Positions 1-64,000 of a DNA stretch of 64,000 bases are shown here, one piece after another. Position 1 is the first letter of the stretch. Each line of letters begins with the position of its first letter. The notes under the pieces were generated by a model, which was not told where the DNA came from, ran no database searches, and saw only the letters and a program-made list of their open reading frames with translations. The DNA comes from Niabella soli DSM 19437 (lineage in GTDB: Bacteria > Bacteroidota > Bacteroidia > Chitinophagales > Chitinophagaceae). The translations under genes were made by a program, and so were the position numbers. Location of the stretch: positions 682,001-746,000 of the forward strand of contig NZ_CP007035.1 of NCBI RefSeq assembly GCF_000243115.2. Reading direction: 5' to 3'.

Positions 1-602
1 ATACCCGTTACCGGTGTGTACCAGATTCCATTAGGCTTTTTGACCTGCTTACCCCGTGGTTGCGGACCATCATCTGAAGGATCCCAAACACGTACGGTGA
101 TTTCCTGGGCTTTGCCTTTTTTTATGAGTTTTGTAATGTCCAATGTAAAAGCACCATAGCCGCCTTTATGGGTGCCTGCTGGCTGTCCGTTCACGAACAC
201 ATCGCACTTCCAGTCTACCGCTCCAAAATGTAAGAGCACATTTCCTTTAGTGATTGCTGCGGGCAGTTGGATGGTTTTCCGGTACCAGAGGGCATTGTCT
301 TTGCCTACTGTTTTTTGCACACCCGAAAGCGCGGACTCTACGGGATAGGGGACGAGGATCTTGCCATCGAAAGCTGCAGGGACCGCCTCCGCGGTTGTGG
401 GTTTAATGGCGTAATCCCAGGATCCGTTCAGATTGATCCAGTTGCCCCGCACCAGTTGTGGCCTTGGGTATTCGGGCAACGGTTTTTGCGGATCAACCGC
501 CGCGGCCCATTTTGTTTTAATTGTTGATCTCCCCGCGGGTTGCTGGCTCCAAAGGCTGCAATAAAGTAACAGCAAAGCCGGTAATAAAGCGAATCGTTGC
601 AT
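1..602 (-). CDS. Glycoside hydrolase family 2 enzyme, N-terminal part (runs off the window)
   Basis: An open reading frame of 200 codons reads leftwards from an ATG at 602 and leaves the window without a stop. It starts with a Sec signal peptide (MQRFALLPALLLLYCSLWSQ) and continues as a GH2 sugar-binding (jelly-roll) domain: WINLNGSWDYAI, VPYPVESALSG, LWYRKTIQLP, HFGAVDWKCDVFVNG, GGYGAFTLDIT and NGIWYTPVTG are typical of that domain. GH2 enzymes are beta-galactosidases, glucuronidases or mannosidases; the catalytic barrel lies outside the window, so the substrate cannot be assigned. It is periplasmic by its signal. It lies downstream of the hybrid regulator on the same strand and probably belongs to the same glycan locus (inference). 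Confidence 0.9.
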   Translation of the reverse strand, partial: MQRFALLPALLLLYCSLWSQQPAGRSTIKTKWAAAVDPQKPLPEYPRPQLVRGNWINLNGSWDYAIKPTTAEAVPAAFDGKILVPYPVESALSGVQKTVGKDNALWYRKTIQLPAAITKGNVLLHFGAVDWKCDVFVNGQPAGTHKGGYGAFTLDITKLIKKGKAQEITVRVWDPSDDGPQPRGKQVKKPNGIWYTPVTG

Positions 603-847
603 GGTTAAAAGTTTGGTCTAAAAATAGGTATTTTGGATAACCCGGGTCATTATGATTGTCTCATTTACTAAACAATTTGTCTCAGAAGCTACCTGAAAAT
701 AAAATTATTGTGATACAGGTCCTGCAAACCGGCAGCTATCAGGATGTAGATTAAATGATATTATTTCAGCGCAAAGCTGTACCATCAGCGGGAAATACTG
801 CTATATACAAAATGTGGGGACTTTTTTTAAACGTTTTCCCGGAGCAG

Positions 848-1435
848 TTATCTTTTTGTCATTATTACCGCTCCTGTTATGGAGGGCTCGTTCGGATTTA
901 CATCGGTGCCTTCATATCTCAGGCGCCCGTCGCTATCGTTAATGAGCTCTGCTAATTCAAAAACATTAGTGTAACCATAACCATACAGGCCAATATAGGT
1001 GGGAATATTCAGGGCCAGGGCATAAGGGCTGGTCTTTCCGCGGACGTTTTTAAAACGGATATTGTTTGCAGGAAAATGTTCCGGGTCGCCCTCTATATTG
1101 TTGTTACAATAGATCAGCACTCTGGTGTTGGCTGAAGGAATGATCCCGGCCAGGTTGTCCTGGGTAAAATCAGAAAAATCCAGATGTACGGCGCCCGCTA
1201 TGTGTTTGCGGTCATACATTTCACCCGACCGGGTGTCCAGGATAATGGTTCCTGTTTGTTTGCTCAGCTTTAAAAAAACATCCAGGTTCACCAGTCTTGT
1301 TTTGCGATGCAGCTTTACCAGTTTGAGGAGTGTTTCATAACCGTCAAAATCAACTTTTGTTTTGGGTAATTGAGCGGAAGTATTTTTTGCATTTAAAAAT
1401 ACGATCAGCAGCAGTAATAATGCCCCTTTTTTCAT
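848..1435 (-). CDS. Secreted rhodanese-like domain protein
   Basis: This 195-residue protein has an N-terminal signal peptide (about residues 1-21, ending in SAQ) and one rhodanese domain over about residues 50-165. IILDTRSGEMYDRKHIAGAVH is the usual CH2A-type signature, and Cys110 in VLIYCNNN sits where the sulfur-accepting cysteine belongs. The active-site loop CNNNIEGDP is atypical for thiosulfate sulfurtransferases, so the sulfur donor or acceptor is unknown. Its location would be periplasmic. It stands alone between the GH2 gene and a GNAT gene, with no sign that it takes part in glycan use. Confidence 0.8.
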   Translation of the reverse strand: MKKGALLLLLIVFLNAKNTSAQLPKTKVDFDGYETLLKLVKLHRKTRLVNLDVFLKLSKQTGTIILDTRSGEMYDRKHIAGAVHLDFSDFTQDNLAGIIPSANTRVLIYCNNNIEGDPEHFPANNIRFKNVRGKTSPYALALNIPTYIGLYGYGYTNVFELAELINDSDGRLRYEGTDVNPNEPSITGAVIMTKR

Positions 1436-1558
1436 AGCAGATATTCTTTATACTATGTAAGATAGTTATTTTCCCGGGTGTGTAAAAAATGAGGCGCCTG
1501 GTAGTTTTCTTTTGTTGCAGCAGCAAAGAGATTTTTCAGCGATTTAAGCACTCAGGGG

Positions 1559-2113
1559 TTAAAACAATTCTAACGGGCGGGCGCTATGACTCTCGTGTTT
1601 AAGCATTTTAAACAACAGCAAGGCTTCTGTTTCGCCAGGCAAAAGGATGGTTCCGGAATCTTTTAAGCCCAGTTTTTTCAACAGTCCCTGCGATGCCAGA
1701 TTCCCAGGCGCTGTAATCGCAAAAATAGCTTCCAGCCCGAAGAGGTTAAATCCCGCTTCCAGCATTTTTTCGGTGGCTTCAAAGGCGTATCCCTTTCCTT
1801 CAAAACGCGGTAACAGGGCAAAACCGATATCGATCCCTGGCAGGCCCTTGCGCTCGTACAGTCCGCAGAGCCCTATCTTTTTTTCATCCTCTTTTCGAAT
1901 GATGGTAAAACTCCCGAAGCCCAGCCGGTCCTGTTGAGGCTTTATCCGTTGTGCTATATAATTACCCGCTTTTTCAAAAGAGGTAATATCGCGGTTGCCG
2001 ATATACTTTAACCATTTAGCAGAATTCATGAGATAGAACAGCAGCGATGTATCGCTTTCATTGGTAGGCCTGAGCAGCAGCCGTTCTGTTTCAAATGAAA
2101 TAATGGAACTCAT
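1559..2113 (-). CDS. GNAT family N-acetyltransferase (RimJ/RimL type)
   Basis: A 184-residue cytosolic protein of the RimJ/RimL branch of the GNAT fold. It begins ISFETERLLLRPTNESD, the standard beta-1 strand of this branch, and has the acetyl-CoA-binding region at GKGYAFEATEKMLEAGF (the usual Q/R-x-x-G-x-G/A loop is represented by RFEGKGYA). The C-terminal segment NLASQGLLKKLGLKDSGTI is the characteristic last helix and strand. The family acetylates ribosomal-protein N termini, amino groups of small molecules or antibiotics; nothing here fixes the substrate. The gene is monocistronic on the minus strand. Confidence 0.85.
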   Translation of the reverse strand: MSSIISFETERLLLRPTNESDTSLLFYLMNSAKWLKYIGNRDITSFEKAGNYIAQRIKPQQDRLGFGSFTIIRKEDEKKIGLCGLYERKGLPGIDIGFALLPRFEGKGYAFEATEKMLEAGFNLFGLEAIFAITAPGNLASQGLLKKLGLKDSGTILLPGETEALLLFKMLKHESHSARPLELF

Positions 2114-2177
2114 GCAGTTGAACTTTAATTGCTTTTCAAATATAACAAAAGAAACCGAATGTTAATTGCAAAGGCGC

Positions 2178-2256
2178 ATTAGTCTATAGTCAATGGTCAA
2201 TAGTCAATGGACCGCCGCGTTCAGCATTGAGCGTTCAGCGTTCCGCATTTACATTT
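2178..2256. repeat. Word-like degenerate repeats downstream of the hybrid regulator
   Basis: Two kinds of short degenerate repeat lie side by side. At about 2185-2210, units of the type AGTCAATGG / GTCAATAG recur three times. At about 2218-2250, units related to TTCAGCATTGAGCG and TTCAGCGTTCCGCA follow. The same words recur in inverted sense at about 29190-29295. No ORF with coding character covers them. Confidence 0.6.
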
Positions 2257-2257
2257 C

Positions 2258-5200
2258 TTATTCTACATTCTCCCTGCCCGCATATTCGCTTGGCGCTACT
2301 CCAAAATGTTTTTTAAATTCCTTGCTGAAATATTTGCGGTTGTCATATCCCACGGCAAAGGAAATTTCATTAATCGTCATATTCTTTTGCAGCACCAGTT
2401 CAGCAGCCTTTTTAAAGCGTATATTTTTTATGAGTTCGTTCACCGACATATTGGTGAGCGCTCTTAGTTTTTTGTAAAGTACCGGTGTGCTCATGGCCAC
2501 TTTCCGGGAAAGTTTCTCCACGCCGAAGTCAGGATCTTCCAGGTGCGCTGTGATGATCCCGATTACATGATTAAGAAAATCACTTTCGGTTTTGACCGCC
2601 GCATCTTTGTTATCGCCGGTCCTGTTGGCCGCCAGGTGTAGCGTAAACTCTTTGCGCAGCCGCTGCTGCAACTTCTGTTGGGTTTCCAGCAGATTTTGAA
2701 TCGTTAGCTCAAGCACCTGCGTGCTAAACGGTTTGGTAATATAGGCATCGGCACCTTTCTCCAGGCCCTCTATCTGATCATTTTGTGTACTTTTAGCAGT
2801 CAAAAGCAATACGGGAATATGGTTGGTGCGTTCGTCTTCTTTTATTTTCCGGCAAAGTATATCCCCATTCAGCCGGGGCATCATAATATCACTGATAACA
2901 AGGTCCGGAATAGACTCCGTTACCATTTCCAGGGCCGCGGCTCCGTCCGGGGCCAGTAGAATATTATAATAATGTTCGAGCTCTTGTTTAAGCAGCGCCC
3001 GCAACTCCGGATTATCTTCTGCTATTAAAACAGTATAGGGCTGCCGGTGCGGCCGCCCCGAAATGGCGGGCAAAGGTTCCGGGCGCAGCGGGTGTAGTGG
3101 GGCGGCAACACTTTTCTTTGCGGCCGGAGCAACCAGGTGAACCTGGGTATCCGTATTAAAATGGCCGGCGCCGGGTAAAAGCGTTACAGTAAAACAAGTG
3201 CTTCCCTCTGTACCTTCCGTTTTTTGTTGCGTACTTTCCACCCGAAGCTTGCCATGGTGCAGCTCCACTATTTTTTTGGCGATCGAAAGCCCCAGCCCAT
3301 AACCGGTATTTTGCAAGCCGTGATCCTGCACCTGGAAATAATTGGTGAATAGTTTCTGCATATATTTAGGAGCGATCCCGATCCCCGAGTCGAGGACGGT
3401 GATCTCTGTTGCCTGTTGCTGGTGATTCACTTTCAGGGCGATCCTTCCGCCTTCAGGAGTAAATTTGAAGGCATTGGCCAACAGGTTAAAGAACACTTTT
3501 TCGAGCTGTTTTTTATCAACGAACAGCCAGGCTTCTTTTGTATTGTGCGTATAGGAAATACTGATTTTTTTGGCCAGGGAAAGCTCGCTGAAACTGACAT
3601 AGATCTGTTGAAGGAACGCGATCAGTTCTGTTTCTTCCACTTGCAAATTCAGATGGTTGGCTTCCGCTTTTCTGAAATCCATCAATTCACTCACCAGGCT
3701 CAGCAACCGGTCCGAATTATTTTTTATTTGAGTTAATTGCTGACTGGTGAAATTTTGCTCTTTATTAATGTGCAGCAGTTTTTCAATGGGAGCCATGATA
3801 AGCGTAAGGTGGGTTCGTATCTCATGCGAAACATTCGTAAAGAAATTGAGCTTGATCTGGTGTAGCTCGTCTTCTTTTTTTAAAAGGGCCCGCATAAAGA
3901 AGAAGCGCACTAGTAAAAAAAGGATTGCGGACAACAGGAGCATATAAATTAAATAAGCCAGGTTGCTGCGCCAGAAGGGAGGAAGCACTGTTATTTTTAG
4001 GGCAATCGGTCCTGTCCATACTTCGTCATTATTTGCTCCTTTTACTTCCAGAAGATACTCGCCCGCGGGCAGGTTGGTATAGGTTGCGGAAGGCGCACGC
4101 ACCTGCTTCCAGTTATTGTCAAAACCAGATAGCTTAATTAAATACTTGTTTTTGTTGCTTTTTATATAATTCAGCAACGCAAAATTTATTGAAAAAAGAT
4201 TCTGGTCGTGTTTAAAGACGATTGCATTTGTTTGGTCGATATTGTTTTTTAATGGCCCTTTTTTTTCATCGATCCTGACCTCATCATTGTTAAGCAGTAA
4301 CCCTGTAAATACAAGCGGAGAGCGGTAATTATTTATTACAACCTGTTCCGGGAAAAAATGAGTGATGCCATGATAGCCGCCAAAAAAGAATTCCCCCTTG
4401 CTATCGGCCAGAAACGAATTATAGTTAAACTCTTTCCCTGCCAGGCCATCAGCCGTGGTATAAGTGGTGGCGCTTTTCCGCGCCGGATCAAAGCGGATCA
4501 GCCCGACGTCGGTGCTCAGCCATAACTGCCCGTTGTGGTCCTTTAGCAGGCCTACAATATTCCGCTGGCCTAAAATATTTTTGTAATCGTAAAATTGTTT
4601 TGACCGGATATTGTAAATAGTGGTGGGGCCGTTTCTTTGGGTAAGCCATATATTGCCGTTCCCATCCGGCAAAATACTGTTTACATTAATATTTTTATTG
4701 ATCACTGTTACCTTGTTGCCGGCAACGCTGTAGAGGCCCGGTGTGCCGCCAAGCCATACAATGCCGGAGGGGTCCTTATAGATAGTGCTGGCCTGCACTT
4801 GTTTTAATGCTTCCAGGCCGTTATCAAATGTCAAGGGGGTAAGATGCGTGCCGTTTTTCTGAAATAAATAGATGCCGCTGGTACTGATTACCCAAAAGCG
4901 TCCCAGATTATCCGTTGCCATTGCAGAAACTTCCATCCGGGCAGAATGCACCTGGTTGGGGGTGTAGAGGTAATGTTTGAAAACGCCTGATTGGCGGTCC
5001 AGCACGTTTAAGCCACCGCCGTGGGTGCCACACCACACATTCTCCTCTGCATCCAGGTAAACGAATTTTACCAGGTTGGAGGCAATGCTGGCGGGGTTGG
5101 TAATATCATTTTTATATTCCGTATACCGGTTATTCCGGCGATCGAAAAAATTAAGACCTCCTCCTTCGGTACCGATCCAAAGGTTGCCGTTGTTGTCTTC

Positions 5201-6316
5201 CACAATACTGCTTACCACATTATTATTAAGGGTATTTCCTTTTCCGTCATTACGGATCACCTTAAAGGGGGTGGAAAACGCATCCACCCGGTTCACCCCA
5301 CCAAAATAAGTGCCCACCCAAATGGAACCATTGGCATCTTTGAACAGGCTATAGATGGAATTCTGACTGAGGCTTTTAGCATCGTTGCCGTTATTCTGAA
5401 AATTAGAAAAAGTTTTCGTTTTAAGATTCAGGACGCTGAGGCCTTCCTGGGTGCCCACCCAAAGTTCATCGTTGTTTTTGGACAGGATACTGCGCACATT
5501 ATTATGTATGAGGCTATTGGCCTGTCCGTTTTGCTTGGAGAAATGGGTAAAGGTCCGGGTGGCGGGATTATATTCATTGAGGCCGGCATTCAGCGTGCCG
5601 ATCCAGATATTACCGGCAACATCTTCATAAATAGAAGAAACGGCATTGTTGCTTAATGTATTGGTTTTTAATGGATCATGAATAAAGTTTTCAAAAACGT
5701 ACCGCCCGTTATTGTTAAAAAGGCGTACCAGCCCCGAATCGGATCCTATCCATATATTCCCTTTATGGTCCTCACGAATACAATTCACCGCTCCTTTTAC
5801 AACGTTGCTGCCGTTCGCCGTTTTAAATTGTGTAAAACGGCGTTGGCCCGCATTCAAACGGAGAAAAAGCCCTCTGGAAGTGCCTACCCACAATTGATGA
5901 TTATGATCCTGGAACAAGGCGTTAACGGCAGCTTTTACAGGCAGGCTCACTTGTTCAAACCGGTCTGCTTTTTCATTATACCGGTTCAGGCCGGAACCGG
6001 TTCCCGCCCAAAGCACTTTTTCGGCATCGCAGAGCAGGGAAAGGACATCTGCGGTTTGCAATCCGGAGCTACCCTGGTTGTTGGCCATATAGGGCTTTAT
6101 CTGCCAGCCGTCATAACGGTTCAAACCATTGGAGGTCCCCAGCCAAATAAAACCCTTCCCATCCTGTGCGATGGATAAAACGGAATTATTCGATAATCCG
6201 TTTTCGGATGTTAAATGATTAAAAGAAAGCCGTTGTGCTGTTGCCTGGTTGGCAAAAGCGCTTATAAAAAAACAGACCAGCACACCCGCTCTTAACCGGG
6301 TAAACCCATTTCTCAT
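2258..6316 (-). CDS. Hybrid two-component system regulator (HTCS) of the glycan locus
   Basis: A 1352-residue one-protein signalling system. The order is: signal peptide (1-27); periplasmic sensor of repeated propeller blades (about 30-640; many copies of the type GxIWIGTxxGLNRY) and a Y_Y_Y domain; one transmembrane helix (about 775-800); histidine kinase with H-box SHEIRTHLTLI, N-box and G-boxes (LDSGIGIAP, GYGLGLSIAKKIVELH); receiver domain (from about 1095, VLIAEDN, phospho-acceptor Asp in LVISDIMMPRLNG, Lys in TKPF); and an AraC-type helix-turn-helix (about 1246-1352). HTCS proteins bind an oligosaccharide in the periplasm and switch on the adjacent sus genes. It is divergent from susC, which fits that role. 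Oddity: the H-box has His where most kinases have Pro (SHEIRTPL). The ligand is unknown. Confidence 0.97.
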   Translation of the reverse strand: MRNGFTRLRAGVLVCFFISAFANQATAQRLSFNHLTSENGLSNNSVLSIAQDGKGFIWLGTSNGLNRYDGWQIKPYMANNQGSSGLQTADVLSLLCDAEKVLWAGTGSGLNRYNEKADRFEQVSLPVKAAVNALFQDHNHQLWVGTSRGLFLRLNAGQRRFTQFKTANGSNVVKGAVNCIREDHKGNIWIGSDSGLVRLFNNNGRYVFENFIHDPLKTNTLSNNAVSSIYEDVAGNIWIGTLNAGLNEYNPATRTFTHFSKQNGQANSLIHNNVRSILSKNNDELWVGTQEGLSVLNLKTKTFSNFQNNGNDAKSLSQNSIYSLFKDANGSIWVGTYFGGVNRVDAFSTPFKVIRNDGKGNTLNNNVVSSIVEDNNGNLWIGTEGGGLNFFDRRNNRYTEYKNDITNPASIASNLVKFVYLDAEENVWCGTHGGGLNVLDRQSGVFKHYLYTPNQVHSARMEVSAMATDNLGRFWVISTSGIYLFQKNGTHLTPLTFDNGLEALKQVQASTIYKDPSGIVWLGGTPGLYSVAGNKVTVINKNINVNSILPDGNGNIWLTQRNGPTTIYNIRSKQFYDYKNILGQRNIVGLLKDHNGQLWLSTDVGLIRFDPARKSATTYTTADGLAGKEFNYNSFLADSKGEFFFGGYHGITHFFPEQVVINNYRSPLVFTGLLLNNDEVRIDEKKGPLKNNIDQTNAIVFKHDQNLFSINFALLNYIKSNKNKYLIKLSGFDNNWKQVRAPSATYTNLPAGEYLLEVKGANNDEVWTGPIALKITVLPPFWRSNLAYLIYMLLLSAILFLLVRFFFMRALLKKEDELHQIKLNFFTNVSHEIRTHLTLIMAPIEKLLHINKEQNFTSQQLTQIKNNSDRLLSLVSELMDFRKAEANHLNLQVEETELIAFLQQIYVSFSELSLAKKISISYTHNTKEAWLFVDKKQLEKVFFNLLANAFKFTPEGGRIALKVNHQQQATEITVLDSGIGIAPKYMQKLFTNYFQVQDHGLQNTGYGLGLSIAKKIVELHHGKLRVESTQQKTEGTEGSTCFTVTLLPGAGHFNTDTQVHLVAPAAKKSVAAPLHPLRPEPLPAISGRPHRQPYTVLIAEDNPELRALLKQELEHYYNILLAPDGAAALEMVTESIPDLVISDIMMPRLNGDILCRKIKEDERTNHIPVLLLTAKSTQNDQIEGLEKGADAYITKPFSTQVLELTIQNLLETQQKLQQRLRKEFTLHLAANRTGDNKDAAVKTESDFLNHVIGIITAHLEDPDFGVEKLSRKVAMSTPVLYKKLRALTNMSVNELIKNIRFKKAAELVLQKNMTINEISFAVGYDNRKYFSKEFKKHFGVAPSEYAGRENVE

Positions 6317-6399
6317 GAATAAATAAAAACAATTCTTAAAGCAAAGGTAGCCAAATTCCGAAGTTTTGTTAACCTTTCCTTACAAAATACATGATTGAT

Positions 6400-6417
6400 T
6401 ATCATTATGTTATGATA
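6400..6417. promoter_or_regulatory. Palindrome in the HTCS-susC divergent region
   Basis: TATCAT and ATGATA, perfect reverse complements, are separated by 6 bp. The site lies about 120 bp upstream of susC in the only shared intergenic region. It is a candidate operator for the HTCS, but AT-rich palindromes of this length can arise by chance. Confidence 0.3.
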
Positions 6418-6519
6418 TTGTTTAAGAAAACACCCCTATTTATTTAAGAATTTCTCCCGGGGTGCTGTAAAAGCTGCCTCATATTGCAGATGTAAAATGA
6501 AGCCGCTTATGAGCCGCTT

Positions 6520-6527
6520 TAAATTTG
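6520..6527 (+). promoter_or_regulatory. Candidate -7 promoter box for susC
   Basis: TAAATTTG matches the Bacteroidota -7 consensus TAnnTTTG exactly. It ends 12 bp before the ATG at 6540 and 24 bp before an in-frame ATG at 6552, which would leave a more normal leader. No clear -33 TTG at the usual distance was found. Confidence 0.35.
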
Positions 6528-6539
6528 ATCACATTCTAA

Positions 6540-9500
6540 ATGATTGCGCTTATGCCAATTAGTAAGTCTTCCAAAAGGCGTTCCGGTCTCTATTATTGGG
6601 CAATAGTAGGGTTCTTTTTAGTTTCGCCGTTTTTATTGCATGCCCAATCCAAAAAGATAAACGGAACGGTAACGGATGCCAACAATGCTCCCGTAGCCGG
6701 CGCCTCCGTTCAGGAAAAAGGTACTGCCAACGGGGTCATTACAGACGACGGCGGAAAATTTGTTATTACAGTAAGTAACAGCAAAGCCGTGCTGGTTATT
6801 TCGGGGGTAGGTTATACGGCTAGCGAAGTAGCTGCTTCCAAAGTAACAGATGCACCCATTAAATTGGCCAGTAGCCAGCAGGCGCTGGATGAAGTGGTGG
6901 TAGTGGGGTACGGAACTCAGAAAAAGACATCTGTAACCGGATCTGTTTCGGTTATCAACAGTAAAGCCATTGCCAACCGGCCCGTAACGAATGCAATAAA
7001 TGCATTGCAGGGTACGGCTCCGGGGTTGATCATTTCCCGCACCAGCGGTCAGCCTGGTAAAGAAGGCTGGAACATTAATATCAGGGGGCTTGCCTCGCTG
7101 AGCGGCTCCAACTCGCCTTTGATCATTATTGACGGGGCGCCGGGAGATCTGAATACGATCAACCCGGATGATATTGCCAACGTGTCGGTATTGGAAGATG
7201 CTGCAGCCTCAGCTATTTACGGGGCAAAAGCGGGTGCCGGTGTAGTGCTGGTGACCACCAAAACAGGCGCGGGAAATAAAAAGCCAAAAGTGACACTGTC
7301 AAATATTTATACGATTCGCACCCCCTTTGCACGGCCGGATATGATCAGTTCCGGTGAGCAGGCCCGCCTGCAAAATGTGGCATTGAATAATAACGGTCAG
7401 GCCCTGGCTTATACTGATCAGCAATTGGCCTGGTTCGATGATCCAAATGTTAATTATGTCTGGAACACGGCTACCAAGGGCTATGATTATTATTACAATT
7501 ACAACCTGGCAGACATGGTGTTGCGTAAGAGCAGCCCGCAGAATAATACCAATATCTCAATTTCAGGTTCCAATGGCAGGTCTTCCTACCTGGCGTCATT
7601 TGGCTATACGGGACAAAGTGGTGTATTTAAATTTGGACCAGATAATTACAAGCGCTACAATGCCCGTTTAAACTATATTACCCAGATCTCTGATAAAATA
7701 AGTTTTGATTCGCGCATTGCCTACTCCTATGAAAAAACAGCAACGCCAGCTTACTCTATTGGCGGAGATGGCAGCCTGATGTATGAAATTTACCAGATCC
7801 GGAGCTCCCGTAACCCAATATGGACGCCGGGTAGCGACAGTACCAAGTATATGTACCTGGGAACGCTGTCCAGGGCCATACCAACATTAAAGGATGGTGG
7901 ATATGATAATACCTTTAAACATACTATTAGCGGTGTGTTTACACTGGCTGCAAAAGAACTGGCAAAAGGCCTGCAGCTACGGGCGGTGTATAGTCCTACA
8001 TTAATAATTAGCAGCGAGGACTTTTTTCAAAAACCAATTCCCCGTTATACCATTGATTCCTCCCTCAACTCGATATTAACACCCACTAACCAGTGGCTTA
8101 ATTATCCCGGTTATATCAATAAGATGAGGGATATTACCATGAAGCAGGATCTGCAGGGTCTGGCAGATTATGACTGGCGTATAAAAGATGATCATCATTT
8201 TCATATACTGGGTGGTTTTGAGTACCAGATGTATAATTTTAACTATACAAAGGCTATGCAAAGAAGCCTGCTGGTTACTTCCTATCCCACCCTGAATTAT
8301 ACCACATTGGCTAACGCCGATCCTACCAATGTAGGAGATAATATCCAGGCATATGCATATGTATCAGAGTTTGGACGCCTGGATTATGACTATAAAAACA
8401 AATACTTTTTGCAGGCCAACATCCGTAATGATGGTACATCCAGGGTAGCTCCTGATTTGAGGTATAAGCAATTCTGGGGCATCTCCGGGGGCTGGCGGGT
8501 AACTCAGGAAGATTGGATGAAAAACATCTCCTGGCTGGATGAACTAAAATTAAGAGGTTCTTATGGTAGCAATGGTTTGGTGCAGAATGATAATGATAAC
8601 GCGAATAACTATGATTACCAGGCAACGTTGACTCCCGGCTATTATCCTTTTAACGATAGCCGCACGTCCTACGTGTACCAGGGATCATTGCCTTCCGTAA
8701 CCAAAGCCTGGGAGGTAATTACTCAAACTGATTTTGGTCTGGATGCTTCGGCATTAAACAGGAGGCTGAGCTTTACGTTTGATTATTATATCCGGCATAA
8801 CGATAACATCTTTGTACAACAACAATTACCCGCTACACTGGGTATTGCGCCCAGTAGCAAAAACATAGGGGCATTTAAAGTGAACGGCTGGCAGGGAAGC
8901 CTGGGCTGGAACGATGTGTTTAAAAATGGTAGCTATTTTGTATCGGTAAACCTGAATGATAACAAAACCATGGTAACGAGGTATGATGGCACTATTGCTA
9001 TAGCTGCCGGTCTTAATAAAAACCTGCCTGGATACCCGGTAAACTCTATTTTTGGTTATCAGACAGATGGTTATTTCAACACGCAGGCAGAGGTGGATGC
9101 TTCTGCTAAAATTGACGCAAAAGTTCACCCTGGTGATATTAAATATGTGGACCAGAATGGTGATGGCCTGATAACACAGGGGAACAATACGCTCCAGAAT
9201 CATGGAGACCTGGTATATCTTGGCAATACCAACCCGCGTTATACATATGGTATTAACCTGGGCGCTAGCTGGAAGGGTTTTGACATTTCGGCGTTGATCC
9301 AGGGAGTGGGCAAAAAATATATGTTGCTTCCAGCCACTTTAGCTATGCCTTATTATAACGGCTGGCAGTTGCCCTGGAAAATCCACGAAGATTACTGGAC
9401 GCCAACGCACACAGATGCTTTATACCCGGCATACCGGTTTGGGGATCAGACCATCAACTCGCAGGTATCTTCCTTCTTTGTGCAAAAAGCAAACTATATA

Positions 9501-9713
9501 CGCCTGAAGAACCTGCAGGTGGGTTATACCTTCAATAAAAAACAACTGGGCAACGGAGCATTCCAAAGCGTTCGGGTCTTCTTCACCGGGCAGGATATAT
9601 GGGATAAAACAGGTATGTGGTTTAATTATTTTGATCCGGAGAATACGGACCGGCTCACCTTCCAGTATCCTCTTTGGAGAAGCTATGCATTTGGTATAAA
9701 TGTGAATTTCTGA
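6540..9713 (+). CDS. SusC/RagA family TonB-linked outer-membrane transporter
   Basis: A 1057-residue outer-membrane receptor. A signal peptide (about 1-36, ending LLHAQ) is followed by a carboxypeptidase-regulatory-like domain (KINGTVTDANNAPVAGASVQ), a TonB-box-like stretch (DEVVVVGYGTQ), the plug domain with the SusC hallmark NINIRGLASLSGSNSPLIIID and VLEDAAASAIYGAKAGAG, and a long beta-barrel ending in an aromatic C terminus (FGINVNF). Such proteins import oligosaccharides under TonB power with a SusD lid. The start could be ATG 6540 or 6552; the second gives a better leader after the -7 box. It heads a same-strand run with SusD and three carbohydrate-active proteins. The oligosaccharide cannot be named from the sequence. 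Confidence 0.97.
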   Translation: MIALMPISKSSKRRSGLYYWAIVGFFLVSPFLLHAQSKKINGTVTDANNAPVAGASVQEKGTANGVITDDGGKFVITVSNSKAVLVISGVGYTASEVAASKVTDAPIKLASSQQALDEVVVVGYGTQKKTSVTGSVSVINSKAIANRPVTNAINALQGTAPGLIISRTSGQPGKEGWNINIRGLASLSGSNSPLIIIDGAPGDLNTINPDDIANVSVLEDAAASAIYGAKAGAGVVLVTTKTGAGNKKPKVTLSNIYTIRTPFARPDMISSGEQARLQNVALNNNGQALAYTDQQLAWFDDPNVNYVWNTATKGYDYYYNYNLADMVLRKSSPQNNTNISISGSNGRSSYLASFGYTGQSGVFKFGPDNYKRYNARLNYITQISDKISFDSRIAYSYEKTATPAYSIGGDGSLMYEIYQIRSSRNPIWTPGSDSTKYMYLGTLSRAIPTLKDGGYDNTFKHTISGVFTLAAKELAKGLQLRAVYSPTLIISSEDFFQKPIPRYTIDSSLNSILTPTNQWLNYPGYINKMRDITMKQDLQGLADYDWRIKDDHHFHILGGFEYQMYNFNYTKAMQRSLLVTSYPTLNYTTLANADPTNVGDNIQAYAYVSEFGRLDYDYKNKYFLQANIRNDGTSRVAPDLRYKQFWGISGGWRVTQEDWMKNISWLDELKLRGSYGSNGLVQNDNDNANNYDYQATLTPGYYPFNDSRTSYVYQGSLPSVTKAWEVITQTDFGLDASALNRRLSFTFDYYIRHNDNIFVQQQLPATLGIAPSSKNIGAFKVNGWQGSLGWNDVFKNGSYFVSVNLNDNKTMVTRYDGTIAIAAGLNKNLPGYPVNSIFGYQTDGYFNTQAEVDASAKIDAKVHPGDIKYVDQNGDGLITQGNNTLQNHGDLVYLGNTNPRYTYGINLGASWKGFDISALIQGVGKKYMLLPATLAMPYYNGWQLPWKIHEDYWTPTHTDALYPAYRFGDQTINSQVSSFFVQKANYIRLKNLQVGYTFNKKQLGNGAFQSVRVFFTGQDIWDKTGMWFNYFDPENTDRLTFQYPLWRSYAFGINVNF

Positions 9714-9855
9714 TAATAGCACTATTTATTAAACAAGTTCAATGAGATTAATAATGAAACGAAGCATGATGATTTTTCTCAAACAGGAGAATGATTATAT
9801 GCCTAGTTCTCCCGAATGCTTTCAGGGACCATTGAAAACTATAAAAAATAAACGG

Positions 9856-11592
9856 ATGAAATACTTGAAAACAAATATACAGGTAACGGCCATTAGCCTG
9901 TTGACGGCCGGGACCTTGCTGATCAGCAGTTGTACGAAGCAGTTGGATCAGTTATCGCAAACGACTTTGGTGGATCAGCAGTTCTGGAACAACTCCAATG
10001 ACCTGCTTACCGGTACTAACTATCTCTATTCCTCCTTGCCCGGCTTTGAAACACCGCTGGAAGACCGGTATGGCGGGCTGGCTATGGATGTATTTAATGG
10101 TACGCTTGATAAGATAAGCGATGGCACCCGCACCGTTCCGGCAAATGACGATAACAACTGGACGAATCCTTATAAACTGATAAGGGCGGCCAACAATATT
10201 CTTGAAAAGGCACAGACAATTACTAACGATAACCCGGCGCTCACCACTTATTGCCTGGCGCAGGCACGTTTCTTCAGAGCCCTGGCTTATTACAAACTGG
10301 TACGTGCCTATGGCGATGTACCTTACCTGGGCCGCACTGCAAGTGAAACCGATTCACTGATCTTTAGTGCCAGGGTTCCGCGCGAGCAAATTATGGATTC
10401 TATTTATGCAGACCTGGATTTTGCCGCTGCCAACAGCCCGCAGGCTGATAAGATTTCTGGAACCACAGCGGTTACGGGGATACCCGGAAGCGAATATGGA
10501 CGCATTACCCGCGGGGGAGCGCTTGCATTTGAATCGCGTGTGGCATTAATGGCCGGGACCTGGAATAAATTTCACGGTGGAAGCAATGCCGCCAAGCATT
10601 TGCAAAAAGCCCTTACTGCCGCCCAAACCGTAATGACAGAAGGAAAATATGCTTTGTATACCGGCGATGGCGCTAATAGTTATATCTCCCAATATGGGTA
10701 TGGAGCAGAGACCTATTCCCAAAATAAGGAAGTAGTAATGGCGCGCCTTTACGGACAAAGTGCCTCAAATAATGTGAGCTCTCAATCCTTTGCGCGCAAC
10801 CCTACAACCGACGGTACCTGTGCCGCAACGCGTAAATATGTAATGATGGCATTGTATTCTGATGGATTACCTGCCGGAAAATCGCCGCTGGACTCCAATG
10901 GGAAAGAAACGGGTCTGCTTACCGATTACCAGCACCGGGACCCAAGGCTGGTGCTGACGTCTTTTAAAGTAGGTGATCCTTATGTAAGTATTAACAATGC
11001 CGTCAACCTTACTTATGGTAATACCTATTATTACCAGCAGAAAAAATATTGGGTTAAAGAAGATTTTACACAAGGCTACGGCTTCCATGATTATTATATC
11101 ATCCGTTATGCAGAAGTGCTGTTAAACTATGCGGAAGCAACCTTTGAGCTGAATGATGGGAAGATATCCGATGCCGATCTGGATGCTACGATCAATTTAT
11201 TGAGAAAAAGGGCAACCAACAACGATAATACGAAATTACCTCTTTTAACAAACGCGTTCGTTACCGCTAATGGGTTGGATATGCGTACAGAGATCAGAAG
11301 AGAACGCACTATTGAGCTGGCCTTTGAAGGATTTAATTATTGGGATCAGCTACGCTGGAAAACAGCGGAAACAGAGATGCCTCAGGCGATTGTGGAAAGG
11401 AAATATTTTTCCGGCCTCAATTATGGCGGCTCAACTCCTCCAAAAAATATCGATGCCAATGGTTATATTATAATGGAAGCGGCAGCCCCGGTACGTAAAT
11501 TTGATCCTAATAAAGATTACTTATGGCCGATACCATCAGCACAAATCGGGTTAAGTCATAATAACGTGACTCAAAACCCGGGTTGGCAGTAA
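9856..11592 (+). CDS. SusD/RagB family surface glycan-binding lipoprotein
   Basis: The start was placed at 9856 rather than at the upstream ATG 9742 because only there does a lipoprotein signal begin: MKYLKTNIQVTAISLLTAG followed by the lipobox LISSC. The mature 550-residue protein has SusD features: a TPR-rich helical core (ARFFRALAYYKLVRAYGDVPYL is the family signature) and the C-terminal EIRRERTIELAFEGFNYWDQLRWKTAE type segment. SusD caps the SusC barrel outside the cell and captures glycan. The gene follows susC by about 140 bp and is surely co-transcribed. The 38-codon upstream extension has no signal and is probably leader. Confidence 0.95.
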   Translation: MKYLKTNIQVTAISLLTAGTLLISSCTKQLDQLSQTTLVDQQFWNNSNDLLTGTNYLYSSLPGFETPLEDRYGGLAMDVFNGTLDKISDGTRTVPANDDNNWTNPYKLIRAANNILEKAQTITNDNPALTTYCLAQARFFRALAYYKLVRAYGDVPYLGRTASETDSLIFSARVPREQIMDSIYADLDFAAANSPQADKISGTTAVTGIPGSEYGRITRGGALAFESRVALMAGTWNKFHGGSNAAKHLQKALTAAQTVMTEGKYALYTGDGANSYISQYGYGAETYSQNKEVVMARLYGQSASNNVSSQSFARNPTTDGTCAATRKYVMMALYSDGLPAGKSPLDSNGKETGLLTDYQHRDPRLVLTSFKVGDPYVSINNAVNLTYGNTYYYQQKKYWVKEDFTQGYGFHDYYIIRYAEVLLNYAEATFELNDGKISDADLDATINLLRKRATNNDNTKLPLLTNAFVTANGLDMRTEIRRERTIELAFEGFNYWDQLRWKTAETEMPQAIVERKYFSGLNYGGSTPPKNIDANGYIIMEAAAPVRKFDPNKDYLWPIPSAQIGLSHNNVTQNPGWQ

Positions 11593-11623
11593 GACGAGTG
11601 TTGTGTTAATTGTAAAGTCGGGG

Positions 11624-11656
11624 AACGTGAGAGGATAAATGGGCCCCTCTCACGTT
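11624..11656. terminator. Stem-loop between susD and the downstream enzyme genes
   Basis: AACGTGAGAGG and its perfect reverse complement CCTCTCACGTT are separated by 11 nt. There is only a short T stretch after it, so it could be a partial terminator or an mRNA-stabilising hairpin lowering enzyme gene expression relative to susCD. Its right arm is also the start of a dispersed repeat (11646-11679). Confidence 0.5.
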
Positions 11657-11679
11657 TCACTTTTGACGTTTCACGATTA
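11646..11679. repeat. 34-bp dispersed repeat, copy 1
   Basis: This 34-bp stretch (beginning CCTCTCACGTTTCAC and ending CGTTTCACGATTA) recurs in inverted orientation at 24331-24364 with only two mismatches. Both copies are intergenic. Confidence 0.7.
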
Positions 11680-11720
11680 ATCTAACGCTGTTTTGAAATG
11701 GAATAGGCCCTTATTAAGAC

Positions 11721-11811
11721 CGTCATTTCGATCGATACGCAGTGGAGAGAGCAATCTCGTTAATGATAAAATTTCTCTTCATCCGCCTTTGGCGGACTCG
11801 CCGAAATGACG
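11721..11811. repeat. Inverted-repeat-bounded intergenic element
   Basis: The 91-bp stretch starts with CGTCATTTCG and ends with its exact complement CGAAATGACG. An inner hairpin (TCCGCC TTT GGCGGA, about 11782-11796) lies near the right end. Degenerate relatives occur at 27313-27372 and 39067-39125 (CGTCG/ATTxCGA ... CATTAAAGAAC or TTATTAAAGAAC). Confidence 0.6.
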
Positions 11812-11855
11812 ATTTTTGATGTAGCATTCATTTTTATAACCCTCAGATCGTTTCC

Positions 11856-13775
11856 ATGAAAAAACTGTTTTGGCTGGCACTTTTTGCGATAAGCACTAAT
11901 AGGGTGTTCGCAACACCCGTTCCCCGTAACCTGCTGCAACAACAGGCTTCTGTTCAGCAGATCAAAGAAAAATTATTGCCCCCCGGCCAATGGGTGCCTT
12001 ACCCGGCTTACCACAACCGGAGCGGATGGAATAAGATGACTGACGGGATAGGGGGGCAGTTGATCGCCCAGGGCGAAAAACAACTGGATTATAAATGGCA
12101 GGTCATAACCGCTACGGACTACCTGGAGTATGAACGTAGCGGCAGCCGTGTGATCATGGAACAACCATACAACGAAAATGTAAACGCGCTGGCCCAGTTA
12201 ATGATCGCAGAATTGGCCGAAGGAAAGGGGCGGTTCATGGACCAGATCGTAAACGGCGTGTGGTCGCTTTGCGATATGCAGTCCTGGGCTTTGTCTGCAC
12301 ACCTGCCCGTTCAAAAAACAAAAAGAAATTTACCCGATCCATCAGAGCAGATTATTGACCTGGTGTCGGGTGATGTGGGCTCGCTGCTTTCCTGGTCGGT
12401 TTATTTTTTTAAGGCAGACTGGGATAAGATCAATCCTGTAATTGCAAAGAGAGTGCAATTAAATATCCGGCAGCGTATCCTGGAGCCTTATATGCAGCGC
12501 AGTGATTATTGGTGGCAGGCATTTGAAGGCAAGCCGGGGCAATTGGTAAACAATTGGAACCCCTGGTGCAATGCCAATGTGCTGGCCTGTTTTTTATTGG
12601 AAGAAAAAAACCAGGACGCCCTTGCAGCAGCAGTGTACCGTACCATGCGCAGCGTGGATCAGTTTTTAAATTATGTAAAAGAAGACGGCGCTTGTGAAGA
12701 AGGCCCTTCCTATTGGGGGCATGCAGCGGGTAAGCTATATGATTATTTGCAGTTGCTATACGATGCCACTGGCGGTCGTATCAGCATTTTTAATAAGCCC
12801 ATGGTCAAAAACATGGGTGAATATATTGCGCGCAGCTATGTAGGCAACGGGTGGGTAGTGAATTTTGCGGATGCGGCTGCTAAGGGAACAGCGGATCCGG
12901 GCCTGGTGTATCGCTTCGGAAAGGCCGTGAACAGCCTGGAAATGGAATCTTTTGCAGGGGCATTGCTTGCCGGGCATAAAGAAATCGTGTCCGGGGACCG
13001 CGATATGTTCCGGACACTCGAAGGATTAAAAGGATATAAAGAACTGCAAAGCGCACCTGCAGCATTGCCAAAGGCTTCCTTTACCTGGTATCCGCAAACT
13101 GAGTTTTGCTATATGCGCAATGACAACGGGATGTTCTTCGCCGGCAAGGCGGGTAACAATAATGAAAGCCATAATCATAATGACGTAGGCTCGTTTAACC
13201 TGTACGTTAATGAAACGCCTTTTATTATTGATGTTGGTGTAGGAACCTATACCCGGCAAACGTTCAGCAGCGAGCGCTATAGCATCTGGACCATGCAAAG
13301 CAATTATCATAACCTGCCGCTGATAAATGGGCAGCCGCAATTATTCGGCGCACAATACAAAGTCTCGGCTGTGTCTTTTGATCCCAATAAAAAACAATTT
13401 ACCCTGGATATGGCCGGCGCTTATGGCCCGCTGGCTGCCGTTAAAGAATGGAAACGCACTTATACACTTTCTAAAAATGCCTTGCATCTGGAAGATGTTT
13501 TTAAATTGAATACTATAAAAGACACCACAGCACTGCATTTTATGACGTGGAGGCGTCCTGCCGTTACTAAACCTGGTAGCATCCTCATCAAAGAAGGCGC
13601 ATCCGGTTTGCAGATACAATATGATCCCGCCCGGTTGGACCCCGCTATAGAGGCCATCCCCGTAAAAGATCCGCGCCTTACAAAAGTTTGGGGCGACACC
13701 GTGTACCGGCTGGTACTGCGGGTGAAAAAGCAATCACTAAGCGGCAGCTATGCAATAGATTTTATCAAACAATAA
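11856..13775 (+). CDS. Heparinase II/III family polysaccharide lyase
   Basis: A 639-residue secreted protein with a short signal peptide (about 1-19). The N-terminal part (about 30-390) is an alpha/alpha toroid (VNNWNPWCNANVL, DGACEEGPSYWGHAAGKLYDY). The C-terminal half is the heparinase II/III beta-sandwich, with the diagnostic segment NNNESHNHNDVGSFNLYV (about 432-450) and DVGVGTYTRQTFSSERY. The family cleaves uronic-acid-containing chains by beta-elimination using Tyr and His; NEYxHNxND-type histidines are visible. The product would have an unsaturated uronic acid at the non-reducing end, the substrate of the next gene. Whether the polymer is a glycosaminoglycan, alginate or other uronan is not decided by the sequence. 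Confidence 0.88.
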   Translation: MKKLFWLALFAISTNRVFATPVPRNLLQQQASVQQIKEKLLPPGQWVPYPAYHNRSGWNKMTDGIGGQLIAQGEKQLDYKWQVITATDYLEYERSGSRVIMEQPYNENVNALAQLMIAELAEGKGRFMDQIVNGVWSLCDMQSWALSAHLPVQKTKRNLPDPSEQIIDLVSGDVGSLLSWSVYFFKADWDKINPVIAKRVQLNIRQRILEPYMQRSDYWWQAFEGKPGQLVNNWNPWCNANVLACFLLEEKNQDALAAAVYRTMRSVDQFLNYVKEDGACEEGPSYWGHAAGKLYDYLQLLYDATGGRISIFNKPMVKNMGEYIARSYVGNGWVVNFADAAAKGTADPGLVYRFGKAVNSLEMESFAGALLAGHKEIVSGDRDMFRTLEGLKGYKELQSAPAALPKASFTWYPQTEFCYMRNDNGMFFAGKAGNNNESHNHNDVGSFNLYVNETPFIIDVGVGTYTRQTFSSERYSIWTMQSNYHNLPLINGQPQLFGAQYKVSAVSFDPNKKQFTLDMAGAYGPLAAVKEWKRTYTLSKNALHLEDVFKLNTIKDTTALHFMTWRRPAVTKPGSILIKEGASGLQIQYDPARLDPAIEAIPVKDPRLTKVWGDTVYRLVLRVKKQSLSGSYAIDFIKQ

Positions 13776-13792
13776 ACCAATAAAACAAAGGT

Positions 13793-15049
13793 GTGAAAAA
13801 GAAGCTCATTATTTTTATAGCGTTGGTCGTTTCGCTGATCGGCGATGCCGCTTATACTACTGACGGCAACAAACTGGTGGACGAGGATTTTAAATACGCA
13901 ATGGTTCAGGTAAAAAGAATGCTGCAGGTAACGGACTACAACAGCGGTAAATTTCCCCGGACAACCAACAAAGAAGGCAAACTCGTAACTACCGACATGT
14001 ACGACTGGACCCCGGGCTTTTTTCCCGGAAGCCTTTGGTATTTGTATGAATATTCAAAAGATGCAACAATAAAAAAGCAGGCGCTGGGGTGGACGGAAAA
14101 GCTGGAACCGCTGAAGACCTTTACCCAACATCATGACCTTGGGTTTATGATGTATTGCAGTTATGGGAATGCCTATCGCTTAACCGGCAACCCGGCCTAT
14201 AAAAATATCCTGGTACAGTCGGCCCGGTCATTAAGCACCCGGTTTAGCCCTGTTACCGGCGCCATTAAATCCTGGAACCGGTTTAACTCCTGGCATGGAA
14301 ATAAAACCTACTATTACCCCGTGATCATCGATAATATGATGAACCTGGAATTATTGTATTTCGCTTCAAAAGCCACTGGCGACAGCAGTTTCAGACATAT
14401 TGCCACCACCCATGCCCTTACCACAATGAACAACCAGGTGCGTAAGGACTACAGTCATTATCATGTGGTTTGCTATGATTCAGTTACCGGTAAAGTAGTA
14501 GGGCGGGAAACCGCACAAGGCTATGCCGATAACTCTACCTGGTCGCGCGGACAGGCCTGGGGTATTTATGGATTTACGATGGTGTACCGGGAAACACATG
14601 ATCCCCGGTTCCTGAAAACTGCAATAGGGATGGCTGATTTTTTCCTCAATAATAAAAGACTTCCGAAAGATAAAGTGCCTTACTGGGATTTTAATGCAGG
14701 GCAAAAAGGGTATACGCCGGGTATAAATTCTTACGCCAATAAAGTGACCACGCTTTACCGGGATGCTTCCGCCGCCGCTATTACAGCATCAGCATTACTG
14801 GAATTGGCGATGTATGCCCCGGCGAAGAAAAAACAATACATCAGTGCAGCGGCCACTATGCTGCAATCCTTAAGCAGTGCCGCTTACAGGGCGCCGGTGG
14901 GGACCAATGGTGATTTTCTTTTAATGCATTGTGTAGGCAGCATACCCCACCGGTCAGAGATCGATGAACCCCTGGTATATGCCGACTATTATTTCCTGGA
15001 AGCATTAACCCGTTATAATAAACTGATGAAAACCGGCAGGGTGTTTTAA
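13793..15049 (+). CDS. GH88/GH105-type unsaturated uronyl hydrolase
   Basis: A 418-residue secreted protein that starts with GTG 17 bp after the lyase stop. After the signal peptide (about 1-19) it is an (alpha/alpha)6 barrel of the unsaturated glucuronyl/rhamnogalacturonyl hydrolase type. Diagnostic stretches are MYDWTPGFFPGSLWYLYEY, HHDLGFMMYCSYGNAYRLTG (Asp115), PVIIDNMMNLELLYFASKAT (Asp180) and STWSRGQAWGIYGFTM. The two aspartates correspond to the catalytic pair of the family, which hydrate the vinyl-ether of the unsaturated uronate made by a lyase. Immediate coupling to the lyase gene supports stepwise depolymerisation in the periplasm. GH88 is favoured over GH105 by the WxRGQAWGIYG segment, but this was not tested. 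Confidence 0.9.
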   Translation: MKKKLIIFIALVVSLIGDAAYTTDGNKLVDEDFKYAMVQVKRMLQVTDYNSGKFPRTTNKEGKLVTTDMYDWTPGFFPGSLWYLYEYSKDATIKKQALGWTEKLEPLKTFTQHHDLGFMMYCSYGNAYRLTGNPAYKNILVQSARSLSTRFSPVTGAIKSWNRFNSWHGNKTYYYPVIIDNMMNLELLYFASKATGDSSFRHIATTHALTTMNNQVRKDYSHYHVVCYDSVTGKVVGRETAQGYADNSTWSRGQAWGIYGFTMVYRETHDPRFLKTAIGMADFFLNNKRLPKDKVPYWDFNAGQKGYTPGINSYANKVTTLYRDASAAAITASALLELAMYAPAKKKQYISAAATMLQSLSSAAYRAPVGTNGDFLLMHCVGSIPHRSEIDEPLVYADYYFLEALTRYNKLMKTGRVF

Positions 15050-15058
15050 TAAAAAAGC

Positions 15059-15125
15059 GCCGGGAAGGAGGTAAATAGAGGTTGAGACAAAACCTTCCCG
15101 CCGCTGCGCCTTCCCGGCTATTGAT
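15059..15125. repeat. REP-like element, copy A
   Basis: It begins GCCGGGAAGGAGGTAAAT and ends CTTCCCGGCTATTGAT, so the ends are inverted repeats (GCCGGGAA / TTCCCGGC). It follows the GH88 stop directly. An inner GGGAAGG pairs with CCTTCCC, giving a strong hairpin that may also act as a terminator. Related copies lie at 27394-27477, 50903-50968 and 62811-62880. Confidence 0.65.
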
Positions 15126-15199
15126 TTTTTCAGTGCTGCTATGTTTCAGTGGCAAAAGGAAAATAAAAATTAATTTAGCACAACCGCTACAATAGAGCC

Positions 15200-16471
15200 A
15201 TGATGAAAAAATATATTTTCTTAGGATGCGCCTTACTGGCCTTGAATCTTCCGGGGGCCTTTGCGCAGAAAAATAAAAAAGGAACTATCGCAAAGCCTGC
15301 ACAGGCCGCGGGTTTGCTGGACCGTGCGCTTTGGGTAAAAGCCTTATACAAAATAGCGTATCCCGTGGTGCACAATCTGGCGCAGGGCACGCTCAAAAAG
15401 AACATGCCGTTGGAACAGGGGGCAAACTATAACCTGGTGGTAACAGACGTTACCTATTTGGAAGCCGTTGGAAGAACGGCCGCCGGTATTGCTCCCTGGC
15501 TGGAATTGCCCGATGATAATACCGAAGAAGGTTTACTGCGCGCCAAAATGCGCAAAGAATTCCAGCAGGGATTAAAAAATGCAGCCGACCCCGCAAATCC
15601 CGATTACCTTAATTTTCAAAAGCAGGCACAACCTATTGTAGACGCTGCCTACCTGGCCCACGCGTTTTTAAGAGCGCCGAAAGCATTATGGGAGCCTTTG
15701 GATTCCATTACAAAGCAACGCTATATTCAAGACTTTAAATCATTGCGCAACCGCAACGGCGCCTATAATAACTGGCTGGTTTTTGCCGGGTTAACGGAAG
15801 GGTTTTTAAGATATATCGGGGAGGATTATGATCCGGCCCGGGTAGATTTTGCGCTGAATAAAATGAAGGAATGGTATGCCGGTGATAGCTGGTATAAAGA
15901 TGGCGACCTGTTTAGTATGGACTATTATAATTCCTATGTTATTCATCCCATGTTGACGGATCTGGTGCGGATACTGCTGGAAAAACGTCCGGGAAAAATG
16001 CACGTAACCGAAGCCGATTATGACCTGGTACTGCGCCGCATGGTGCGCCATTCGGAGTTCCTGGAACGGATCATTGCACCCGACGGAACCTACCCGGCTT
16101 TTGGACGTTCCGTCACCTATCGCACGGCTGCTTTCCAGGTGCTGGGGCAGGTAGCATTGATGCAAAAACTGCCCTCCTATATTTTGCCGGCACAGGTACG
16201 CTGTGGTTTAACAGCGGTGATAGAGAATATGTTTGAGGGCAACCAGAATTTTGATGCCAATGGATGGTTGGTGCTCGGCTTCAATGGCCATCAGCCCATG
16301 ATCGCGGATGTTTATACCTCTACCGGAAGTTTGTATATGGCCACGCTTGGCTTTTTACCCTTGGGCCTGCCGGCAGATAATCCTTTCTGGACCGGCGCTC
16401 CGGCGGATTGGACCAGCAAGAAGGCCTGGAGCGGCCAGCCGGTGAAGAAAGATTATAAAGTGGAGTATTGA
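15200..16471 (+). CDS. DUF2264 domain-containing secreted protein
   Basis: A 423-residue protein with a signal peptide (about 1-22, GAFAQ) and a DUF2264 domain filling the rest: YLEAVGRTAAGIAPWLELPDD, YNNWLVFAGLTEGFLRYIGED, GDLFSMDYYNSYVIHPML and APDGTYPAFGRSVTYRTAAF are characteristic. DUF2264 proteins fold as an alpha/alpha barrel and are frequent in glycosaminoglycan and pectin loci of Bacteroidota; a glycoside hydrolase or lyase role is likely but the reaction is not established from the sequence. It is the last gene of the susCD run, separated from GH88 by a repeat. Start is ATG 15200 or 15203. Confidence 0.85.
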   Translation: MMKKYIFLGCALLALNLPGAFAQKNKKGTIAKPAQAAGLLDRALWVKALYKIAYPVVHNLAQGTLKKNMPLEQGANYNLVVTDVTYLEAVGRTAAGIAPWLELPDDNTEEGLLRAKMRKEFQQGLKNAADPANPDYLNFQKQAQPIVDAAYLAHAFLRAPKALWEPLDSITKQRYIQDFKSLRNRNGAYNNWLVFAGLTEGFLRYIGEDYDPARVDFALNKMKEWYAGDSWYKDGDLFSMDYYNSYVIHPMLTDLVRILLEKRPGKMHVTEADYDLVLRRMVRHSEFLERIIAPDGTYPAFGRSVTYRTAAFQVLGQVALMQKLPSYILPAQVRCGLTAVIENMFEGNQNFDANGWLVLGFNGHQPMIADVYTSTGSLYMATLGFLPLGLPADNPFWTGAPADWTSKKAWSGQPVKKDYKVEY

Positions 16472-16822
16472 TGTTTTTTTAATCGGGACGGAATTCACCT
16501 TCCGGCGGAAAAAGATTTTTTGCTTACTTTTTTATTCCCGATTGATCCTATCGTGTGGACACAAATCTTGAAAATGATTAAAATATTTTGATATATCCTC
16601 AGGATTTAGGTCGTGACGAATCAACCGCGCCGTATCCATCCTAAGAATGCCCGAAGGGCATAATGTGCATAGCCCATGGCGCAGCCAGGGGGTAACAGAT
16701 GCGTTGAGGGTACGGCCCTGAAAGGGTCGAATGTGTTTGTTGAACGCAGCATTCAATTCCCTATTCACAACAACATTTTCCGCCTTTCCGTCTTCCCGGC
16801 TATTCATTAGCTAATATAACCG
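16472..16822. other. Gene-free stretch with an array of short hairpins
   Basis: No convincing gene. A 91-codon ORF on the minus strand here is an artefact of the hairpins. Successive palindromes are ATGCCC-GAA-GGGCAT (16647-16661), CCCATGGC-GCA-GCCAGGG (16673-16690), CGGCCCT-GAA-AGGGTCG (16713-16729, one G-U pair) and GAATG...CATTC (16729-16754). Three of them have three-nucleotide loops. CTTCCCGGCTATTCAT at 16792-16807 resembles the right end of the REP-like family. Confidence 0.6.
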
Positions 16823-16830
16823 TATCTTCG
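16823..16830 (+). promoter_or_regulatory. Candidate -7 box for the fluoride riboswitch transcript
   Basis: TATCTTCG is one base from the Bacteroidota -7 consensus TAnnTTTG and lies 13 bp upstream of the riboswitch, so the transcript would begin at the aptamer's first stem. Confidence 0.4.
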
Positions 16831-16843
16831 CTGCATATTAAAC

Positions 16844-16902
16844 AGGAAATGGTGTCTTCCTGAACCAAACCGTTCCCACTGGCGGGATCTGATGGCGCCT
16901 GC
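16844..16902 (+). promoter_or_regulatory. Fluoride (crcB-type) riboswitch
   Basis: The 59-nt stretch matches the fluoride aptamer layout. Stem AGGAA (16844-16848) pairs TTCCT (16857-16861) around loop ATGGTGTC. Then comes the conserved AAAC (16867-16870), a second stem TCCC/GGGA (16874-16877 with 16884-16887), and the conserved tail GATGGCGCCTGC (16891-16902), matching GAUGRCRCCURC of the family. Loop GGTGT can pair with GCGCC of the tail through two G-U pairs, forming the aptamer pseudoknot. It sits 40 bp before a CLC-F type gene, the known target. Fluoride binding would raise expression of the exporter. No obvious terminator follows, so control may act on translation initiation. Confidence 0.88.
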
Positions 16903-16942
16903 AAATAGTAATATTTTATTACACCTTTAATCTATTTGTAGG

Positions 16943-18232
16943 ATGTATCGTTTAAAAACAGATCAGGGAAAAATTTTTAAGCAATTAGTTTACTGGACCG
17001 CTCGCATTATACCGGTGTCCGTGGTTACGGGTTCCCTGGTAGCGCTTTTTTTATGGTTGCTGGAGTGGGCTACGGAAACCCGCTGGGCGCATTTGTGGAT
17101 CATTTTCCTGCTGCCCGTAGCAGGAGTAGGCATTTATCTGCTCTATCGTTTTTTTGGCAAAGATGCTGAAGCCGGTAATAACCTTATAATGGACGAGATT
17201 CATGAACCGGGCGGGGGCGTGCCTATACAGATGACACCGCTGGTGCTTGTCAGCACTGTTGTAACCCATTTATTCGGTGGCTCGGCGGGAAGGGAGGGGA
17301 CCGCAGTGCAAATGGGGGGAAGTATTGCCGCACTTTTTTCAAAATGGTACCAGTTGGCAAAAGAAGAACGTAGTGTATTGTTACTATGTGGTATGGCCGC
17401 CGGTTTTGGAGCAGTGTTTGGAACACCCGTTACCGGAGCCATTTTTGCCATGGAAGTACTGTTTATCGGGCGCATCAAATACAATGCGCTCATCCCTTGT
17501 CTGATCTCCAGTTTATTGGCTCATGTGGTTTGCAGCGCATACGGCATACACCATACACTCTATTCGATAACTACACGAATACCTGCCGCAATTGTAAAAA
17601 AAGGAGGCTGGGAACTGTCGTTCGATTTTGTGCTGTTGACCAAAGTGATCGTCGCCGGCATCTTTTTTGGATTGGCGGGAATGGCCTTTGCCTGGCTGGC
17701 GCATACGCTGAAAAAATTATGGAAGCTATTGATAAAATGGGATTGGCTGATACCCGTGGCAGGTGCGGTTGTTATACTCAGCGTAAGTTATTTGCTGGGA
17801 ACCTTTGACTACCTGGGATTGAGCGTTACTAACCCGGATCAGCAGAATAGTATTGTTAGTGCTTTTAGCTACGGTGGTGTAACGCACTGGAGCTGGTTAT
17901 GGAAGTTAGTATTAACGGCGGTTACCCTGAGCGCAGGCTTCAAAGGGGGAGAAGTAACCCCCTTGTTCTTTATCGGCGCGGCGTTGGGGAATACGATTGC
18001 TGCACTTACCGGGGCGCCAGCAGATCTTTTTGCGGGGTTGGGCTTTATTGCTGTTTTTGCTGCTGCCACGAATACACCGGTTGCCTGTATGATCATGGGA
18101 GTAGAGCTTTTTGGTGGCGAAAATATTTTATACTTCGCTATTGCGTGTTTTACTGCTTATTATTTTAGCGGCCACTCGGGCGTCTATAAAGCGCAGCGAA
18201 TTGATGTGCCGAAAACAACCATTAAGCCTTAA
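16943..18232 (+). CDS. CLC-F type fluoride/proton antiporter
   Basis: A 429-residue inner-membrane protein of the CLC family with about ten hydrophobic segments. The pore motifs are [14 protein letters not shown] (78-91, in place of GSGIP of chloride CLCs), [15 protein letters not shown] (112-126, gating Glu118 in GREGT rather than GREGP) and [19 protein letters not shown] (GxFxP-like). GNNLI with GREGT is the pattern of the fluoride-exporting CLC-F clade rather than chloride channels (established knowledge of the family, recalled not searched). The fluoride riboswitch directly upstream supports this strongly. Function: expel cytosolic fluoride in exchange for protons. A generic voltage-gated chloride channel label would be less precise. 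Confidence 0.9.
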
Positions 18233-18265
18233 ATCATTAAGAAGTTGAGGCCATTAAGGCTTAAT
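18221..18265. terminator. Inverted repeat at the 3' end of the CLC-F gene
   Basis: ATTAAGCCTTAA (18221-18232, including the stop codon) pairs with TTAAGGCTTAAT (18254-18265) across 21 nt. It is AT-rich, with no T run, so termination is only a possibility. Its right arm coincides with the left end of the repeat element that follows. Confidence 0.35.
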
Positions 18266-18724
18266 AATGAACCGGTATCAAAATTATCCTAATGGACTTA
18301 TGGATTCTCCTTCATTGTGATCAAAGCAGGCGGGGTGCTCGTTAGCTAAGAGCAATAGCAAGTCTGGGGTTGCTTTCGAAATGGATCGTGCCGATGGCAC
18401 TCAATTCCCTATATTTGGCTCATTACTTCGGAATAAATTCCGAAGTTACCTAAGGAACACAAGCCTCTGGCTTTCTGTCACATTGAGCATATGATTAAAC
18501 TTGTTGAAACCTCCAGTCAGTAAACATTTGAAGAGGCGTAGCTTCGGTTTAATGGTTAACAAGGAACTTTAGTTTCTTGTTAAGAGCGCGCAACTAAAAG
18601 TAGAGAGCCATCGGCTCGGCCTATAAGCTGATCCTGCAGCGATACCCCATCCGTCAATCAGCATCACAAGTATTTTAATAAAATTGATACCGGTTTATTA
18701 TAACTAATCTGAACTCCTTAATGG
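18251..18724. mobile_element. MITE-like element bounded by terminal inverted repeats, filled with hairpins
   Basis: CCATTAAGG (18251-18259) and AACCGGTATCAA (18270-18281) on the left are matched inverted on the right by TTGATACCGGTT (18684-18695) and CCTTAATGG (18716-18724). Inside are perfect short palindromes: GTGCC-GAT-GGCAC (18388-18400), ACTTCGGAAT with its complement (18425-18446), AAGCC-TCT-GGCTT (18461-18473), a 12-bp stem with one mismatch (18556-18583) and GAGCC-ATC-GGCTC (18605-18617). No ORF of coding quality is present. It may be a non-autonomous mobile element or a structured RNA. Confidence 0.55.
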
Positions 18725-18727
18725 TTC

Positions 18728-18762
18728 AAAAAAAAAGAGTGCACCTCGCAGCGCACCCTTTT
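18728..18762 (-). terminator. Terminator of the isocitrate dehydrogenase gene
   Basis: On the minus strand the arms GAAAAG-GGTGC and GCAC-CTTTT pair around a CTGCGAG-type loop (AAAAG 18733-18737 with CTTTT 18758-18762; GTGC 18739-18742 with GCAC 18753-18756) and the stem is followed by an uninterrupted T run (18728-18736). Confidence 0.65.
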
Positions 18763-18780
18763 CAAAAAAATCAGGAACGA

Positions 18781-20013
18781 TTAACTCAATTTCTTCTGAA
18801 GGTTTTCATCAATCGCTTCCAAAAACTCTTCCGTATATAAATAATCTTTTCCGTGTTCTACTTTATTGCCATGGATACAAACGGCAAGATCCTTGGTCAT
18901 TTTACCTTCTTCAACGGTTTCGATACAAACTTGTTCCAGTTTGTCGGCAAAATCAATTAAAGGCTGGTTGCCGTCCAGTTTACCGCGGAAGGCCAAACCT
19001 CTCGTCCAGGCAAAAATGCTGGCAATGGGGTTGGTGCTGGTGGGTTTGCCCTGCTGGTGCGCCCGGTAGTGACGGGTAACGGTACCATGCGCCGCTTCTG
19101 CTTCCAGTGTTTTACCATCGGGCGTTATCAGCACAGAGGTCATTAAACCCAGTGATCCGAAGCCCTGTGCAACGGTATCGCTCTGCACATCGCCATCATA
19201 GTTTTTGCAGGCCCAGACAAAGTTACCATGCCATTTTAAGGCACTGGCTACCATGTCATCGATCAGGCGATGCTCATAAGTGATGCCCGCATTTTCAAAT
19301 GCCGCTTTGAACTCATTATCATAGATTTCCTGGAAGATGTCTTTAAAACGGCCATCATATTTTTTAAGGATGGTGTTTTTTGTAGAAAGATACAGGGGCC
19401 ATTTTTTGCTTAGTGCCATATTAAAACAGCTTCTGGCAAAGCCCTTAATGCTCTCGTCGGTATTGTACATGGCCATGGCTACACCATCGCCTTTAAAATC
19501 GTATACGTCAAAAGTCTGGGGAGCGCTGCCGTCTTCAGGAGTAAAGGTCAGCGTCAGTTTACCTTTCCCTTTTATTACGGTGTCGGTAGCGCGGTACTGA
19601 TCGCCAAAGGCATGACGGCCAACAATAATAGGAGCCGTCCAGTTGGTTACCAGGCGGGGAATATTGCTGATCACGATCGGCTCGCGAAACACGGTGCCAT
19701 CAAGAATGTTCCGGATGGTTCCATTAGGGCTTTTCCACATTTGTTTCAGGCTAAATTCCTTTACTCGCGCTTCATCAGGGGTAATCGTGGCACATTTGAT
19801 CCCCACGCCGTGCTCCTTGATCGCATTGGCTGCATCAATCGTAACCTGGTCATTCGTAGCATCCCGGTGCTCCACACCCAAATCAAAATACTTAATATCG
19901 ACATCAATATAGGGAAGGATCAGCTTGTCCTTAATGAATTTCCATATAATTCGCGTCATTTCATCACCATCGAGTTCTACTACAGGGTTGGCAACTTTAA
20001 TTTTTTGAGCCAT
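18781..20013 (-). CDS. icd: NADP-dependent isocitrate dehydrogenase (eukaryote-like homodimeric type)
   Basis: A 410-residue cytosolic enzyme converting isocitrate to 2-oxoglutarate and CO2 with NADP in the TCA cycle. It begins [21 protein letters not shown], and has the substrate-phosphate loop [20 protein letters not shown], the [21 protein letters not shown] segment, the metal-binding [10 protein letters not shown]-type stretch ([20 protein letters not shown]) and the cofactor region [20 protein letters not shown]. These identify the homodimeric subfamily II also found in mitochondria, not the E. coli-type enzyme. Length is normal. It is monocistronic with its own terminator. Confidence 0.97.
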
Positions 20014-20048
20014 AATTTTTACTTTAATAATTTAAATTGTGATCGGCG

Positions 20049-20056
20049 CAAATCTA
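20049..20056 (-). promoter_or_regulatory. Candidate -7 box for icd
   Basis: On the minus strand TAGATTTG matches TAnnTTTG exactly and lies about 35 bp upstream of the icd ATG. The -33 element is not clear. Confidence 0.4.
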
Positions 20057-20097
20057 CTGATTTACTGGAATATTTATAAATACATTCGGTTTTCAAA

Positions 20098-20127
20098 TTG
20101 ATTTCGATCAATTTTCTTTTACTTTTG
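20098..20127 (+). promoter_or_regulatory. Promoter of the Crp-like regulator, almost abutting the start codon
   Basis: TTG (20098-20100) and TACTTTTG (20120-20127, exact TAnnTTTG) are 19 bp apart, the usual -33/-7 spacing. The ATG at 20132 is only 4 bp after the -7 box, so the transcript may be leaderless. Confidence 0.5.
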
Positions 20128-20131
20128 TGGC

Positions 20132-20731
20132 ATGAATACCAGCTTGATTGACATCGAAGACCTGATACTGTTTTTAAGGCAGTTTGTTGCTATTTCGAAT
20201 GAGGAGGTGAAGAACATTATTTTGCCGGCCTGCGAGATACGGGAATTTAATAAGCGAGATATCGTTACCAATGCAGGGGAGGTGGAGAACTATATGAACT
20301 TTATAAAAAAGGGAACGCTTCGCAAATATTATGTACAGGAAAAAGAAGAGATCATTGCACAGCTTTCTATTGAAGGGCACCTGATTTCCTGCCAAGAATC
20401 CTTTTACACAAGAACTCCATCCGAATACTTTATAGATGCAGTGGAGTCCGCAACGCTGATCAGCCTGCACTATGATGCGTTGGAGCAGATCTTTGCTTCC
20501 AGCCATAACCTGGAGCGCATGGGCCGGTTGGTGACCCAATACACGATGGTATTAAAAGATAAATGGCAATTTAGTTTGATCCGGTACACGCCCCGCGAGC
20601 GCTTTCTGAATTTTGTAGAAAAGCACCCGGAAATCCTGCAGCGGGTTCCCCAAAAATACCTAGCTTCTTACCTTAACATAAAGCCCGAAACCTTTAGCCG
20701 GTTCAAGCATCTTACCCGGAAAAAAAGTTGA
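20132..20731 (+). CDS. Crp/Fnr family transcriptional regulator
   Basis: A 199-residue protein with a cyclic-nucleotide-binding-like beta roll (about 20-120; EVENYMNFIKKGTLRKYYV, IEGHLISCQESFYTRTPSEYFIDAVE) and a C-terminal helix-turn-helix (about 160-199; VPQKYLASYLNIKPETFSRFKH). The roll lacks the phosphate-binding RAA/RTA residues of cAMP receptors, as is common in Bacteroidota members, so its signal is unknown. The HTH ends abruptly at the stop, as in this subfamily. It is divergent from icd, and could regulate it, though such proteins often act on distant genes. Confidence 0.9.
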   Translation: MNTSLIDIEDLILFLRQFVAISNEEVKNIILPACEIREFNKRDIVTNAGEVENYMNFIKKGTLRKYYVQEKEEIIAQLSIEGHLISCQESFYTRTPSEYFIDAVESATLISLHYDALEQIFASSHNLERMGRLVTQYTMVLKDKWQFSLIRYTPRERFLNFVEKHPEILQRVPQKYLASYLNIKPETFSRFKHLTRKKS

Positions 20732-20935
20732 CACGATGTTAATATCAGGCAAAAGATGGAATAATCTTTTCATTCCTGTTAAAAATTAGGAGTGTATATT
20801 TTTTATTCATATAATAGGCAGTAACTAATTAGTAAGTAATTAAATGTAAATGGTATATTTGTATTTACCAAGCAGTATAAGGCTTCAAATAGGAACCGGA
20901 AAGGAGCTAAATTAACAATTGTTAGTAACTTTTGC
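20732..20935. other. Gene-free AT-rich stretch
   Basis: No ORF of coding quality. A TATATTTG at about 20850 matches the -7 consensus but has no -33 partner. Together with the next promoter it forms the 398-bp gap before the RlpA-like gene. Confidence 0.4.
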
Positions 20936-20966
20936 TTGGAAGTTTACCCATTTTTTAGTACCTTCG
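20936..20966 (+). promoter_or_regulatory. Candidate promoter of the RlpA-like gene
   Basis: TTG (20936-20938) and TACCTTCG (20959-20966, one base off TAnnTTTG) are 20 bp apart. Transcription would give a leader of about 155 nt before the ATG at 21130. Confidence 0.45.
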
Positions 20967-21129
20967 CGCTTTCTTTGCGTTTCTGATTTCTGTAATCAGT
21001 TCGTGTAATTCAGTAAAACAGACCACGAGGTTTGTTCAAAAAAAGTTCACGGGTTCAGCAATGAAGCCGCGTTCAAACTTCCACTGAAACAATTTCCCTG
21101 GAAGCTATTGTTTAACTTAAACCTGTTAC

Positions 21130-21528
21130 ATGAAGAGAGTAATAATCCTGGTGGCCGCAGTTGTCATTTCTTTGACAAGTTTTTCACAAACCAATACTGC
21201 AGGGGCCAGCGCTAAAGCAAGTTTTTACAGTAAAAGCTTTAACGGGCGTAAAACGGCTACAGGCGATACTTATTTTGATCATCTCATGACCGCAGCTTCT
21301 AATATTTATAAATTAGGAACAAGGCTGCTGGTAGTGAACAAGCACACCGGTAAACAAGTAGAGGTGGTGGTAAATGACCGGATGGCGCCTCATATGAAGG
21401 GACGTGTGGATTTGAGCCGGTCGGCTTTCCAGAAAATAGCTTCGCTTGATAAGGGGGTTGTTCCGGTGAAAGTATACGTGCTGAGTGGAAAGACTCCTGA
21501 TCCGGATGATGACGACAACAGCCTGTAA
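21130..21528 (+). CDS. RlpA-like double-psi beta-barrel protein
   Basis: A 132-residue secreted protein with a signal peptide (about 1-20, SLTSFSQ) and a single double-psi beta-barrel domain of the RlpA family: ASFYSKSFNGRKTATGDTYF, LTAAS-type MTAASNIYKLGTRLLVVN and VVVNDRMAPHMKGRVDLSRSAFQKI. RlpA of Pseudomonas is a lytic transglycosylase acting on denuded peptidoglycan and uses the Asp in the N-D-R segment, which is kept here. There is no SPOR domain, unlike septal RlpA, so septal targeting is unlikely. The acidic C terminus (DPDDDD) is unusual. Enzyme activity is inferred from the fold only. Confidence 0.85.
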   Translation: MKRVIILVAAVVISLTSFSQTNTAGASAKASFYSKSFNGRKTATGDTYFDHLMTAASNIYKLGTRLLVVNKHTGKQVEVVVNDRMAPHMKGRVDLSRSAFQKIASLDKGVVPVKVYVLSGKTPDPDDDDNSL

Positions 21529-21547
21529 AAATTTAATTCTCCAAAAG

Positions 21548-21576
21548 CGGGTCTCTTTACGAGGCCCGTTTTTTTT
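21548..21576 (+). terminator. Rho-independent terminator after the RlpA-like gene
   Basis: CGGGTCTC (21548-21555) pairs with GAGGCCCG (21561-21568) with one G-U pair, loop TTTAC, followed by eight T. Confidence 0.85.
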
Positions 21577-21779
21577 GCCCGCCCCCATCCATGAGATCCT
21601 ATAGTGAAATGGATAACTTTATATTAATTAGTATAATAGATTCAAAATGAATGACTAATAACGGTTGCTTACAATTAACCCAAAAGTTGCAAAAGAGGAA
21701 AAGGGTTTCTCTTCGCTGTGGAGGCACCGCCTCAGCGTGTTCGCGGCAAAACGCTTTTACAAGCGCAATATTTTAAACC

Positions 21780-22802
21780 CTAACGCCAGCCCAGGCCAGG
21801 TGCCACATGCTTTAAAATAGCAGACAGGACATGCACATTGTAATCAACGCCCAACGTATTGGGTACCGTTAAAAGAAGCGTATCTGCTTCCCGGATCGCT
21901 TCGTCTTCCGCCAGTTCTTTTATGAGCTGATCCGGTTCCGCGGCATAACTTCTTCCGAAAATGGCGCGTTTATCTGCCTCGATCATTCCGATCTTATCAA
22001 CGCGGTCGGCTTCCTGCCCAAAGAAACGGCGGTCCTGATCGGTTACCAACGCGAAAATCGACCGACTTACCGACACTCTCGGTTCGCGCGTATGCCCCGC
22101 CTTTTTCCAGGCTTCCTTATATAACCGGATCTGCTCTGCCTGCTGTATATGAAACGGTTTACCACTTTCATCATACTTCAAAGTAGAGCTTTGCAGGTGC
22201 ATCGCGTTTTCGGCGGCCCAAACGGCAGTAGCGTTGGATGCGGCTCCCCACCAGATGCGCTCCCGCAATCCTTCCGAATGGGGCTCTACACGCAGCAGGC
22301 CCGGTGGGTTTGGAAACATCGGGTAGGGATTGGGCCGGGCAAATCCAACGCCTTTTAGCTTATCCAAAAACTCCAGTGCCTTACGGCGTCCCATATCGGC
22401 GTCGGTTTCTCCTTTGGCCGGTTCATACCCAAAATAACGCCACCCGTCGATCACCTGTTCCGGCGAGCCCCTGCTGATGCCCAACTGCAGCCGCCCTTCT
22501 GAAATTAGATCAGCCGCCCCGGCATCTTCCACCATATACAAGGGATTCTCGTAACGCATGTCGATCACCCCTGTTCCAATCTCTATTTTATTGGTTTTGG
22601 CGCCGATGGCAGCAAGCAAAGGAAAAGGTGATCCCAATTGAGCAGCAAAATGATGCACCCGAAAATAGGCGCCATCCAAACCGATTGCCTCGGCGGCAAC
22701 AGCCAGATCGATCGATTGAAGCAAGGTGTCACTTGCGGTACGGGTTTGGTAGGCGGGATGGTTCGCCCAATGCCCGAATGATAAAAATCCTATTTTCTTC
22801 AT
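21780..22802 (-). CDS. LLM class flavin-dependent oxidoreductase
   Basis: A 340-residue luciferase-like monooxygenase of TIM-barrel fold. It begins MKKIGFLSFGHW and has EAIGLDGAYFRVHHFAAQLGSP, TNKIEIGTGVIDMRYENPLYMVEDAG and GISRGSPEQVIDGWRYFG, all typical of FMNH2/F420-type class C monooxygenases. The flavin-phosphate site is in the GISRGSP region. Members oxidise aldehydes, sulfonates or xenobiotics with reduced flavin from a partner reductase; no reductase gene is nearby, so the substrate stays unknown. It is monocistronic, flanked by a terminator-bearing gene on one side and aldolase on the other. Confidence 0.9.
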   Translation of the reverse strand: MKKIGFLSFGHWANHPAYQTRTASDTLLQSIDLAVAAEAIGLDGAYFRVHHFAAQLGSPFPLLAAIGAKTNKIEIGTGVIDMRYENPLYMVEDAGAADLISEGRLQLGISRGSPEQVIDGWRYFGYEPAKGETDADMGRRKALEFLDKLKGVGFARPNPYPMFPNPPGLLRVEPHSEGLRERIWWGAASNATAVWAAENAMHLQSSTLKYDESGKPFHIQQAEQIRLYKEAWKKAGHTREPRVSVSRSIFALVTDQDRRFFGQEADRVDKIGMIEADKRAIFGRSYAAEPDQLIKELAEDEAIREADTLLLTVPNTLGVDYNVHVLSAILKHVAPGLGWR

Positions 22803-23050
22803 ACGTCCTTTTTTGCTTCTTATATAAATGTAATAAAAAAAAGCGTTTCAAAAGCGATACACGGGCCGGTTCTAATTTGCCTTATAGTAATCAACCAGTA
22901 TTTTGCTTGAGGGTTGACATCTGAGGTTTATCATTTCACGACAGAACCTCCTTTCTTATTCTCCGTTTCATAATTTTCATATTATCACATTTCCATATTC
23001 TCACCCGTCCGTTTTCTATGATACAAGCGGGCATTTGATGCAGCCGCAAT
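22803..23050. other. Gene-free stretch between the flavin enzyme and aldolase
   Basis: No coding ORF with support. The middle (about 22965-23010) has word-like repetition (TTTCATAATTTTCATATT ... TTTCCATATTCTCAC) like the degenerate repeats elsewhere in the window. Confidence 0.4.
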
Positions 23051-23083
23051 AAAAAACCGCCCCGGAATCTCTGCCGGAACGGT
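23051..23083 (-). terminator. Rho-independent terminator of the aldolase gene
   Basis: On the minus strand ACCGTTCCGG pairs with CCGGGGCGGT (two G-U pairs, 8-nt loop) and is followed by a T run (plus-strand A 23051-23055). Confidence 0.85.
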
Positions 23084-23108
23084 CTGTTATTTAAAAGCGT
23101 GTAATTGC

Positions 23109-24179
23109 TTATGCGTTTTTGCCGATACAGTTCAGGTCGTTGAAGGCTTCTTCCAAACGTTTTACAAAAGTCTCTTCCCCTTTGCGCAGCCATACGCGTG
23201 GGTCGTAGTATTTTTTGTTGGGTTTGTCTGCCCCTTCAGGATTGCCCAACTGGCCCTGCAGGTAAGCTTCGTTCTTTTTGTAGTAGTCGAATACCCCCTC
23301 AGCAAATGCCCACTGCATATCGGTATCCAGGTTCATTTTGATTGCGCCATAGCCGATCGCTTCAGTGATTTTCGCTTTCTCGGAACCGCTACCGCCGTGG
23401 AATACAAAGTAAACCGGTTTATCAGAAGCGGTACCAAATTTTTGCTGAATGAATTTCTGGCTGTTATCCAGGATAGTGGGGGTCAGTACCACATTGCCGG
23501 GTTTGTAAACGCCGTGTACATTCCCAAATGCTGCAGCAACAGTAAACAGATTGCCTACTTTGCTCAGGGCTTCGTAAGCCTGCGCTACGTCTTCCGGCTG
23601 CGTATATAATTTGGAGTTGTCCACGTCAGTATTGTCCACGCCATCTTCTTCGCCACCGGTAACGCCCAGTTCAATTTCAATGCTCATGCCCAGAGGCGCC
23701 ATGCGCTTGAAGAATTCAACAGAAGTTTCAATATTTTCACCGATAGGTTCTTCGCTCAGATCCAGCATGTGTGAGCTATATAAGGGTTGTCCTTTTTCTT
23801 TATGGAATTGCTCGCCGGCATCGATCAGCGCGCTGATCCAGGGCAGCCATTTTTTTGCCGCATGGTCGGTATGCAATACAACCGGAACACCATAATATTT
23901 TGCCACATTATGTACGTGCATAGCTCCGCTGATGGCTCCGGAAATATTTGCCTGCAATTTATCATTGGGCATTCCTTTGCCGGCAAAGAATTGTGCCCCG
24001 CCATTGCTGAACTGGATCATAACTGGAGAATTTACCTTTGCAGCGGTTTCCAAAACAGCGTTTACGCTATCGGTTCCAACCACATTTACAGCAGGTAATG
24101 CAAACTGATTCTCTTTTGCGTCATTATAGAGGTCTTCCAGCTCTTTGCCAAACAAAACCCCGGCTCTGTATTTACTCAT
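23109..24179 (-). CDS. fbaA: Class II fructose-bisphosphate aldolase
   Basis: A 356-residue zinc aldolase of class IIA (E. coli and yeast type), splitting fructose 1,6-bisphosphate to dihydroxyacetone phosphate and glyceraldehyde 3-phosphate in glycolysis and gluconeogenesis. Visible signatures are the zinc-ligand region VPVVLHTDHAAKKWLPWI, SSHMLDLSEEPIGENIETSVEF, the IELGVTGGEEDGVDN segment, FGNVHGVYKPGNVVL, VFHGGSGSEKAKI and IGYGAIKMNLDTDMQWAF. Histidines in HTDHA, NVHGVY and FHGGSGS are the expected zinc ligands. Length is normal and it has its own terminator. Confidence 0.97.
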   Translation of the reverse strand: MSKYRAGVLFGKELEDLYNDAKENQFALPAVNVVGTDSVNAVLETAAKVNSPVMIQFSNGGAQFFAGKGMPNDKLQANISGAISGAMHVHNVAKYYGVPVVLHTDHAAKKWLPWISALIDAGEQFHKEKGQPLYSSHMLDLSEEPIGENIETSVEFFKRMAPLGMSIEIELGVTGGEEDGVDNTDVDNSKLYTQPEDVAQAYEALSKVGNLFTVAAAFGNVHGVYKPGNVVLTPTILDNSQKFIQQKFGTASDKPVYFVFHGGSGSEKAKITEAIGYGAIKMNLDTDMQWAFAEGVFDYYKKNEAYLQGQLGNPEGADKPNKKYYDPRVWLRKGEETFVKRLEEAFNDLNCIGKNA

Positions 24180-24445
24180 TTGATAAAATTTTTTAAAATA
24201 ACTTATTGTTTGATTTGCGAGGCGCTAAGTTAACTATTCCTGATAAATTATTGGCTATTTTGGAGAATATATTGAAGTTGTTTAAACTTAATTGGGGAAA
24301 TGTTGATTTTTTTACAAACCAGTGTTATGTTAATCGTGAAACGTCAAAGGTGAAACGCGAGAGGTTTACGTTTATCGCCCGCCTGACCGGACGGGCAGGT
24401 TTCACGTTTTCCGATACCGCACGCCGTTTTGCAAATAATATGACG
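24180..24445. other. Gene-free stretch upstream of the aldolase
   Basis: Upstream leader of the aldolase and the 3' side of the next minus-strand gene. It holds the 34-bp repeat described separately and a G+C-rich palindrome, CCGCCTGACC GGACGGGCAGG type (about 24379-24401), which resembles a terminator without a T run. Confidence 0.4.
24331..24364. repeat. 34-bp dispersed repeat, copy 2 (inverted)
   Basis: The reverse complement matches 11646-11679 at 32 of 34 positions. Confidence 0.7.
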
Positions 24446-25564
24446 CTAACTCCTTTTCACAGGGCCAAAAACCGGCTTTTTCAGGGACCGGGTTTTTTCC
24501 TGGATCAGTTTCAGGTTTTCCCGCAGCATATATTTTAAATGCAGTTTTAGTATCTGCCCCATGGAGTTGCACCGGTTGAAAGCGGCCGTATGAAAATGCT
24601 GGTTCAACTGCTCTGCCAATTGCTTTTGTTTTTCCGGAGGGGCAATCTCGTCCCGCGACATAATGTTGAGTAACTCCATTAACCGGAAACGACCGGCTGC
24701 CACCCGGAACGCCATCGCAGAGCGTTCTTCGGCTTTATACTGTTCAATCGATTCTTTGTTCAGGTGCGTTAAAACTGTTTGCACAAAACGATTATTCTCT
24801 TTGAAAAACTGAGGCATATAAAGGCTTTTGCGGCCTTCATAACTTTGCTGGTCAAAATCGATAGCCCGGATACGATACTGGTATCCCTCAATATCCGGCG
24901 TGCTTACAATTACAAAATTATAACTGCGCATATCACCCAGCAGCCGCACAAAACAACGCTCGTTGAATTTTACAAACTCCTTTGCAAATCGGGTTTTATT
25001 GGTTTCCGGAAGATCTAAATAATTGTCTACAAAAACATCCCCCGGAAGGCCGGGTATATGCTCTTCCACCAGAGTGCCGCCATCGGTATAAAAGGTGATG
25101 CGGTTGGGGGAGAGGATATGCTCCATTTCCAGTCCATAAATGCGGGACGCATCGGTGATCTTCATATAATAATGATCAAAATTGGCATTGAACTTATTAA
25201 TGATACGGATACGAAAGGGCAGGGAGTTGCCGAAATTGCAAAAGTCGATACGCGCCACATCCAGTTGGTCGGCAAAGGTCATGTCACCTTCGGTTTTGAG
25301 GATCGCATAGATCTTCACCAGTCCTTCTTTTAAAAAATCCCATTCCCGTTTATCGTAAATAGCTTTTTCCCAATGGGTGTAGTTGCCTTCGCTGTCTTTA
25401 ATGGGGACCGACCAGGTAAAATTGAGCAGTTCTTTATGTGATACGGGCAGCTTTACCTCACGCCCCTGGTGTTTCAGATAGGCCGACAATTCCCTGCTAA
25501 CAGGGTATAACAATTTTTTCCTTGAAGGTTTATCGTTCAACTGGTCAATAAGCGAAGTGTCCAT
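24446..25564 (-). CDS. Unknown protein, possibly a divergent kinase-like fold
   Basis: A 372-residue cytosolic protein that I do not recognise as a named family. Its central part has the order of a protein/small-molecule kinase: YYMKITD with Lys135 (candidate ATP-binding lysine), a hinge-like LVEEHIPG (about 165-172), LLGDMRSYNFVIV (208-220) resembling the catalytic loop with Asp211 and Asn216, and IRAIDFDQQSYEGR (232-245) resembling the DFG metal-binding Asp (Asp236). About 110 residues precede this and a helical, basic tail follows. No glycine loop is evident. It stands alone between fbaA and DUF4403. Phosphotransferase activity is speculation. Confidence 0.6.
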   Translation of the reverse strand: MDTSLIDQLNDKPSRKKLLYPVSRELSAYLKHQGREVKLPVSHKELLNFTWSVPIKDSEGNYTHWEKAIYDKREWDFLKEGLVKIYAILKTEGDMTFADQLDVARIDFCNFGNSLPFRIRIINKFNANFDHYYMKITDASRIYGLEMEHILSPNRITFYTDGGTLVEEHIPGLPGDVFVDNYLDLPETNKTRFAKEFVKFNERCFVRLLGDMRSYNFVIVSTPDIEGYQYRIRAIDFDQQSYEGRKSLYMPQFFKENNRFVQTVLTHLNKESIEQYKAEERSAMAFRVAAGRFRLMELLNIMSRDEIAPPEKQKQLAEQLNQHFHTAAFNRCNSMGQILKLHLKYMLRENLKLIQEKTRSLKKPVFGPVKRS

Positions 25565-25820
25565 AGGGCAATTTAAAATAAGAGATGAAGAATATCAAAT
25601 TTTAAAGTGGAAGAGTCTTAGTTGCCGAGCAGAGGGAATCATTCGCTACTGCTTCTTCAATTTCATTTTGTAGGGGTGAGAGACATTTTTTCCCGGAAGC
25701 ATTCGGGACCAAAACGTAGCGCAAAAGGGGCATAGGGCTATAAAAAGATCCGTAAAGCTTAAGAAAACAACATTGAATGTTGAATTTAAAATTTTGAAAT
25801 TGGATATTTTGCATTCATCA
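25565..25820. other. Short gene-free stretch
   Basis: No supported gene. The left part has word-like AT repetition (for example 25775-25815, GAATTTAAAATTTTGAAATTGG). No terminator with a T run was seen. Confidence 0.35.
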
Positions 25821-27257
25821 TTATAATTTAAAATCCATCCCCGCCACTTTTAGCAAAAAATCACCACTGCAATAAGCACGAACAGCCAGCCAGTTACTTT
25901 GAGGGAAAATTCCTGCAACGGTAATATCCTGAATGCTACCATTTCCTGAAACGCCTTTAATAAAAGAACGGTTCAGTTGCTGGCTGATATTGGTTTTGGC
26001 AGTATTAAGTATTGAGGTGAGATCGTATTGCGCCATCGTTTCGATAGTGCTGGTGATCTTTCTGGAAAATAACCAATCGGCCGTTTTCAGCAGGGCGTTT
26101 TTTGACTGGAGTTCAAAGTCTACATCCGTAATCCTGAAAGTCCTGGAATCGGCATAGTATAAGGGCTTTCCGGTTACGAAGAAGGAGCCGTTGTTGGTGC
26201 CGGTAAAGCGTACCTGTATTACCAGGCGATTATCCGCGCTGCCCACCAGCCTGCATTCCTGAAAAACAAACCGTTTCTTTATAAAAGCCTTGCTGAATAC
26301 AAATTCTTTTCCTTTGATCTGTTCTGTCAGCAACCGGCTCAGCGAATCGTAGTTCATTACCAGGTCTGCATAAATGCGAAAGCCTTTATCGCGACTGAAA
26401 TTACCGATATGGGGAACAGGGGTTATAAGGGGCTCAGGCTTTTCGAACCGTATGATGGGCCTGGCGGCCAGGCCAACCCCGATCTGCAACTGATCATTAG
26501 CGGCCGTAACATTATTGATGCGTATCCGCTGCGGATTAAGCTGCAGCCAGCCCATATTATTAATATTGTAAGGGGTGTTCATTATATTCCAAAGCTGCTG
26601 GAACCGGGGTTTCAGGTCGATGCGCCCATAGCCTTTTTCCAAACCGGCTTTCGACTGATCCAGTTCTTTTTTCAATGCATCAAGTATTGATGTGGTAATG
26701 TCCTGCCCCCAAAAGCAGACGGTGCAGCGATCCAATGGTTCGGGTTCCTTGCGTACCACCTGCATTTTTATGCTGTAGTTGGTCATTAAAAAGAGGTGCA
26801 CCGTTAATCCTACTTTTACCTTCCGCTCGCCTTCTTCAAACCCGCACTGACAGGCCGGCGTCCAGGGGGAAAGCGCTTTCCCGTTTACGCAGGCACGTGT
26901 GGAACCGATAATCTTATAATAACCGGTGAAAGCGATATCGATAGTGGTGTTTTTTATGGTAAACTGGAGCGGGCCTCTCCGGAAACTGTATTTATAACGA
27001 ATGCCGCATCCTTCCTGAACCCAGTCGTCAGGGAAATGGGGTGAAGTAAAAAGTGTATCTACCTGTTTATTTGCCAACGCGAAGAAGGGTGCCAGGTCAA
27101 TCTGAACGGGGATATCAATGTTGGATTCAGGAACAGTAGCCGCCGGGTAGGCAGGCGCCGACAGTTGCGGGGCAGGAGTGTGGATAGCGGGCTGACAAAA
27201 AATGAAGACAGAAGGAATCCAGCAAAAAAGAAAGAGTGTTGTGCAATATTTTGTCAT
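25821..27257 (-). CDS. DUF4403 family secreted protein
   Basis: The start was placed at ATG 27257 because the signal peptide begins there (MTKYCTTLFLFCWIPSVFIF), not at the upstream in-frame ATG 27305. The 478-residue product is exported. It matches DUF4403 by overall layout: a PESNIDIPVQIDLAPFFALANK N-terminal strand, the FTGYYKIIGSTRACV segment and paired beta-sandwich halves of about 200 residues with YSKVLPLP-like repetition. DUF4403 resembles the tubular lipid-binding (BPI/SMP-like) fold, so lipid transfer in the periplasm is a reasonable hypothesis, but the function is unknown. It is monocistronic. Confidence 0.75.
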   Translation of the reverse strand: MTKYCTTLFLFCWIPSVFIFCQPAIHTPAPQLSAPAYPAATVPESNIDIPVQIDLAPFFALANKQVDTLFTSPHFPDDWVQEGCGIRYKYSFRRGPLQFTIKNTTIDIAFTGYYKIIGSTRACVNGKALSPWTPACQCGFEEGERKVKVGLTVHLFLMTNYSIKMQVVRKEPEPLDRCTVCFWGQDITTSILDALKKELDQSKAGLEKGYGRIDLKPRFQQLWNIMNTPYNINNMGWLQLNPQRIRINNVTAANDQLQIGVGLAARPIIRFEKPEPLITPVPHIGNFSRDKGFRIYADLVMNYDSLSRLLTEQIKGKEFVFSKAFIKKRFVFQECRLVGSADNRLVIQVRFTGTNNGSFFVTGKPLYYADSRTFRITDVDFELQSKNALLKTADWLFSRKITSTIETMAQYDLTSILNTAKTNISQQLNRSFIKGVSGNGSIQDITVAGIFPQSNWLAVRAYCSGDFLLKVAGMDFKL

Positions 27258-27312
27258 GAAATAAAAGTACCGTTTTCTGGTTAAGGATTTGCGGTGCCCA
27301 ATCATTTAGGGT

Positions 27313-27372
27313 CGTCATTGCGATGAGCTCGACGCAGGAGGAAGAAGAGAAGTCTCGCCATTAAAGAACAGG
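27313..27372. repeat. Degenerate copy of the CGTCATTTCG repeat family
   Basis: CGTCATTGCGATGAGCTCGA at the left and CATTAAAGAACAGG at the right mirror the copies at 11721-11811 and 39067-39125. This copy lacks the inverted right end. Confidence 0.5.
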
Positions 27373-27393
27373 GAGGTGTCAAATGTTGTGCCT

Positions 27394-27477
27394 GGCCGGG
27401 AAAGCGATAAGGCGGTAAATCAGCGCTAATTGAAAAATAATACCTTCCTGTATTTCCGGCTTCCCGGCATTTGATAT
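27394..27477. repeat. REP-like element, copy C
   Basis: Starts GGCCGGGAAAGCGATAAG and ends CTTCCCGGCATTTGATAT. The ends are inverted repeats (GCCGGGAA / TTCCCGGC). Its last 16 bp equal those of the copy at 62811-62880 exactly, in opposite orientation. Confidence 0.75.
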
Positions 27478-27486
27478 AGCTCCAGG

Positions 27487-29148
27487 TTATGCCGGCCTTA
27501 TTTCAGCATCTGCCACCTTTTTATCACTTTCCGGATCGCCGCTCCAGCCACCCACCGGCACAATGCCCCAATGGTTCTCGTCGGCACAATCAAAATCGAT
27601 CTTATGTTTTTCGGGGATGGCGCCGTCAACTAAGGACCCTTGTTTTATCGAGGGGAAGATCTCTTCAAAAGTAAACATAGCCGTTAGGGATACCCTCCGG
27701 TAAATATGCGACCGGGTGATCGATTTTACATTGTCGAGACCGGCAGCTCCCATCAGTTCCACAAAAGTTGCCACCGTGTGTTTATGAAAATTAGCCACGC
27801 GCTGTTTCTTATCGTCCACAACCAACCCTCTCGTGTACTTGGGGTCTTGTGTGGCCACGCCGGTAGGGCAGCGGTTGGTGTTGCAAAGCAATGCCTGTAT
27901 GCAACCCACGGCCAGCATCATCGCGCGTGCACAATTGCAGGCATCGGCGCCCAGGGCAATCGTACGGGCAATATGGAAGCCTGTGGTGATCTTGCCGGAA
28001 GCAATGATCTTTATGTGATGACGGATATTCAGTCCCCTTAAAATATCATCTACAAAGGCCAGCCCGTCCAGGAGCGGGGCGCCCACATAATTGGAGAATT
28101 CCTGCGGAGCAGCTCCTGTACCGCCTTCACCGCCATCTACCGTAATAAAATCAGGATAGGTATTGTGGGTGATCATTGCTTTACAGATGGCAATGAATTC
28201 GCTTTTATGACCAATACATAGTTTAAATCCGACCGGTTTTCCCCCGGATAATTCCCGCAATTGCCGGATAAATTGAATTAACTCCTTAGGCGAACTGAAA
28301 GCCGTATGGTAGGGTGGAGATTCCACCGTTGTGCCGGGAGCTACATGCCGGATCCTTGCAATTTCCGGTGTATTCTTCGCCGCAGGCAAAATACCGCCGT
28401 GCCCGGGCTTGGCTCCCTGTGAAATTTTTATTTCGATCATCTTCACATTGGAGATCCGGGCCTTCTCTGCAAACAAAGTGGGTGAGAAATCGCCTTTATC
28501 ATCCCGGCAACCGAAATAACCTGTTCCAATCTGCCAGATCAGGTCGCCGCCATGTTTCAGGTGATATTCACTTAAACCGCCCTCCCCGGTATTGTGCGCA
28601 AAATTCCCGATCCGGGCGCCGGCATTCATGGCCTCAACCGCATTGGAGCTCAGCGATCCGTAACTCATCGCCGAAATGTTCAAAATACTTCCGTTATAAG
28701 GCTGCCGGCAATCTTTATTGCCAAATACCACCCTCGGATCATGATTTAAATTGCTGAAATTCTTAGGTGCTATCGAATGGCAGATCCATTCATAACCCGG
28801 AGCATATACATCCAGTTGGGTGCCAAAGGGCATAGTGTCATTGTCCTCTTTGGCGCGCTGGTACACTGTGGAGCGATCGATCCGGTTCAACGGGCGTCCG
28901 TCAATATCCGATTCAATAAAATATTGATAAATTTTCGGGCGCAATTCTTCCATTACATAACGCAGCCGCCCGAATACGGGGTAAATGCGCCGGATGGTAT
29001 GTTTGGTCTGAAGCATATCATAATAGCCCATACAGGAAACAACCAGTAAAACCGCAAACACCACATACCAGTTTCTGCTGATATAATACGCCAGAAAAAA
29101 GGTGATCAGCAGCGACAGCAGCGATGCAAAAAGAAAAATGCGTCTCAT
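27487..29148 (-). CDS. FMN-binding glutamate synthase family protein with membrane anchor
   Basis: The start is ATG 29148; the longer frame begins with TTG. A 553-residue protein with an N-terminal membrane anchor of two helices (about 5-45) and a large FMN-binding glutamate-synthase domain: MSYGSLSSNAVEAMNAGARIG, NTGEGGLSEYHL, KISQGAKPGHGGILPAAK, ITVDGGEGGTGAAP, IASGKITTGFHIARTIALGAD and the iron-sulfur region CIQALLCNTNRCPTGVATQD. It lacks the glutaminase domain and the reductase subunit of canonical GltB, so a glutamate synthase reaction is not assured. Related stand-alone proteins are common in Bacteroidota; an electron-transfer or ferredoxin-dependent glutamate synthesis role is possible. 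Confidence 0.9.
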   Translation of the reverse strand: MRRIFLFASLLSLLITFFLAYYISRNWYVVFAVLLVVSCMGYYDMLQTKHTIRRIYPVFGRLRYVMEELRPKIYQYFIESDIDGRPLNRIDRSTVYQRAKEDNDTMPFGTQLDVYAPGYEWICHSIAPKNFSNLNHDPRVVFGNKDCRQPYNGSILNISAMSYGSLSSNAVEAMNAGARIGNFAHNTGEGGLSEYHLKHGGDLIWQIGTGYFGCRDDKGDFSPTLFAEKARISNVKMIEIKISQGAKPGHGGILPAAKNTPEIARIRHVAPGTTVESPPYHTAFSSPKELIQFIRQLRELSGGKPVGFKLCIGHKSEFIAICKAMITHNTYPDFITVDGGEGGTGAAPQEFSNYVGAPLLDGLAFVDDILRGLNIRHHIKIIASGKITTGFHIARTIALGADACNCARAMMLAVGCIQALLCNTNRCPTGVATQDPKYTRGLVVDDKKQRVANFHKHTVATFVELMGAAGLDNVKSITRSHIYRRVSLTAMFTFEEIFPSIKQGSLVDGAIPEKHKIDFDCADENHWGIVPVGGWSGDPESDKKVADAEIRPA

Positions 29149-29189
29149 AGAACAAGAATTCAATTAACAGCGAATGTAGGAAGAAAACG

Positions 29190-29330
29190 GATGCTGAGCG
29201 CTCAATGCTGAATGCATAACGCCGAACGCTCAATGCTGAATGCAAAATGCCAGAGATCGGACATGGGTGAATGGTTAGTGGTGAATAGTGAATAGTTTCG
29301 GCAGAATGTGATGTTCTTTTAGCGTGAAAC
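29190..29330. repeat. Word-like degenerate repeats
   Basis: Near-direct repeats of ATGCTGAGCGCTCAATGCTGAATGC and AACGCTCAATGCTGAATGC are found (29188-29248), then GGTTAGTGGTGAATAGTGAATAG (about 29272-29296), mirroring the words at 2185-2250. No coding ORF lies here. Confidence 0.6.
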
Positions 29331-29384
29331 GGCAGACGTCTCCAAATATCGGCCGTTGACTATTCACTATTGCCTTTTCTCATT

Positions 29385-30074
29385 CTAAAGCAGCCCTTCA
29401 TCGGCAAAACTGTAATATCCCTCGTCGCTCACAATGATATGGTCTATTACTTTTATATCAAAAAAACCGGCGGCTTCTTTTATTTTTTTGGTGAGATATT
29501 CATCAGCCCGGCTGGGCGACAAATTGCCGGAAGGGTGATTGTGCGACAGGATGATGCCAACGGCGTTTTTCTCCAGGGCTTTTCTGAGGATGATGCGCGG
29601 GTCGGTCACGGTGCCGGTGATACCTCCTTCACTCACCGTTTCATAATGAATGATATTATTGTTCTGGTTGAGGTAGAGCACCACAAACACTTCATGCGAA
29701 TGATCCTGCAGGATGGTGCGCAGGTAAGCGCCGATCTGCTTGCTGCCGGCCGTAATGGCGCGCCCATTCGGCCGGTCGGCCTGCCTTCGGCGCCCCAGTT
29801 CCAGGGCGGCACAGATGGTCACGGCCTTTGCTTCACCAATTCCCTGGATGCGGGTAAGATCAGCAATGGTCATTTTCCCCAGTTCGTTAAGACTATTGTT
29901 CCCGAGTTGCAGGATCTCTTTGCCCAGATCCAGGGCCGATTTGCGGGAAGTGCCATTATGAATGAGGATGGCTAATAGTTCTGAATTGCTCAGGCGGCCC
30001 GTGCCGTGGAGTATTAATTTCTCCCGCGGGCGATCATCTTTCGCCCAGTCTTTGATGGTGCTTCTAGGTTTCAT
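29385..30074 (-). CDS. radC: RadC family protein (JAMM/MPN+ domain)
   Basis: The start is ATG 30074 (the longer frame begins TTG). A 229-residue protein with the family's N-terminal helix-hairpin-helix-like segment (LLAILIHNGTSRKSALDLGKEIL, GIGEAKAVTICAALELGRR) and a C-terminal JAMM metallo-isopeptidase-like domain with the zinc motif HNHPSGNLSPSRAD (H-x-H-x10-D) and an upstream Glu. The metal site is complete. RadC was once linked to DNA repair but its real function is unresolved. The gene is divergent from prs. Confidence 0.93.
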   Translation of the reverse strand: MKPRSTIKDWAKDDRPREKLILHGTGRLSNSELLAILIHNGTSRKSALDLGKEILQLGNNSLNELGKMTIADLTRIQGIGEAKAVTICAALELGRRRQADRPNGRAITAGSKQIGAYLRTILQDHSHEVFVVLYLNQNNNIIHYETVSEGGITGTVTDPRIILRKALEKNAVGIILSHNHPSGNLSPSRADEYLTKKIKEAAGFFDIKVIDHIIVSDEGYYSFADEGLL

Positions 30075-30121
30075 TCCTGTAAGATACAAAATGATTATAG
30101 CTATAAAAAATTTTTAAATGC

Positions 30122-30153
30122 TTGGGTAATTGTGCCGGTTATTAATATCTTCG
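30122..30153 (+). promoter_or_regulatory. Candidate promoter of prs
   Basis: TTG (30122-30124) and TATCTTCG (30146-30153), 21 bp apart, resemble -33/-7; the same -7 word precedes the fluoride riboswitch. The ATG follows at 30173. Confidence 0.4.
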
Positions 30154-30172
30154 CCGCTCATTCGTATTAAAC

Positions 30173-31147
30173 ATGGAACTTCCGGTTTTTAACATGCATT
30201 CAGCCAAAATTTTTGCCGGCTCGGCATCGAAACAATTAGCAGAAGAAATATGCGGCCGCTACGGCTGTACTTTAGGAGAAGTGCACACCCAGCGCTTTAG
30301 CGACGGTGAGATTTATGTGAACTTCCTGGAAAGCGTGCGGGGCGATTATGTGTTCCTGATCCAGAGCACTTATGCCCCTTCTGATAACCTGATGGAGCTG
30401 CTGCTGATGATTGACGCGGCAAAAAGAGCATCGGCCTATAAAGTGATCGTGGTAATGCCTTATTATGGGTACGCCCGGCAGGACCGCAAGGACCGGCCGC
30501 GGGTGGCAATTGGTAGTAAATTGGTTGCCAATATGTTAACAGCGGCAGGAGCCGATCGCCTGATCACCATGGACCTGCACGCGCCACAGATCCAGGGTTA
30601 TTTTGACATTCCGGTGGATCATTTGGACAGCCACGCGGTTTTTATCCCTTATGTGGAGCAATTACAGTTGGAAAACCTTACCTTTGCGGCCCCGGACGTA
30701 GGAGCAACAAACCGGATACGTGAAATTGCCTCCTATTTTAATGCGGAGATGGTGATCTGCGATAAGCACCGGAAACGGGCAAATGAGATCGCCAGCATGC
30801 GGGTAATTGGAGATGTGGAAGGCCGGAACGTGGTTATTATTGATGATATCTGCGATACGGGCGGTACACTGGCAAAAAGCGCCGGGCTGATCATGGAAAA
30901 AGGAGCAAAGAGCGTTAGGGCAATGATCACCCACCCTATATTAAGCGGTAAGGCTTACGAAAATATAGCCAACAGCGCTTTACAGGAACTGGTGGTTTGT
31001 GATACCATCCCGTTGCGCAAGGAAGGGGACAAGATAAAGGTGATCACCGTGGCGAATCTTTTTGCAGTGGCGATCAAACACGCGTTCGAAAATAAGAGTA
31101 TCACCAGCCTGTTTGTGCACTCCAATTTAAGAACGTCGAATCCATAG
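30173..31147 (+). CDS. prs: Ribose-phosphate pyrophosphokinase
   Basis: A 324-residue cytosolic enzyme making PRPP from ribose 5-phosphate and ATP, feeding purine, pyrimidine, histidine and NAD synthesis. Signatures are IFAGSASKQLAEEIC, FSDGEIYVNFLESVRGDYVFLIQST, MPYYGYARQDRKDRPRVAI (the ATP-binding flexible loop region), DLHAPQIQGYFDIPVDHL and the PRPP-binding loop VVIIDDICDTGGTLAKSA. Length is normal. ATG 30194 is an alternative start. It begins the same-strand run prs-rplY-pth-FAH. Confidence 0.97.
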   Translation: MELPVFNMHSAKIFAGSASKQLAEEICGRYGCTLGEVHTQRFSDGEIYVNFLESVRGDYVFLIQSTYAPSDNLMELLLMIDAAKRASAYKVIVVMPYYGYARQDRKDRPRVAIGSKLVANMLTAAGADRLITMDLHAPQIQGYFDIPVDHLDSHAVFIPYVEQLQLENLTFAAPDVGATNRIREIASYFNAEMVICDKHRKRANEIASMRVIGDVEGRNVVIIDDICDTGGTLAKSAGLIMEKGAKSVRAMITHPILSGKAYENIANSALQELVVCDTIPLRKEGDKIKVITVANLFAVAIKHAFENKSITSLFVHSNLRTSNP

Positions 31148-31169
31148 TAAATTAAACAACAACATAAAA

Positions 31170-31745
31170 ATGAAAACAATTACAATCGAAGGACAACTGA
31201 GGACCGAGTTTGGCAAAAGAGCCACCCGCCAGATCCGCTCTCAGGGCGCCGTGCCTGCTGTAATTTATGGGGGTGCTAAAGAGATCAACTTCAGTGCACC
31301 GGCGGCAGCATTCAAAGGACTGGTTTATACGCCTAACTTTCAGTTGGCGGAAGTAAACCTGGACGGAACTACGTACAGATGTATTCTGAAAGATCTTCAG
31401 TTCGATAAAGTAACCGACGAACTGATCCACCTGGATCTGCTGGAATTGACAGACGACAAAAAAGTGATCGCGGCCATTCCCGTTAAATTTACCGGAAGCG
31501 CTAAAGGGGTAAAAGATGGCGGACGCTTTGTTTCGAAGATCAAATCCCTGAAAGTAAAAACCCTCCCCAAATACCTGAAAGAGGTGATCGAAGTGCCTAT
31601 TGATAATTTAGAGATCAATGCAAACATTCGTGTGGAAGATGTAGTGGCCGAGAACATGGAGATCATGAACTCTCCGCGTATTCCTATTGCTTCTATTGTT
31701 ATGACAAGACAACTGAAGCAGGAAGAAGCTGCAGCTAAGAAATAA
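31170..31745 (+). CDS. rplY: 50S ribosomal protein L25/general stress protein Ctc
   Basis: A 191-residue ribosomal protein of the long CTC type. The N-terminal L25 domain, which binds 5S rRNA, covers about 1-95 (IEGQLRTEFGKRATRQIRSQGAVPAVIYG; LKDLQFDKVTDELIHLDLLEL) and the C-terminal TL5-like domain follows. The gene lies 22 bp after prs and is likely co-transcribed. A strong terminator follows. Confidence 0.95.
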   Translation: MKTITIEGQLRTEFGKRATRQIRSQGAVPAVIYGGAKEINFSAPAAAFKGLVYTPNFQLAEVNLDGTTYRCILKDLQFDKVTDELIHLDLLELTDDKKVIAAIPVKFTGSAKGVKDGGRFVSKIKSLKVKTLPKYLKEVIEVPIDNLEINANIRVEDVVAENMEIMNSPRIPIASIVMTRQLKQEEAAAKK

Positions 31746-31763
31746 TTTTTACAAAAAAATAAA

Positions 31764-31796
31764 AAAAGCCCGCATCCAGCCGATGTGGGCTTTTTT
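31764..31796 (+). terminator. Rho-independent terminator after rplY
   Basis: AAAAGCCCGCAT pairs with ATGTGGGCTTTT (one G-U pair) around a 7-nt loop, with flanking A and T runs. It may act in both directions. The pth ATG (31824) lies just beyond it. Confidence 0.85.
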
Positions 31797-31823
31797 ATTT
31801 TCAATAAATTTGACATCAGGTAT

Positions 31824-32399
31824 ATGAAATATTTAATTGCAGGTTTAGGGAATATTGGAAATGAATATGCGCATACCCGCCATAATATTGGTTTTGATGT
31901 TGTAGCGGCTTTTGTTTTTAAGCATGGGGGTGAGTTCAAAAATGACCGGCTGGCCTATCATGCCGAAGTGAAAATAAAAGGAAGAACGGTGGTGTGCGTG
32001 TGCCCTACCACTTATATGAACCTTAGTGGAAAAGCGGTTCAATACTGGCTGGGAAAAGAGAAAATACCTTTAGAGCGATCTTTAACGATTTTAGACGATT
32101 TAGCCTTACCTTTATCGAAGATGCGGATTAAACCTGCAGGCAGCGATGGCGGCCATAACGGTTTACGAAGCATACAGGCACATTTAAATACTACTGCTTA
32201 TCCAAAACTACGATTCGGGATCGGGAACGATTTCCCCAAAGGTATGCAGGCTGATTTTGTATTAGGAAAATGGAACAAGGATGAAGAGGCATTGGTAAAG
32301 CTAAAAATTGAAAAAGCAACCGAGGCTATCGAAACATTCTTATTTCAGGGCATAGAAGCTGCTATGAATGAAATAAATAACAAAGAATATACGTTGTAA
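31824..32399 (+). CDS. pth: Peptidyl-tRNA hydrolase
   Basis: The start is ATG 31824, where MKYLIAGLGNIGNEYAHTRH begins; the longer upstream frame would overlap the terminator. The 191-residue enzyme frees tRNA from peptidyl-tRNA that dropped off ribosomes. His20 (catalytic) in THTRHNIGFD-type AHTRHNIGFD, the TYMNLSGKAV and ILDDLALPLSKMRIKPAGSDGGHNGLRSI segments (Asp near 93) are the family signature. It follows rplY, a frequent gene order. Confidence 0.97.
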   Translation: MKYLIAGLGNIGNEYAHTRHNIGFDVVAAFVFKHGGEFKNDRLAYHAEVKIKGRTVVCVCPTTYMNLSGKAVQYWLGKEKIPLERSLTILDDLALPLSKMRIKPAGSDGGHNGLRSIQAHLNTTAYPKLRFGIGNDFPKGMQADFVLGKWNKDEEALVKLKIEKATEAIETFLFQGIEAAMNEINNKEYTL

Positions 32400-32426
32400 C
32401 AAGAAGCGAAAAAATCCTACTGAAGT

Positions 32427-33038
32427 ATGAAAATTATTTGTATTGGTCGTAACTATGTTGCCCATGCCAAAGAGTTGGGTAATGAAGTTCCGGAGGAGCC
32501 GGTTGTATTTATGAAACCAAAGAGTGCGCTGCTGCGACCGCACCTGCCTTTTTATTATCCTGAATTTACGAACGAACTGCATTACGAGTGTGAACTGGTG
32601 CTGCGGATTTCAAAAAACGGGCGCTATATTAATAAACGATATGCACAACAATATTTCGACGCCGTAACGCTGGGTATCGATTTTACAGCAAGAGATATTC
32701 AAAACGAATTAAAGAAAAAAGGCCTGCCCTGGGAAAAGGCAAAAGCGTTCGATAACTCGGCCGTTATCGGAAAATGGCGCCCTTTTAGCGATTTTACAAA
32801 CCCCAAAGCCATCAATTTCGGGCTGTATAAAAATGAAGAACTGGTGCAGCATGGTAACTCATCCAATATGATTCACTCGTTTGAATCGATCCTGGCGCAT
32901 GTTTCCAAATACTTTACCCTTAATATCGGCGACCTCGTTTTTACGGGCACCCCCGAGGGTGTAGGTGAAGTGGTAACCGGCGATGTGCTGGAAGGGATCC
33001 TGGAAGATGAAAGCGTGTTCCAGGTAACAGTTGAATAA
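32427..33038 (+). CDS. Fumarylacetoacetate hydrolase family protein
   Basis: A 203-residue member of the FAH superfamily (fumarylpyruvate/acylpyruvate hydrolase branch). It begins MKIICIGRNYVAHAKELGN, and has FMKPKSALLRPHLPFYYPE, ELHYECELVLRISKNG (metal-binding E-x-E), AVTLGIDFTARDIQNELKKKGLPWEKAKAFDNSAVIG and LVFTGTPEGVGEVVTGD. The metal ligands (Glu in HYECELVL and Asp in GIDFTARD) are kept. The family hydrolyses C-C bonds of 2,4-diketo acids or decarboxylates oxaloacetate; the substrate is not shown. It follows pth by 27 bp. Confidence 0.92.
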   Translation: MKIICIGRNYVAHAKELGNEVPEEPVVFMKPKSALLRPHLPFYYPEFTNELHYECELVLRISKNGRYINKRYAQQYFDAVTLGIDFTARDIQNELKKKGLPWEKAKAFDNSAVIGKWRPFSDFTNPKAINFGLYKNEELVQHGNSSNMIHSFESILAHVSKYFTLNIGDLVFTGTPEGVGEVVTGDVLEGILEDESVFQVTVE

Positions 33039-33055
33039 AAGCGTAATAGCTATTG

Positions 33056-33180
33056 TGTGGGTCACAGATTGCACGGTCTCACAGAACGTTTTTTAAAATC
33101 TGTGCAAATCTGCGGAATCTGTGAGAAAAAATTCGAAAGCGCAAATGAACTCAGTGCTTCTGTGCTCAGTCGCAAAAACA
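33056..33180. repeat. CACAGATT/CTGTGAG repeat stretch
   Basis: Words such as CACAGATTGCACGGTCTCACAG and CTGTGCAAATCTGCGGAATC form imperfect inverted repeats. Similar words recur at 37320-37500. No gene here. Confidence 0.5.
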
Positions 33181-33259
33181 AAAGGTACCGAAACGCAATA
33201 GCCGCAGGCCATCTCAAAAATTAGCAAAAAATTTTAGGAAGAGTTTGAACCGAAATGTT

Positions 33260-33283
33260 TATTTTTGCAACAAAGTTTCAAAA
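33260..33283 (+). promoter_or_regulatory. Operator palindrome overlapping a -7 promoter box
   Basis: TATTTTTG (33260-33267) matches TAnnTTTG. TTTTGCAAC (33263-33271) and GTTTCAAAA (33275-33283) form a 9-3-9 palindrome with one mismatch. It resembles a Fur/Zur-type site (the TTGCAAC-GTT(G)CAA core), and repression would block polymerase. GTG at 33291 follows 7 bp later. Confidence 0.55.
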
Positions 33284-33290
33284 GTAAACA

Positions 33291-33626
33291 GTGAGGAAGC
33301 ATGGTAAAATACAGTATGCGTTAGGGTGGTGCCTGCTAATCGTTTTTACGATAGCCGTTACCCCAAAACTATACCTGCACAATGCGCTCAGCCACCACAA
33401 AGACCAGCTATTTGAGCATTCCGGTCAAAAAAGCATTTATAAATACGAATACAGTTGCGGTTTTATAAATATTGAAACCACTGCTCCGTTTGTTGATCCG
33501 GAGAAAAAACCGTCCTTTTTAAAACGCATTATTGCCGCGACTATACCGGACCCCAAACCGGTTGCGTTATTCTTTCTTTATCTGACTCCTGCGTACCTCC
33601 GAGGTCCGCCTGCATACATTTCCTGA
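33291..33626 (+). CDS. Small membrane-anchored protein ahead of a TonB receptor (unknown function)
   Basis: A 111-residue protein with a GTG start and no in-frame ATG near it. One hydrophobic segment (about 10-27) is followed by a histidine-bearing stretch (LYLHNALSHHKDQLFEHSG, about 28-46) and a C terminus with LTPAYLRGPPAYIS; an R-G/A-P-P end is also seen in DUF2946 metal-linked proteins. The gene is preceded by an operator-like palindrome and followed 73 bp later by a TonB receptor. I do not know the family; a role in divalent-metal uptake (zinc or copper) is inferred from the histidines and context. Confidence 0.6.
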   Translation: MRKHGKIQYALGWCLLIVFTIAVTPKLYLHNALSHHKDQLFEHSGQKSIYKYEYSCGFINIETTAPFVDPEKKPSFLKRIIAATIPDPKPVALFFLYLTPAYLRGPPAYIS

Positions 33627-33699
33627 TTGAAGAATCTATTTTTTCTAACCACAGGGTTGTAGTTCTCTAACTGCGGCATCCTGTTCATTAAATATATGT

Positions 33700-36087
33700 A
33701 TGCTAAAAAAAATCATTGGACTTATGGTCCTTTTCCTGGGTTATAATCTTATCAGTGCTTCAACGGTTGCGCCTGTTTTTGATGAGCTGAACAGTTCAAT
33801 TGAAGGCGTGGTTACCGATGCGGAAACCAACCAGCCATTAGCTGGGGCAACTGTTTCGCTGCCCGACCTGAAAGTGGCAGTAACAACGGGCCAAAATGGG
33901 CATTATGTTATAAAATCGCTTCGGTCCGGATCGTTTACGATTGCCGTCTCTTTTGTAGGGTATAAGTCTTATGTAACCACTGTAGCTGTTAACGGAGCCA
34001 CCCAGAAAGATTTTAAATTGAGCGTTTCGGTGGTGGAAAACCAGGCAGTAGTGGTCACAGGCGTAGCCTCCTCTACTTTGTCAAAAGCCACGCCAGCGCA
34101 TGTTTCCATCATATCTGAAAAAGACCTCCAGCGCTCCGGTGGCACTAACCTGATGCAGGCCATCGCCAAAGTGCCGGGAGTTTCCGTTATTACTACGGGA
34201 CCTGCGATTGCCAAGCCCACCATCCGCGGGCTGAGCTATAACCGCGTGGTGACGCTGAACGACGGCGTGCGGCAGGAAGGGCAGCAATGGGGCGATGAAC
34301 ACGGCGTGGAGATTGACGAGTATAGCGCGCGTAAAGTGGAAGTGCTGCGAGGCCCTGCTTCGCTGATGTATGGCAGTGACGCGCTGGGGGGTGTTATTAA
34401 TGTATTGACCAATGTTCCGGTTACGAATAATACCATTAAAGCCAATATCGCGGGCAACCTTAATAGTAATAATAATATGCAGGGGGGCTATGCCGATGTG
34501 GCGGGCAATATAAACGGGTTTAACTGGAATGCCTACGGTAGTTTAAAAAGCGCCGGGGATTATAAAAATAAATACGACGGCAGCGTTTTGAACAGCCGTT
34601 TCAATGAAAAGAATTTTGGTGGTTATATAGGCCTCAACAAAAGCTGGGGATATACGCACCTGCTGTTCTCCAGCTATGACCAACAGGTAGGTATGGTGGA
34701 TGGCGCACGCGACGATGCGGGTAATTTTATTTTGGAGGGATATGATACGCTCACATCAGCGATGCGGCAAAGTAGGCACCCCCTGATTCCCAATCAGCAT
34801 ATTCAACATTTTAAAGTGGCGCTTGATAATAGCTTTAACCTGGGTGGCGGGGGGCGCATTACAGCCCTGGTAGCCTACCAGCACAACCAGCGCCGGGAGT
34901 TTGGCGATGTGGCAACGCCCGACGTTCCTGGTAGTTATTTTGACCTGCAAACGATCAATTACAACCTGGGCTGGCACCTGCCCGTGAAGAATGACTGGAA
35001 GACCGCATTTGGTGTAAATGGCATGAGCCAGCAAAACCAGGATAAGGCAGTAGAGGCGCTGATACCGGAGTACGGCCTTTTTGATGTGGGGATCTATGGC
35101 GTTACCACAAAAACGATTAACAAAACAATCATTACGGGGGGTGTTCGCTTTGACAACCGGAACATCGATAGTAAACTGACCTATTCGGACGGAGCGCCGC
35201 TCTTTCAAGCCTTCAAAAAGAACCTGTCCAGCTTTTCCGGAAGCATTGGTTTGACGCATGATATCAGCGACCAGGTTACGTTAAAAGCCAATGCCAGTAA
35301 GGGATTTCGGGCGCCAAATATGGCGGAGCTCGCCGCCAATGGGGTACACGAGGGAACCTTTCGCTACGAAATCGGTAATCAATACCTGAAAAGCGAGGAT
35401 GCTTACGCGCTGGACCTGGGGTTGGATGTAAATACGCAGCATGTGTCATTGAATGTGTCTCCGTATTTTAATCATATCAACAATTATATATTTCTTCAGA
35501 AATTATTAAATACCGCAGGAGCAGATTCTCTTATCAGTAATGTTACGGCATATAAATATGATCAGCAGAGCGCCAATCTTTATGGGGTGGAAGCTTCACT
35601 GGATATTCATCCGCACCCGCTGGACTGGCTGCATTTCGAAAATACCTTCAGCTATACCCGGGGAAAGTTTACGAATGCCGTGGATGGTTCAAATAACCTG
35701 CCTCTGATAGCGCCCATGCGCCTGTTAACGGAATTGCGGACCGAATTTCCTACACAATTACATGCTTTCAGGAATCTTTATGCCAGGGTGGAAATGAATC
35801 ATGTATGGGCGCAAAACGATTATTTCTCGGGCTATCAGACAGAAACGCCGGTTCCCGGTTATACCCTTTTTAATGCGGGGATCGGGAGCGATATATATGT
35901 CGGCGGAACAAAACGGGCAAGCCTTGTTTTGGCGCTGAACAATATTGGTAATGTTGCCTACCAGGATTTCCTGGGCCGCCTTCGCTATGCACCGGAAAAC
36001 CCGGCTACCGGAAGGGTGGGCGTTTTTGAAATGGGGAGAAATTTCACCGCCCGGTTGATCATACCGTTTGAATGGAAAGTGCAATAA
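33700..36087 (+). CDS. TonB-dependent receptor with carboxypeptidase-like domain, probably for a metal
   Basis: A 795-residue outer-membrane receptor: signal peptide (about 1-20), a carboxypeptidase-regulatory-like domain (SIEGVVTDAETNQPLAGATV, about 30-110), plug (TIRGLSYNRVVTLNDGVRQE, RGPASLMYGSDALGGVIN) and 22-strand-type barrel ending in aromatic residues. It is not a SusC. The plug segment RQEGQQWGDEHGVEIDEYSA is reminiscent of ZnuD-type zinc receptors, which have acidic and histidine residues there. With the upstream small His-rich protein and the Fur/Zur-like palindrome, metal import is a reasonable inference; substrate is unproven. Confidence 0.85.
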   Translation: MLKKIIGLMVLFLGYNLISASTVAPVFDELNSSIEGVVTDAETNQPLAGATVSLPDLKVAVTTGQNGHYVIKSLRSGSFTIAVSFVGYKSYVTTVAVNGATQKDFKLSVSVVENQAVVVTGVASSTLSKATPAHVSIISEKDLQRSGGTNLMQAIAKVPGVSVITTGPAIAKPTIRGLSYNRVVTLNDGVRQEGQQWGDEHGVEIDEYSARKVEVLRGPASLMYGSDALGGVINVLTNVPVTNNTIKANIAGNLNSNNNMQGGYADVAGNINGFNWNAYGSLKSAGDYKNKYDGSVLNSRFNEKNFGGYIGLNKSWGYTHLLFSSYDQQVGMVDGARDDAGNFILEGYDTLTSAMRQSRHPLIPNQHIQHFKVALDNSFNLGGGGRITALVAYQHNQRREFGDVATPDVPGSYFDLQTINYNLGWHLPVKNDWKTAFGVNGMSQQNQDKAVEALIPEYGLFDVGIYGVTTKTINKTIITGGVRFDNRNIDSKLTYSDGAPLFQAFKKNLSSFSGSIGLTHDISDQVTLKANASKGFRAPNMAELAANGVHEGTFRYEIGNQYLKSEDAYALDLGLDVNTQHVSLNVSPYFNHINNYIFLQKLLNTAGADSLISNVTAYKYDQQSANLYGVEASLDIHPHPLDWLHFENTFSYTRGKFTNAVDGSNNLPLIAPMRLLTELRTEFPTQLHAFRNLYARVEMNHVWAQNDYFSGYQTETPVPGYTLFNAGIGSDIYVGGTKRASLVLALNNIGNVAYQDFLGRLRYAPENPATGRVGVFEMGRNFTARLIIPFEWKVQ

Positions 36088-36100
36088 TATCTTTAGTTTA

Positions 36101-36240
36101 ACCGCGAAGGCGCAAGGGCGCGGGGAGGATATATGTTTTCGTCGCGTCTTTGCGTCATTGCGGTTGAATCGGACCGGGAAGCCACAGACGCACTGAATCA
36201 CAGCGGTTTTAGTGCTTCTGTGCTTCAGTGGCAAAAGTCA
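36101..36240. repeat. AACCGC-type intergenic repeat stretch
   Basis: Words AACCGCGAAGGCGCAAGG ... GTCTTTGCGTCATTGCGGTT (inverted) and CACAGACGCACTGAATCACAG ... CTTCTGTGCTTCAGTGGC occur. They recur in part at 38999-39020 and 37450-37530. No gene. Confidence 0.5.
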
Positions 36241-36292
36241 ATGCAATTATTGAAAATAATGTCATAAATTGACCGAAAATTTTTAACTATAA

Positions 36293-36787
36293 ATGAAAAA
36301 GCTTTTACCGTTGCTTTTATTTTTTGCTGTGACCGGCACCCGTGCCCAGGATCTAAAGACCTTTAAAGCCTATGATCCCAATGCCGATGCAGCAGCGGGT
36401 ATAGCAAAGGCCGTGGCATTGGCGAAAAAAGAAAAGAAACACGTTTTTATATCCGTTGGCGGCAATTGGTGCATCTGGTGTGCACGGTTTGATCACTTTA
36501 CAAAAGCTGACCCGTCAATAGATTCTGTTGTCAAAAAGGGATATATCGTTTATCATTTAAATTACAGCAAGGAAAATAAAAATCTTCCTGTTTTAGCAGG
36601 CTTTGCTTTTCCTCAGCGCTTCGGGTTTCCCGTGTTCCTGATCCTTAATGAAGAGGGGAAGCTGATTCATACCCAAAATTCTTCTTACCTGGAAGAAGGT
36701 AAGGGCTATAGTAAAGAAAAAGTAATGGGCTTTTTTGCGGACTGGACGCCGGGGGCGATGGATCCCGGAAAATATAAAGAGCAATAG
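36293..36787 (+). CDS. Periplasmic thioredoxin-fold protein with CxxC
   Basis: A 164-residue protein with a signal peptide (about 1-18, TGTRAQD) and a thioredoxin domain of the Thioredoxin_7 type. The redox pair is Cys60-Cys63 in GGNWCIWCARF, and FPQRFGFPVFLILNEEGKLI has the cis-proline (FPV). It probably reduces disulfides or acts as a thiol oxidoreductase in the periplasm. It abuts the next gene on the same strand (stop at 36787, TTG start possible at 36788), so they are likely co-transcribed. The link to the TonB receptor upstream is unknown. Confidence 0.88.
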   Translation: MKKLLPLLLFFAVTGTRAQDLKTFKAYDPNADAAAGIAKAVALAKKEKKHVFISVGGNWCIWCARFDHFTKADPSIDSVVKKGYIVYHLNYSKENKNLPVLAGFAFPQRFGFPVFLILNEEGKLIHTQNSSYLEEGKGYSKEKVMGFFADWTPGAMDPGKYKEQ

Positions 36788-36805
36788 TTGAAAAACGCAA
36801 CGCTT

Positions 36806-37297
36806 ATGACTTCCACCTGGTTTATAAAAACAGTAAAACATCCGCTCCGGTTCAGGTTATTTTTATTTTCCAAATTACCGCTGGCATTGCTTGCAGGCTT
36901 GCGCATCCGGGAAATGACGGAACAGCGTTGCGTAGTATCTGTGCCTTATAAATGGCTTAATAAAAATCCCTTCCGGTCTGCTTATTTTGCAGTGCTGGCC
37001 ATGGCTGCGGAGCTAAGCACTGGTATTTTATCTATGGCAAGAGTAATGGATCAGCCGGTGCGGGTAGCGCTTCTGGTAGTGAAAATAGAAGGTGAATTTT
37101 TTAAGAAGGCCACAACACGAACTTACTTTACCTGCAACGACGGCGCTGCGCTTTCAGCAATTATTAAAAAAGCGGTAGCGGAAAAACAACCGCAGCAATT
37201 CACCGCAACCTCGTATGGCGTTAACGCCGCGGGGGAGGCTATTGCCACGTTCCGTATTACCTGGTCGTTTAAGGCAAAAGGAAGTTTGAACGTTTGA
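36806..37297 (+). CDS. DUF4442 domain protein (hotdog-fold, thioesterase-like)
   Basis: A 163-residue cytosolic protein; ATG 36806 is preferred to the TTG at 36788. DUF4442 stretches include GLRIREMTEQRCVVSVPYKW and NPFRSAYFAVLAMAAELSTGI, the hotdog core resembling PaaI-like acyl-CoA thioesterases. The usual catalytic Asp/Glu positions were not located with confidence, so an acyl-CoA thioesterase activity is only a family-based guess. It overlaps or abuts the thioredoxin gene. Confidence 0.85.
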   Translation: MTSTWFIKTVKHPLRFRLFLFSKLPLALLAGLRIREMTEQRCVVSVPYKWLNKNPFRSAYFAVLAMAAELSTGILSMARVMDQPVRVALLVVKIEGEFFKKATTRTYFTCNDGAALSAIIKKAVAEKQPQQFTATSYGVNAAGEAIATFRITWSFKAKGSLNV

Positions 37298-37319
37298 AGT
37301 TGGCATACGTTCTAGTAGA

Positions 37320-37520
37320 GGCCATAAGGGCTCACAGATTCCTCAGATTTTCACGGATTAAAAAATCAGCGCAATCCATCAAGCTCTTAACAGGCAATGA
37401 TCTTCCGTTGCGCCGTTGCCCCTTTGCGTCCTTGCGTGAGACTTTGGCTGCGAGGGCGTCTGTGCAAATCGGTGTAATCTGTGAGAGAACAAAAAATGTT
37501 CTGGCTTCTGTGCGTTTCTT
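37320..37520. repeat. CACAGATT/CTGTGAG repeat stretch upstream of the metallo-hydrolase
   Basis: CTCACAGATTCCTCAGATTT (37330-37349), CAAATCGGTGTAATCTGTGAG (37464-37484) and GCTTCTGTGCG (37504-37514) repeat the words seen at 33056-33180 and 36180-36230. An open frame continues across it into the next gene but has no coding character. Confidence 0.5.
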
Positions 37521-37569
37521 TCCCTATCTTGTTAGTGAAATAAATTCCTATCCTAAAAAATTAAATCAT

Positions 37570-38973
37570 ATGAAAGTCGCTTTTCACGGTGCTGCGCAAA
37601 CAGTAACCGGTTCCAAACATTTGATCACTTTAAAGAATGGTAAGAAACTCTTGCTGGATTGCGGTATGTACCAGGGGCTGGGAGACCAGACGGATAAACT
37701 GAACCGGGATTTTGGTTTCATCAGCAGCGAAGTGGATGTGATGATCTTGTCGCACGCGCATGTGGATCATTGCGGGCTGATCCCCAAATTAGTTAAAGAG
37801 GGCTATACAGGAAAAATATTTTGTTCTCCTGCAACTAAAGATCTTACTAATATTTTGTTGATGGATAGCGCGGAGATACAGGCAAGCGACGCCCGGTTTC
37901 TGGAAAAGAAACGGCAAAAAGTGTCTCCAGAGTTGTTGGAACCATTGTATGATGTGGAAGATGCAAAAAAAGCGATGGAGTTGTTTGAAACAGTGGAATA
38001 TGGACAGTGGTTTGAGGTTATTGACGGCGTCAAAGCTTCTTTTACAGATGCAGGGCATATTATTGGCAGCCAGTGCGTCCATTTGGTTATTACTGAAGAG
38101 GGGAAAGAGACGCGTATCACGTTTAGCGGTGATGTGGGCCGGTATCGTGATGTTATTCTTCGTTCCCCGGAAGTTTTTCCGCAGGCCGATTATATCATTA
38201 TGGAATCGACCTACGGTAATTCATTACATGATGATATTAAAGATACGCCGCAGCAATTACTGGAATGGGTTAACAAAGTTTGTGTGGAACGAAAGGGAAA
38301 ACTGATCCTGCCGGCTTTCAGTGTAGGACGTACCCAGGAGATTTTATATGACCTGAACCAACTGGAAGGGCAGGGGGTGCTACCCAAGATCCCGTTTTAT
38401 GTGGATAGCCCGCTGAGCCTGGAAGCTACAGATGTGATAAAACGGTTCCCGCAATACTTTAATAAAACGATCCAGAACGTATTAAAAAATGACGACGATC
38501 CGTTTATGTTCCCGGGCCTGACCTTTATAAAAACGGTGGATGATTCAAAGGCCCTTAATTTCAGGAACGGGCCGATGGTGATCATTTCCGCAAGCGGGAT
38601 GGCGGATGCAGGAAGAGTAAAACATCATATCAGCAATAATATTGAGAACTCGCGGAATGCGATTGTGATGACCGGTTATTGCGAACCGCATTCCCTGGGC
38701 GGACGATTACTTGCCGGCGCTAAGGAGGTAGGGATATTTGGTGTGGAACACCAGGTAAATGCGGAGATCGGGCAGATCCGCAGCATGAGCGCTCATGGTG
38801 ATTATGAAGACCTGAGCCAATGGTTGGCCTGCCAGGACCCAAAGGCCGTGAAGACGTTATTCTTAGTACATGGGGAACCGGAAGTGCAGTTCGCCTTCAA
38901 AAACCGGTTGTTGAAAAAAGGGTTTACGGATGTGATGGTGCCCGAACGCCATTTCGAGATTGGTTTGGGTTAA
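37570..38973 (+). CDS. MBL-fold metallo-hydrolase of the beta-CASP family
   Basis: The ORF is open from 37294, but the real start is ATG 37570, where MKVAFHGAAQTVTGSKHLIT begins; the extra frame is repeat DNA. The 467-residue protein is a metallo-beta-lactamase with beta-CASP insertion. The zinc motif is HAHVDHCG (with further DAGHIIGSQ and FSGDVGRY), followed by the beta-CASP block (IMESTYGNSLH, AFSVGRTQE, YVDSPL) and a C-terminal RMMBL-like part (SAHGDYEDL, FLVHGEPE). Family members are RNA endo/exonucleases or mRNA 3'-processing relatives; RNA cleavage is likely, its targets unknown. Confidence 0.92.
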   Translation: MKVAFHGAAQTVTGSKHLITLKNGKKLLLDCGMYQGLGDQTDKLNRDFGFISSEVDVMILSHAHVDHCGLIPKLVKEGYTGKIFCSPATKDLTNILLMDSAEIQASDARFLEKKRQKVSPELLEPLYDVEDAKKAMELFETVEYGQWFEVIDGVKASFTDAGHIIGSQCVHLVITEEGKETRITFSGDVGRYRDVILRSPEVFPQADYIIMESTYGNSLHDDIKDTPQQLLEWVNKVCVERKGKLILPAFSVGRTQEILYDLNQLEGQGVLPKIPFYVDSPLSLEATDVIKRFPQYFNKTIQNVLKNDDDPFMFPGLTFIKTVDDSKALNFRNGPMVIISASGMADAGRVKHHISNNIENSRNAIVMTGYCEPHSLGGRLLAGAKEVGIFGVEHQVNAEIGQIRSMSAHGDYEDLSQWLACQDPKAVKTLFLVHGEPEVQFAFKNRLLKKGFTDVMVPERHFEIGLG

Positions 38974-39430
38974 GGAAAAAACGCCACGAATGGATTTGTT
39001 TAACCGCCAGGACGCAGCGGCGGGGAGCATGCATTTTTTTAAGGTGCGCATAATATGCAATTGTACCGTCGTTTCGACGAATATTTCTGAAAGAAATTGA
39101 GGGAAATCCCGTTATTAAAGAACCAGATTTTTCACCCTCTCTGTCCGGTCGGGCTGCGGTCGGGCTGCCAATGAAAACCAATTATACTTTTCGTCATGCC
39201 GAGCGCAATGCAATGGAGCCGAGGCATCCCTGTGATGCCAAACTGCCCTGGAATTGAGAGACCCTTCCGCTCCGTCCCGAAAGCTTTCGGGACTGCGGTC
39301 AGGGTGACGAAAGAATATTATGTCATCGCCTCATTGTTTTTGCCCGCCTGAATGATCGCAGATCGAACAGGCTGCGCAAATAAATAACTCGAAATGACGG
39401 TGAGAAGAGTGTTGCGCCCTTGCGGTTAAA
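38974..39430. other. Gene-free stretch full of dispersed-repeat fragments
   Basis: No supported gene. It holds AACCGCCAGGACGCAGCGGCGG (about 39001), a copy of the CGTCG/ATTTCGA repeat family (39067-39125), TTCGTCATGCCGAGCGCAATG ... CCCGAAAGCTTTCGGGA (perfect palindrome CCCGAAAGCTTTCGGG about 39277-39292) and CTCGAAATGACG (about 39388). Confidence 0.5.
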
Positions 39431-39438
39431 AACAAAAA

Positions 39439-39484
39439 AAGCCACGAATGCACGAATCTATTATTATTCGTGCATTCGTGGCTT
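39439..39484. terminator. Long bidirectional terminator between convergent genes
   Basis: A 19-bp perfect stem: AAGCCACGAATGCACGAAT (39439-39457) with its complement (39466-39484) and an 8-nt loop, flanked by A-run on the left and T on the right. It serves the metallo-hydrolase (+) and the HEAT/DUF1080 gene (-). Confidence 0.85.
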
Positions 39485-39496
39485 TCCTGATTTTAT

Positions 39497-42400
39497 TTAT
39501 TTCTCTCCCAGATCTTTTATCCGCAGGTTTTTGAATTTAACCACTGAGCCGTGCCCCAGGAATCCGATGTGGCCGGTTTTATTTAACAACCCCGGGTGTT
39601 GTTTGTGATCGGCGGGCTCTGTATTATTCTTGCTGGCCTTGGCGATGTCTCCATCCATGATCACTTCACCGTTGAGCACAACGGTAATATGATTGCCAAC
39701 GGCTCTTACTTCTTCATAGTTCCATTCGCCCACCGGCTTCAGATAGCCTCTTTTGGCAGGGATGATGCCGTATACAGACCCGTGGTACTGATAAGGATGC
39801 AGGTCTTTATATACAGGCGCTTCATTATCGAGTATCTGTAATTCCATTCCTACATAAGCGGCATCTCCCTCCAGTGGTGTTCTTATGCCCAATCCGTTAT
39901 TAGCGGCAGGGGTAAGCTGGAATTCGAAACGCATAATAAAATTGCTGTACTCTTTTTCAGTATACACATTTCTGGTAGTGCCTGCAGTTGCCGTTACTTT
40001 CGGATCGCAAACGATCATGCCGTCCCGGGCAAAATAACCGGTGGTATTGCCGGTCCACCCATCCATACTAACACCGTTGAATAATGGAACGAACCCTTCC
40101 TTTTTTTCTGCGGCGCTTACCGCGTAGGGCTTCGGCCGTTCCAGCTCCCGTACATAAACATCGCGAAATTCTAGCCGGGTGCCATGTGCCTGCAATTCGA
40201 TCGCATCCTTGTCGAAAATGGGCAACGCGCGATCCCAGTAATTTTCCAGTGTAACATTGTCTGTTACCAGCTTTCCGTTTAAATAAACGGTTACTTTGTC
40301 TCCGATCATTTTGATGCGGAAAGTATTCCATTCATTGATAGGATTATCTGCAAATACAAGTGGAGTGCTCCTGTTTTTCTTGTTATTATAAAGCCCTCCG
40401 GATCCTACCTGGGCGCCCACTTCCCGGCGGGAGGAATCCCAGGTTTGCACTTGCGGGGAACCTCTCAAATAAACCCCGCCATCGCCTTTGGGCTCCATCT
40501 TCCAGTCTACAAGCAGCTCAAAATCCTGGTACTTCTTCTGTGAGCAAAGATTGTCGAATCCGCTTCCTTCAAAAACAAGGTTTCCTTTTTCAACTTTCCA
40601 ATCCTTACGCATTTGCTCATCGGCTTTTTGCTGGCCTGCTGCCAATTGTTCCGGGGTCATTTTCGCGCGGGTAATGGGGTTGCCTACGAGTCCTTTCCAG
40701 CCGGTAAGATCTTTTCCGTTAAACATAGAAACATAGCCGGGGTCTTTTGGCAGGTTGGCGCGTTGTTTTATCCACGCCGCTTTCTGGTAAGCCGCATCAC
40801 CATTGGTGTTGGCGGCAATTGCTTTATCCATGATGCCGTCTACCACGCCGCCGTAAAGATCCATATGGTCTAATACAATATTCATGATGGCCTGGATCGC
40901 CGTTTGCTGCAACGCGGCATCATCAAGGTATTTTGCTGCAAATACCAGTGAAAGCAGGGAACTGTTATTTCCGATGCCGGACAAGATCATCCTGCGCTGG
41001 TTAGCAGTGGCGGCAAGGTCCATAGCATTACGGAACTGCAGCACTTTTTGGTCGGGGGGATTGTCCGACTTATTGATCCCGCTGATATAACTGTTCAGGG
41101 CCGTTTCCTTTAATGCGCTGTTGGCCGGATCTTTACTGATGGTATACAAGGCATCCAGGGCTGAGCCATCACTCCAGGCTGCCAGTGCTTTTACCGCAGC
41201 TTCTTTTTGTTGGGCATCCGCATTTTTTAATTCATTGGATACTACTTCCATTGCTTCTTTTCCGCCGATGCTGGCTAATACATTATAATAAGCCGTTCTG
41301 TTGGCGTCGTTTTTGTTCATCAGTGCTTTTACACTGTTCACCTGCGCTTCTTTTGTTCCCTTGTCTTTAACGGCCGTATAGAGCGCTTTTTGCAGAGCGG
41401 TTAGGGCTTCCGGAGCCGAGGTTTTGTTGATCAATGCTGCAATTTTTTCTTCGTCGCCTTGTTTTACCACGTAGGGCAATGCTTTTATTGCTGCGGTGCG
41501 GGTAGCAGCGTCAGGATCTGCAGCATAGGTAAATAGCGCTGCGGCCGCTTTTTGGCCACCGCGGCGGCCGGCGATATCAATCAGGCTGGTACGCGCCACA
41601 CCGGAAGCTGCCGGTAAAGCAGCGAGCGCTTTTTCGGCGAGCGCATCGCTTTTTATCGTAAGTAACGCATCTTTCACTGTTGGGATCATTGTAGCATCGC
41701 CTGAGGTCATAAGCTTAATTAACGGATCGATAGCTTCCTGTTGTCCGGCAAGCGCAAGGGCATTGACAGCCGCGGATTTTACCAGGCCATTGTTTGAGCG
41801 TAACAACGAGGTAAGTAAGGGCAATGCATTTTTATCTTTCTGTTCTCCGAATATATGCACCAGGGTGGCCTGTTGCCCGGGATCTGTTGTTTTTTTAACC
41901 AGTTCCTGGATCTCATTAGAAGTTTGCGCATCATAGTGCTGGCCCAGCAGGTTTAAGGCGCCGGCGCTGTATTTATTGTCGGCTGAAGCCAATGCAGCAA
42001 GCAATTCCGGCCGGGCGTTTGATCCGGCTGTTTTGTACAGCAGGGAAAGAGCGGCGCTTTTGAATTGGCCGTCTAATTCAGTTTTGGCAAGCAATGCCCG
42101 CGCTTCTTTTTCTGCAAGTTGTTTATCCGCAATGGTGTTCAGGTAGCGCAAATAGGAGTTGGCGCTATTAGTTGGCTCCGGTTTATAACCCGAATTTTGT
42201 GCTGCGGTTTTCAGTAAAGAAAGGGAATGAGGATTGCCAATTCTCGCCAAAGCATATAAAGCCACTTTCTTAGCATTGGCTTCGCTCAACTGCGGGTACA
42301 ATTTTTGGATGGTTGCCGCAGCAGGAGCGTATTGTAAATTCCCCAGTGATTCGATCAGTGTAACCTGTTGTGCACCTTTAGCGGTTGATAAGGCATTACT

Positions 42401-42901
42401 AAGAGCAGCAGCGGCAAGGGGTGTATTAACGCGTACGAGCACCCGCGCTGCCGGGTCTGCCAGCCGCGCACTTTTCAAATAAGGTTTTACCAGGGGTACG
42501 CTTTCGTCACCGGCAATGTATTGCAATTCCTGTAACAAAAAATCTTTTGCTTCATCATTGTTCTTTGTTGCCATAACTTTCGCGAGGGCAAGAGCGGCAC
42601 TGCGTCTTGCAGTACGGTTGTTGCCTTTTCCCAGGTATTTAGCCATACTGCCGATGGCAAAGCGCTCGGCAACATCTTTGTCCGTTCCGGGCGCCTGAAT
42701 CCGCTCGGCAATCTTCCGGTAGCCGGGTTCTCCAATTGCCACCAATTCCTGCATGGCCGCATCCAGCGCGGCCGAATTGGGGGCAGGCAATTTCATCAGC
42801 AGATCGGCAATCTTTGTTTCGTTGGTTCTAACATCTTTCTTTTGCTGCGCATGGGTTACCTGCCAACAGAAGAGCAATAACAGGGGGAGGATTTTTTTCA
42901 T
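39497..42901 (-). CDS. Secreted HEAT-repeat protein with two DUF1080 (3-keto-disaccharide hydrolase) domains
   Basis: An 1134-residue protein: signal peptide (1-18, VTHAQ), about 680 residues of HEAT-like helical repeats (for example VPLVKPYLKSARLADPAARVLVRV, ALPLLTSLLRSNNGLVKSAAV), then two consecutive DUF1080 jelly-roll domains. Domain one is about 700-910 (SMFNGKDLTGWKG; PKGDGGVYLRG) and domain two about 925-1134 (PLFNGVSMDGWTG; NNGLGIRTP). DUF1080 is the 3-keto-disaccharide hydrolase fold, cleaving glycosides whose C3 has been oxidised. Two such domains with a HEAT stalk is unusual. It follows, in the same direction, a Tat-exported Gfo/Idh/MocA oxidoreductase, which would provide the 3-keto sugar. 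Periplasmic. Confidence 0.9.
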   Translation of the reverse strand: MKKILPLLLLFCWQVTHAQQKKDVRTNETKIADLLMKLPAPNSAALDAAMQELVAIGEPGYRKIAERIQAPGTDKDVAERFAIGSMAKYLGKGNNRTARRSAALALAKVMATKNNDEAKDFLLQELQYIAGDESVPLVKPYLKSARLADPAARVLVRVNTPLAAAALSNALSTAKGAQQVTLIESLGNLQYAPAAATIQKLYPQLSEANAKKVALYALARIGNPHSLSLLKTAAQNSGYKPEPTNSANSYLRYLNTIADKQLAEKEARALLAKTELDGQFKSAALSLLYKTAGSNARPELLAALASADNKYSAGALNLLGQHYDAQTSNEIQELVKKTTDPGQQATLVHIFGEQKDKNALPLLTSLLRSNNGLVKSAAVNALALAGQQEAIDPLIKLMTSGDATMIPTVKDALLTIKSDALAEKALAALPAASGVARTSLIDIAGRRGGQKAAAALFTYAADPDAATRTAAIKALPYVVKQGDEEKIAALINKTSAPEALTALQKALYTAVKDKGTKEAQVNSVKALMNKNDANRTAYYNVLASIGGKEAMEVVSNELKNADAQQKEAAVKALAAWSDGSALDALYTISKDPANSALKETALNSYISGINKSDNPPDQKVLQFRNAMDLAATANQRRMILSGIGNNSSLLSLVFAAKYLDDAALQQTAIQAIMNIVLDHMDLYGGVVDGIMDKAIAANTNGDAAYQKAAWIKQRANLPKDPGYVSMFNGKDLTGWKGLVGNPITRAKMTPEQLAAGQQKADEQMRKDWKVEKGNLVFEGSGFDNLCSQKKYQDFELLVDWKMEPKGDGGVYLRGSPQVQTWDSSRREVGAQVGSGGLYNNKKNRSTPLVFADNPINEWNTFRIKMIGDKVTVYLNGKLVTDNVTLENYWDRALPIFDKDAIELQAHGTRLEFRDVYVRELERPKPYAVSAAEKKEGFVPLFNGVSMDGWTGNTTGYFARDGMIVCDPKVTATAGTTRNVYTEKEYSNFIMRFEFQLTPAANNGLGIRTPLEGDAAYVGMELQILDNEAPVYKDLHPYQYHGSVYGIIPAKRGYLKPVGEWNYEEVRAVGNHITVVLNGEVIMDGDIAKASKNNTEPADHKQHPGLLNKTGHIGFLGHGSVVKFKNLRIKDLGEK

Positions 42902-42970
42902 TCGTATTTTTTTTCAATGACCGGAAGGCAGCGGGAGGTACCCGGTCCTTTCCTTTATTGTTTTTAAGCA

Positions 42971-44224
42971 TTAGATAGTCCAGGGGCCGCGCATGGGTTG
43001 GTTGATCAGGGCATTGGCGGCATCGTCATTTTTAAATTCCAGTTTTACCGGGTCAAAATCAAGAGAACGACCCAGGCGCACGGCCGTAATGGCCAGGTTT
43101 ACCAGGGTGGATGACCGGAAGCCGTTATCCTCATTCAATGCAAATTTTTGCCGCGTCTTTACCGCCTGCGCAAAATCACCCAGTTGTGGTTCGGGGTCGG
43201 GTAACGCCGCTAATTTGCGGTCGAGATCGGGGATCGTGGTTTTGAAACCATTGAATACTTTGCCTTTTGGCCCTTCGATATAAGCAGCGTTCACATCCCT
43301 GTTTTCTCCGTCCAGGATGATCTTGCAACCGTCTTCGTACGTCAATTCAATACGCTTCCAGGTACCGGCTGCATCCGGATGTTGTTCCGGTGCATCCACG
43401 TCGATGCGAACAGGGCTGGTATGATCTTTTCCGAGGAAGTATTGGACGGGGTCGAGGTAGTGCTGCCCCATATCGCCCAGCCCACCGCCGTCATAATCCC
43501 AGTAGCCCCGGAAAGTGCCGTGTACACGATGCGGGTTATAGGGTTTGTAAGGCGCGGGGCCCAGCCAGAAATCATAGTCCAGCTCTGCCGGTACGGGCTG
43601 CGGTTCAAGGTGGGTCTTTCCTACCCAGAAGAATTTCCAGTTGAACCCGGTGGCCGCGTTAACCGTAACTTTCAACGGCCAGCCCAGCAAACCGCTTTCC
43701 ACCAGTTTTTTTATCGGCTTTACCGTGGTGTTCATTCCGTAAAAATTATCGGTAAAACGAAACCAGGTATTCAGCCGGAACATGCGTTCATTCTGCTGGA
43801 TCACTTCTCTTACGCGCTTTCCTTCACCAATGGTGCGGGTCATCGGTTTTTCGCACCAAACGTCCTTTCCGGCATTGGCCGCATCCACGCTCATAATGCC
43901 GTGCCAGTGGGGTGGGGTGGCAATATGTATAATGTCGATGGAGGGGTCCTGCAATAACTCACGGTAATCGTGGTAGGTTTTTGTTCCGGCCGGGCATTTA
44001 GTCAATGCTGTCGCCAGGTGTTTTTTGTCCACATCACATATCGCTACCAGCCGGGCATCGGTATAGGCAATATGGTTTTGCCCCATCGATCCTACGCCAA
44101 TGATGGCCCGCGTCAACTGATCACTTGGGGCTATATGCCGGCGGCCTCCCAAAACATAAGACGGCACAATGGTAAACGCTGCAACGGATGCAGCACTTTG
44201 CTGAATAAATTTTCTCCGCTTCAT
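42971..44224 (-). CDS. Tat-exported Gfo/Idh/MocA family oxidoreductase
   Basis: A 417-residue protein with a Tat-type signal (MKRRKFIQQSAASVAAF, RRxFI motif, about 1-27) followed by a Rossmann domain (IIGVGSMGQNH; VAICDVDKKHLATAL; IHIATPPHWHG; KDVWCEKPMTRT with the EKP catalytic-lysine motif near 132) and the C-terminal GFO/IDH/MocA domain (DYDGGGLGDMGQHYLDPVQYFLG). The Tat route suits a folded protein carrying NAD. Such exported oxidoreductases act on sugars at C3 (glycoside 3-dehydrogenation). It lies 69 bp before the DUF1080 protein on the same strand, indicating one operon. Confidence 0.92.
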   Translation of the reverse strand: MKRRKFIQQSAASVAAFTIVPSYVLGGRRHIAPSDQLTRAIIGVGSMGQNHIAYTDARLVAICDVDKKHLATALTKCPAGTKTYHDYRELLQDPSIDIIHIATPPHWHGIMSVDAANAGKDVWCEKPMTRTIGEGKRVREVIQQNERMFRLNTWFRFTDNFYGMNTTVKPIKKLVESGLLGWPLKVTVNAATGFNWKFFWVGKTHLEPQPVPAELDYDFWLGPAPYKPYNPHRVHGTFRGYWDYDGGGLGDMGQHYLDPVQYFLGKDHTSPVRIDVDAPEQHPDAAGTWKRIELTYEDGCKIILDGENRDVNAAYIEGPKGKVFNGFKTTIPDLDRKLAALPDPEPQLGDFAQAVKTRQKFALNEDNGFRSSTLVNLAITAVRLGRSLDFDPVKLEFKNDDAANALINQPMRGPWTI

Positions 44225-44490
44225 TTAGATTATTATGGCTTTATTAATAGTAAAATCGTTGTAGGGCTAAAGATACATGCAGCCGCTAAATTATCGGATT
44301 ATCGGGATTACTTTTTTTCATCTTTTTATTAATTGCGGATGTTTAATAAAAATTATTATAAATAGATCTGTTGTTTTTATAAAAAATGCATAAAGAATTA
44401 CTTTTTTTAGAAGATTTAATTTTTCCCGGATCCGTGGAATTATTGTTATTTTTAATTGTCATTTGGTCAATTAAAAATAGCGATTGTATT

Positions 44491-46035
44491 ATGAAAAGAA
44501 TTTTCCTTGGCATGTGTTTCGGGATGGTTGCGACAGCAGGATTTAGCCAGCAAGCCGCCCGGATGGAGCTCAATACAGCAGATGCCAAAACAACTATCAG
44601 CCGGCATATTTATGGCCAGTTTTCCGAGCATCTTGGTCATTGTATCTATGGCGGGTATTGGGTGGACGAAAAACTGGATGTGCCCAAAAAAGATCGTATA
44701 CGGCTGGATGTGGTGGAGGCGCTTAAAAAAATACGTATTCCGAATTTACGCTGGCCCGGCGGTTGTTTTGCGGATGAATATCACTGGCGTGATGGGATAG
44801 GCGAGCGGAGCAAGCGCCCTAAGATGATCAATACTAACTGGGGCGGCGTAACGGAAGATAATAGTTTTGGTACGCATGAATTTTTGGAGCTGTGCAGTTT
44901 GCTGAATACGGAACCTTATATAGCAGGCAATGTAGGCAGCGGAACAGTGGAGGAAATGTCGAAATGGATCGAGTACCTTAACTCAGACGGTGAAAGCCCC
45001 ATGACACAATTAAGAAAAGCAAACGGCAGAGCACAGCCCTGGAAGGTTCAGTTTTGGGGCGTGGGCAACGAAAGCTGGGGCTGTGGCGGCAATATGACGC
45101 CGGAATATTACGCAAACGAATTCCGGAGATATGCCACGTATGCGCGGAATTACAAGGGCGCCCCCTTAAAGAAAATTGCGGCGGGGGCTAATTCCGGAGA
45201 TTATAACTGGACGGAAGTATGTATGAAGAATATACCCAAACAAATGCTATGGGGCTTAAGCATGCATTACTACACCATTCCGACCGGTAAATGGAACCAA
45301 AAAGGCTCTGCCACAAAGTTTGATGAAAAGGAGTACTTCAATACGATGAAAAATTGTATGAAGATGGAAGAGCTGGTAACCCGTCACAGTGCCGTTATGG
45401 ATAAATATGATCCCGAAAAAAAAGTGGCACTGGTGGTGGATGAATGGGGCATATGGACCGATGTGGAACCAGGCACCAACCCCGGGTTCCTTTATCAGCA
45501 GAACAGCCTGCGCGATGCACTGATTGCGGGAACCACGCTGAATATTTTTAATAATCATGCCGACCGGGTGCGGATGGCTAACCTGGCCCAAACCGTAAAT
45601 GTGCTGCAGGCCCTTGTTCTTACGAAGGATAAAGAAATGGTGCTAACACCTACTTATTATGTTTTTGATTTGTTTAAGGAACATATGGACGCAAAGTTAC
45701 TGCCGCTGCAACTGTCATCGCCGGATTATATAAATGGCAGCGAAAAAATCCCTGCGGTGAATGCTTCCGCGTCTGTTGACGCAGCCGGCAGGATCCACAT
45801 CACTTTTGTAAACCTGGACGCGAAAAATGCTATTACTGTAAACACAACTATTGCGGGGCATACAGCCGGAAAAATAAGCGGGCGGATTCTTACATCCGGT
45901 AAGTTCACGGATGTAAACAGTTTTGAGCATAAAAATAAAGTGGTGCCGACGGTATTCAAATCGTTTAAAAAGAACGGGGCTGCGTTATCTGTAACCTTGC
46001 CGCGCCTGAGTTTGGTCAGTTTGGAACTGGAATAG
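44491..46035 (+). CDS. GH51 alpha-L-arabinofuranosidase
   Basis: The start is ATG 44491 ([20 protein letters not shown], signal peptide); the longer frame from 44386 has no signal. A 514-residue secreted GH51 enzyme. The (beta/alpha)8 barrel has [20 protein letters not shown], acid/base Glu194 in [12 protein letters not shown], and nucleophile Glu318 in [10 protein letters not shown], with a C-terminal beta-sandwich. It releases terminal alpha-L-arabinofuranose from arabinan, arabinoxylan or related chains. It is periplasmic or surface and is monocistronic; the isomerase and GH39-like genes 6 kb away may act on the same sugars. Confidence 0.95.
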
Positions 46036-46221
46036 CTACCACATGTTCTTTACCCTCCTGCGGTCGCTCTTTTTTTCCTTCCGGTTATGGGTGGTGCTGT
46101 CCCCTTTGGTGGTCTGCTCTTCGCCCTCCCGGCTGTCTATGACATCTTTATTCTGAGGACGTTTGTGGGCCTGGGTTTGCGGATGCGTCATTTTACTTTT
46201 TCCTTCCTGATTGGATTTCAT
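46036..46221 (-). CDS. Small highly charged protein, unknown function
   Basis: A 61-residue hydrophilic protein rich in Lys, Arg, Glu, Gln and Thr (for example HKRPQNKDVIDSREGEEQTT and KEKKSDRRRVKNMW), with no hydrophobic core; it may be disordered. It lies immediately after the convergent GH51 stop. Its composition and similar small protein at 49179-49361 suggest a real stress-type small protein, but no family is recognised. It could also be spurious. Confidence 0.45.
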   Translation of the reverse strand: MKSNQEGKSKMTHPQTQAHKRPQNKDVIDSREGEEQTTKGDSTTHNRKEKKSDRRRVKNMW

Positions 46222-46412
46222 GATTGCAGATTTTTAAATGCTGAAATAAGGTGCTGATCCTGCTCTTACACCAACAAAAACGGAGCCGGCATTTTTAGTG
46301 TCAGGACCGGTTGCATTTTTTAATACCATTTACTGCCGCAGGTTTTTTCAGGACTGGTTTTTGAACCGGATAGATTGATAGTTTAATTGATCACTTTAAA
46401 ATTTGTAAGATC

Positions 46413-46952
46413 ATGAGCAGTAAAAAAGTAGCTATTCTGGCCACTAATGGCTTTGAAGAAAGTGAATTGAAATCGCCCAAAGAAACATTAGAACAGCAGG
46501 GATGGGAAACGCATATTGTAAGCCCGGAAGCAGGCACCATCCGGGCATGGAGCGAAAGGAATTGGGGAAAAGAGTACACAGTTGATAAAACATTGAGGGA
46601 AGTTTCCGCATCAGATTACGACGCCCTGGTATTACCAGGCGGCGTAATGAATCCTGATAAGTTAAGGACCAATATAGATGCATTGTCATTTGTGCGCGAT
46701 TTTTTTGATCAGGGTAAGCCGGTGGGGGCTATTTGTCACGGCCCGCAAACAATGATCAATGCCGGCGTTGTTAAAGGCTGGAGGATGACCTCTGTAGAAG
46801 CGATCAGCCAGGACCTGATCAATGCGGGTGCAGATTGGGCAGATGAAGAAGTAATAGTAGACGAAGGGCTGGTCACCAGCCGCACACCAAAAGATCTGCC
46901 GGCCTTCAATAAAAAAATGGTGGAAGAAATCAATGAAGGAGTACATGCCTGA
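46413..46952 (+). CDS. DJ-1/PfpI family type 1 glutamine amidotransferase-like protein
   Basis: A 179-residue cytosolic protein of the PfpI branch. It has KKVAILATNGFEESELKSPK (Glu15/16), YDALVLPGGVMNPDKLRTN and nucleophile Cys108 in GAICHGPQTMINAG with the neighbouring His109, plus the C-terminal EVIVDEGLVTSRTPKDLPAF. Family members are proteases, glyoxalases/deglycases or general stress protein 18 types. With the TSRTPKD-type end it resembles GSP18/YhbO stress proteins. Its stop meets the stop of the convergent oxidase gene directly (no spacing). Confidence 0.92.
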   Translation: MSSKKVAILATNGFEESELKSPKETLEQQGWETHIVSPEAGTIRAWSERNWGKEYTVDKTLREVSASDYDALVLPGGVMNPDKLRTNIDALSFVRDFFDQGKPVGAICHGPQTMINAGVVKGWRMTSVEAISQDLINAGADWADEEVIVDEGLVTSRTPKDLPAFNKKMVEEINEGVHA

Positions 46953-48749
46953 TCAGGCTACCGGTTCCGCTTGGGGGATATGCTCCCTGCCTCCTTTGCT
47001 GTAATCATAAGGCCAGCGGTACACTTCAGGTATTTCATCTTCCCAGTTGCCATGCCCCGGCCGTATAGCCGTGGTCCACTCCAGCGTGTTGGCCTGCCAG
47101 GGATTCAGCGTTCTTACCCTGCGTCCCTTATAAATGGAATAAAAATAGTTGAACAGGAATAATAGCTGAACGCAAAAAACAATGATCGTTACTACGGTGA
47201 TCATAGCATCCAGTTGGTGAAACTGACTAAAACTTGCCCAGCCGCTTTTGTCCAGGTACCGGCGCGGCATACCGGCGAGCCCTTCATAATGCATGGGCCA
47301 GAAAATAAGATACGCTCCGGATAATGTTACCCAAAAATGAATAAATCCCAGGGTATTGTTCATGAATCGCCCGTACATTTTTGGGAACCAATGGTAGATG
47401 CCGGCAAACATTCCGAAAAAAGCTGATACGCCCATTACGATATGAAAATGGGCAATCACAAACATCGTGTCATGCAAATAGATATCGATTGTAGAATTGC
47501 CGAGCCAGATACCTGTTAGTCCTCCCGAAATAAATAAACTGACAAAACCGATGGCGAATAGCATAGCCGGAGTAAACCGGATATTGCCCCGCCATAAAGT
47601 GGTAAGCCAGTTAAACACTTTAATTGCCGATGGCACGGCGATAAGCAAGGTAAATAATACGAATACCGATCCGATAAATGGATTTAATCCTGTAGTAAAC
47701 ATGTGATGGGCCCATACGAGGAACGATAAAACGCAGATCGCCATCAGTGAAACGACCATTGCCGTATATCCGAAAATGGGCTTGCGCGCGTGGACGGCTA
47801 TTATTTCAGACACCAGCCCCATGGTGGGCAAAATAATAATATAGACTTCCGGATGCCCCAGGAACCAGAACAGGTGCTGGAACAGGATGGCATTGCCGCC
47901 TTCATTGGCAAGGGCCTTGCCCCCAATATAAATATCGCTGAGGTAAAAGCTGGTACCCAGGTGCCGGTCGAATAATAATAGTACCAGGGCCGCCAGTAAC
48001 ACAGGGAAAGCCAGCACGCTTAATATGGCCGTAAATAACAAGGCCCAAATGGTGAGTGGCAACCGTGCCATGCTCATGCCTTTTGTACGCATATTTAAAA
48101 TGGTGCTGATGTAATTAAGCCCGCCTAAAAGAGAGGACGCAACAAATAAAATCATGGCGATGATCCAATAATCCATTCCTTCCTTAGATCCGGGGGAAGC
48201 ACTGCTCAACGCGCTTAATGGCGGGTAAACCGTCCACCCGCCGGCGGCTGGCCCTGTTTGAATGAACAAAGAGGAGAGCATTACAACGCTTGCGGCAAAA
48301 AAGAACCAGTACGAAAGCATATTCATAAAGGGAGAGGCCATATCGCGGGCGCCTATTTGCAAGGGGATCAAGAGGTTGGCGAATGTGCCGCTTAGCCCTG
48401 CAGTGAGCACAAAAAAAATAAGAACGGTGCCGTGCATAGTGGTCAACGCGTAATAAAATTCCGGTTTTATCATTCCACCCGCCGCCCAATGCCCGAACAA
48501 GGTTTCAAGAATGGGGAAACGTTCTTCGGGAAAGCCCAGTTGCAAACGAAATAATACGGAAAATAAGCCCCCGATAATAGCCCAGATGATGCCGGTTGTC
48601 AAAAACTGTTTAGAGATCATTTTATGATCCTGGCTGAAAATGTATTTGGTAATAAAGGTCTCTTTGTGAGGTACCGATGTAGGAAAGGAATTACGCTGAT
48701 AACTATTTGATCCGGTTTCAGTCTGCATGTATATACTGTCGCTCATCAT
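46953..48749 (-). CDS. Haem-copper (aa3-type) oxidase subunit I, orphan gene
   Basis: A 598-residue inner-membrane protein with 12 to 14 hydrophobic helices. It has the low-spin haem ligand MHGTVLIFF, the CuB ligand and cross-linked Tyr motif WFLGHPEVYIIILP, CuB ligands in AHHMFTTG, and haem ligands in HDTMFVIAHFHIVMG. It reduces O2 to water and pumps protons. The start was set at ATG 48749: the open frame runs on to a GTG at 49076, but that part contains a perfect terminator (49026-49055). No subunit II, III or maturation gene lies nearby, so it must work with partners elsewhere or be an accessory oxidase. Confidence 0.92.
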   Translation of the reverse strand: MMSDSIYMQTETGSNSYQRNSFPTSVPHKETFITKYIFSQDHKMISKQFLTTGIIWAIIGGLFSVLFRLQLGFPEERFPILETLFGHWAAGGMIKPEFYYALTTMHGTVLIFFVLTAGLSGTFANLLIPLQIGARDMASPFMNMLSYWFFFAASVVMLSSLFIQTGPAAGGWTVYPPLSALSSASPGSKEGMDYWIIAMILFVASSLLGGLNYISTILNMRTKGMSMARLPLTIWALLFTAILSVLAFPVLLAALVLLLFDRHLGTSFYLSDIYIGGKALANEGGNAILFQHLFWFLGHPEVYIIILPTMGLVSEIIAVHARKPIFGYTAMVVSLMAICVLSFLVWAHHMFTTGLNPFIGSVFVLFTLLIAVPSAIKVFNWLTTLWRGNIRFTPAMLFAIGFVSLFISGGLTGIWLGNSTIDIYLHDTMFVIAHFHIVMGVSAFFGMFAGIYHWFPKMYGRFMNNTLGFIHFWVTLSGAYLIFWPMHYEGLAGMPRRYLDKSGWASFSQFHQLDAMITVVTIIVFCVQLLFLFNYFYSIYKGRRVRTLNPWQANTLEWTTAIRPGHGNWEDEIPEVYRWPYDYSKGGREHIPQAEPVA

Positions 48750-49025
48750 TTTTTTAATGATAAGCTTCAATAACAATTCCAGTTTTGTTTTATTGAGGAA
48801 AACAATCCTTTTGTTTACAACAGACCGCCGGTTATGCAGATAAAGTTCCGCCAGGCGAATGTTATCCGATGCAAACGGATGTAATTCAAATCCCGTTTGG
48901 GGTTGGTTACTGTTTTGGTAGTTTATTCCGAATGCAGAGGAAAAGTCCCTTACCTTTTGATAAGATGCCGCTCCTTCGGAGAGCATACCGATAAAAAAAT
49001 GAATTAACTTATACGAATCCAGCCT

Positions 49026-49055
49026 AAAAAAAGTTCCGGTCTTTTGAACCGGAAC
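49026..49055 (-). terminator. Rho-independent terminator upstream of the oxidase gene
   Basis: On the minus strand GTTCCGGT and ACCGGAAC form a perfect 8-bp stem with a 7-nt loop and a T run (plus-strand A 49026-49032). It fits the end of the small gene at 49179-49361 and shows the oxidase frame's upstream extension is not coding. Confidence 0.85.
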
Positions 49056-49178
49056 CAGGAGCTCATTTCTTTCCACCCTTTGTTTTTACTCAATGGGATT
49101 TGGATTAATAAAGAAATCATTCGATTGCCTTAAACCCGAAAAAAAACTCCACTTAAGGTAGATAAAAAATCATGCCAG

Positions 49179-49361
49179 CTATTTTTCTGCATCCTTTTTC
49201 TTTTTGGCTTGCTCCTCTGATTCGGAAACATCAAACAATTTCTCCAGATTACGCGTAGGTGTAGATACGGGACCTTTCATTTTCTCCTGAGGATCTGTTG
49301 TATGTAAGGTCTCTGCATCCGGTTTGATCGGTTCTGTTTCAGTTTCTTTTTTATCTTTCAT
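49179..49361 (-). CDS. Small acidic/lysine-rich protein, unknown function
   Basis: A 60-residue hydrophilic protein, with a Lys-rich N terminus (MKDKKETETEPIKPDAETLH), a middle VSTPTRNLEKLFDVSESEEQ and a KKKKDAEK end. No signal or membrane segment. It is followed by a terminator, supporting that it is transcribed. No family is recognised; it may be a small stress-type or disordered protein. Confidence 0.55.
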   Translation of the reverse strand: MKDKKETETEPIKPDAETLHTTDPQEKMKGPVSTPTRNLEKLFDVSESEEQAKKKKDAEK

Positions 49362-49393
49362 AAAATGCTGTTTTTATTGAATAAAGATTTTTG

Positions 49394-49657
49394 CTAATCC
49401 CGTACCGGCTCTTTTTTCAAGAGTTGTTGCTGTAATTTATCAGTAACCACACAATATTGTTCCCCATTTACAATTTCTATATGCCAGACCCAGTCCCTTA
49501 TATCAAACAAGTCACTTACGCCTGAAAGATAGCTGATAGCATCAGCCGTAAACTTTACGGGTAAAGCACTGATAAGGCTTTCGTCCATAATGGTAAGGCA
49601 ATTTTTTATCGCGGGTCTCATATAAAATTTTGTTTTTTTACTTGAATAATAGTGCAT
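49394..49657 (-). CDS. Small hypothetical protein
   Basis: An 87-residue protein with a normal globular composition (AISYLSGVSDLFDIRDWVWHIEIVNGEQYCVVTDKL), no signal peptide or membrane helix. It lies 32 bp upstream of the small acidic gene in the same direction and may be co-transcribed with it. ATG 49657 is used; ATG 49621 (MRPAIKNC) is an alternative start. No family is recognised. Confidence 0.55.
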   Translation of the reverse strand: MHYYSSKKTKFYMRPAIKNCLTIMDESLISALPVKFTADAISYLSGVSDLFDIRDWVWHIEIVNGEQYCVVTDKLQQQLLKKEPVRD

Positions 49658-49800
49658 GGTAAAGGGCGCAATAAGTTAAAAAAACAAAATGTTTGCCAAA
49701 GAAAAGGACTGTTTTTCTGCTTCAGTATTAATAGCTTTAATCGGAGGGTTACTATCCGGGTATTTTTTTCTACACTATTTTGGGGAAGATTTTAATCAGC

Positions 49801-50874
49801 TCAAAACAAATCCAGTTGAATATTGGTGTTTTTTTCATTTTCCGTTTTGAAATTGGAAACACCCAGGCCCAGCAGTCTTACTTTTTTTTCGTCAACGGGG
49901 GCCTTATCTAATAGGGTTCTTGTTGCTGCAGAAAGGCTTTCCTGATCGTTCACCAATTCGGGAAGCGACAGGCTGCGTGTAATGATGGTAAAATCATGAA
50001 ACTTAAATTTTACGGTAACCGTTCGCCCTTTTAAACCATGGCGTTGCAGGCGGTCTGCCAATCGTATAGCCAGTGTTTCCAACTCGGTCCACATGGTTTC
50101 CTTTGTTGTCAGATCTGACTGATAGGTGTCTTCAACACTTACGGATTTTGTTTCCCTGTGCGGTTGCACTTCCCGGTTGTCAATACCTCTTACGATCAGG
50201 TAATAGAATTTGCCGGGTTTCCCGAACTGTTTGGTTATTTCACTTTCCGATAATTTTTTCAGATCGGCGCCGGTATGTAACCCCATTGTTTTCATTTTTG
50301 CTGCCGTTACTTTCCCCACACCGTGAAATTTTCCCACCGGCAATTGCTCCATAAACGCTTCAATGCGCGAAGGGCCGATAAAAGTTAGTCCATCCGGCTT
50401 GTTCATGTCGGAGGCAATTTTTGCAACAAATTTATTTATGGAAACGCCTGCAGAGGCGGTTAGTTGTAATTCTTCTTTAATAGCCTGTTTAATCTGCCTG
50501 GCGATGTCCAACGCCGAGCCTATGTTTTGTTTGTCTTTTGTTACATCCAGATAGGCTTCGTCTAACGAAAGGGGTTCTATGATGTCTGTGAACCGGTGAA
50601 ATATTTCGTGAATTTTTTCGGATACTGTTTTGTAGGCATCGAAACGGGGATAAACAAACAAAGCCTGCGGGCAAAGCCGCTGTGCTGTTTTTGACGGCAT
50701 GGCAGAATGCACTCCAAATTTTCTTGCTTCATAACTGGCAGTAGCCACCACGCCACCGCGCCCTTCCGGAGACCCGCCTACAATCAGGGGTTTGCCCCGG
50801 TATTCGGGAAAGTCGCGTTGTTCTACCGCGGCATAGAACGCATCCATGTCGATATGAATGATTTTTCGATGCAC
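49801..50874 (-). CDS. dinB: DNA polymerase IV (Y-family, DinB)
   Basis: The start was placed at GTG 50874 (HRKIIHIDMDAFYAAVEQRD), where the palm domain begins; the open frame continues to 50976 but that stretch overlaps a dispersed repeat. The 357-residue protein has the palm metal ligands Asp9/Asp11 and the SLDEAYLDVT segment with catalytic Asp/Glu, SGGR-like GRGGVVATASYEAR, and the little-finger domain from about 240. It is an error-prone translesion polymerase used in DNA damage. It is monocistronic. It ends with NIQLDLF, a short beta-clamp-binding-type peptide. Confidence 0.93.
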   Translation of the reverse strand: MHRKIIHIDMDAFYAAVEQRDFPEYRGKPLIVGGSPEGRGGVVATASYEARKFGVHSAMPSKTAQRLCPQALFVYPRFDAYKTVSEKIHEIFHRFTDIIEPLSLDEAYLDVTKDKQNIGSALDIARQIKQAIKEELQLTASAGVSINKFVAKIASDMNKPDGLTFIGPSRIEAFMEQLPVGKFHGVGKVTAAKMKTMGLHTGADLKKLSESEITKQFGKPGKFYYLIVRGIDNREVQPHRETKSVSVEDTYQSDLTTKETMWTELETLAIRLADRLQRHGLKGRTVTVKFKFHDFTIITRSLSLPELVNDQESLSAATRTLLDKAPVDEKKVRLLGLGVSNFKTENEKNTNIQLDLF

Positions 50875-50902
50875 GCGTAAAGTTAAGTTTAAAAGAACTA
50901 CT

Positions 50903-50968
50903 CGGCCGAGAAACCGGTAAGGCAAGAAGTTAAAGACAATTGAAAAAAATGTCTTCCCGGCTTTTGAT
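50903..50968. repeat. REP-like element, copy D
   Basis: GGCCGAGAAACCGGTAAGGC at the left and CTTCCCGGCTTTTGAT at the right match copies at 27394-27477 and 62811-62880. It lies upstream of dinB, in the part of the ORF that is not coding. Confidence 0.7.
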
Positions 50969-51010
50969 AACGCCAATCAATAAATTGCGATATTTCGCCG
51001 GTCCCTAAAC

Positions 51011-51133
51011 GGTGTATGACAAATTCACTTTTAATAAAGGATCGTTGTATTCAGATGGAACCCAGTCACCTTCTCATATATTTTCTATAACGCCCCTCCT
51101 GACGGAGCTAAAAAGATAAATGTATCATACACC
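51011..51133. repeat. Inverted-repeat-bounded stretch
   Basis: GGTGTATGA (51011-51019) and TCATACACC (51125-51133) are perfect inverted repeats flanking 105 bp without an ORF. The stretch lies between dinB and the isomerase-like gene. Confidence 0.4.
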
Positions 51134-51158
51134 CCTCTAAACAACGCAACATCAAATG

Positions 51159-52592
51159 TTAGCTCCCCACCTGTATCACCTTCATATTGAGTAATGCGCC
51201 CAGCTTTTCAATTTTAGAGGCAATATGGCCAATGCCGATGGCACAATGGTGTGCCGGCCCCTGTGCATTCCAGTTGTTAACAAAATTCCGGGCGCCCGAC
51301 GCAAACCGGTACCGGCTGTTAGTATTGCCGATCTGTAAGATAGGCCCGGGCACAGACTCAGCTTCCGCTACCAGCAGCAGCAAGCCTCCCTGCTGATTTT
51401 CTACTACAGACAGTAAGGTTACCGGCCCATGCTTTACGCTCATTTCAACAGACAACCCTTTGCCTACTTTACCATGATAAACCGTTAACGGCCGAACTTT
51501 TATTTTTCCTTCGGCAATAGCAAGATGGCCCGGGCCGTCGTGTCCCATCAGCACTATATCATCTTTGAAATCCATGGCATAGTATTCAGTAAAAGATCCG
51601 CCGGCGCCAAAACTATCCATGATCTTCATTGCCTGCGCATTTTTAATTTCATATTCACCTGCAACAGGTACGCCTTTAGCGGTGAGCAGCGAGTTGCCCA
51701 AAATAATGGAACTCATCGTGTCTTCATTATCACTATTGCCCGTTCCTTTATAATAGTAGGCAATGGAGCCCAGTTGATAACGTTGCACGAGTTCATCCAG
51801 GGCTACGGATGTTTTGGCGGCGCGTTCCAGTTCAGCTTCTGTACAATCCGGTTGCACCTCAAAAATATTTTTAAAGGTATGGACCCGATCCGCAATTTCC
51901 CGTTTCAACACTTTTTTCCGGAGCGCGGCAAGCTCATCCACTTCCAGTAATTCAATATGCCCTCCGAAGGCCGCATATTGACGGGTGAGGTCTGTATAAA
52001 TATCGAGCATACCGCTATAATAGTGCCCTAAACACCCCAGCCGGTTATAGGCCATTGTATGAGCCACTCTCGCTGCTTCAATCCACCCGGTTATTTCCTG
52101 CCAGCAGGCATCATCATTGTGCAGCATTCCTGTTACCTGGTGAAATTGTATGCCCGATCGTTTGAACACGTTGGCTATTTCGGGTACAGGACAGGCGGAG
52201 CACCAGGATAGCCATTCGCCCGTCATTTGGGTGCGATCATTCAGCGCATTAAAAGCATCATAATCGATCTGCGCGCCCGGCGACAGGTTTAATATAATTA
52301 CAGGCACTTTTGTTCGCTGCACCGCAGGTAGTACCGTTGCAGAGAGCGCATAGGTGGTCACGTACAAAAAAATAAGGTCTACTTCTTCCCGGCGAAACAG
52401 GCTGCCGGCGGCAAATGCTTTATCTACTGTATCGATCATTCCTGCATTCACGATATTTTGATGAACAGCGGTGATCTTCTCTTCAACAACTTTCAGATAT
52501 CCCTCCAGCCGCTGCCGGAGCCCGTCAAACTGTTCCCAGTAAGCATCAAGGCCAATTCCCATTAGTCCGATCTTTACACCCGTAGACTGCAT
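51159..52592 (-). CDS. L-arabinose/L-fucose isomerase family protein
   Basis: A 477-residue cytosolic protein of the L-fucose/L-arabinose isomerase fold. The metal and catalytic residues of AraA have clear counterparts: Glu313 (VPVAGEYEIKN), Glu336 (SFTEYYAMDF), His351 (LMGHDGPGH) and His448/449 (PAHHCAIGIGH). The N-terminal domain (TGVKIGLMGIGLDAYWEQF; LYVTTYALSATVLPAV) is typical of the fold. The overall sequence is divergent from classical AraA, so interconversion of a ketose and aldose is likely but the sugar is unsure. It is divergent from, and probably controlled by, the AraC-type gene at 54296, along with the GH39-like gene. Confidence 0.9.
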   Translation of the reverse strand: MQSTGVKIGLMGIGLDAYWEQFDGLRQRLEGYLKVVEEKITAVHQNIVNAGMIDTVDKAFAAGSLFRREEVDLIFLYVTTYALSATVLPAVQRTKVPVIILNLSPGAQIDYDAFNALNDRTQMTGEWLSWCSACPVPEIANVFKRSGIQFHQVTGMLHNDDACWQEITGWIEAARVAHTMAYNRLGCLGHYYSGMLDIYTDLTRQYAAFGGHIELLEVDELAALRKKVLKREIADRVHTFKNIFEVQPDCTEAELERAAKTSVALDELVQRYQLGSIAYYYKGTGNSDNEDTMSSIILGNSLLTAKGVPVAGEYEIKNAQAMKIMDSFGAGGSFTEYYAMDFKDDIVLMGHDGPGHLAIAEGKIKVRPLTVYHGKVGKGLSVEMSVKHGPVTLLSVVENQQGGLLLLVAEAESVPGPILQIGNTNSRYRFASGARNFVNNWNAQGPAHHCAIGIGHIASKIEKLGALLNMKVIQVGS

Positions 52593-52646
52593 ATGTTTTA
52601 TATAATTATGATTGATTGCCGGCCTGTTGTAATTTAATGATGCGTA

Positions 52647-54167
52647 TTAATCAACTTTTACAATACTTACGGCAAAGGGCTCCAGGGTAATGGGGGTATT
52701 GTTTACCTGTTTTTCAGAAGGGGCGCCGTCCCCGGTATGCACATCAACCGTGTACACTGTTTGCGCGCTGTTGGCTAAGGGAAGACGGAGTATAGTGGTG
52801 GCAGCGCGGGTATTGATCAGCAGAATACGTTTTCCTTTTGAAGTTTGATAGGCCTGGGCGATGATGCCATCCGATTTATTATGACTGAAAGAAGTTGCCA
52901 ACAGCTTATCGCCTTTGCCCAAATGATCATGTATGAGCCGGAGCACCCAGTACCGGGCATTGGGGTTGCCGGTTTCCCAGTTCATCATACTTACATCCGG
53001 AAATTGAGTAGGGTAGCCCACCAGTTGTGATTCGCCGGCCACATCAATCTCCATTTTTGTAAGGTTCAAAAATAAATAGGCGTAAGTGGCGCCCGAAAGA
53101 TTCCAGTATGCTGCCGGGATGGGCTTATTTACCTGCGGTGCGCGCAGGATGCTTCCGAGCTCATTGACGGTTGTAAATACCTGCGGAGCCAGCCGTTTCC
53201 TGATATTTTCCACATAACGCACTTTGTCCAGGAAAGCATCTGCCTTTTCAAAGAACGTGTACTGATAATAGGCAATGTCTTCATCCGGGTAGGAGGGTCT
53301 TGAATAATGATGGTAGGAGATACCTTCGGGAACAACGCCATATTGATGATGAGCGGGGTTTAGAAAATATTCGAAGTAGTTGGGGTTAGTAATGTAGGCG
53401 AGCGATAGGCCGATGAATTTTGTGTCCGGTGCAATTTTTTTCATGGCGCTCACGATTTTATCATAGATCCTTGTGTAGCTTTCGGGTGTAAAGAAATGCT
53501 CGATGTCGGGCTCATTAAGCACTTCCCAGTAGGGGATCTTGTAATAATGCCCGGATTTATGAAACTTCCCCAGCTCATCAGTAAAGCCGCCCTTGGTGTA
53601 CCAGCTAAAAAGTCGCACATAATAATCTGCAAGCTGCTGGCCGGTGGTGTCGTTCAATGTTCTTCCCTGGTTGTACCCCCAGAAAACGGTGTAGGGATCT
53701 TCCGGATACACCACTGGTTTTTGGGTCTTCCACATCCAGGCGGGCGTGGTGCTGAAGTTGATTACAACGGAATGCCCTTCTGTTGCTTTCATAAGAGCTT
53801 CCATCGTGCTGTCGAGGTAAGTAAAATCCCAGAAGGTTTGCGTTGACGTTGGCGGTTTCAATTCAGCAACGGCCATTTTTGGATAAGGAAACCAGGGAAC
53901 ATATCTTACAAAATCGGCACCCAGCTCCTTTAATGCCCGGAAGGTTTGTTTGTGAATAGGAGAACCGGGCCGCACCATGGGATTTTCTACTAGCTGTAGT
54001 GTTGGAGTGGTTTTGGCGGTCATAACAATTTTATCCCAGTTAACTACAAGAGTGTCGGGTTGCTGCTGGGCGAACAGATAGGTGTCGCTGATGGTTATAA
54101 AAAAACAGCATAATAAAAACACGCGTACTAAAAAAGAAGCGGTTTTTAATTTAGCAGAATGGTTCAT
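52647..54167 (-). CDS. GH39-like secreted glycosidase
   Basis: A 506-residue secreted protein with a signal peptide (about 1-33, YLFAQ). The clan GH-A barrel has the acid/base Glu219 in PYWEVLNEPDI and the candidate nucleophile Glu336 in TTVNELGSILRA, with GISYHHYSR in between, as in GH39 (beta-xylosidase, alpha-L-iduronidase) and related families. The C-terminal beta-sandwich is about 430-506. The substrate is probably a pentose or uronic acid glycoside. It lies 54 bp upstream of the isomerase in the same direction, so they probably form one operon that processes a released sugar. Confidence 0.87.
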   Translation of the reverse strand: MNHSAKLKTASFLVRVFLLCCFFITISDTYLFAQQQPDTLVVNWDKIVMTAKTTPTLQLVENPMVRPGSPIHKQTFRALKELGADFVRYVPWFPYPKMAVAELKPPTSTQTFWDFTYLDSTMEALMKATEGHSVVINFSTTPAWMWKTQKPVVYPEDPYTVFWGYNQGRTLNDTTGQQLADYYVRLFSWYTKGGFTDELGKFHKSGHYYKIPYWEVLNEPDIEHFFTPESYTRIYDKIVSAMKKIAPDTKFIGLSLAYITNPNYFEYFLNPAHHQYGVVPEGISYHHYSRPSYPDEDIAYYQYTFFEKADAFLDKVRYVENIRKRLAPQVFTTVNELGSILRAPQVNKPIPAAYWNLSGATYAYLFLNLTKMEIDVAGESQLVGYPTQFPDVSMMNWETGNPNARYWVLRLIHDHLGKGDKLLATSFSHNKSDGIIAQAYQTSKGKRILLINTRAATTILRLPLANSAQTVYTVDVHTGDGAPSEKQVNNTPITLEPFAVSIVKVD

Positions 54168-54246
54168 GCTTCAATAATTTTTTGTGAGTGACTGGCAATC
54201 CTTTTGAATGAAGTACAAAAGTCCTTTTCCCGGTAGCTAAAGTCAA

Positions 54247-54281
54247 TATCAAAAATGATTTTTCATGTATACTTTTTGATA
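54247..54281. promoter_or_regulatory. Inverted repeat operator in the GH39/AraC divergent region
   Basis: TATCAAAAA (54247-54255) and TTTTTGATA (54273-54281) are perfect inverted repeats 17 bp apart. A TAAATTTG -7 box (54280-54287) for the AraC gene overlaps the right arm. It is a good candidate for the AraC-type regulator's own site. Confidence 0.5.
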
Positions 54282-54295
54282 AATTTGAAGTGTAT

Positions 54296-55177
54296 ATGAA
54301 CAACTATTATAAATACCTCCCTGTAAGTGAAGTGGATAAAAGTTGGGGCTTGTATGTATTGAATGTGGGTTGCACACATATTGAAAAGGCCCAGGTGTAC
54401 CCGCCCCGCAATCATCCGGCCCATCACTATTTCAAATGGGATGAAGGGCGCGTCTTTGATGAGTTTCAACTGATCTATATCCTGAATGGTGAAGGAATGT
54501 TTGAATCAAAAAGTTGTCCGTTAACATCCGTTAAATCCGGCACGTTGCTGATGCTGTATCCTTATGAGTGGCACCGGTTCAAACCCAATGATGAAACGGG
54601 GTGGGAGGAATACTGGATCGGTTGTAAAGGAAACATACTGCAGCATATTCACAAACATCATTTTTTTCCTAAAGAGACCCCGGCCTATTACCTGGGGACC
54701 CACGAATCTGTTATTAACCTGTTTACCGATATTATCGAACATACCCGGTTAGAAAAAACGGGTTACCAGCAATTGATCTCCGGTATGCTGCTGCATTTGT
54801 TTGGAAAAATATTTTCCCTTTCCAAACAGATCCGTTTTGATAAGAAAAACAAGCATGAAGAAGTGATCAATCAGGCCATGTCCCTGATGCAGGCTAATAT
54901 CAGTTCCAGTTTGTCGTTTGAAAAAATAGCTGGCGACTTCTGTATCAGTTATTCTTTGTTTCGAAAAGAATTTAAATTGTATACGGGCATGTCGCCGCAT
55001 CAATACTTTTTGCAATTGAAATTAAATAAGGCTAAAATAAGGCTGATGGGCTCGGATGATCCGGTGAAGCAGATTGCCGATGAACTGGGCTTTGAATCGG
55101 CTTATGCTTTCTCCAAGATCTTTAAGGCCAAAATGGGCTGCGCTCCCAATCATTTTAAGAAGAAGATCCGTAGGTAG
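54296..55177 (+). CDS. AraC family transcriptional regulator
   Basis: A 293-residue regulator. An N-terminal cupin sensor of the AraC type (HVGCTHIEKAQVYPPRNH-like NHPAHHYFKWDEGRVFDEF, LMLYPYEWHRFKPN) occupies about 30-150, and a C-terminal pair of helix-turn-helices about 195-293 (FEKIAGDFCISYSLFRKEFK; SPHQYFLQLKLNKAKIRL; DDPVKQIADELGFESAYAFS). The start is ATG 54296 or GTG 54290; a -7 box (54280-54287) lies immediately upstream. It sits head-to-head with the GH39-isomerase operon and probably activates it in response to a sugar. Confidence 0.93.
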   Translation: MNNYYKYLPVSEVDKSWGLYVLNVGCTHIEKAQVYPPRNHPAHHYFKWDEGRVFDEFQLIYILNGEGMFESKSCPLTSVKSGTLLMLYPYEWHRFKPNDETGWEEYWIGCKGNILQHIHKHHFFPKETPAYYLGTHESVINLFTDIIEHTRLEKTGYQQLISGMLLHLFGKIFSLSKQIRFDKKNKHEEVINQAMSLMQANISSSLSFEKIAGDFCISYSLFRKEFKLYTGMSPHQYFLQLKLNKAKIRLMGSDDPVKQIADELGFESAYAFSKIFKAKMGCAPNHFKKKIRR

Positions 55178-55310
55178 GAAAGACCCGTTCGCCCGCTGGT
55201 AAAGTGCATTCCGCCATCAATCCCGGCCAAATACTATTGCATAATTATTGCGGGGTTAACTATTTTTGAAGTGCCGTAAGCAGGAATGATCGAAAAATAG
55301 AACGATAAAC

Positions 55311-56330
55311 ATGAAATACATGAAACAGTTGATTGTACTGGTCTCCTTTTTTTTCTTGACGCAGTGTTGCGTAGCTCAGTTGGTTGCGGAACCGGATTGG
55401 CCGGCTACCGAAATAGGCGGCGAGGCGCATCATAATGCCTTCACGGATCTGCTTGAATATAAAGGGTATGTTTATTGCAGTTTCAGAGAAGGCTCTGGTC
55501 ATGTGCCAGGATCAAACGGCGTCGGAAAAATATTAAGAACCCGGGATGGAAGGGTATGGGAAGCTTTTACCATCCTGCAAAAAAAAGGAATCGACCTGCG
55601 TGATCAGAAATTATCCGTGATGCCTGATGGTCGTATGCTTTGCCTGATGGGCGGTTCTGTTTATGATACTACGCAAAAACCTTCCAAGCTGTTGGGGATG
55701 TATCCTCAGGTAGCATTTATGGGCGCCGGTATGCAATTTACCGCTCCGGAAAAAGCAGTGATCGAAAATGCGGGAAACAACTGGATCTGGCGGCTTACCT
55801 GGTATAAAGGCGCGGGGTATGGAATCGACTATGGCAATGGCACTACGATTTGGTTAGTAAAAACAACCGATGGTATAACCTTCAAAAAAATAGCGGCGTT
55901 GGATATAGGCGGAGCGCCAAATGAATCAACCATACGGTTTGATGCGGGAGGTAAAATGTACATCCTGGTGCGCAGGGAACAGGGCGATAAAATGGGAGTG
56001 CTGGCAACAGGCATCGCGCCCTTCACAAACTTTGGTTATCATAAGCTGGATTATCGCCTGGGCGGCCCTGATTTTATTTTTTCACCCGACGGGAGAAAGC
56101 TGCTGATAGGAACCCGGTTATATTTACCTGCAGGGGCAAAGACGGGCATCCTTGTAACGGATCTTAACGGTAAGCAGATAAAGAAGCTCATCCTGGAAAG
56201 CGGTGGCGATTGTAGTTACCCGGGCCTGCTTATTAAAAACAAACAGTTATGGGTGAGCTATTACTCCTCCCACACCGGAAAAGCAGCGGTTTATTTTACT
56301 AAAATTCCGTTGGAGCACCTGTTACAATAA
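55311..56330 (+). CDS. Secreted sialidase-fold (BNR-like beta-propeller) protein
   Basis: A 339-residue secreted protein; the signal (about 1-22) ends VLVSFFFLTQCCVAQ, where TQC could be a lipobox. The rest has six-bladed propeller-type repeats: EYKGYVYCSFREGSG, LRTRDGRVWEAF (an Asp-box-like S/T-x-D-x-G-x-x-W), LVKTTDGITFKKIA and MYILVRREQGDKMG. Arginines in FRE and RRE are consistent with a sialidase-like active site, but without the full arginine triad mapped the enzyme activity is open. It follows the AraC gene on the same strand. Confidence 0.75.
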   Translation: MKYMKQLIVLVSFFFLTQCCVAQLVAEPDWPATEIGGEAHHNAFTDLLEYKGYVYCSFREGSGHVPGSNGVGKILRTRDGRVWEAFTILQKKGIDLRDQKLSVMPDGRMLCLMGGSVYDTTQKPSKLLGMYPQVAFMGAGMQFTAPEKAVIENAGNNWIWRLTWYKGAGYGIDYGNGTTIWLVKTTDGITFKKIAALDIGGAPNESTIRFDAGGKMYILVRREQGDKMGVLATGIAPFTNFGYHKLDYRLGGPDFIFSPDGRKLLIGTRLYLPAGAKTGILVTDLNGKQIKKLILESGGDCSYPGLLIKNKQLWVSYYSSHTGKAAVYFTKIPLEHLLQ

Positions 56331-56378
56331 CCGAATGGGTTTTCAGGGTCTTATACAAAAAAAGTACCTTTAAGGAGC

Positions 56379-56466
56379 ATAGCCAATCAGGAGGCTATAG
56401 TATCGCCGGCATCGGCCGGTACTTATATCAATGAGCGCTATTTTAACGGACAGCGGATCATCCGCT
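56379..56466. repeat. Third hairpin array
   Basis: Three short palindromes in 90 bp: ATAGCC...GGCTAT (56379-56398, 8-nt loop), CCGGC-ATCG-GCCGG (56406-56419) and AGCGGAT-C-ATCCGCT (56452-56466). They resemble the arrays at 16640-16760 and 18380-18620 in size and loop type. No gene lies here; the ALDH gene starts 14 bp later. Confidence 0.55.
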
Positions 56467-56479
56467 TAAAATAATTTCT

Positions 56480-57850
56480 ATGGCAATTCAATCAATCAAC
56501 CCGGTAAACGGAAAAATTATAAAATCTTATAAGGAAGACACAGCGGGAAAATGTGCTCAGAAAATAGCATTGGCTGAAAAAGCATGGCTGACCTGGCGCC
56601 GCACTTCTTTTGAAAAAAGAGCGCAGCACCTGTTAAAAGCTGCGTCGTTGCTGCGGGCGCGCAAAGAAGCGCTGGCAAAGCTGATGGCCCTGGAAATGGG
56701 AAAACCGCTGAGGGATGGCGCCGGGGAAATTGAAAAATGTGCACGGGTTTGCGAATACTATGCAAAGAATGGTGCCGCGCTGCTAAAGGATGAATTGGTA
56801 AAAACGGATGCAAAGAAAAGCTTTATTACACTGCAGCCCATTGGTATTGTATTAGCGGTAATGCCCTGGAACTTTCCCTACTGGCAAAGTTTTCGTTTTA
56901 TTGCCCCGGGTTTAATGGCCGGCAATGTGGGGCTGTTGAAACATGCTTCGAATGTGCCGGGCTGTGCATTATCTATAGAAAAGATCCTCTTGGATGCCGG
57001 GTTCCCCAAAGGGGTGTTTCAAACCCTGCTGATCGGAAGCAAACGGGTGCCGCAGGTGATCGAACATCCCTCTGTAAAAGCGGTAACCCTTACGGGGAGT
57101 ACGGAAGCCGGCAGCCGCGTAGCGGAAAGGGCGGGGGCATTAATAAAGAAAACGGTCCTGGAACTGGGTGGCAGTGATCCCTATATTGTTCTTGAAGATG
57201 CAGACCTGGAACTGGCGACAACCATTTGTGCACAAAGCCGGCTGATCAATAACGGTCAAAGCTGTATTGCCGCCAAGCGTTTTATTGTTGTGCGAAAAGT
57301 GGAAAAAGAATTTGTAAAGCTGTTTAAGGAAAAAATGAGCAATAAGCGATTGGGGGACCCGATAATGCCGCAAACCGAACTGGGCCCCATGTCGCGCGCC
57401 GACTTACGGGATGAGTTGCACCGCCAGGTGCTAAAAAATATTAAGGATGGGGCCACTTGTATTTTGGGAGGCAACATCCCCGATTTTAAAGGCAACCATG
57501 CATTTTATTCCCCCACTATTTTAACCGGAGTAAAAAAAGGAATGACCGGTTACAGCGAGGAACTTTTTGGGCCGGTGGCCTGTGTGATCACCGCCCGGAA
57601 TGAAGCACATGCCATTGAGATAGCCAACGACACTTCTTTCGGGCTCGGTGCTGCAGTGTTTACAAAAGATATTTTAAAGGGTGAGCGAATCGCCCGCGAG
57701 GAGCTGCAGGCTGGCGCTTGTTTTGTGAACACTTTTGTAAAGTCGGATCCCCGCGTTCCCTTTGGCGGTGTAAAACAGTCGGGTTATGGCCGCGAGCTCG
57801 GCAGCTATGGCATCAAAGAATTTGTGAATATTAAAACGGTTTGGCGTTAA
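56480..57850 (+). CDS. NAD(P)-dependent aldehyde dehydrogenase (succinate-semialdehyde type)
   Basis: A 456-residue cytosolic enzyme of the aldehyde dehydrogenase superfamily, close to the succinate-semialdehyde/GabD-like group. It has Asn131 in VMPWNFPYWQSFRF, Glu228 in LELGGSDPYIV and nucleophile Cys262 in NNGQSCIAAKRFIV, the glycine motif LTGSTEAGSRVA, and the EELFGPVACVI and VPFGGVKQSGYGRELG segments. It oxidises an aldehyde to the acid with NAD or NADP. The exact aldehyde is not evident; in this neighbourhood it might serve pentose or sugar catabolism or be independent. Confidence 0.93.
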   Translation: MAIQSINPVNGKIIKSYKEDTAGKCAQKIALAEKAWLTWRRTSFEKRAQHLLKAASLLRARKEALAKLMALEMGKPLRDGAGEIEKCARVCEYYAKNGAALLKDELVKTDAKKSFITLQPIGIVLAVMPWNFPYWQSFRFIAPGLMAGNVGLLKHASNVPGCALSIEKILLDAGFPKGVFQTLLIGSKRVPQVIEHPSVKAVTLTGSTEAGSRVAERAGALIKKTVLELGGSDPYIVLEDADLELATTICAQSRLINNGQSCIAAKRFIVVRKVEKEFVKLFKEKMSNKRLGDPIMPQTELGPMSRADLRDELHRQVLKNIKDGATCILGGNIPDFKGNHAFYSPTILTGVKKGMTGYSEELFGPVACVITARNEAHAIEIANDTSFGLGAAVFTKDILKGERIAREELQAGACFVNTFVKSDPRVPFGGVKQSGYGRELGSYGIKEFVNIKTVWR

Positions 57851-58120
57851 AGATTATATCGCCGGGTTGAAAAAGCTGCATTATGGGATTCCCGGCTTAA
57901 GCGAAGTACTTGAAATAAGGGTGTTGCTGAATAACATAAATAAATGGTCAAGTGAAGCAAAATATTAATTAGCGTTTCATTTATCTTATTAATTGCTTGG
58001 TCATTCGTGGCTTCTGCAACTGGTCCCGCGCAAAAGTTGAAGGCATTTCCTTAACGCTGGCGCCATTCGATTTTAGTGATCAAAAAGAAACGTATTTTTT
58101 TAAGTAAAACCGGCATCGTT

Positions 58121-59314
58121 ATGAAACCTCAGTTTGCTGGCAGGATCCGTTCCATCGATATCATGCGGGGTATTACCTTATGCCTGATGTTGTTTGTAAA
58201 TGACCTGTACGAGCCGGGCGTGCCACACTGGCTGGTGCATACAAAGGCGGAAACAGACAGTATGGGCCTGGCAGATTGGGTATTCCCGGGCTTCCTGTTT
58301 ATGGTGGGGCTTTCGATACCCTTTGCGATCGATTCCCGGAGGAGAAAAGGGGATGAGTGGCCGCAACTGGTGTTGCATATCCTCTTCCGGTCGGTTAGTT
58401 TGCTGATCATCGGGTTGCTGATGCTGAATGGGGGACGCGTTAACCCTCAGTTGACCGGAATGCCGGTGCTCTTGTGGAAATCGCTGGTATACCTGTGCAT
58501 CTTCCTGGTGTGGAATACCTATCCCGTTAATAAGCGGATGAAGCCGTTCTTTATATTACTTCAGCTTGCAGGCATTGGAGGATTGCTATATCTGGTATGG
58601 ATCTTTAAGGCGGGTATCCCGGGAGCTATTAAATGGATGGAAACAGGTTGGTGGGGGATCCTGGGACTGATCGGTTGGGGGTATCTTACAGCAGCGCTTA
58701 TTTACCTCTGTATACGCGGGCGCCTGGCAGTTGCAGCAGGTTGCTGGTTGTTTTTTGTGCTGCTGAATATTCTTTCACAATTGAAGGTATTGCATATCGG
58801 GGGGCTTGCCGGCAATATAACCGGTGTGGTATGGGATGGCAATGTGCCGTCTATTGTATTAGCCGGACTGGTAACGGGAATGCTGCTTTGGAAACATGCA
58901 GACGATAAACCAAAATTGTTGCAGGTATTGGCGGTGATGGGGGTAGGCTGTCTGGCCGCAGGGTTTGTGCTGCGACATTGGTTTATCCTTTCTAAAATTC
59001 TTGCCACACCCAGTTGGGCCATGGTTTGCAATGGGATCAGCCTGTTGCTTTTTGCAATCATATATTATTTTACAGATGTAAGGGGAAAGATTAAATGGGC
59101 CGGCCTGTTCAAGATCGCCGGGCAAAATTCGTTAACCACCTACCTGCTGCCGGATCTTGTTTATTTTGTTTGTTGGGGTTGGAAGATTCCCCTGTTCTTT
59201 TACAAACAGAAAGCGCATGCATGGCTGGCGGTGAGCGGTTCAGTAGTATGGGCGGTGCTCATGATCCTGTTTGCCTTCGGACTATCAAAATGGTATGTAA
59301 AATTAAAGCTCTGA
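58121..59314 (+). CDS. DUF5009/HGSNAT family membrane acyltransferase-like protein
   Basis: The start is ATG 58121; the frame is open from a GTG at 58076. A 397-residue inner-membrane protein with about ten helices. It begins RIRSIDIMRGITLCLMLFVNDL, the conserved start of the heparan-alpha-glucosaminide N-acetyltransferase (HGSNAT)/DUF5009 family, and has VFPGFLFMVGLSIPFAIDSR and LTTYLLPDLVYFVCWGW. In animals HGSNAT acetylates glucosamine of heparan sulfate across the lysosomal membrane. A transmembrane acyltransferase on a sugar is a family-based inference; the bacterial substrate is unknown. It lies near a GlcNAc-kinase-like gene. Confidence 0.87.
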   Translation: MKPQFAGRIRSIDIMRGITLCLMLFVNDLYEPGVPHWLVHTKAETDSMGLADWVFPGFLFMVGLSIPFAIDSRRRKGDEWPQLVLHILFRSVSLLIIGLLMLNGGRVNPQLTGMPVLLWKSLVYLCIFLVWNTYPVNKRMKPFFILLQLAGIGGLLYLVWIFKAGIPGAIKWMETGWWGILGLIGWGYLTAALIYLCIRGRLAVAAGCWLFFVLLNILSQLKVLHIGGLAGNITGVVWDGNVPSIVLAGLVTGMLLWKHADDKPKLLQVLAVMGVGCLAAGFVLRHWFILSKILATPSWAMVCNGISLLLFAIIYYFTDVRGKIKWAGLFKIAGQNSLTTYLLPDLVYFVCWGWKIPLFFYKQKAHAWLAVSGSVVWAVLMILFAFGLSKWYVKLKL

Positions 59315-59386
59315 GGTATTGATCTGGTCGTTGCGAGAAAGATCTCAATAAATCGGGAGAATACCCAAAATTGGTCCCTGACCGGT

Positions 59387-59704
59387 TTACTCCAGCGCCC
59401 CTTTCCCTTCGAAAATAACAAAAGAGGTTATAATAATAATAAAGCTTGCCAGAGCTATCCAAAACGCCCAAACTCCAAACGGAATTCTTTTCCGCGCAAA
59501 AAATAGAATTAGTGATAATACCGGTGAAAGCCACAAGCTGTTTATAAAAGCGAAAAAATATATATTCTTTAGAATCGGGTTCTCGATCGGAAGCGTATAG
59601 GGCCAAAAAATAGAAAGCCAAATAAAAGAAATGGAGAACAGGAAGCAGGTCACAGCAAGGGTTGTTAAGGTAATGCTTATGAGTTTCAGTATGGTTTTAT
59701 TCAT
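59387..59704 (-). CDS. Small membrane protein, unknown function
   Basis: A 105-residue protein with three hydrophobic segments (about 8-38, 45-68 and 75-96) and a short acidic-free end (IFEGKGALE). It reads as a real polytopic membrane protein and ATG 59704 is a plausible start. No family is recognised and neighbours give no clue. A longer frame on the same strand in another phase (59259-59621) looks artefactual. Confidence 0.5.
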   Translation of the reverse strand: MNKTILKLISITLTTLAVTCFLFSISFIWLSIFWPYTLPIENPILKNIYFFAFINSLWLSPVLSLILFFARKRIPFGVWAFWIALASFIIIITSFVIFEGKGALE

Positions 59705-59892
59705 AGTTCTGAAGGTACGACATGATTCTTAGAAACGAAGGTTATAGATCGCGGTGTTTATTACGACGTGGTTTATTATAGTATTTTATCAAACGAATGG
59801 CCGGCCATAAAAGATTCGATCTTCTCCATCGAACGCTAATGTTCCAATGCAAATTTTCCAAGAAATTTGGCAGCGAACCTGATCTGTTTTTG

Positions 59893-60585
59893 TTAATGGC
59901 TGATAATTTGAAATAATGCATTGGCAACAAGCCGGTGCCCTTCATCATTGGGATGAATGCTGTCCGTGAAAAGAGCGTCCAGTTGCAGATGCCGGTCGTT
60001 TATATAAGTATAAAAAAGCTGCCAGGAATCAACCAGTGGCAAATGCTTTCTTCTTGCAATCTTCCGGATGGCCTGGGCATATTCTTTTACCCGATCATAC
60101 CGGTACCGTTCAAACCTGCTCCCCAGCGGGTTGGGGGTTAGCAGGACCACCCGGCCCCCCTGTTTTTGGATCCGGGTGATAAAATAGGTTATATTTTTTT
60201 TGTATTGTTTTAACGGGATGCGGGAGGGCGTATGGCGCCCTTTGTCCTGGTACGCGTCATTAAGACCAAAGTTGATGGTTACCCAATCAGGATGATACTT
60301 TAAAACAGCCGTATCAAACCGGTCCATTGCATGCACTACTTTTGCAAAACTATTGTCTTTAATAGATCCGGTATGGCTGCTGGGCACGCCCGAGTTGATC
60401 ACGCGGTTCGCGATGCCGGCGCTGTCCAGTTTTTCATGGAGCCGCTGTGCATACACTTTCTGAACGCCGGATCTCCGCGCTGTGGTTGAATTTCCAAAGG
60501 TAACAATCGTTACCGGCCGCCTGGTCTGTGAGTGGCCGGTGATAAAAGATAGTATCAACAGAGTGGCAAGTAAAAGCGTTTTCAC
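59893..60585 (-). CDS. SGNH/GDSL-family hydrolase
   Basis: A 230-residue secreted esterase-like protein with a GTG start and signal peptide (about 1-19, TGHSQ). The four SGNH blocks are present: Ser33 in FGNSTT, Gly66 in NSGVPSS, Asn109 in NFGLNDAY, and Asp208/His211 in DSIHPNDEGH. Such enzymes deacetylate polysaccharides or cleave lipid esters. Its place beside glycosidases suggests a carbohydrate esterase, which is inference. Same direction as the 725-residue Tat protein upstream (52 bp gap), so one operon is possible. Confidence 0.92.
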   Translation of the reverse strand: MKTLLLATLLILSFITGHSQTRRPVTIVTFGNSTTARRSGVQKVYAQRLHEKLDSAGIANRVINSGVPSSHTGSIKDNSFAKVVHAMDRFDTAVLKYHPDWVTINFGLNDAYQDKGRHTPSRIPLKQYKKNITYFITRIQKQGGRVVLLTPNPLGSRFERYRYDRVKEYAQAIRKIARRKHLPLVDSWQLFYTYINDRHLQLDALFTDSIHPNDEGHRLVANALFQIISH

Positions 60586-60637
60586 GTTGTTTTTTTATGG
60601 ATGAACGAAAATAAATTCCTGATTCAAAAAAATACTT

Positions 60638-62764
60638 TTATGCTGACGTATGGGCAGCGGCATAGATGCGGATACCGGAAAGATCCGCTTCCAGTGTTTG
60701 AACAGACGATTGCCCCGTAACGGGCACAGGGCGGGCTGTTGCTTCTAACTCAGGGCTTACCAGTTGCAGCGGCCGCAGCGGTAGTTTTTGGCGATCTATT
60801 TCAAAACGCAGCCGGTTGTTTTTGATAGTTGATTCAATAGAACGAACGATCGGAAGACCGGAAATATCTTTTATGCTGGCATCCGGAATGGCATTCAGCC
60901 GGGTATTCAAAAAATGGAGCACTGGTTGATCTTTGTAAAACCGTACGCGAAGGGCCCAGCCTTTGTCTCCCGCCACTTGCCTTATGGCGGGCCGGAACGT
61001 TCCTGCCGCAATAAACTGCTCCAAAGTATTGGTATGGGCCGATGAATCAAATAAATGCAGGTGCCTGTATTTGTTTTGTAATAGTTGATCCGAAAGCGGC
61101 CGGGAGCGTAGTTTCCCCGATTCATCATGCGTGCCAAAGGGGAGCGCTAACCATGCGATGCCTCCTTTTTTCAAATAGTCTTCAATCGCTTTGTATTGAT
61201 GATCAGAAAGACAGGCAACGCTATCCAGGATCAGGGGCTGACGCTCCGCCAAAAGCGCTGCGGCGTCTGCCAGTTCCTGGTAGCGCACAAAACGGTACCC
61301 CACATTATTTTCTACTAGCTGTGCCGACCATTTTTTTACCTTATCCCAATGTTCCGTACCATCTGCCTGTCGCCAGCCGTTGATCCGGCAATAATAGTTG
61401 TACACCAGGCGCACTTCATAAAAGTCTTTGGCGGTATAATTGTCAAGGTTGCTATGCGCAACCTCCCAGTTGTTTACATCATGGATCATATCCTCCAATT
61501 CCATTGCATCCGGCGGATCTTCCTGTAAGCGCTGATGAAAAGTACTGGCCCAGTTGGCTACTCCCCAAAAACGGGCCAGGCTCCATCCAAAATAGCCCCC
61601 GTCCTTATAAATGGTGTAGCTTAAAGCGATGGCCGGCGCCTGGCCTCTTTGCCGGGCTATATCTTTTTGCTGCAACGCCTCCGCATCTTTTTCAATCCAG
61701 TTTACACTTTTGATATTGGTGCCCACGTTTTCCAGCATAAAAAAATCAAGACGGCCGGCGATCCGTTCCAAATTAAGCGAGATGGCGTTTAATGTAATAG
61801 GCCCCGTACTGGAACAGCAGGTGAGCAGGGGTTTATTGCCAATGATCCGTTTTACCATTGCCACATGATCGGCAATAATGTCGTCCTTCATTTTGATCCA
61901 ATCTCTGAACACCGGATTCTCATAATTGCCCCAGTTCAGCATGGGTTTTGTGGTATCGCCCCAAAAAGCTTTGTTGGAAACCTCCGGAATTTCATGACCG
62001 TAATCGCGGCGGAAGCGCTCCCGGCAATATTTACATCCGCAGGAGCGCAGCCCCACATAATCGCACATGTCATCAATTTCATAGCCGTCAAAATCGACTT
62101 CGCGGATGATCCGTTCAAGGTATTTGGCGTGCATATCCAAAAAACCGGGGTTGTTGTGGCAGAACGCTTCCATTTGATATTGGCGTGCGTAACCCCTGGT
62201 GCCGTCAAAAATATCAAGTTCGCAGATGTCCTGGAAGAAGTGTCCCTCATACTGGGCATGCCTGGCGGCTACCGGGTCATGAAACAATAAAATATGATGC
62301 CGCTGATTGCGGTGCAGCTTATTAAACTCTTCGGTGCCTCTCGGCCGCTCCACATGGTTGCAGGAATAGTGCTCAATGAATTTGATATTGTACTGGTGCA
62401 ACTCATCCCGCACGGCTCTGAAATATTCGTGCAATTGTCCGAAATAATTTGAAAAATCAAAGCGGATATGAAATCCATAATTTACCGCTGTGTCAATCTT
62501 TGCCTTTGCAAAACCTGCGGCCCGTCTTTTTACTTTATCCCGGATGGCTTTCTGGTTCCATTGCAAATCCTCCAGGGCATTCCACCAACTGGCCACCCTA
62601 TTGGGAATAAACGGAATGTCCGGTCCCTGCATTGCCATGGATGAATTTGACCTCGAAGCATACAGTTCCGGCAGGTGTACCAACTTTTTCCCTGCGCTTA
62701 ACCCAACGCCGCCCACGCCCGATAGTTTTAAAAAATGACGCCTGTTATATGTTTTGTGGTTCAT
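60638..62764 (-). CDS. Tat-exported putative glycoside hydrolase (GH-A-like barrel), unknown substrate
   Basis: The start is ATG 62764, where the Tat signal NHKTYNRRHFLKLSGVGGVG begins; the longer frame adds no signal. The 708-residue protein has a TIM-barrel-like part (FHIRFDFSNYFGQLHEYFRAV, LERIIREVDFDGYEIDDMCDY) with a cysteine cluster GLRSCGCKYCRERFRRDYGHE (about 250-270) typical of hypothetical glycosyl hydrolase families, and a C-terminal part with a flavodoxin-like middle (DSVACLSDHQYKAIEDYLKKGG). An acidic pair in GYEIDD is the likely catalytic region. The substrate is unknown. It is co-directional with the SGNH hydrolase and follows the GlcNAc-kinase-like gene. Confidence 0.75.
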   Translation of the reverse strand: MNHKTYNRRHFLKLSGVGGVGLSAGKKLVHLPELYASRSNSSMAMQGPDIPFIPNRVASWWNALEDLQWNQKAIRDKVKRRAAGFAKAKIDTAVNYGFHIRFDFSNYFGQLHEYFRAVRDELHQYNIKFIEHYSCNHVERPRGTEEFNKLHRNQRHHILLFHDPVAARHAQYEGHFFQDICELDIFDGTRGYARQYQMEAFCHNNPGFLDMHAKYLERIIREVDFDGYEIDDMCDYVGLRSCGCKYCRERFRRDYGHEIPEVSNKAFWGDTTKPMLNWGNYENPVFRDWIKMKDDIIADHVAMVKRIIGNKPLLTCCSSTGPITLNAISLNLERIAGRLDFFMLENVGTNIKSVNWIEKDAEALQQKDIARQRGQAPAIALSYTIYKDGGYFGWSLARFWGVANWASTFHQRLQEDPPDAMELEDMIHDVNNWEVAHSNLDNYTAKDFYEVRLVYNYYCRINGWRQADGTEHWDKVKKWSAQLVENNVGYRFVRYQELADAAALLAERQPLILDSVACLSDHQYKAIEDYLKKGGIAWLALPFGTHDESGKLRSRPLSDQLLQNKYRHLHLFDSSAHTNTLEQFIAAGTFRPAIRQVAGDKGWALRVRFYKDQPVLHFLNTRLNAIPDASIKDISGLPIVRSIESTIKNNRLRFEIDRQKLPLRPLQLVSPELEATARPVPVTGQSSVQTLEADLSGIRIYAAAHTSA

Positions 62765-62810
62765 GTTTGTTGCTGTTAGAATCAGAAAATAAAGTATAAA
62801 ACCTGTCTGT

Positions 62811-62880
62811 ATCAAATGCCGGGAAGTCGGAAATACGGGAGATATTATCTGTGACTTACCGCCTCACCGGTTCCCCGGCC
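62811..62880. repeat. REP-like element, copy E
   Basis: In inverted sense to copy C: it starts ATCAAATGCCGGGAAG and ends TTCCCCGGCC, so the reverse complement ends CTTCCCGGCATTTGAT as in copy C. The reverse complement contains GAGGCGGTAAGTC, matching AAGGCGGTAAATC of copy C. Confidence 0.75.
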
Positions 62881-62907
62881 GAATAGTATTCTTGAGACAA
62901 TCACTGT

Positions 62908-63759
62908 TCATTGAAAGGGGCGATGATACCGGGTGAGCCCTTCAATGGCGGAGGGGAATATATTGCCGACGGCTACTTCATACCGGGCCGCCACCAGTGT
63001 AAAAATATCTTTTAGATAATAGGCTACTGAACCCACGGTATTAATGGAATAATGCCGGTAGCTCTTATAGTGGGTGATCATCTTTTTAAAAAAATCGTCG
63101 AAGTTGGTAATAGCCAGTTCCCTGCAATAATCCATATCAATATGGTCTGCTGCGAACCGCGCAAACCGGGCGCAGTATTGGTTGGGGGTCTTTGAGGTAT
63201 ACACTTCGTTGATCAGGCTTTCCGGCGTCAGTTGATAGCGCTGCTCAAAAATTTGCTTAAGCGCTTCGGGCATGTAGCCCCTTATATAATCGATCAGTAC
63301 CATCTTGCCGAGATAGGCCCCGCTGCCTTCGTCGCCTAATAAGAACCCGCCCGATTCGATGTTGGTGATAATATGGGTTCCGTCATACATTCCGCTGTTG
63401 CTGCCTGTGCCCAATATAGCAGCAAAGCCTGCATCTTTTTGTAGCAGGGCCCTGGCGGCGGCCAGCAGATCAGTTTCCAGGAAGATTTCGGCGCCGGGAA
63501 ATACCGGGGTGATTCCCTCCCTTAACACCGCATCTGTTTCCTTTGAATAACCGGCGCCCGTACTGTAAAAGAAAATTTTTTCTATATCATCACAATGCTC
63601 CGCCATAGCGGGCGGTAATGCCTTTTGCAGGGATTGTGCAATGTAGCCGGCGTCTACAAAAAAAGGATGGTAGCCTTCCGTTTCAAAATTAAAAACGGCA
63701 GCGTTATTGATGAAACTCCAGGTAGTTTTTGTGGCGCCGCCGTCTGCGATAAGGATCAT
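62908..63759 (-). CDS. BadF/BadG/BcrA/BcrD family ATPase (N-acetylglucosamine kinase-like)
   Basis: The start is ATG 63759 (MILIADGGATKTTWSFI); the longer frame has no known start. The 283-residue protein has the ASKHA ATPase motifs: PHOSPHATE 1 DGGATKTTW, FYSTGAGYS, PHOSPHATE 2 ILGTGSNSGMYDG and GGFLLGDEGSGAYLG with adenosine-binding GSVAYYLK. It matches the bacterial/eukaryotic N-acetylglucosamine kinase group, which phosphorylates GlcNAc for amino-sugar catabolism. The sugar specificity is inferred; it would serve glycosaminoglycan or chitin breakdown. It lies at the end of the minus-strand set with the Tat glycosidase. Confidence 0.88.
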   Translation of the reverse strand: MILIADGGATKTTWSFINNAAVFNFETEGYHPFFVDAGYIAQSLQKALPPAMAEHCDDIEKIFFYSTGAGYSKETDAVLREGITPVFPGAEIFLETDLLAAARALLQKDAGFAAILGTGSNSGMYDGTHIITNIESGGFLLGDEGSGAYLGKMVLIDYIRGYMPEALKQIFEQRYQLTPESLINEVYTSKTPNQYCARFARFAADHIDMDYCRELAITNFDDFFKKMITHYKSYRHYSINTVGSVAYYLKDIFTLVAARYEVAVGNIFPSAIEGLTRYHRPFQ

Positions 63760-64000
63760 GGTTGTTATGGAATTTTTGAACGTAAAATTTAGGCGATTTA
63801 ATTCAATATACAATGACTGCAGTTGCTTAAAAAACGCAAAATTGATTTTTAAATGAAATTCCCGTTATTTGTTTTAGTGACTGCCGGGAAGTGTATATTT
63901 TCTATAAATAGTTTATTTTTAAAATGTTAAGCTATTTGCTGCAATAGGGTGCCGCAATCTTCTTGCTTTAATTAAATCGGTTTGTTTGCGTAAAATAAAA
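63760..64000. other. Upstream region of the GlcNAc-kinase-like gene, gene-free
   Basis: No supported gene starts inside the window here. A partial relative of the REP-like end (GCCGGGAAG, about 63883) occurs. It is probably the promoter region of the kinase-like gene and possibly of a gene beyond the right edge. Confidence 0.35.

Follow-up and report, generated by a model that had tools for sequence, protein, structure and literature searches.

A 436-bp non-autonomous element of Niabella soli with TNA-type target duplications and an inverted pair of hairpin modules that recur around a Y1 transposase gene

The stretch of Niabella soli DSM 19437 DNA analyzed here (the window, 64,000 nt) contains, at 18265-18700, a 436-bp non-autonomous element bounded by TAA duplications. 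We consider it very probable that this block is a MITE moved in trans by a DDE_3 (IS630-like) transposase, carrying a REPIN-like cargo that belongs to a cognate Y1 transposase. The observations behind this reading are the MITE anatomy with its duplications, one exact empty site, and nearly the same ends around the DDE_3 gene of a relative, together with the inverted homology of two hairpin modules, their covariation, and the presence of the same modules in arrays around a Y1 gene. A transposase of the DDE_3 kind, acting in trans, would insert the MITE at TNA and duplicate that trinucleotide. The cargo would be a REPIN-like unit of two three-hairpin modules in inverted order, which a cognate subclass-1.2-type Y1 (HuH) transposase encoded elsewhere in the genome would recognize as single-stranded hairpins. 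Since one sequence would be both the inside of a DDE element and a hairpin unit, it would have two ways to multiply.

Boundaries and copies of the element

The original prediction had described a 474-bp block (18251-18724) with outer and inner inverted repeats, without an ORF, and packed with perfect palindromes having mostly three-nucleotide loops. These ends were drawn too far out, and the mobile unit is the 436-bp element (Table 1), whose ends, TAATGAACCGG...CCGGTTTATTA, were set by comparing copies with one another. The inner inverted repeat was confirmed, with arms of 24 nt that are 88% complementary, and the block holds no ORF of at least 60 aa. The arms of the outer repeat also exist, but they lie outside the TAA duplications and are absent from the flanks of the other copies listed. 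Perfect hairpins with three-nucleotide loops do exceed chance, with five (stem of at least 5 bp) compared to 0.57 in dinucleotide shuffles, and a chance origin was rejected since none of 500 shuffles reached five. However, no stem reaches 6 bp, only three of the five hairpins lie in the modules (two are at the ends), and the longest palindromes have two-nucleotide loops.

Table 1. Features of the block and its flanks, in window positions
Feature	Position	Strand	Basis or remark
Outer arm CCATTAAGG	18251-18259	.	host flank, outside element
Three-nucleotide-loop hairpin, left end	18253-18265		spans left end
Target duplication TAA, left	18262-18264	.	sequence
Terminal inverted repeat TAATGAACCGGTATCAAAATTAT, left	18265-18287	+	nearly same ends on G006 DDE_3 transposase element
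MITE left arm	18288-18378	+	mean identity 96% among 11 close copies
Module A	18379-18474	+	three hairpins; covariation and model R1
Module A hairpins	18388-18400; 18425-18446; 18461-18473		loop GAT; two-nucleotide loop; loop TCT
Inter-module spacer	18475-18531	.	lowest conservation of all parts, 88%
Module B, inverted relative of module A	18532-18626	-	reciprocal R1/R2 cross-hits; covariation
Module B hairpins	18533-18545; 18556-18583; 18605-18617		one G-T pair; two-nucleotide loop, one G-T pair; loop ATC
MITE right arm	18627-18676	+	mean identity 94.5% among 11 close copies
Three-nucleotide-loop hairpin, right end	18672-18684
Terminal inverted repeat, right	18677-18700	-	terminal-repeat comparison
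Target duplication TAA, right	18701-18703	.	sequence
Outer arm CCTTAATGG	18716-18724	.	host flank, outside element

The block has at least 36 matches in its own genome (40 of 66 candidates scored), and among the matches listed there are 10 near-full-length copies besides the block itself, with identities of 84-95%. Close copies measure 435-436 bp, while L017 and L018 are 26 bp longer at 462 bp. Matches to the block were observed in 11 of 17 genus genomes (own genome included), and in many of these the match is confined to the terminal repeat or the modules. A search with the exact terminal pattern matched two named contigs, both from Niabella.

Smaller MITEs share the same ends. Two of these measure 263 bp (L081, L088), and their matches, with E-values down to 1e-11, are to the arrays around L105, a different Y1 gene of the own genome. 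Seven others of 128-141 bp (L083, L092, L050, L052, L044, L043, L034) contain two hairpins each (GGTTTGTG.., GGGCAGTG.. or GGTCAGTG..) whose loops are roughly complementary. At E 0.01, the hairpins of the 128-bp MITEs matched none of the Y1 loci examined.

Target duplications and an empty site

Terminal repeats were paired by a script across all loci, giving 52 rows. Ten own-genome rows (L001, L005 (two), L017 (two), L028, L029, L033 (two), L083) were excluded as cross-pairs of nested elements or implausible partners, and 17 rows from relatives were kept apart, leaving 25 complete own-genome elements; elements that have lost an end, or in which an end is too degraded, escape the script (L019, L020 and L030 are examples). 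An identical TNA duplication flanks 20 of the 25 (rows counted by hand), the five without one being L004, the outer element of L017, L023, L034 and L081. Across all 52 rows, identical three-nucleotide flanks were observed in 30, every one of them TNA (TAA 11, TTA 10, TGA 7, TCA 2). These 30 rows comprise 20 from the own genome, 7 from relatives and 3 that pair ends across nested elements, which leaves 27 separate elements. The hallmark of the IS630 family is a TA target duplication of 2 bp; no such TA duplication was seen here, where the duplication is TNA (3 bp).

An exact empty site was found for L017, which is nested in a 128-bp MITE. When its two flanks are joined and one TAA is removed, the sequence around the junction is the same as in two uninterrupted copies, across 46 bp for L083 and 26 bp for L092. 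A second nested case, L012 within a 263-bp MITE, could be aligned across the junction only by introducing gaps and is therefore weak evidence of an empty site. None of 23 joined sites falls inside an ORF of at least 100 aa, and among the 20 elements with ORFs of at least 150 aa on both sides, 13 lie between convergent ORFs and one between divergent ORFs. A non-autonomous mobile element was among the options first put forward, and the copies, terminal repeats, target duplications and exact empty site bear this option out. Uniqueness of the block, unconserved hairpins and a lack of empty sites had been named as signs of chance; the block proved to be multicopy, its hairpins are conserved and an exact empty site exists.

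Words of the form CCATTAAG were observed at 18219-18259 and 18716-18724 of the window, and again adjoining an element in genome G001 (L051). With these words, the window site before insertion would fold as a hairpin around the insertion point.

Two inverted hairpin modules

The interior of the element consists of two modules of ~95 nt with three hairpins each, in inverted orientation. A model of module A (R1) matches module B on the minus strand with an E-value of 1e-8, and a model of module B (R2) matches module A on the minus strand with an E-value of 2.8e-12. Because each model matches the other module on the opposite strand, the cargo is an inverted pair. No R1 or R2 match was observed in the 64-kb window outside the block.

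Module hits were kept by length and E-value (61 for A, 53 for B), and 55 and 46 of these, respectively, were aligned after leaving out near-identical MITE copies and L104:1459-1561, an array copy with an insert. Module A had 93.1% of cells paired, with 46 double-change cells compared to 14.3 in shuffles (0 of 500) and 9 pairs with a double change compared to 4.8 (1 of 500), and module B had 90.1% paired, with 52 double-change cells compared to 18.6 and all measures at 0 of 500, values to be read with the caveats that the structures were derived from the window sequence and are hence favored over slid controls, and that relatedness of the sequences can beat such shuffles. The further pair types of module A (18 compared to 16.0; 45 of 500) were not outstanding.

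With 150 of 1835 candidates scored, R1 matched the own genome at least 47 times. By reading, 13 of these are inverted module B and 34 are module A, among the matches listed. The 34 listed module-A copies are divided between elements with these ends (20 copies: 17 script-paired, L019 paired by eye, and two with one end), the surroundings of a Y1 gene (6 copies), and sites with no listed end nearby (8 copies). Ten other genomes contained from at least 0 to at least 82 module matches each (150 candidates scored per genome), and modules also occur without terminal ends.

Module B followed directly by module A was observed at four places with no listed terminal repeat nearby (G000:C1:3707395-3707578, 1139029-1139212, 1652849-1653032 and 4087018-4087195).

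The probable cognate Y1 gene and its arrays

Six A and two B modules surround an own-genome Y1 gene with its domain at 4492673-4493017 (Y1_Tnp, E 2.3e-27). Among proteins of solved structure, IS608-type transposases come closest to this protein in sequence (E 3e-6), and it reads DHMH and YVQRQQERH at its motifs. Counterparts in G003 (L123; YVQNQEAHH) and G012 (L112; YVQNQETHH) are accompanied by the same hairpin words, while four other Y1 loci (L105, L106, L107, L129) have other words and no R1 or R2 match. The original prediction, which had a mobile element as one of its options, had missed this hairpin cargo as a separate inverted-pair unit that also occurs at Y1 transposase loci. Module matches number at least 41 in G002 and at least 18 in G008, and the 3 and 1 PF01797 matches of these genomes include no cognate-type gene; the gene may have been lost there, or the modules may be served by another enzyme.

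A candidate mover in relatives

Besides the own genome, the terminal pattern was found outside the genus in two of 147 family genomes searched (G104 and G094). It occurs 46 times in G104, often ~120 bp from a contig end, and TNA precedes all 27 distinct ends of the repeated element among the loci fetched. One end of this element contains a 40-aa reading frame with 19 full or near-full copies in G104 and one copy, 58% identical, in G006. About twenty copies with an identical end sequence (loci among L137-L196) suggest that the G104 element may have moved recently. PF13358 had no match in G104, where the gene interior is missing at the contig ends, and no Pfam or NCBIfam model matched its two end fragments. 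Positions 3335-3454 of G104 locus L168 hold a 120-bp element with similar ends, a TAA duplication and a hairpin (GTAGAGACGC..GCGTCTCTAC).

The related element of putatively autonomous type with nearly the same ends is a single G006 copy (L178/L271) of 1.1 kb, with both ends present and one mismatch in each to the search pattern. It resembles the IS630 family and its MITEs in its DDE_3 and winged-helix domains, with gene pieces matching DDE_3 (E 2.6e-17) and HTH_33 (E 1.8e-14). Its transposase gene is split over two overlapping frames, which may reflect decay or programmed frameshifting, and its flanks, TTA and TAA, are not identical. The own genome gave no DDE_3 match with PF13358 and no autonomous partner through the 40-aa end fragment, so the partner is absent or unrecognized there. 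Other DDE_3 matches in G006 (L267, L269) and G002 (L268, L270) were set aside, having no terminal repeat with fewer than four mismatches.

Alternative readings

The hairpins could be the mere interior of a DDE MITE, kept because they are useful, for example as a bidirectional terminator or as an RNA stabilizer between convergent genes, with the likeness to the Y1 locus resulting from elements landing there. The predominance of convergent neighbors (13 of 20 elements), the absence of sites from ORFs of at least 100 aa (0 of 23), and the location of 20 of the 34 listed module-A copies within elements with these ends all agree with such a role. We nevertheless find it improbable, since no terminal repeat is listed near the Y1 array, modules exist without the ends, and G003 contains at least 82 module matches yet no listed terminal-repeat match. 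The sharing of the same words by Y1 counterparts in three genomes, and the lack of R1 or R2 matches at four other Y1 loci, also argue against mere landing.

A structured RNA had been suggested from the start, and the structure itself is upheld by covariation and by a strong fold (z-scores of the block of -5.6 on the plus and -5.1 on the minus strand). However, DNA hairpins should covary just as RNA would, and covariation cannot separate the two. The block with its flanks matched none of the 4227 Rfam models at E-values up to 5, and L122, L105 and L024 had no Rfam match at gathering scores. These results, the range from 0 to 82 matches per genome (150 candidates scored each), and the duplications and nesting make a non-coding RNA with a cellular function quite unlikely. 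It is scarcely credible that a Y1 transposase moved the whole 436-bp element, ends included, even with a cognate Y1 gene in the genome and its modules inside the element. IS200/IS605-type transposition leaves no target duplication, whereas these elements are flanked by duplications and share their ends with a DDE_3 element, and the 128-bp and 263-bp elements have the same ends and not these modules.

Under the preferred reading of a DDE-moved MITE with a REPIN-like cargo, the DDE enzyme presumably moved the own-genome copies and the Y1 enzyme probably binds and cleaves the hairpins. We regard the spread of REP units as hard to observe. Here the units are found singly, as arrays beside the enzyme gene, and within an element that duplicates its target, so that the two routes of spread could be separated by comparing strains.

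Relation to known systems

As presented in the parts of PMC3116915 and PMC6006769 drawn on here, REPINs and BIMEs with their RAYT (TnpA-REP) enzymes resemble the modules in being inverted palindromic pairs that are intergenic and dispersed, that form arrays on either side of a Y1 transposase gene, and that differ from one Y1 gene of a genome to another. The present unit differs from these in its length of ~95 nt with three hairpins, its lack of a GT[AG]G foot, its closure mostly by C-NNN-G, a loop that differs between the arms, and a Y1 gene of subclass-1.2 type. TIRtrons and composites of REPs and stem-loops (BMC Genomics 2013, 14:522, PMC3733652) also join inverted repeats to REP-like palindromes and Y1 genes; in the sections of that paper drawn on, however, it is the Y1 gene itself that lies between the TIRs, and no target-duplicating DDE element is described. 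Open-licence PMC content under REPINs inside MITEs, Bacteroidetes REPs and IS630 MITEs yielded nothing on a REPIN-in-MITE composite.

Hairpins around other Y1 genes

We lean towards a broader reading in which subclass-1.2 Y1 transposases would be the RAYTs of a separate, Bacteroidia-wide REP system of inverted C-NNN-G pairs, with the strand set by the trinucleotide loop (TAC, TTC, GAT or GCT, with the complements on the other arm) and not by a foot, and with units that have repeatedly come to lie inside DDE MITEs and so are copied by two unrelated chemistries. Subclass 1.2 is characterized in Table 1 of PMC6006769 (BMC Genomics 2018, 19:475) by DH[IV]H, WQ and YIKNQKEHH, with a REP entry of 'no', and is said there to be 'generally without typical terminal IS200 secondary structure features'. 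The passages of that survey on REP searches name subclasses 2.1 and 2.3 as negative, and for 1.2 provide the table entry and one sentence. The genes examined here appear to resemble the survey's subclass 1.2 in WQ, the Y---Q--HH motif and a length of about 150 aa, but most of them sit among hairpins, and the lack of REP association in the survey's table does not describe them. Many genes of a transposase group listed there as REP-less are thus surrounded by such hairpins, which suggests a candidate substrate for a Y1 subclass that has none in the parts of the survey drawn on.

Y1 loci were collected with PF01797 in 9 genus genomes and with the L108 protein in 60 family genomes and 60 genomes of the class, which we take to be Bacteroidia; the sample leans to kin of the L108 protein, as best matches were taken first. 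Of 94 loci, two had no gene, 72 had Y---Q ending in HH or RH, three had Y---NP and 17 had neither. Assignment to subclass 1.2 was made by motifs and not by the profiles of the survey authors, using the loose Y---Q motif (72 of 92 genes), with HuH, whose residue varies, and WQ judged by eye.

The 72 loci had a mean of 6.03 hairpins with three-nucleotide loops within 700 bp on each side, compared to 1.85 in shuffles. For loops of 2, 4, 5 and 6 nt the means were 2.6, 3.0, 4.1 and 2.5, respectively, with the 5-nt value partly recounting the same hairpins. A level of 1 in 100 or better was reached by 33 of 71 loci and not by 38 (L217 was left out, its flank being too short to shuffle). For the 71 distinct genes (L208 duplicates L105), 302 of 423 hairpins close with C-G and 10 with G-C. 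C-closed (C-NNN-G) hairpins averaged 4.25 per locus compared to 0.29 once the same flanks had been shuffled, a difference of ~15-fold, with at least three at 48 of 71 loci and none at 7. Their density was 3.09 per kb, compared to 0.29 per kb (3 hairpins) in 10.3 kb of window sequence free of ORFs of 150 aa, and 44 mostly coding tiles had 0.14 per 1400 bp. Complementary loops were similarly frequent (TAC 53 and GTA 45; TTC 31 and GAA 27; GAT 20 and ATC 21), with AGC (21) and GCT (9) uneven. The GT[AG]G foot was seen in 3 of 291 oriented hairpins compared to 10 for the reversed motif.

Across 44 loci, stem sharing rises with protein similarity (r 0.37, p 0.0005), a correlation that is no proof of coevolution because close relatives share flanks by descent. 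The three Y---NP genes had 5, 0 and 7 hairpins with three-nucleotide loops and a mean of 0.67 C-closed hairpins, a number of genes too small to contrast subclasses. The 17 unclassified or broken genes had a mean of 4.0 hairpins with three-nucleotide loops and a mean of 2.24 C-closed hairpins.
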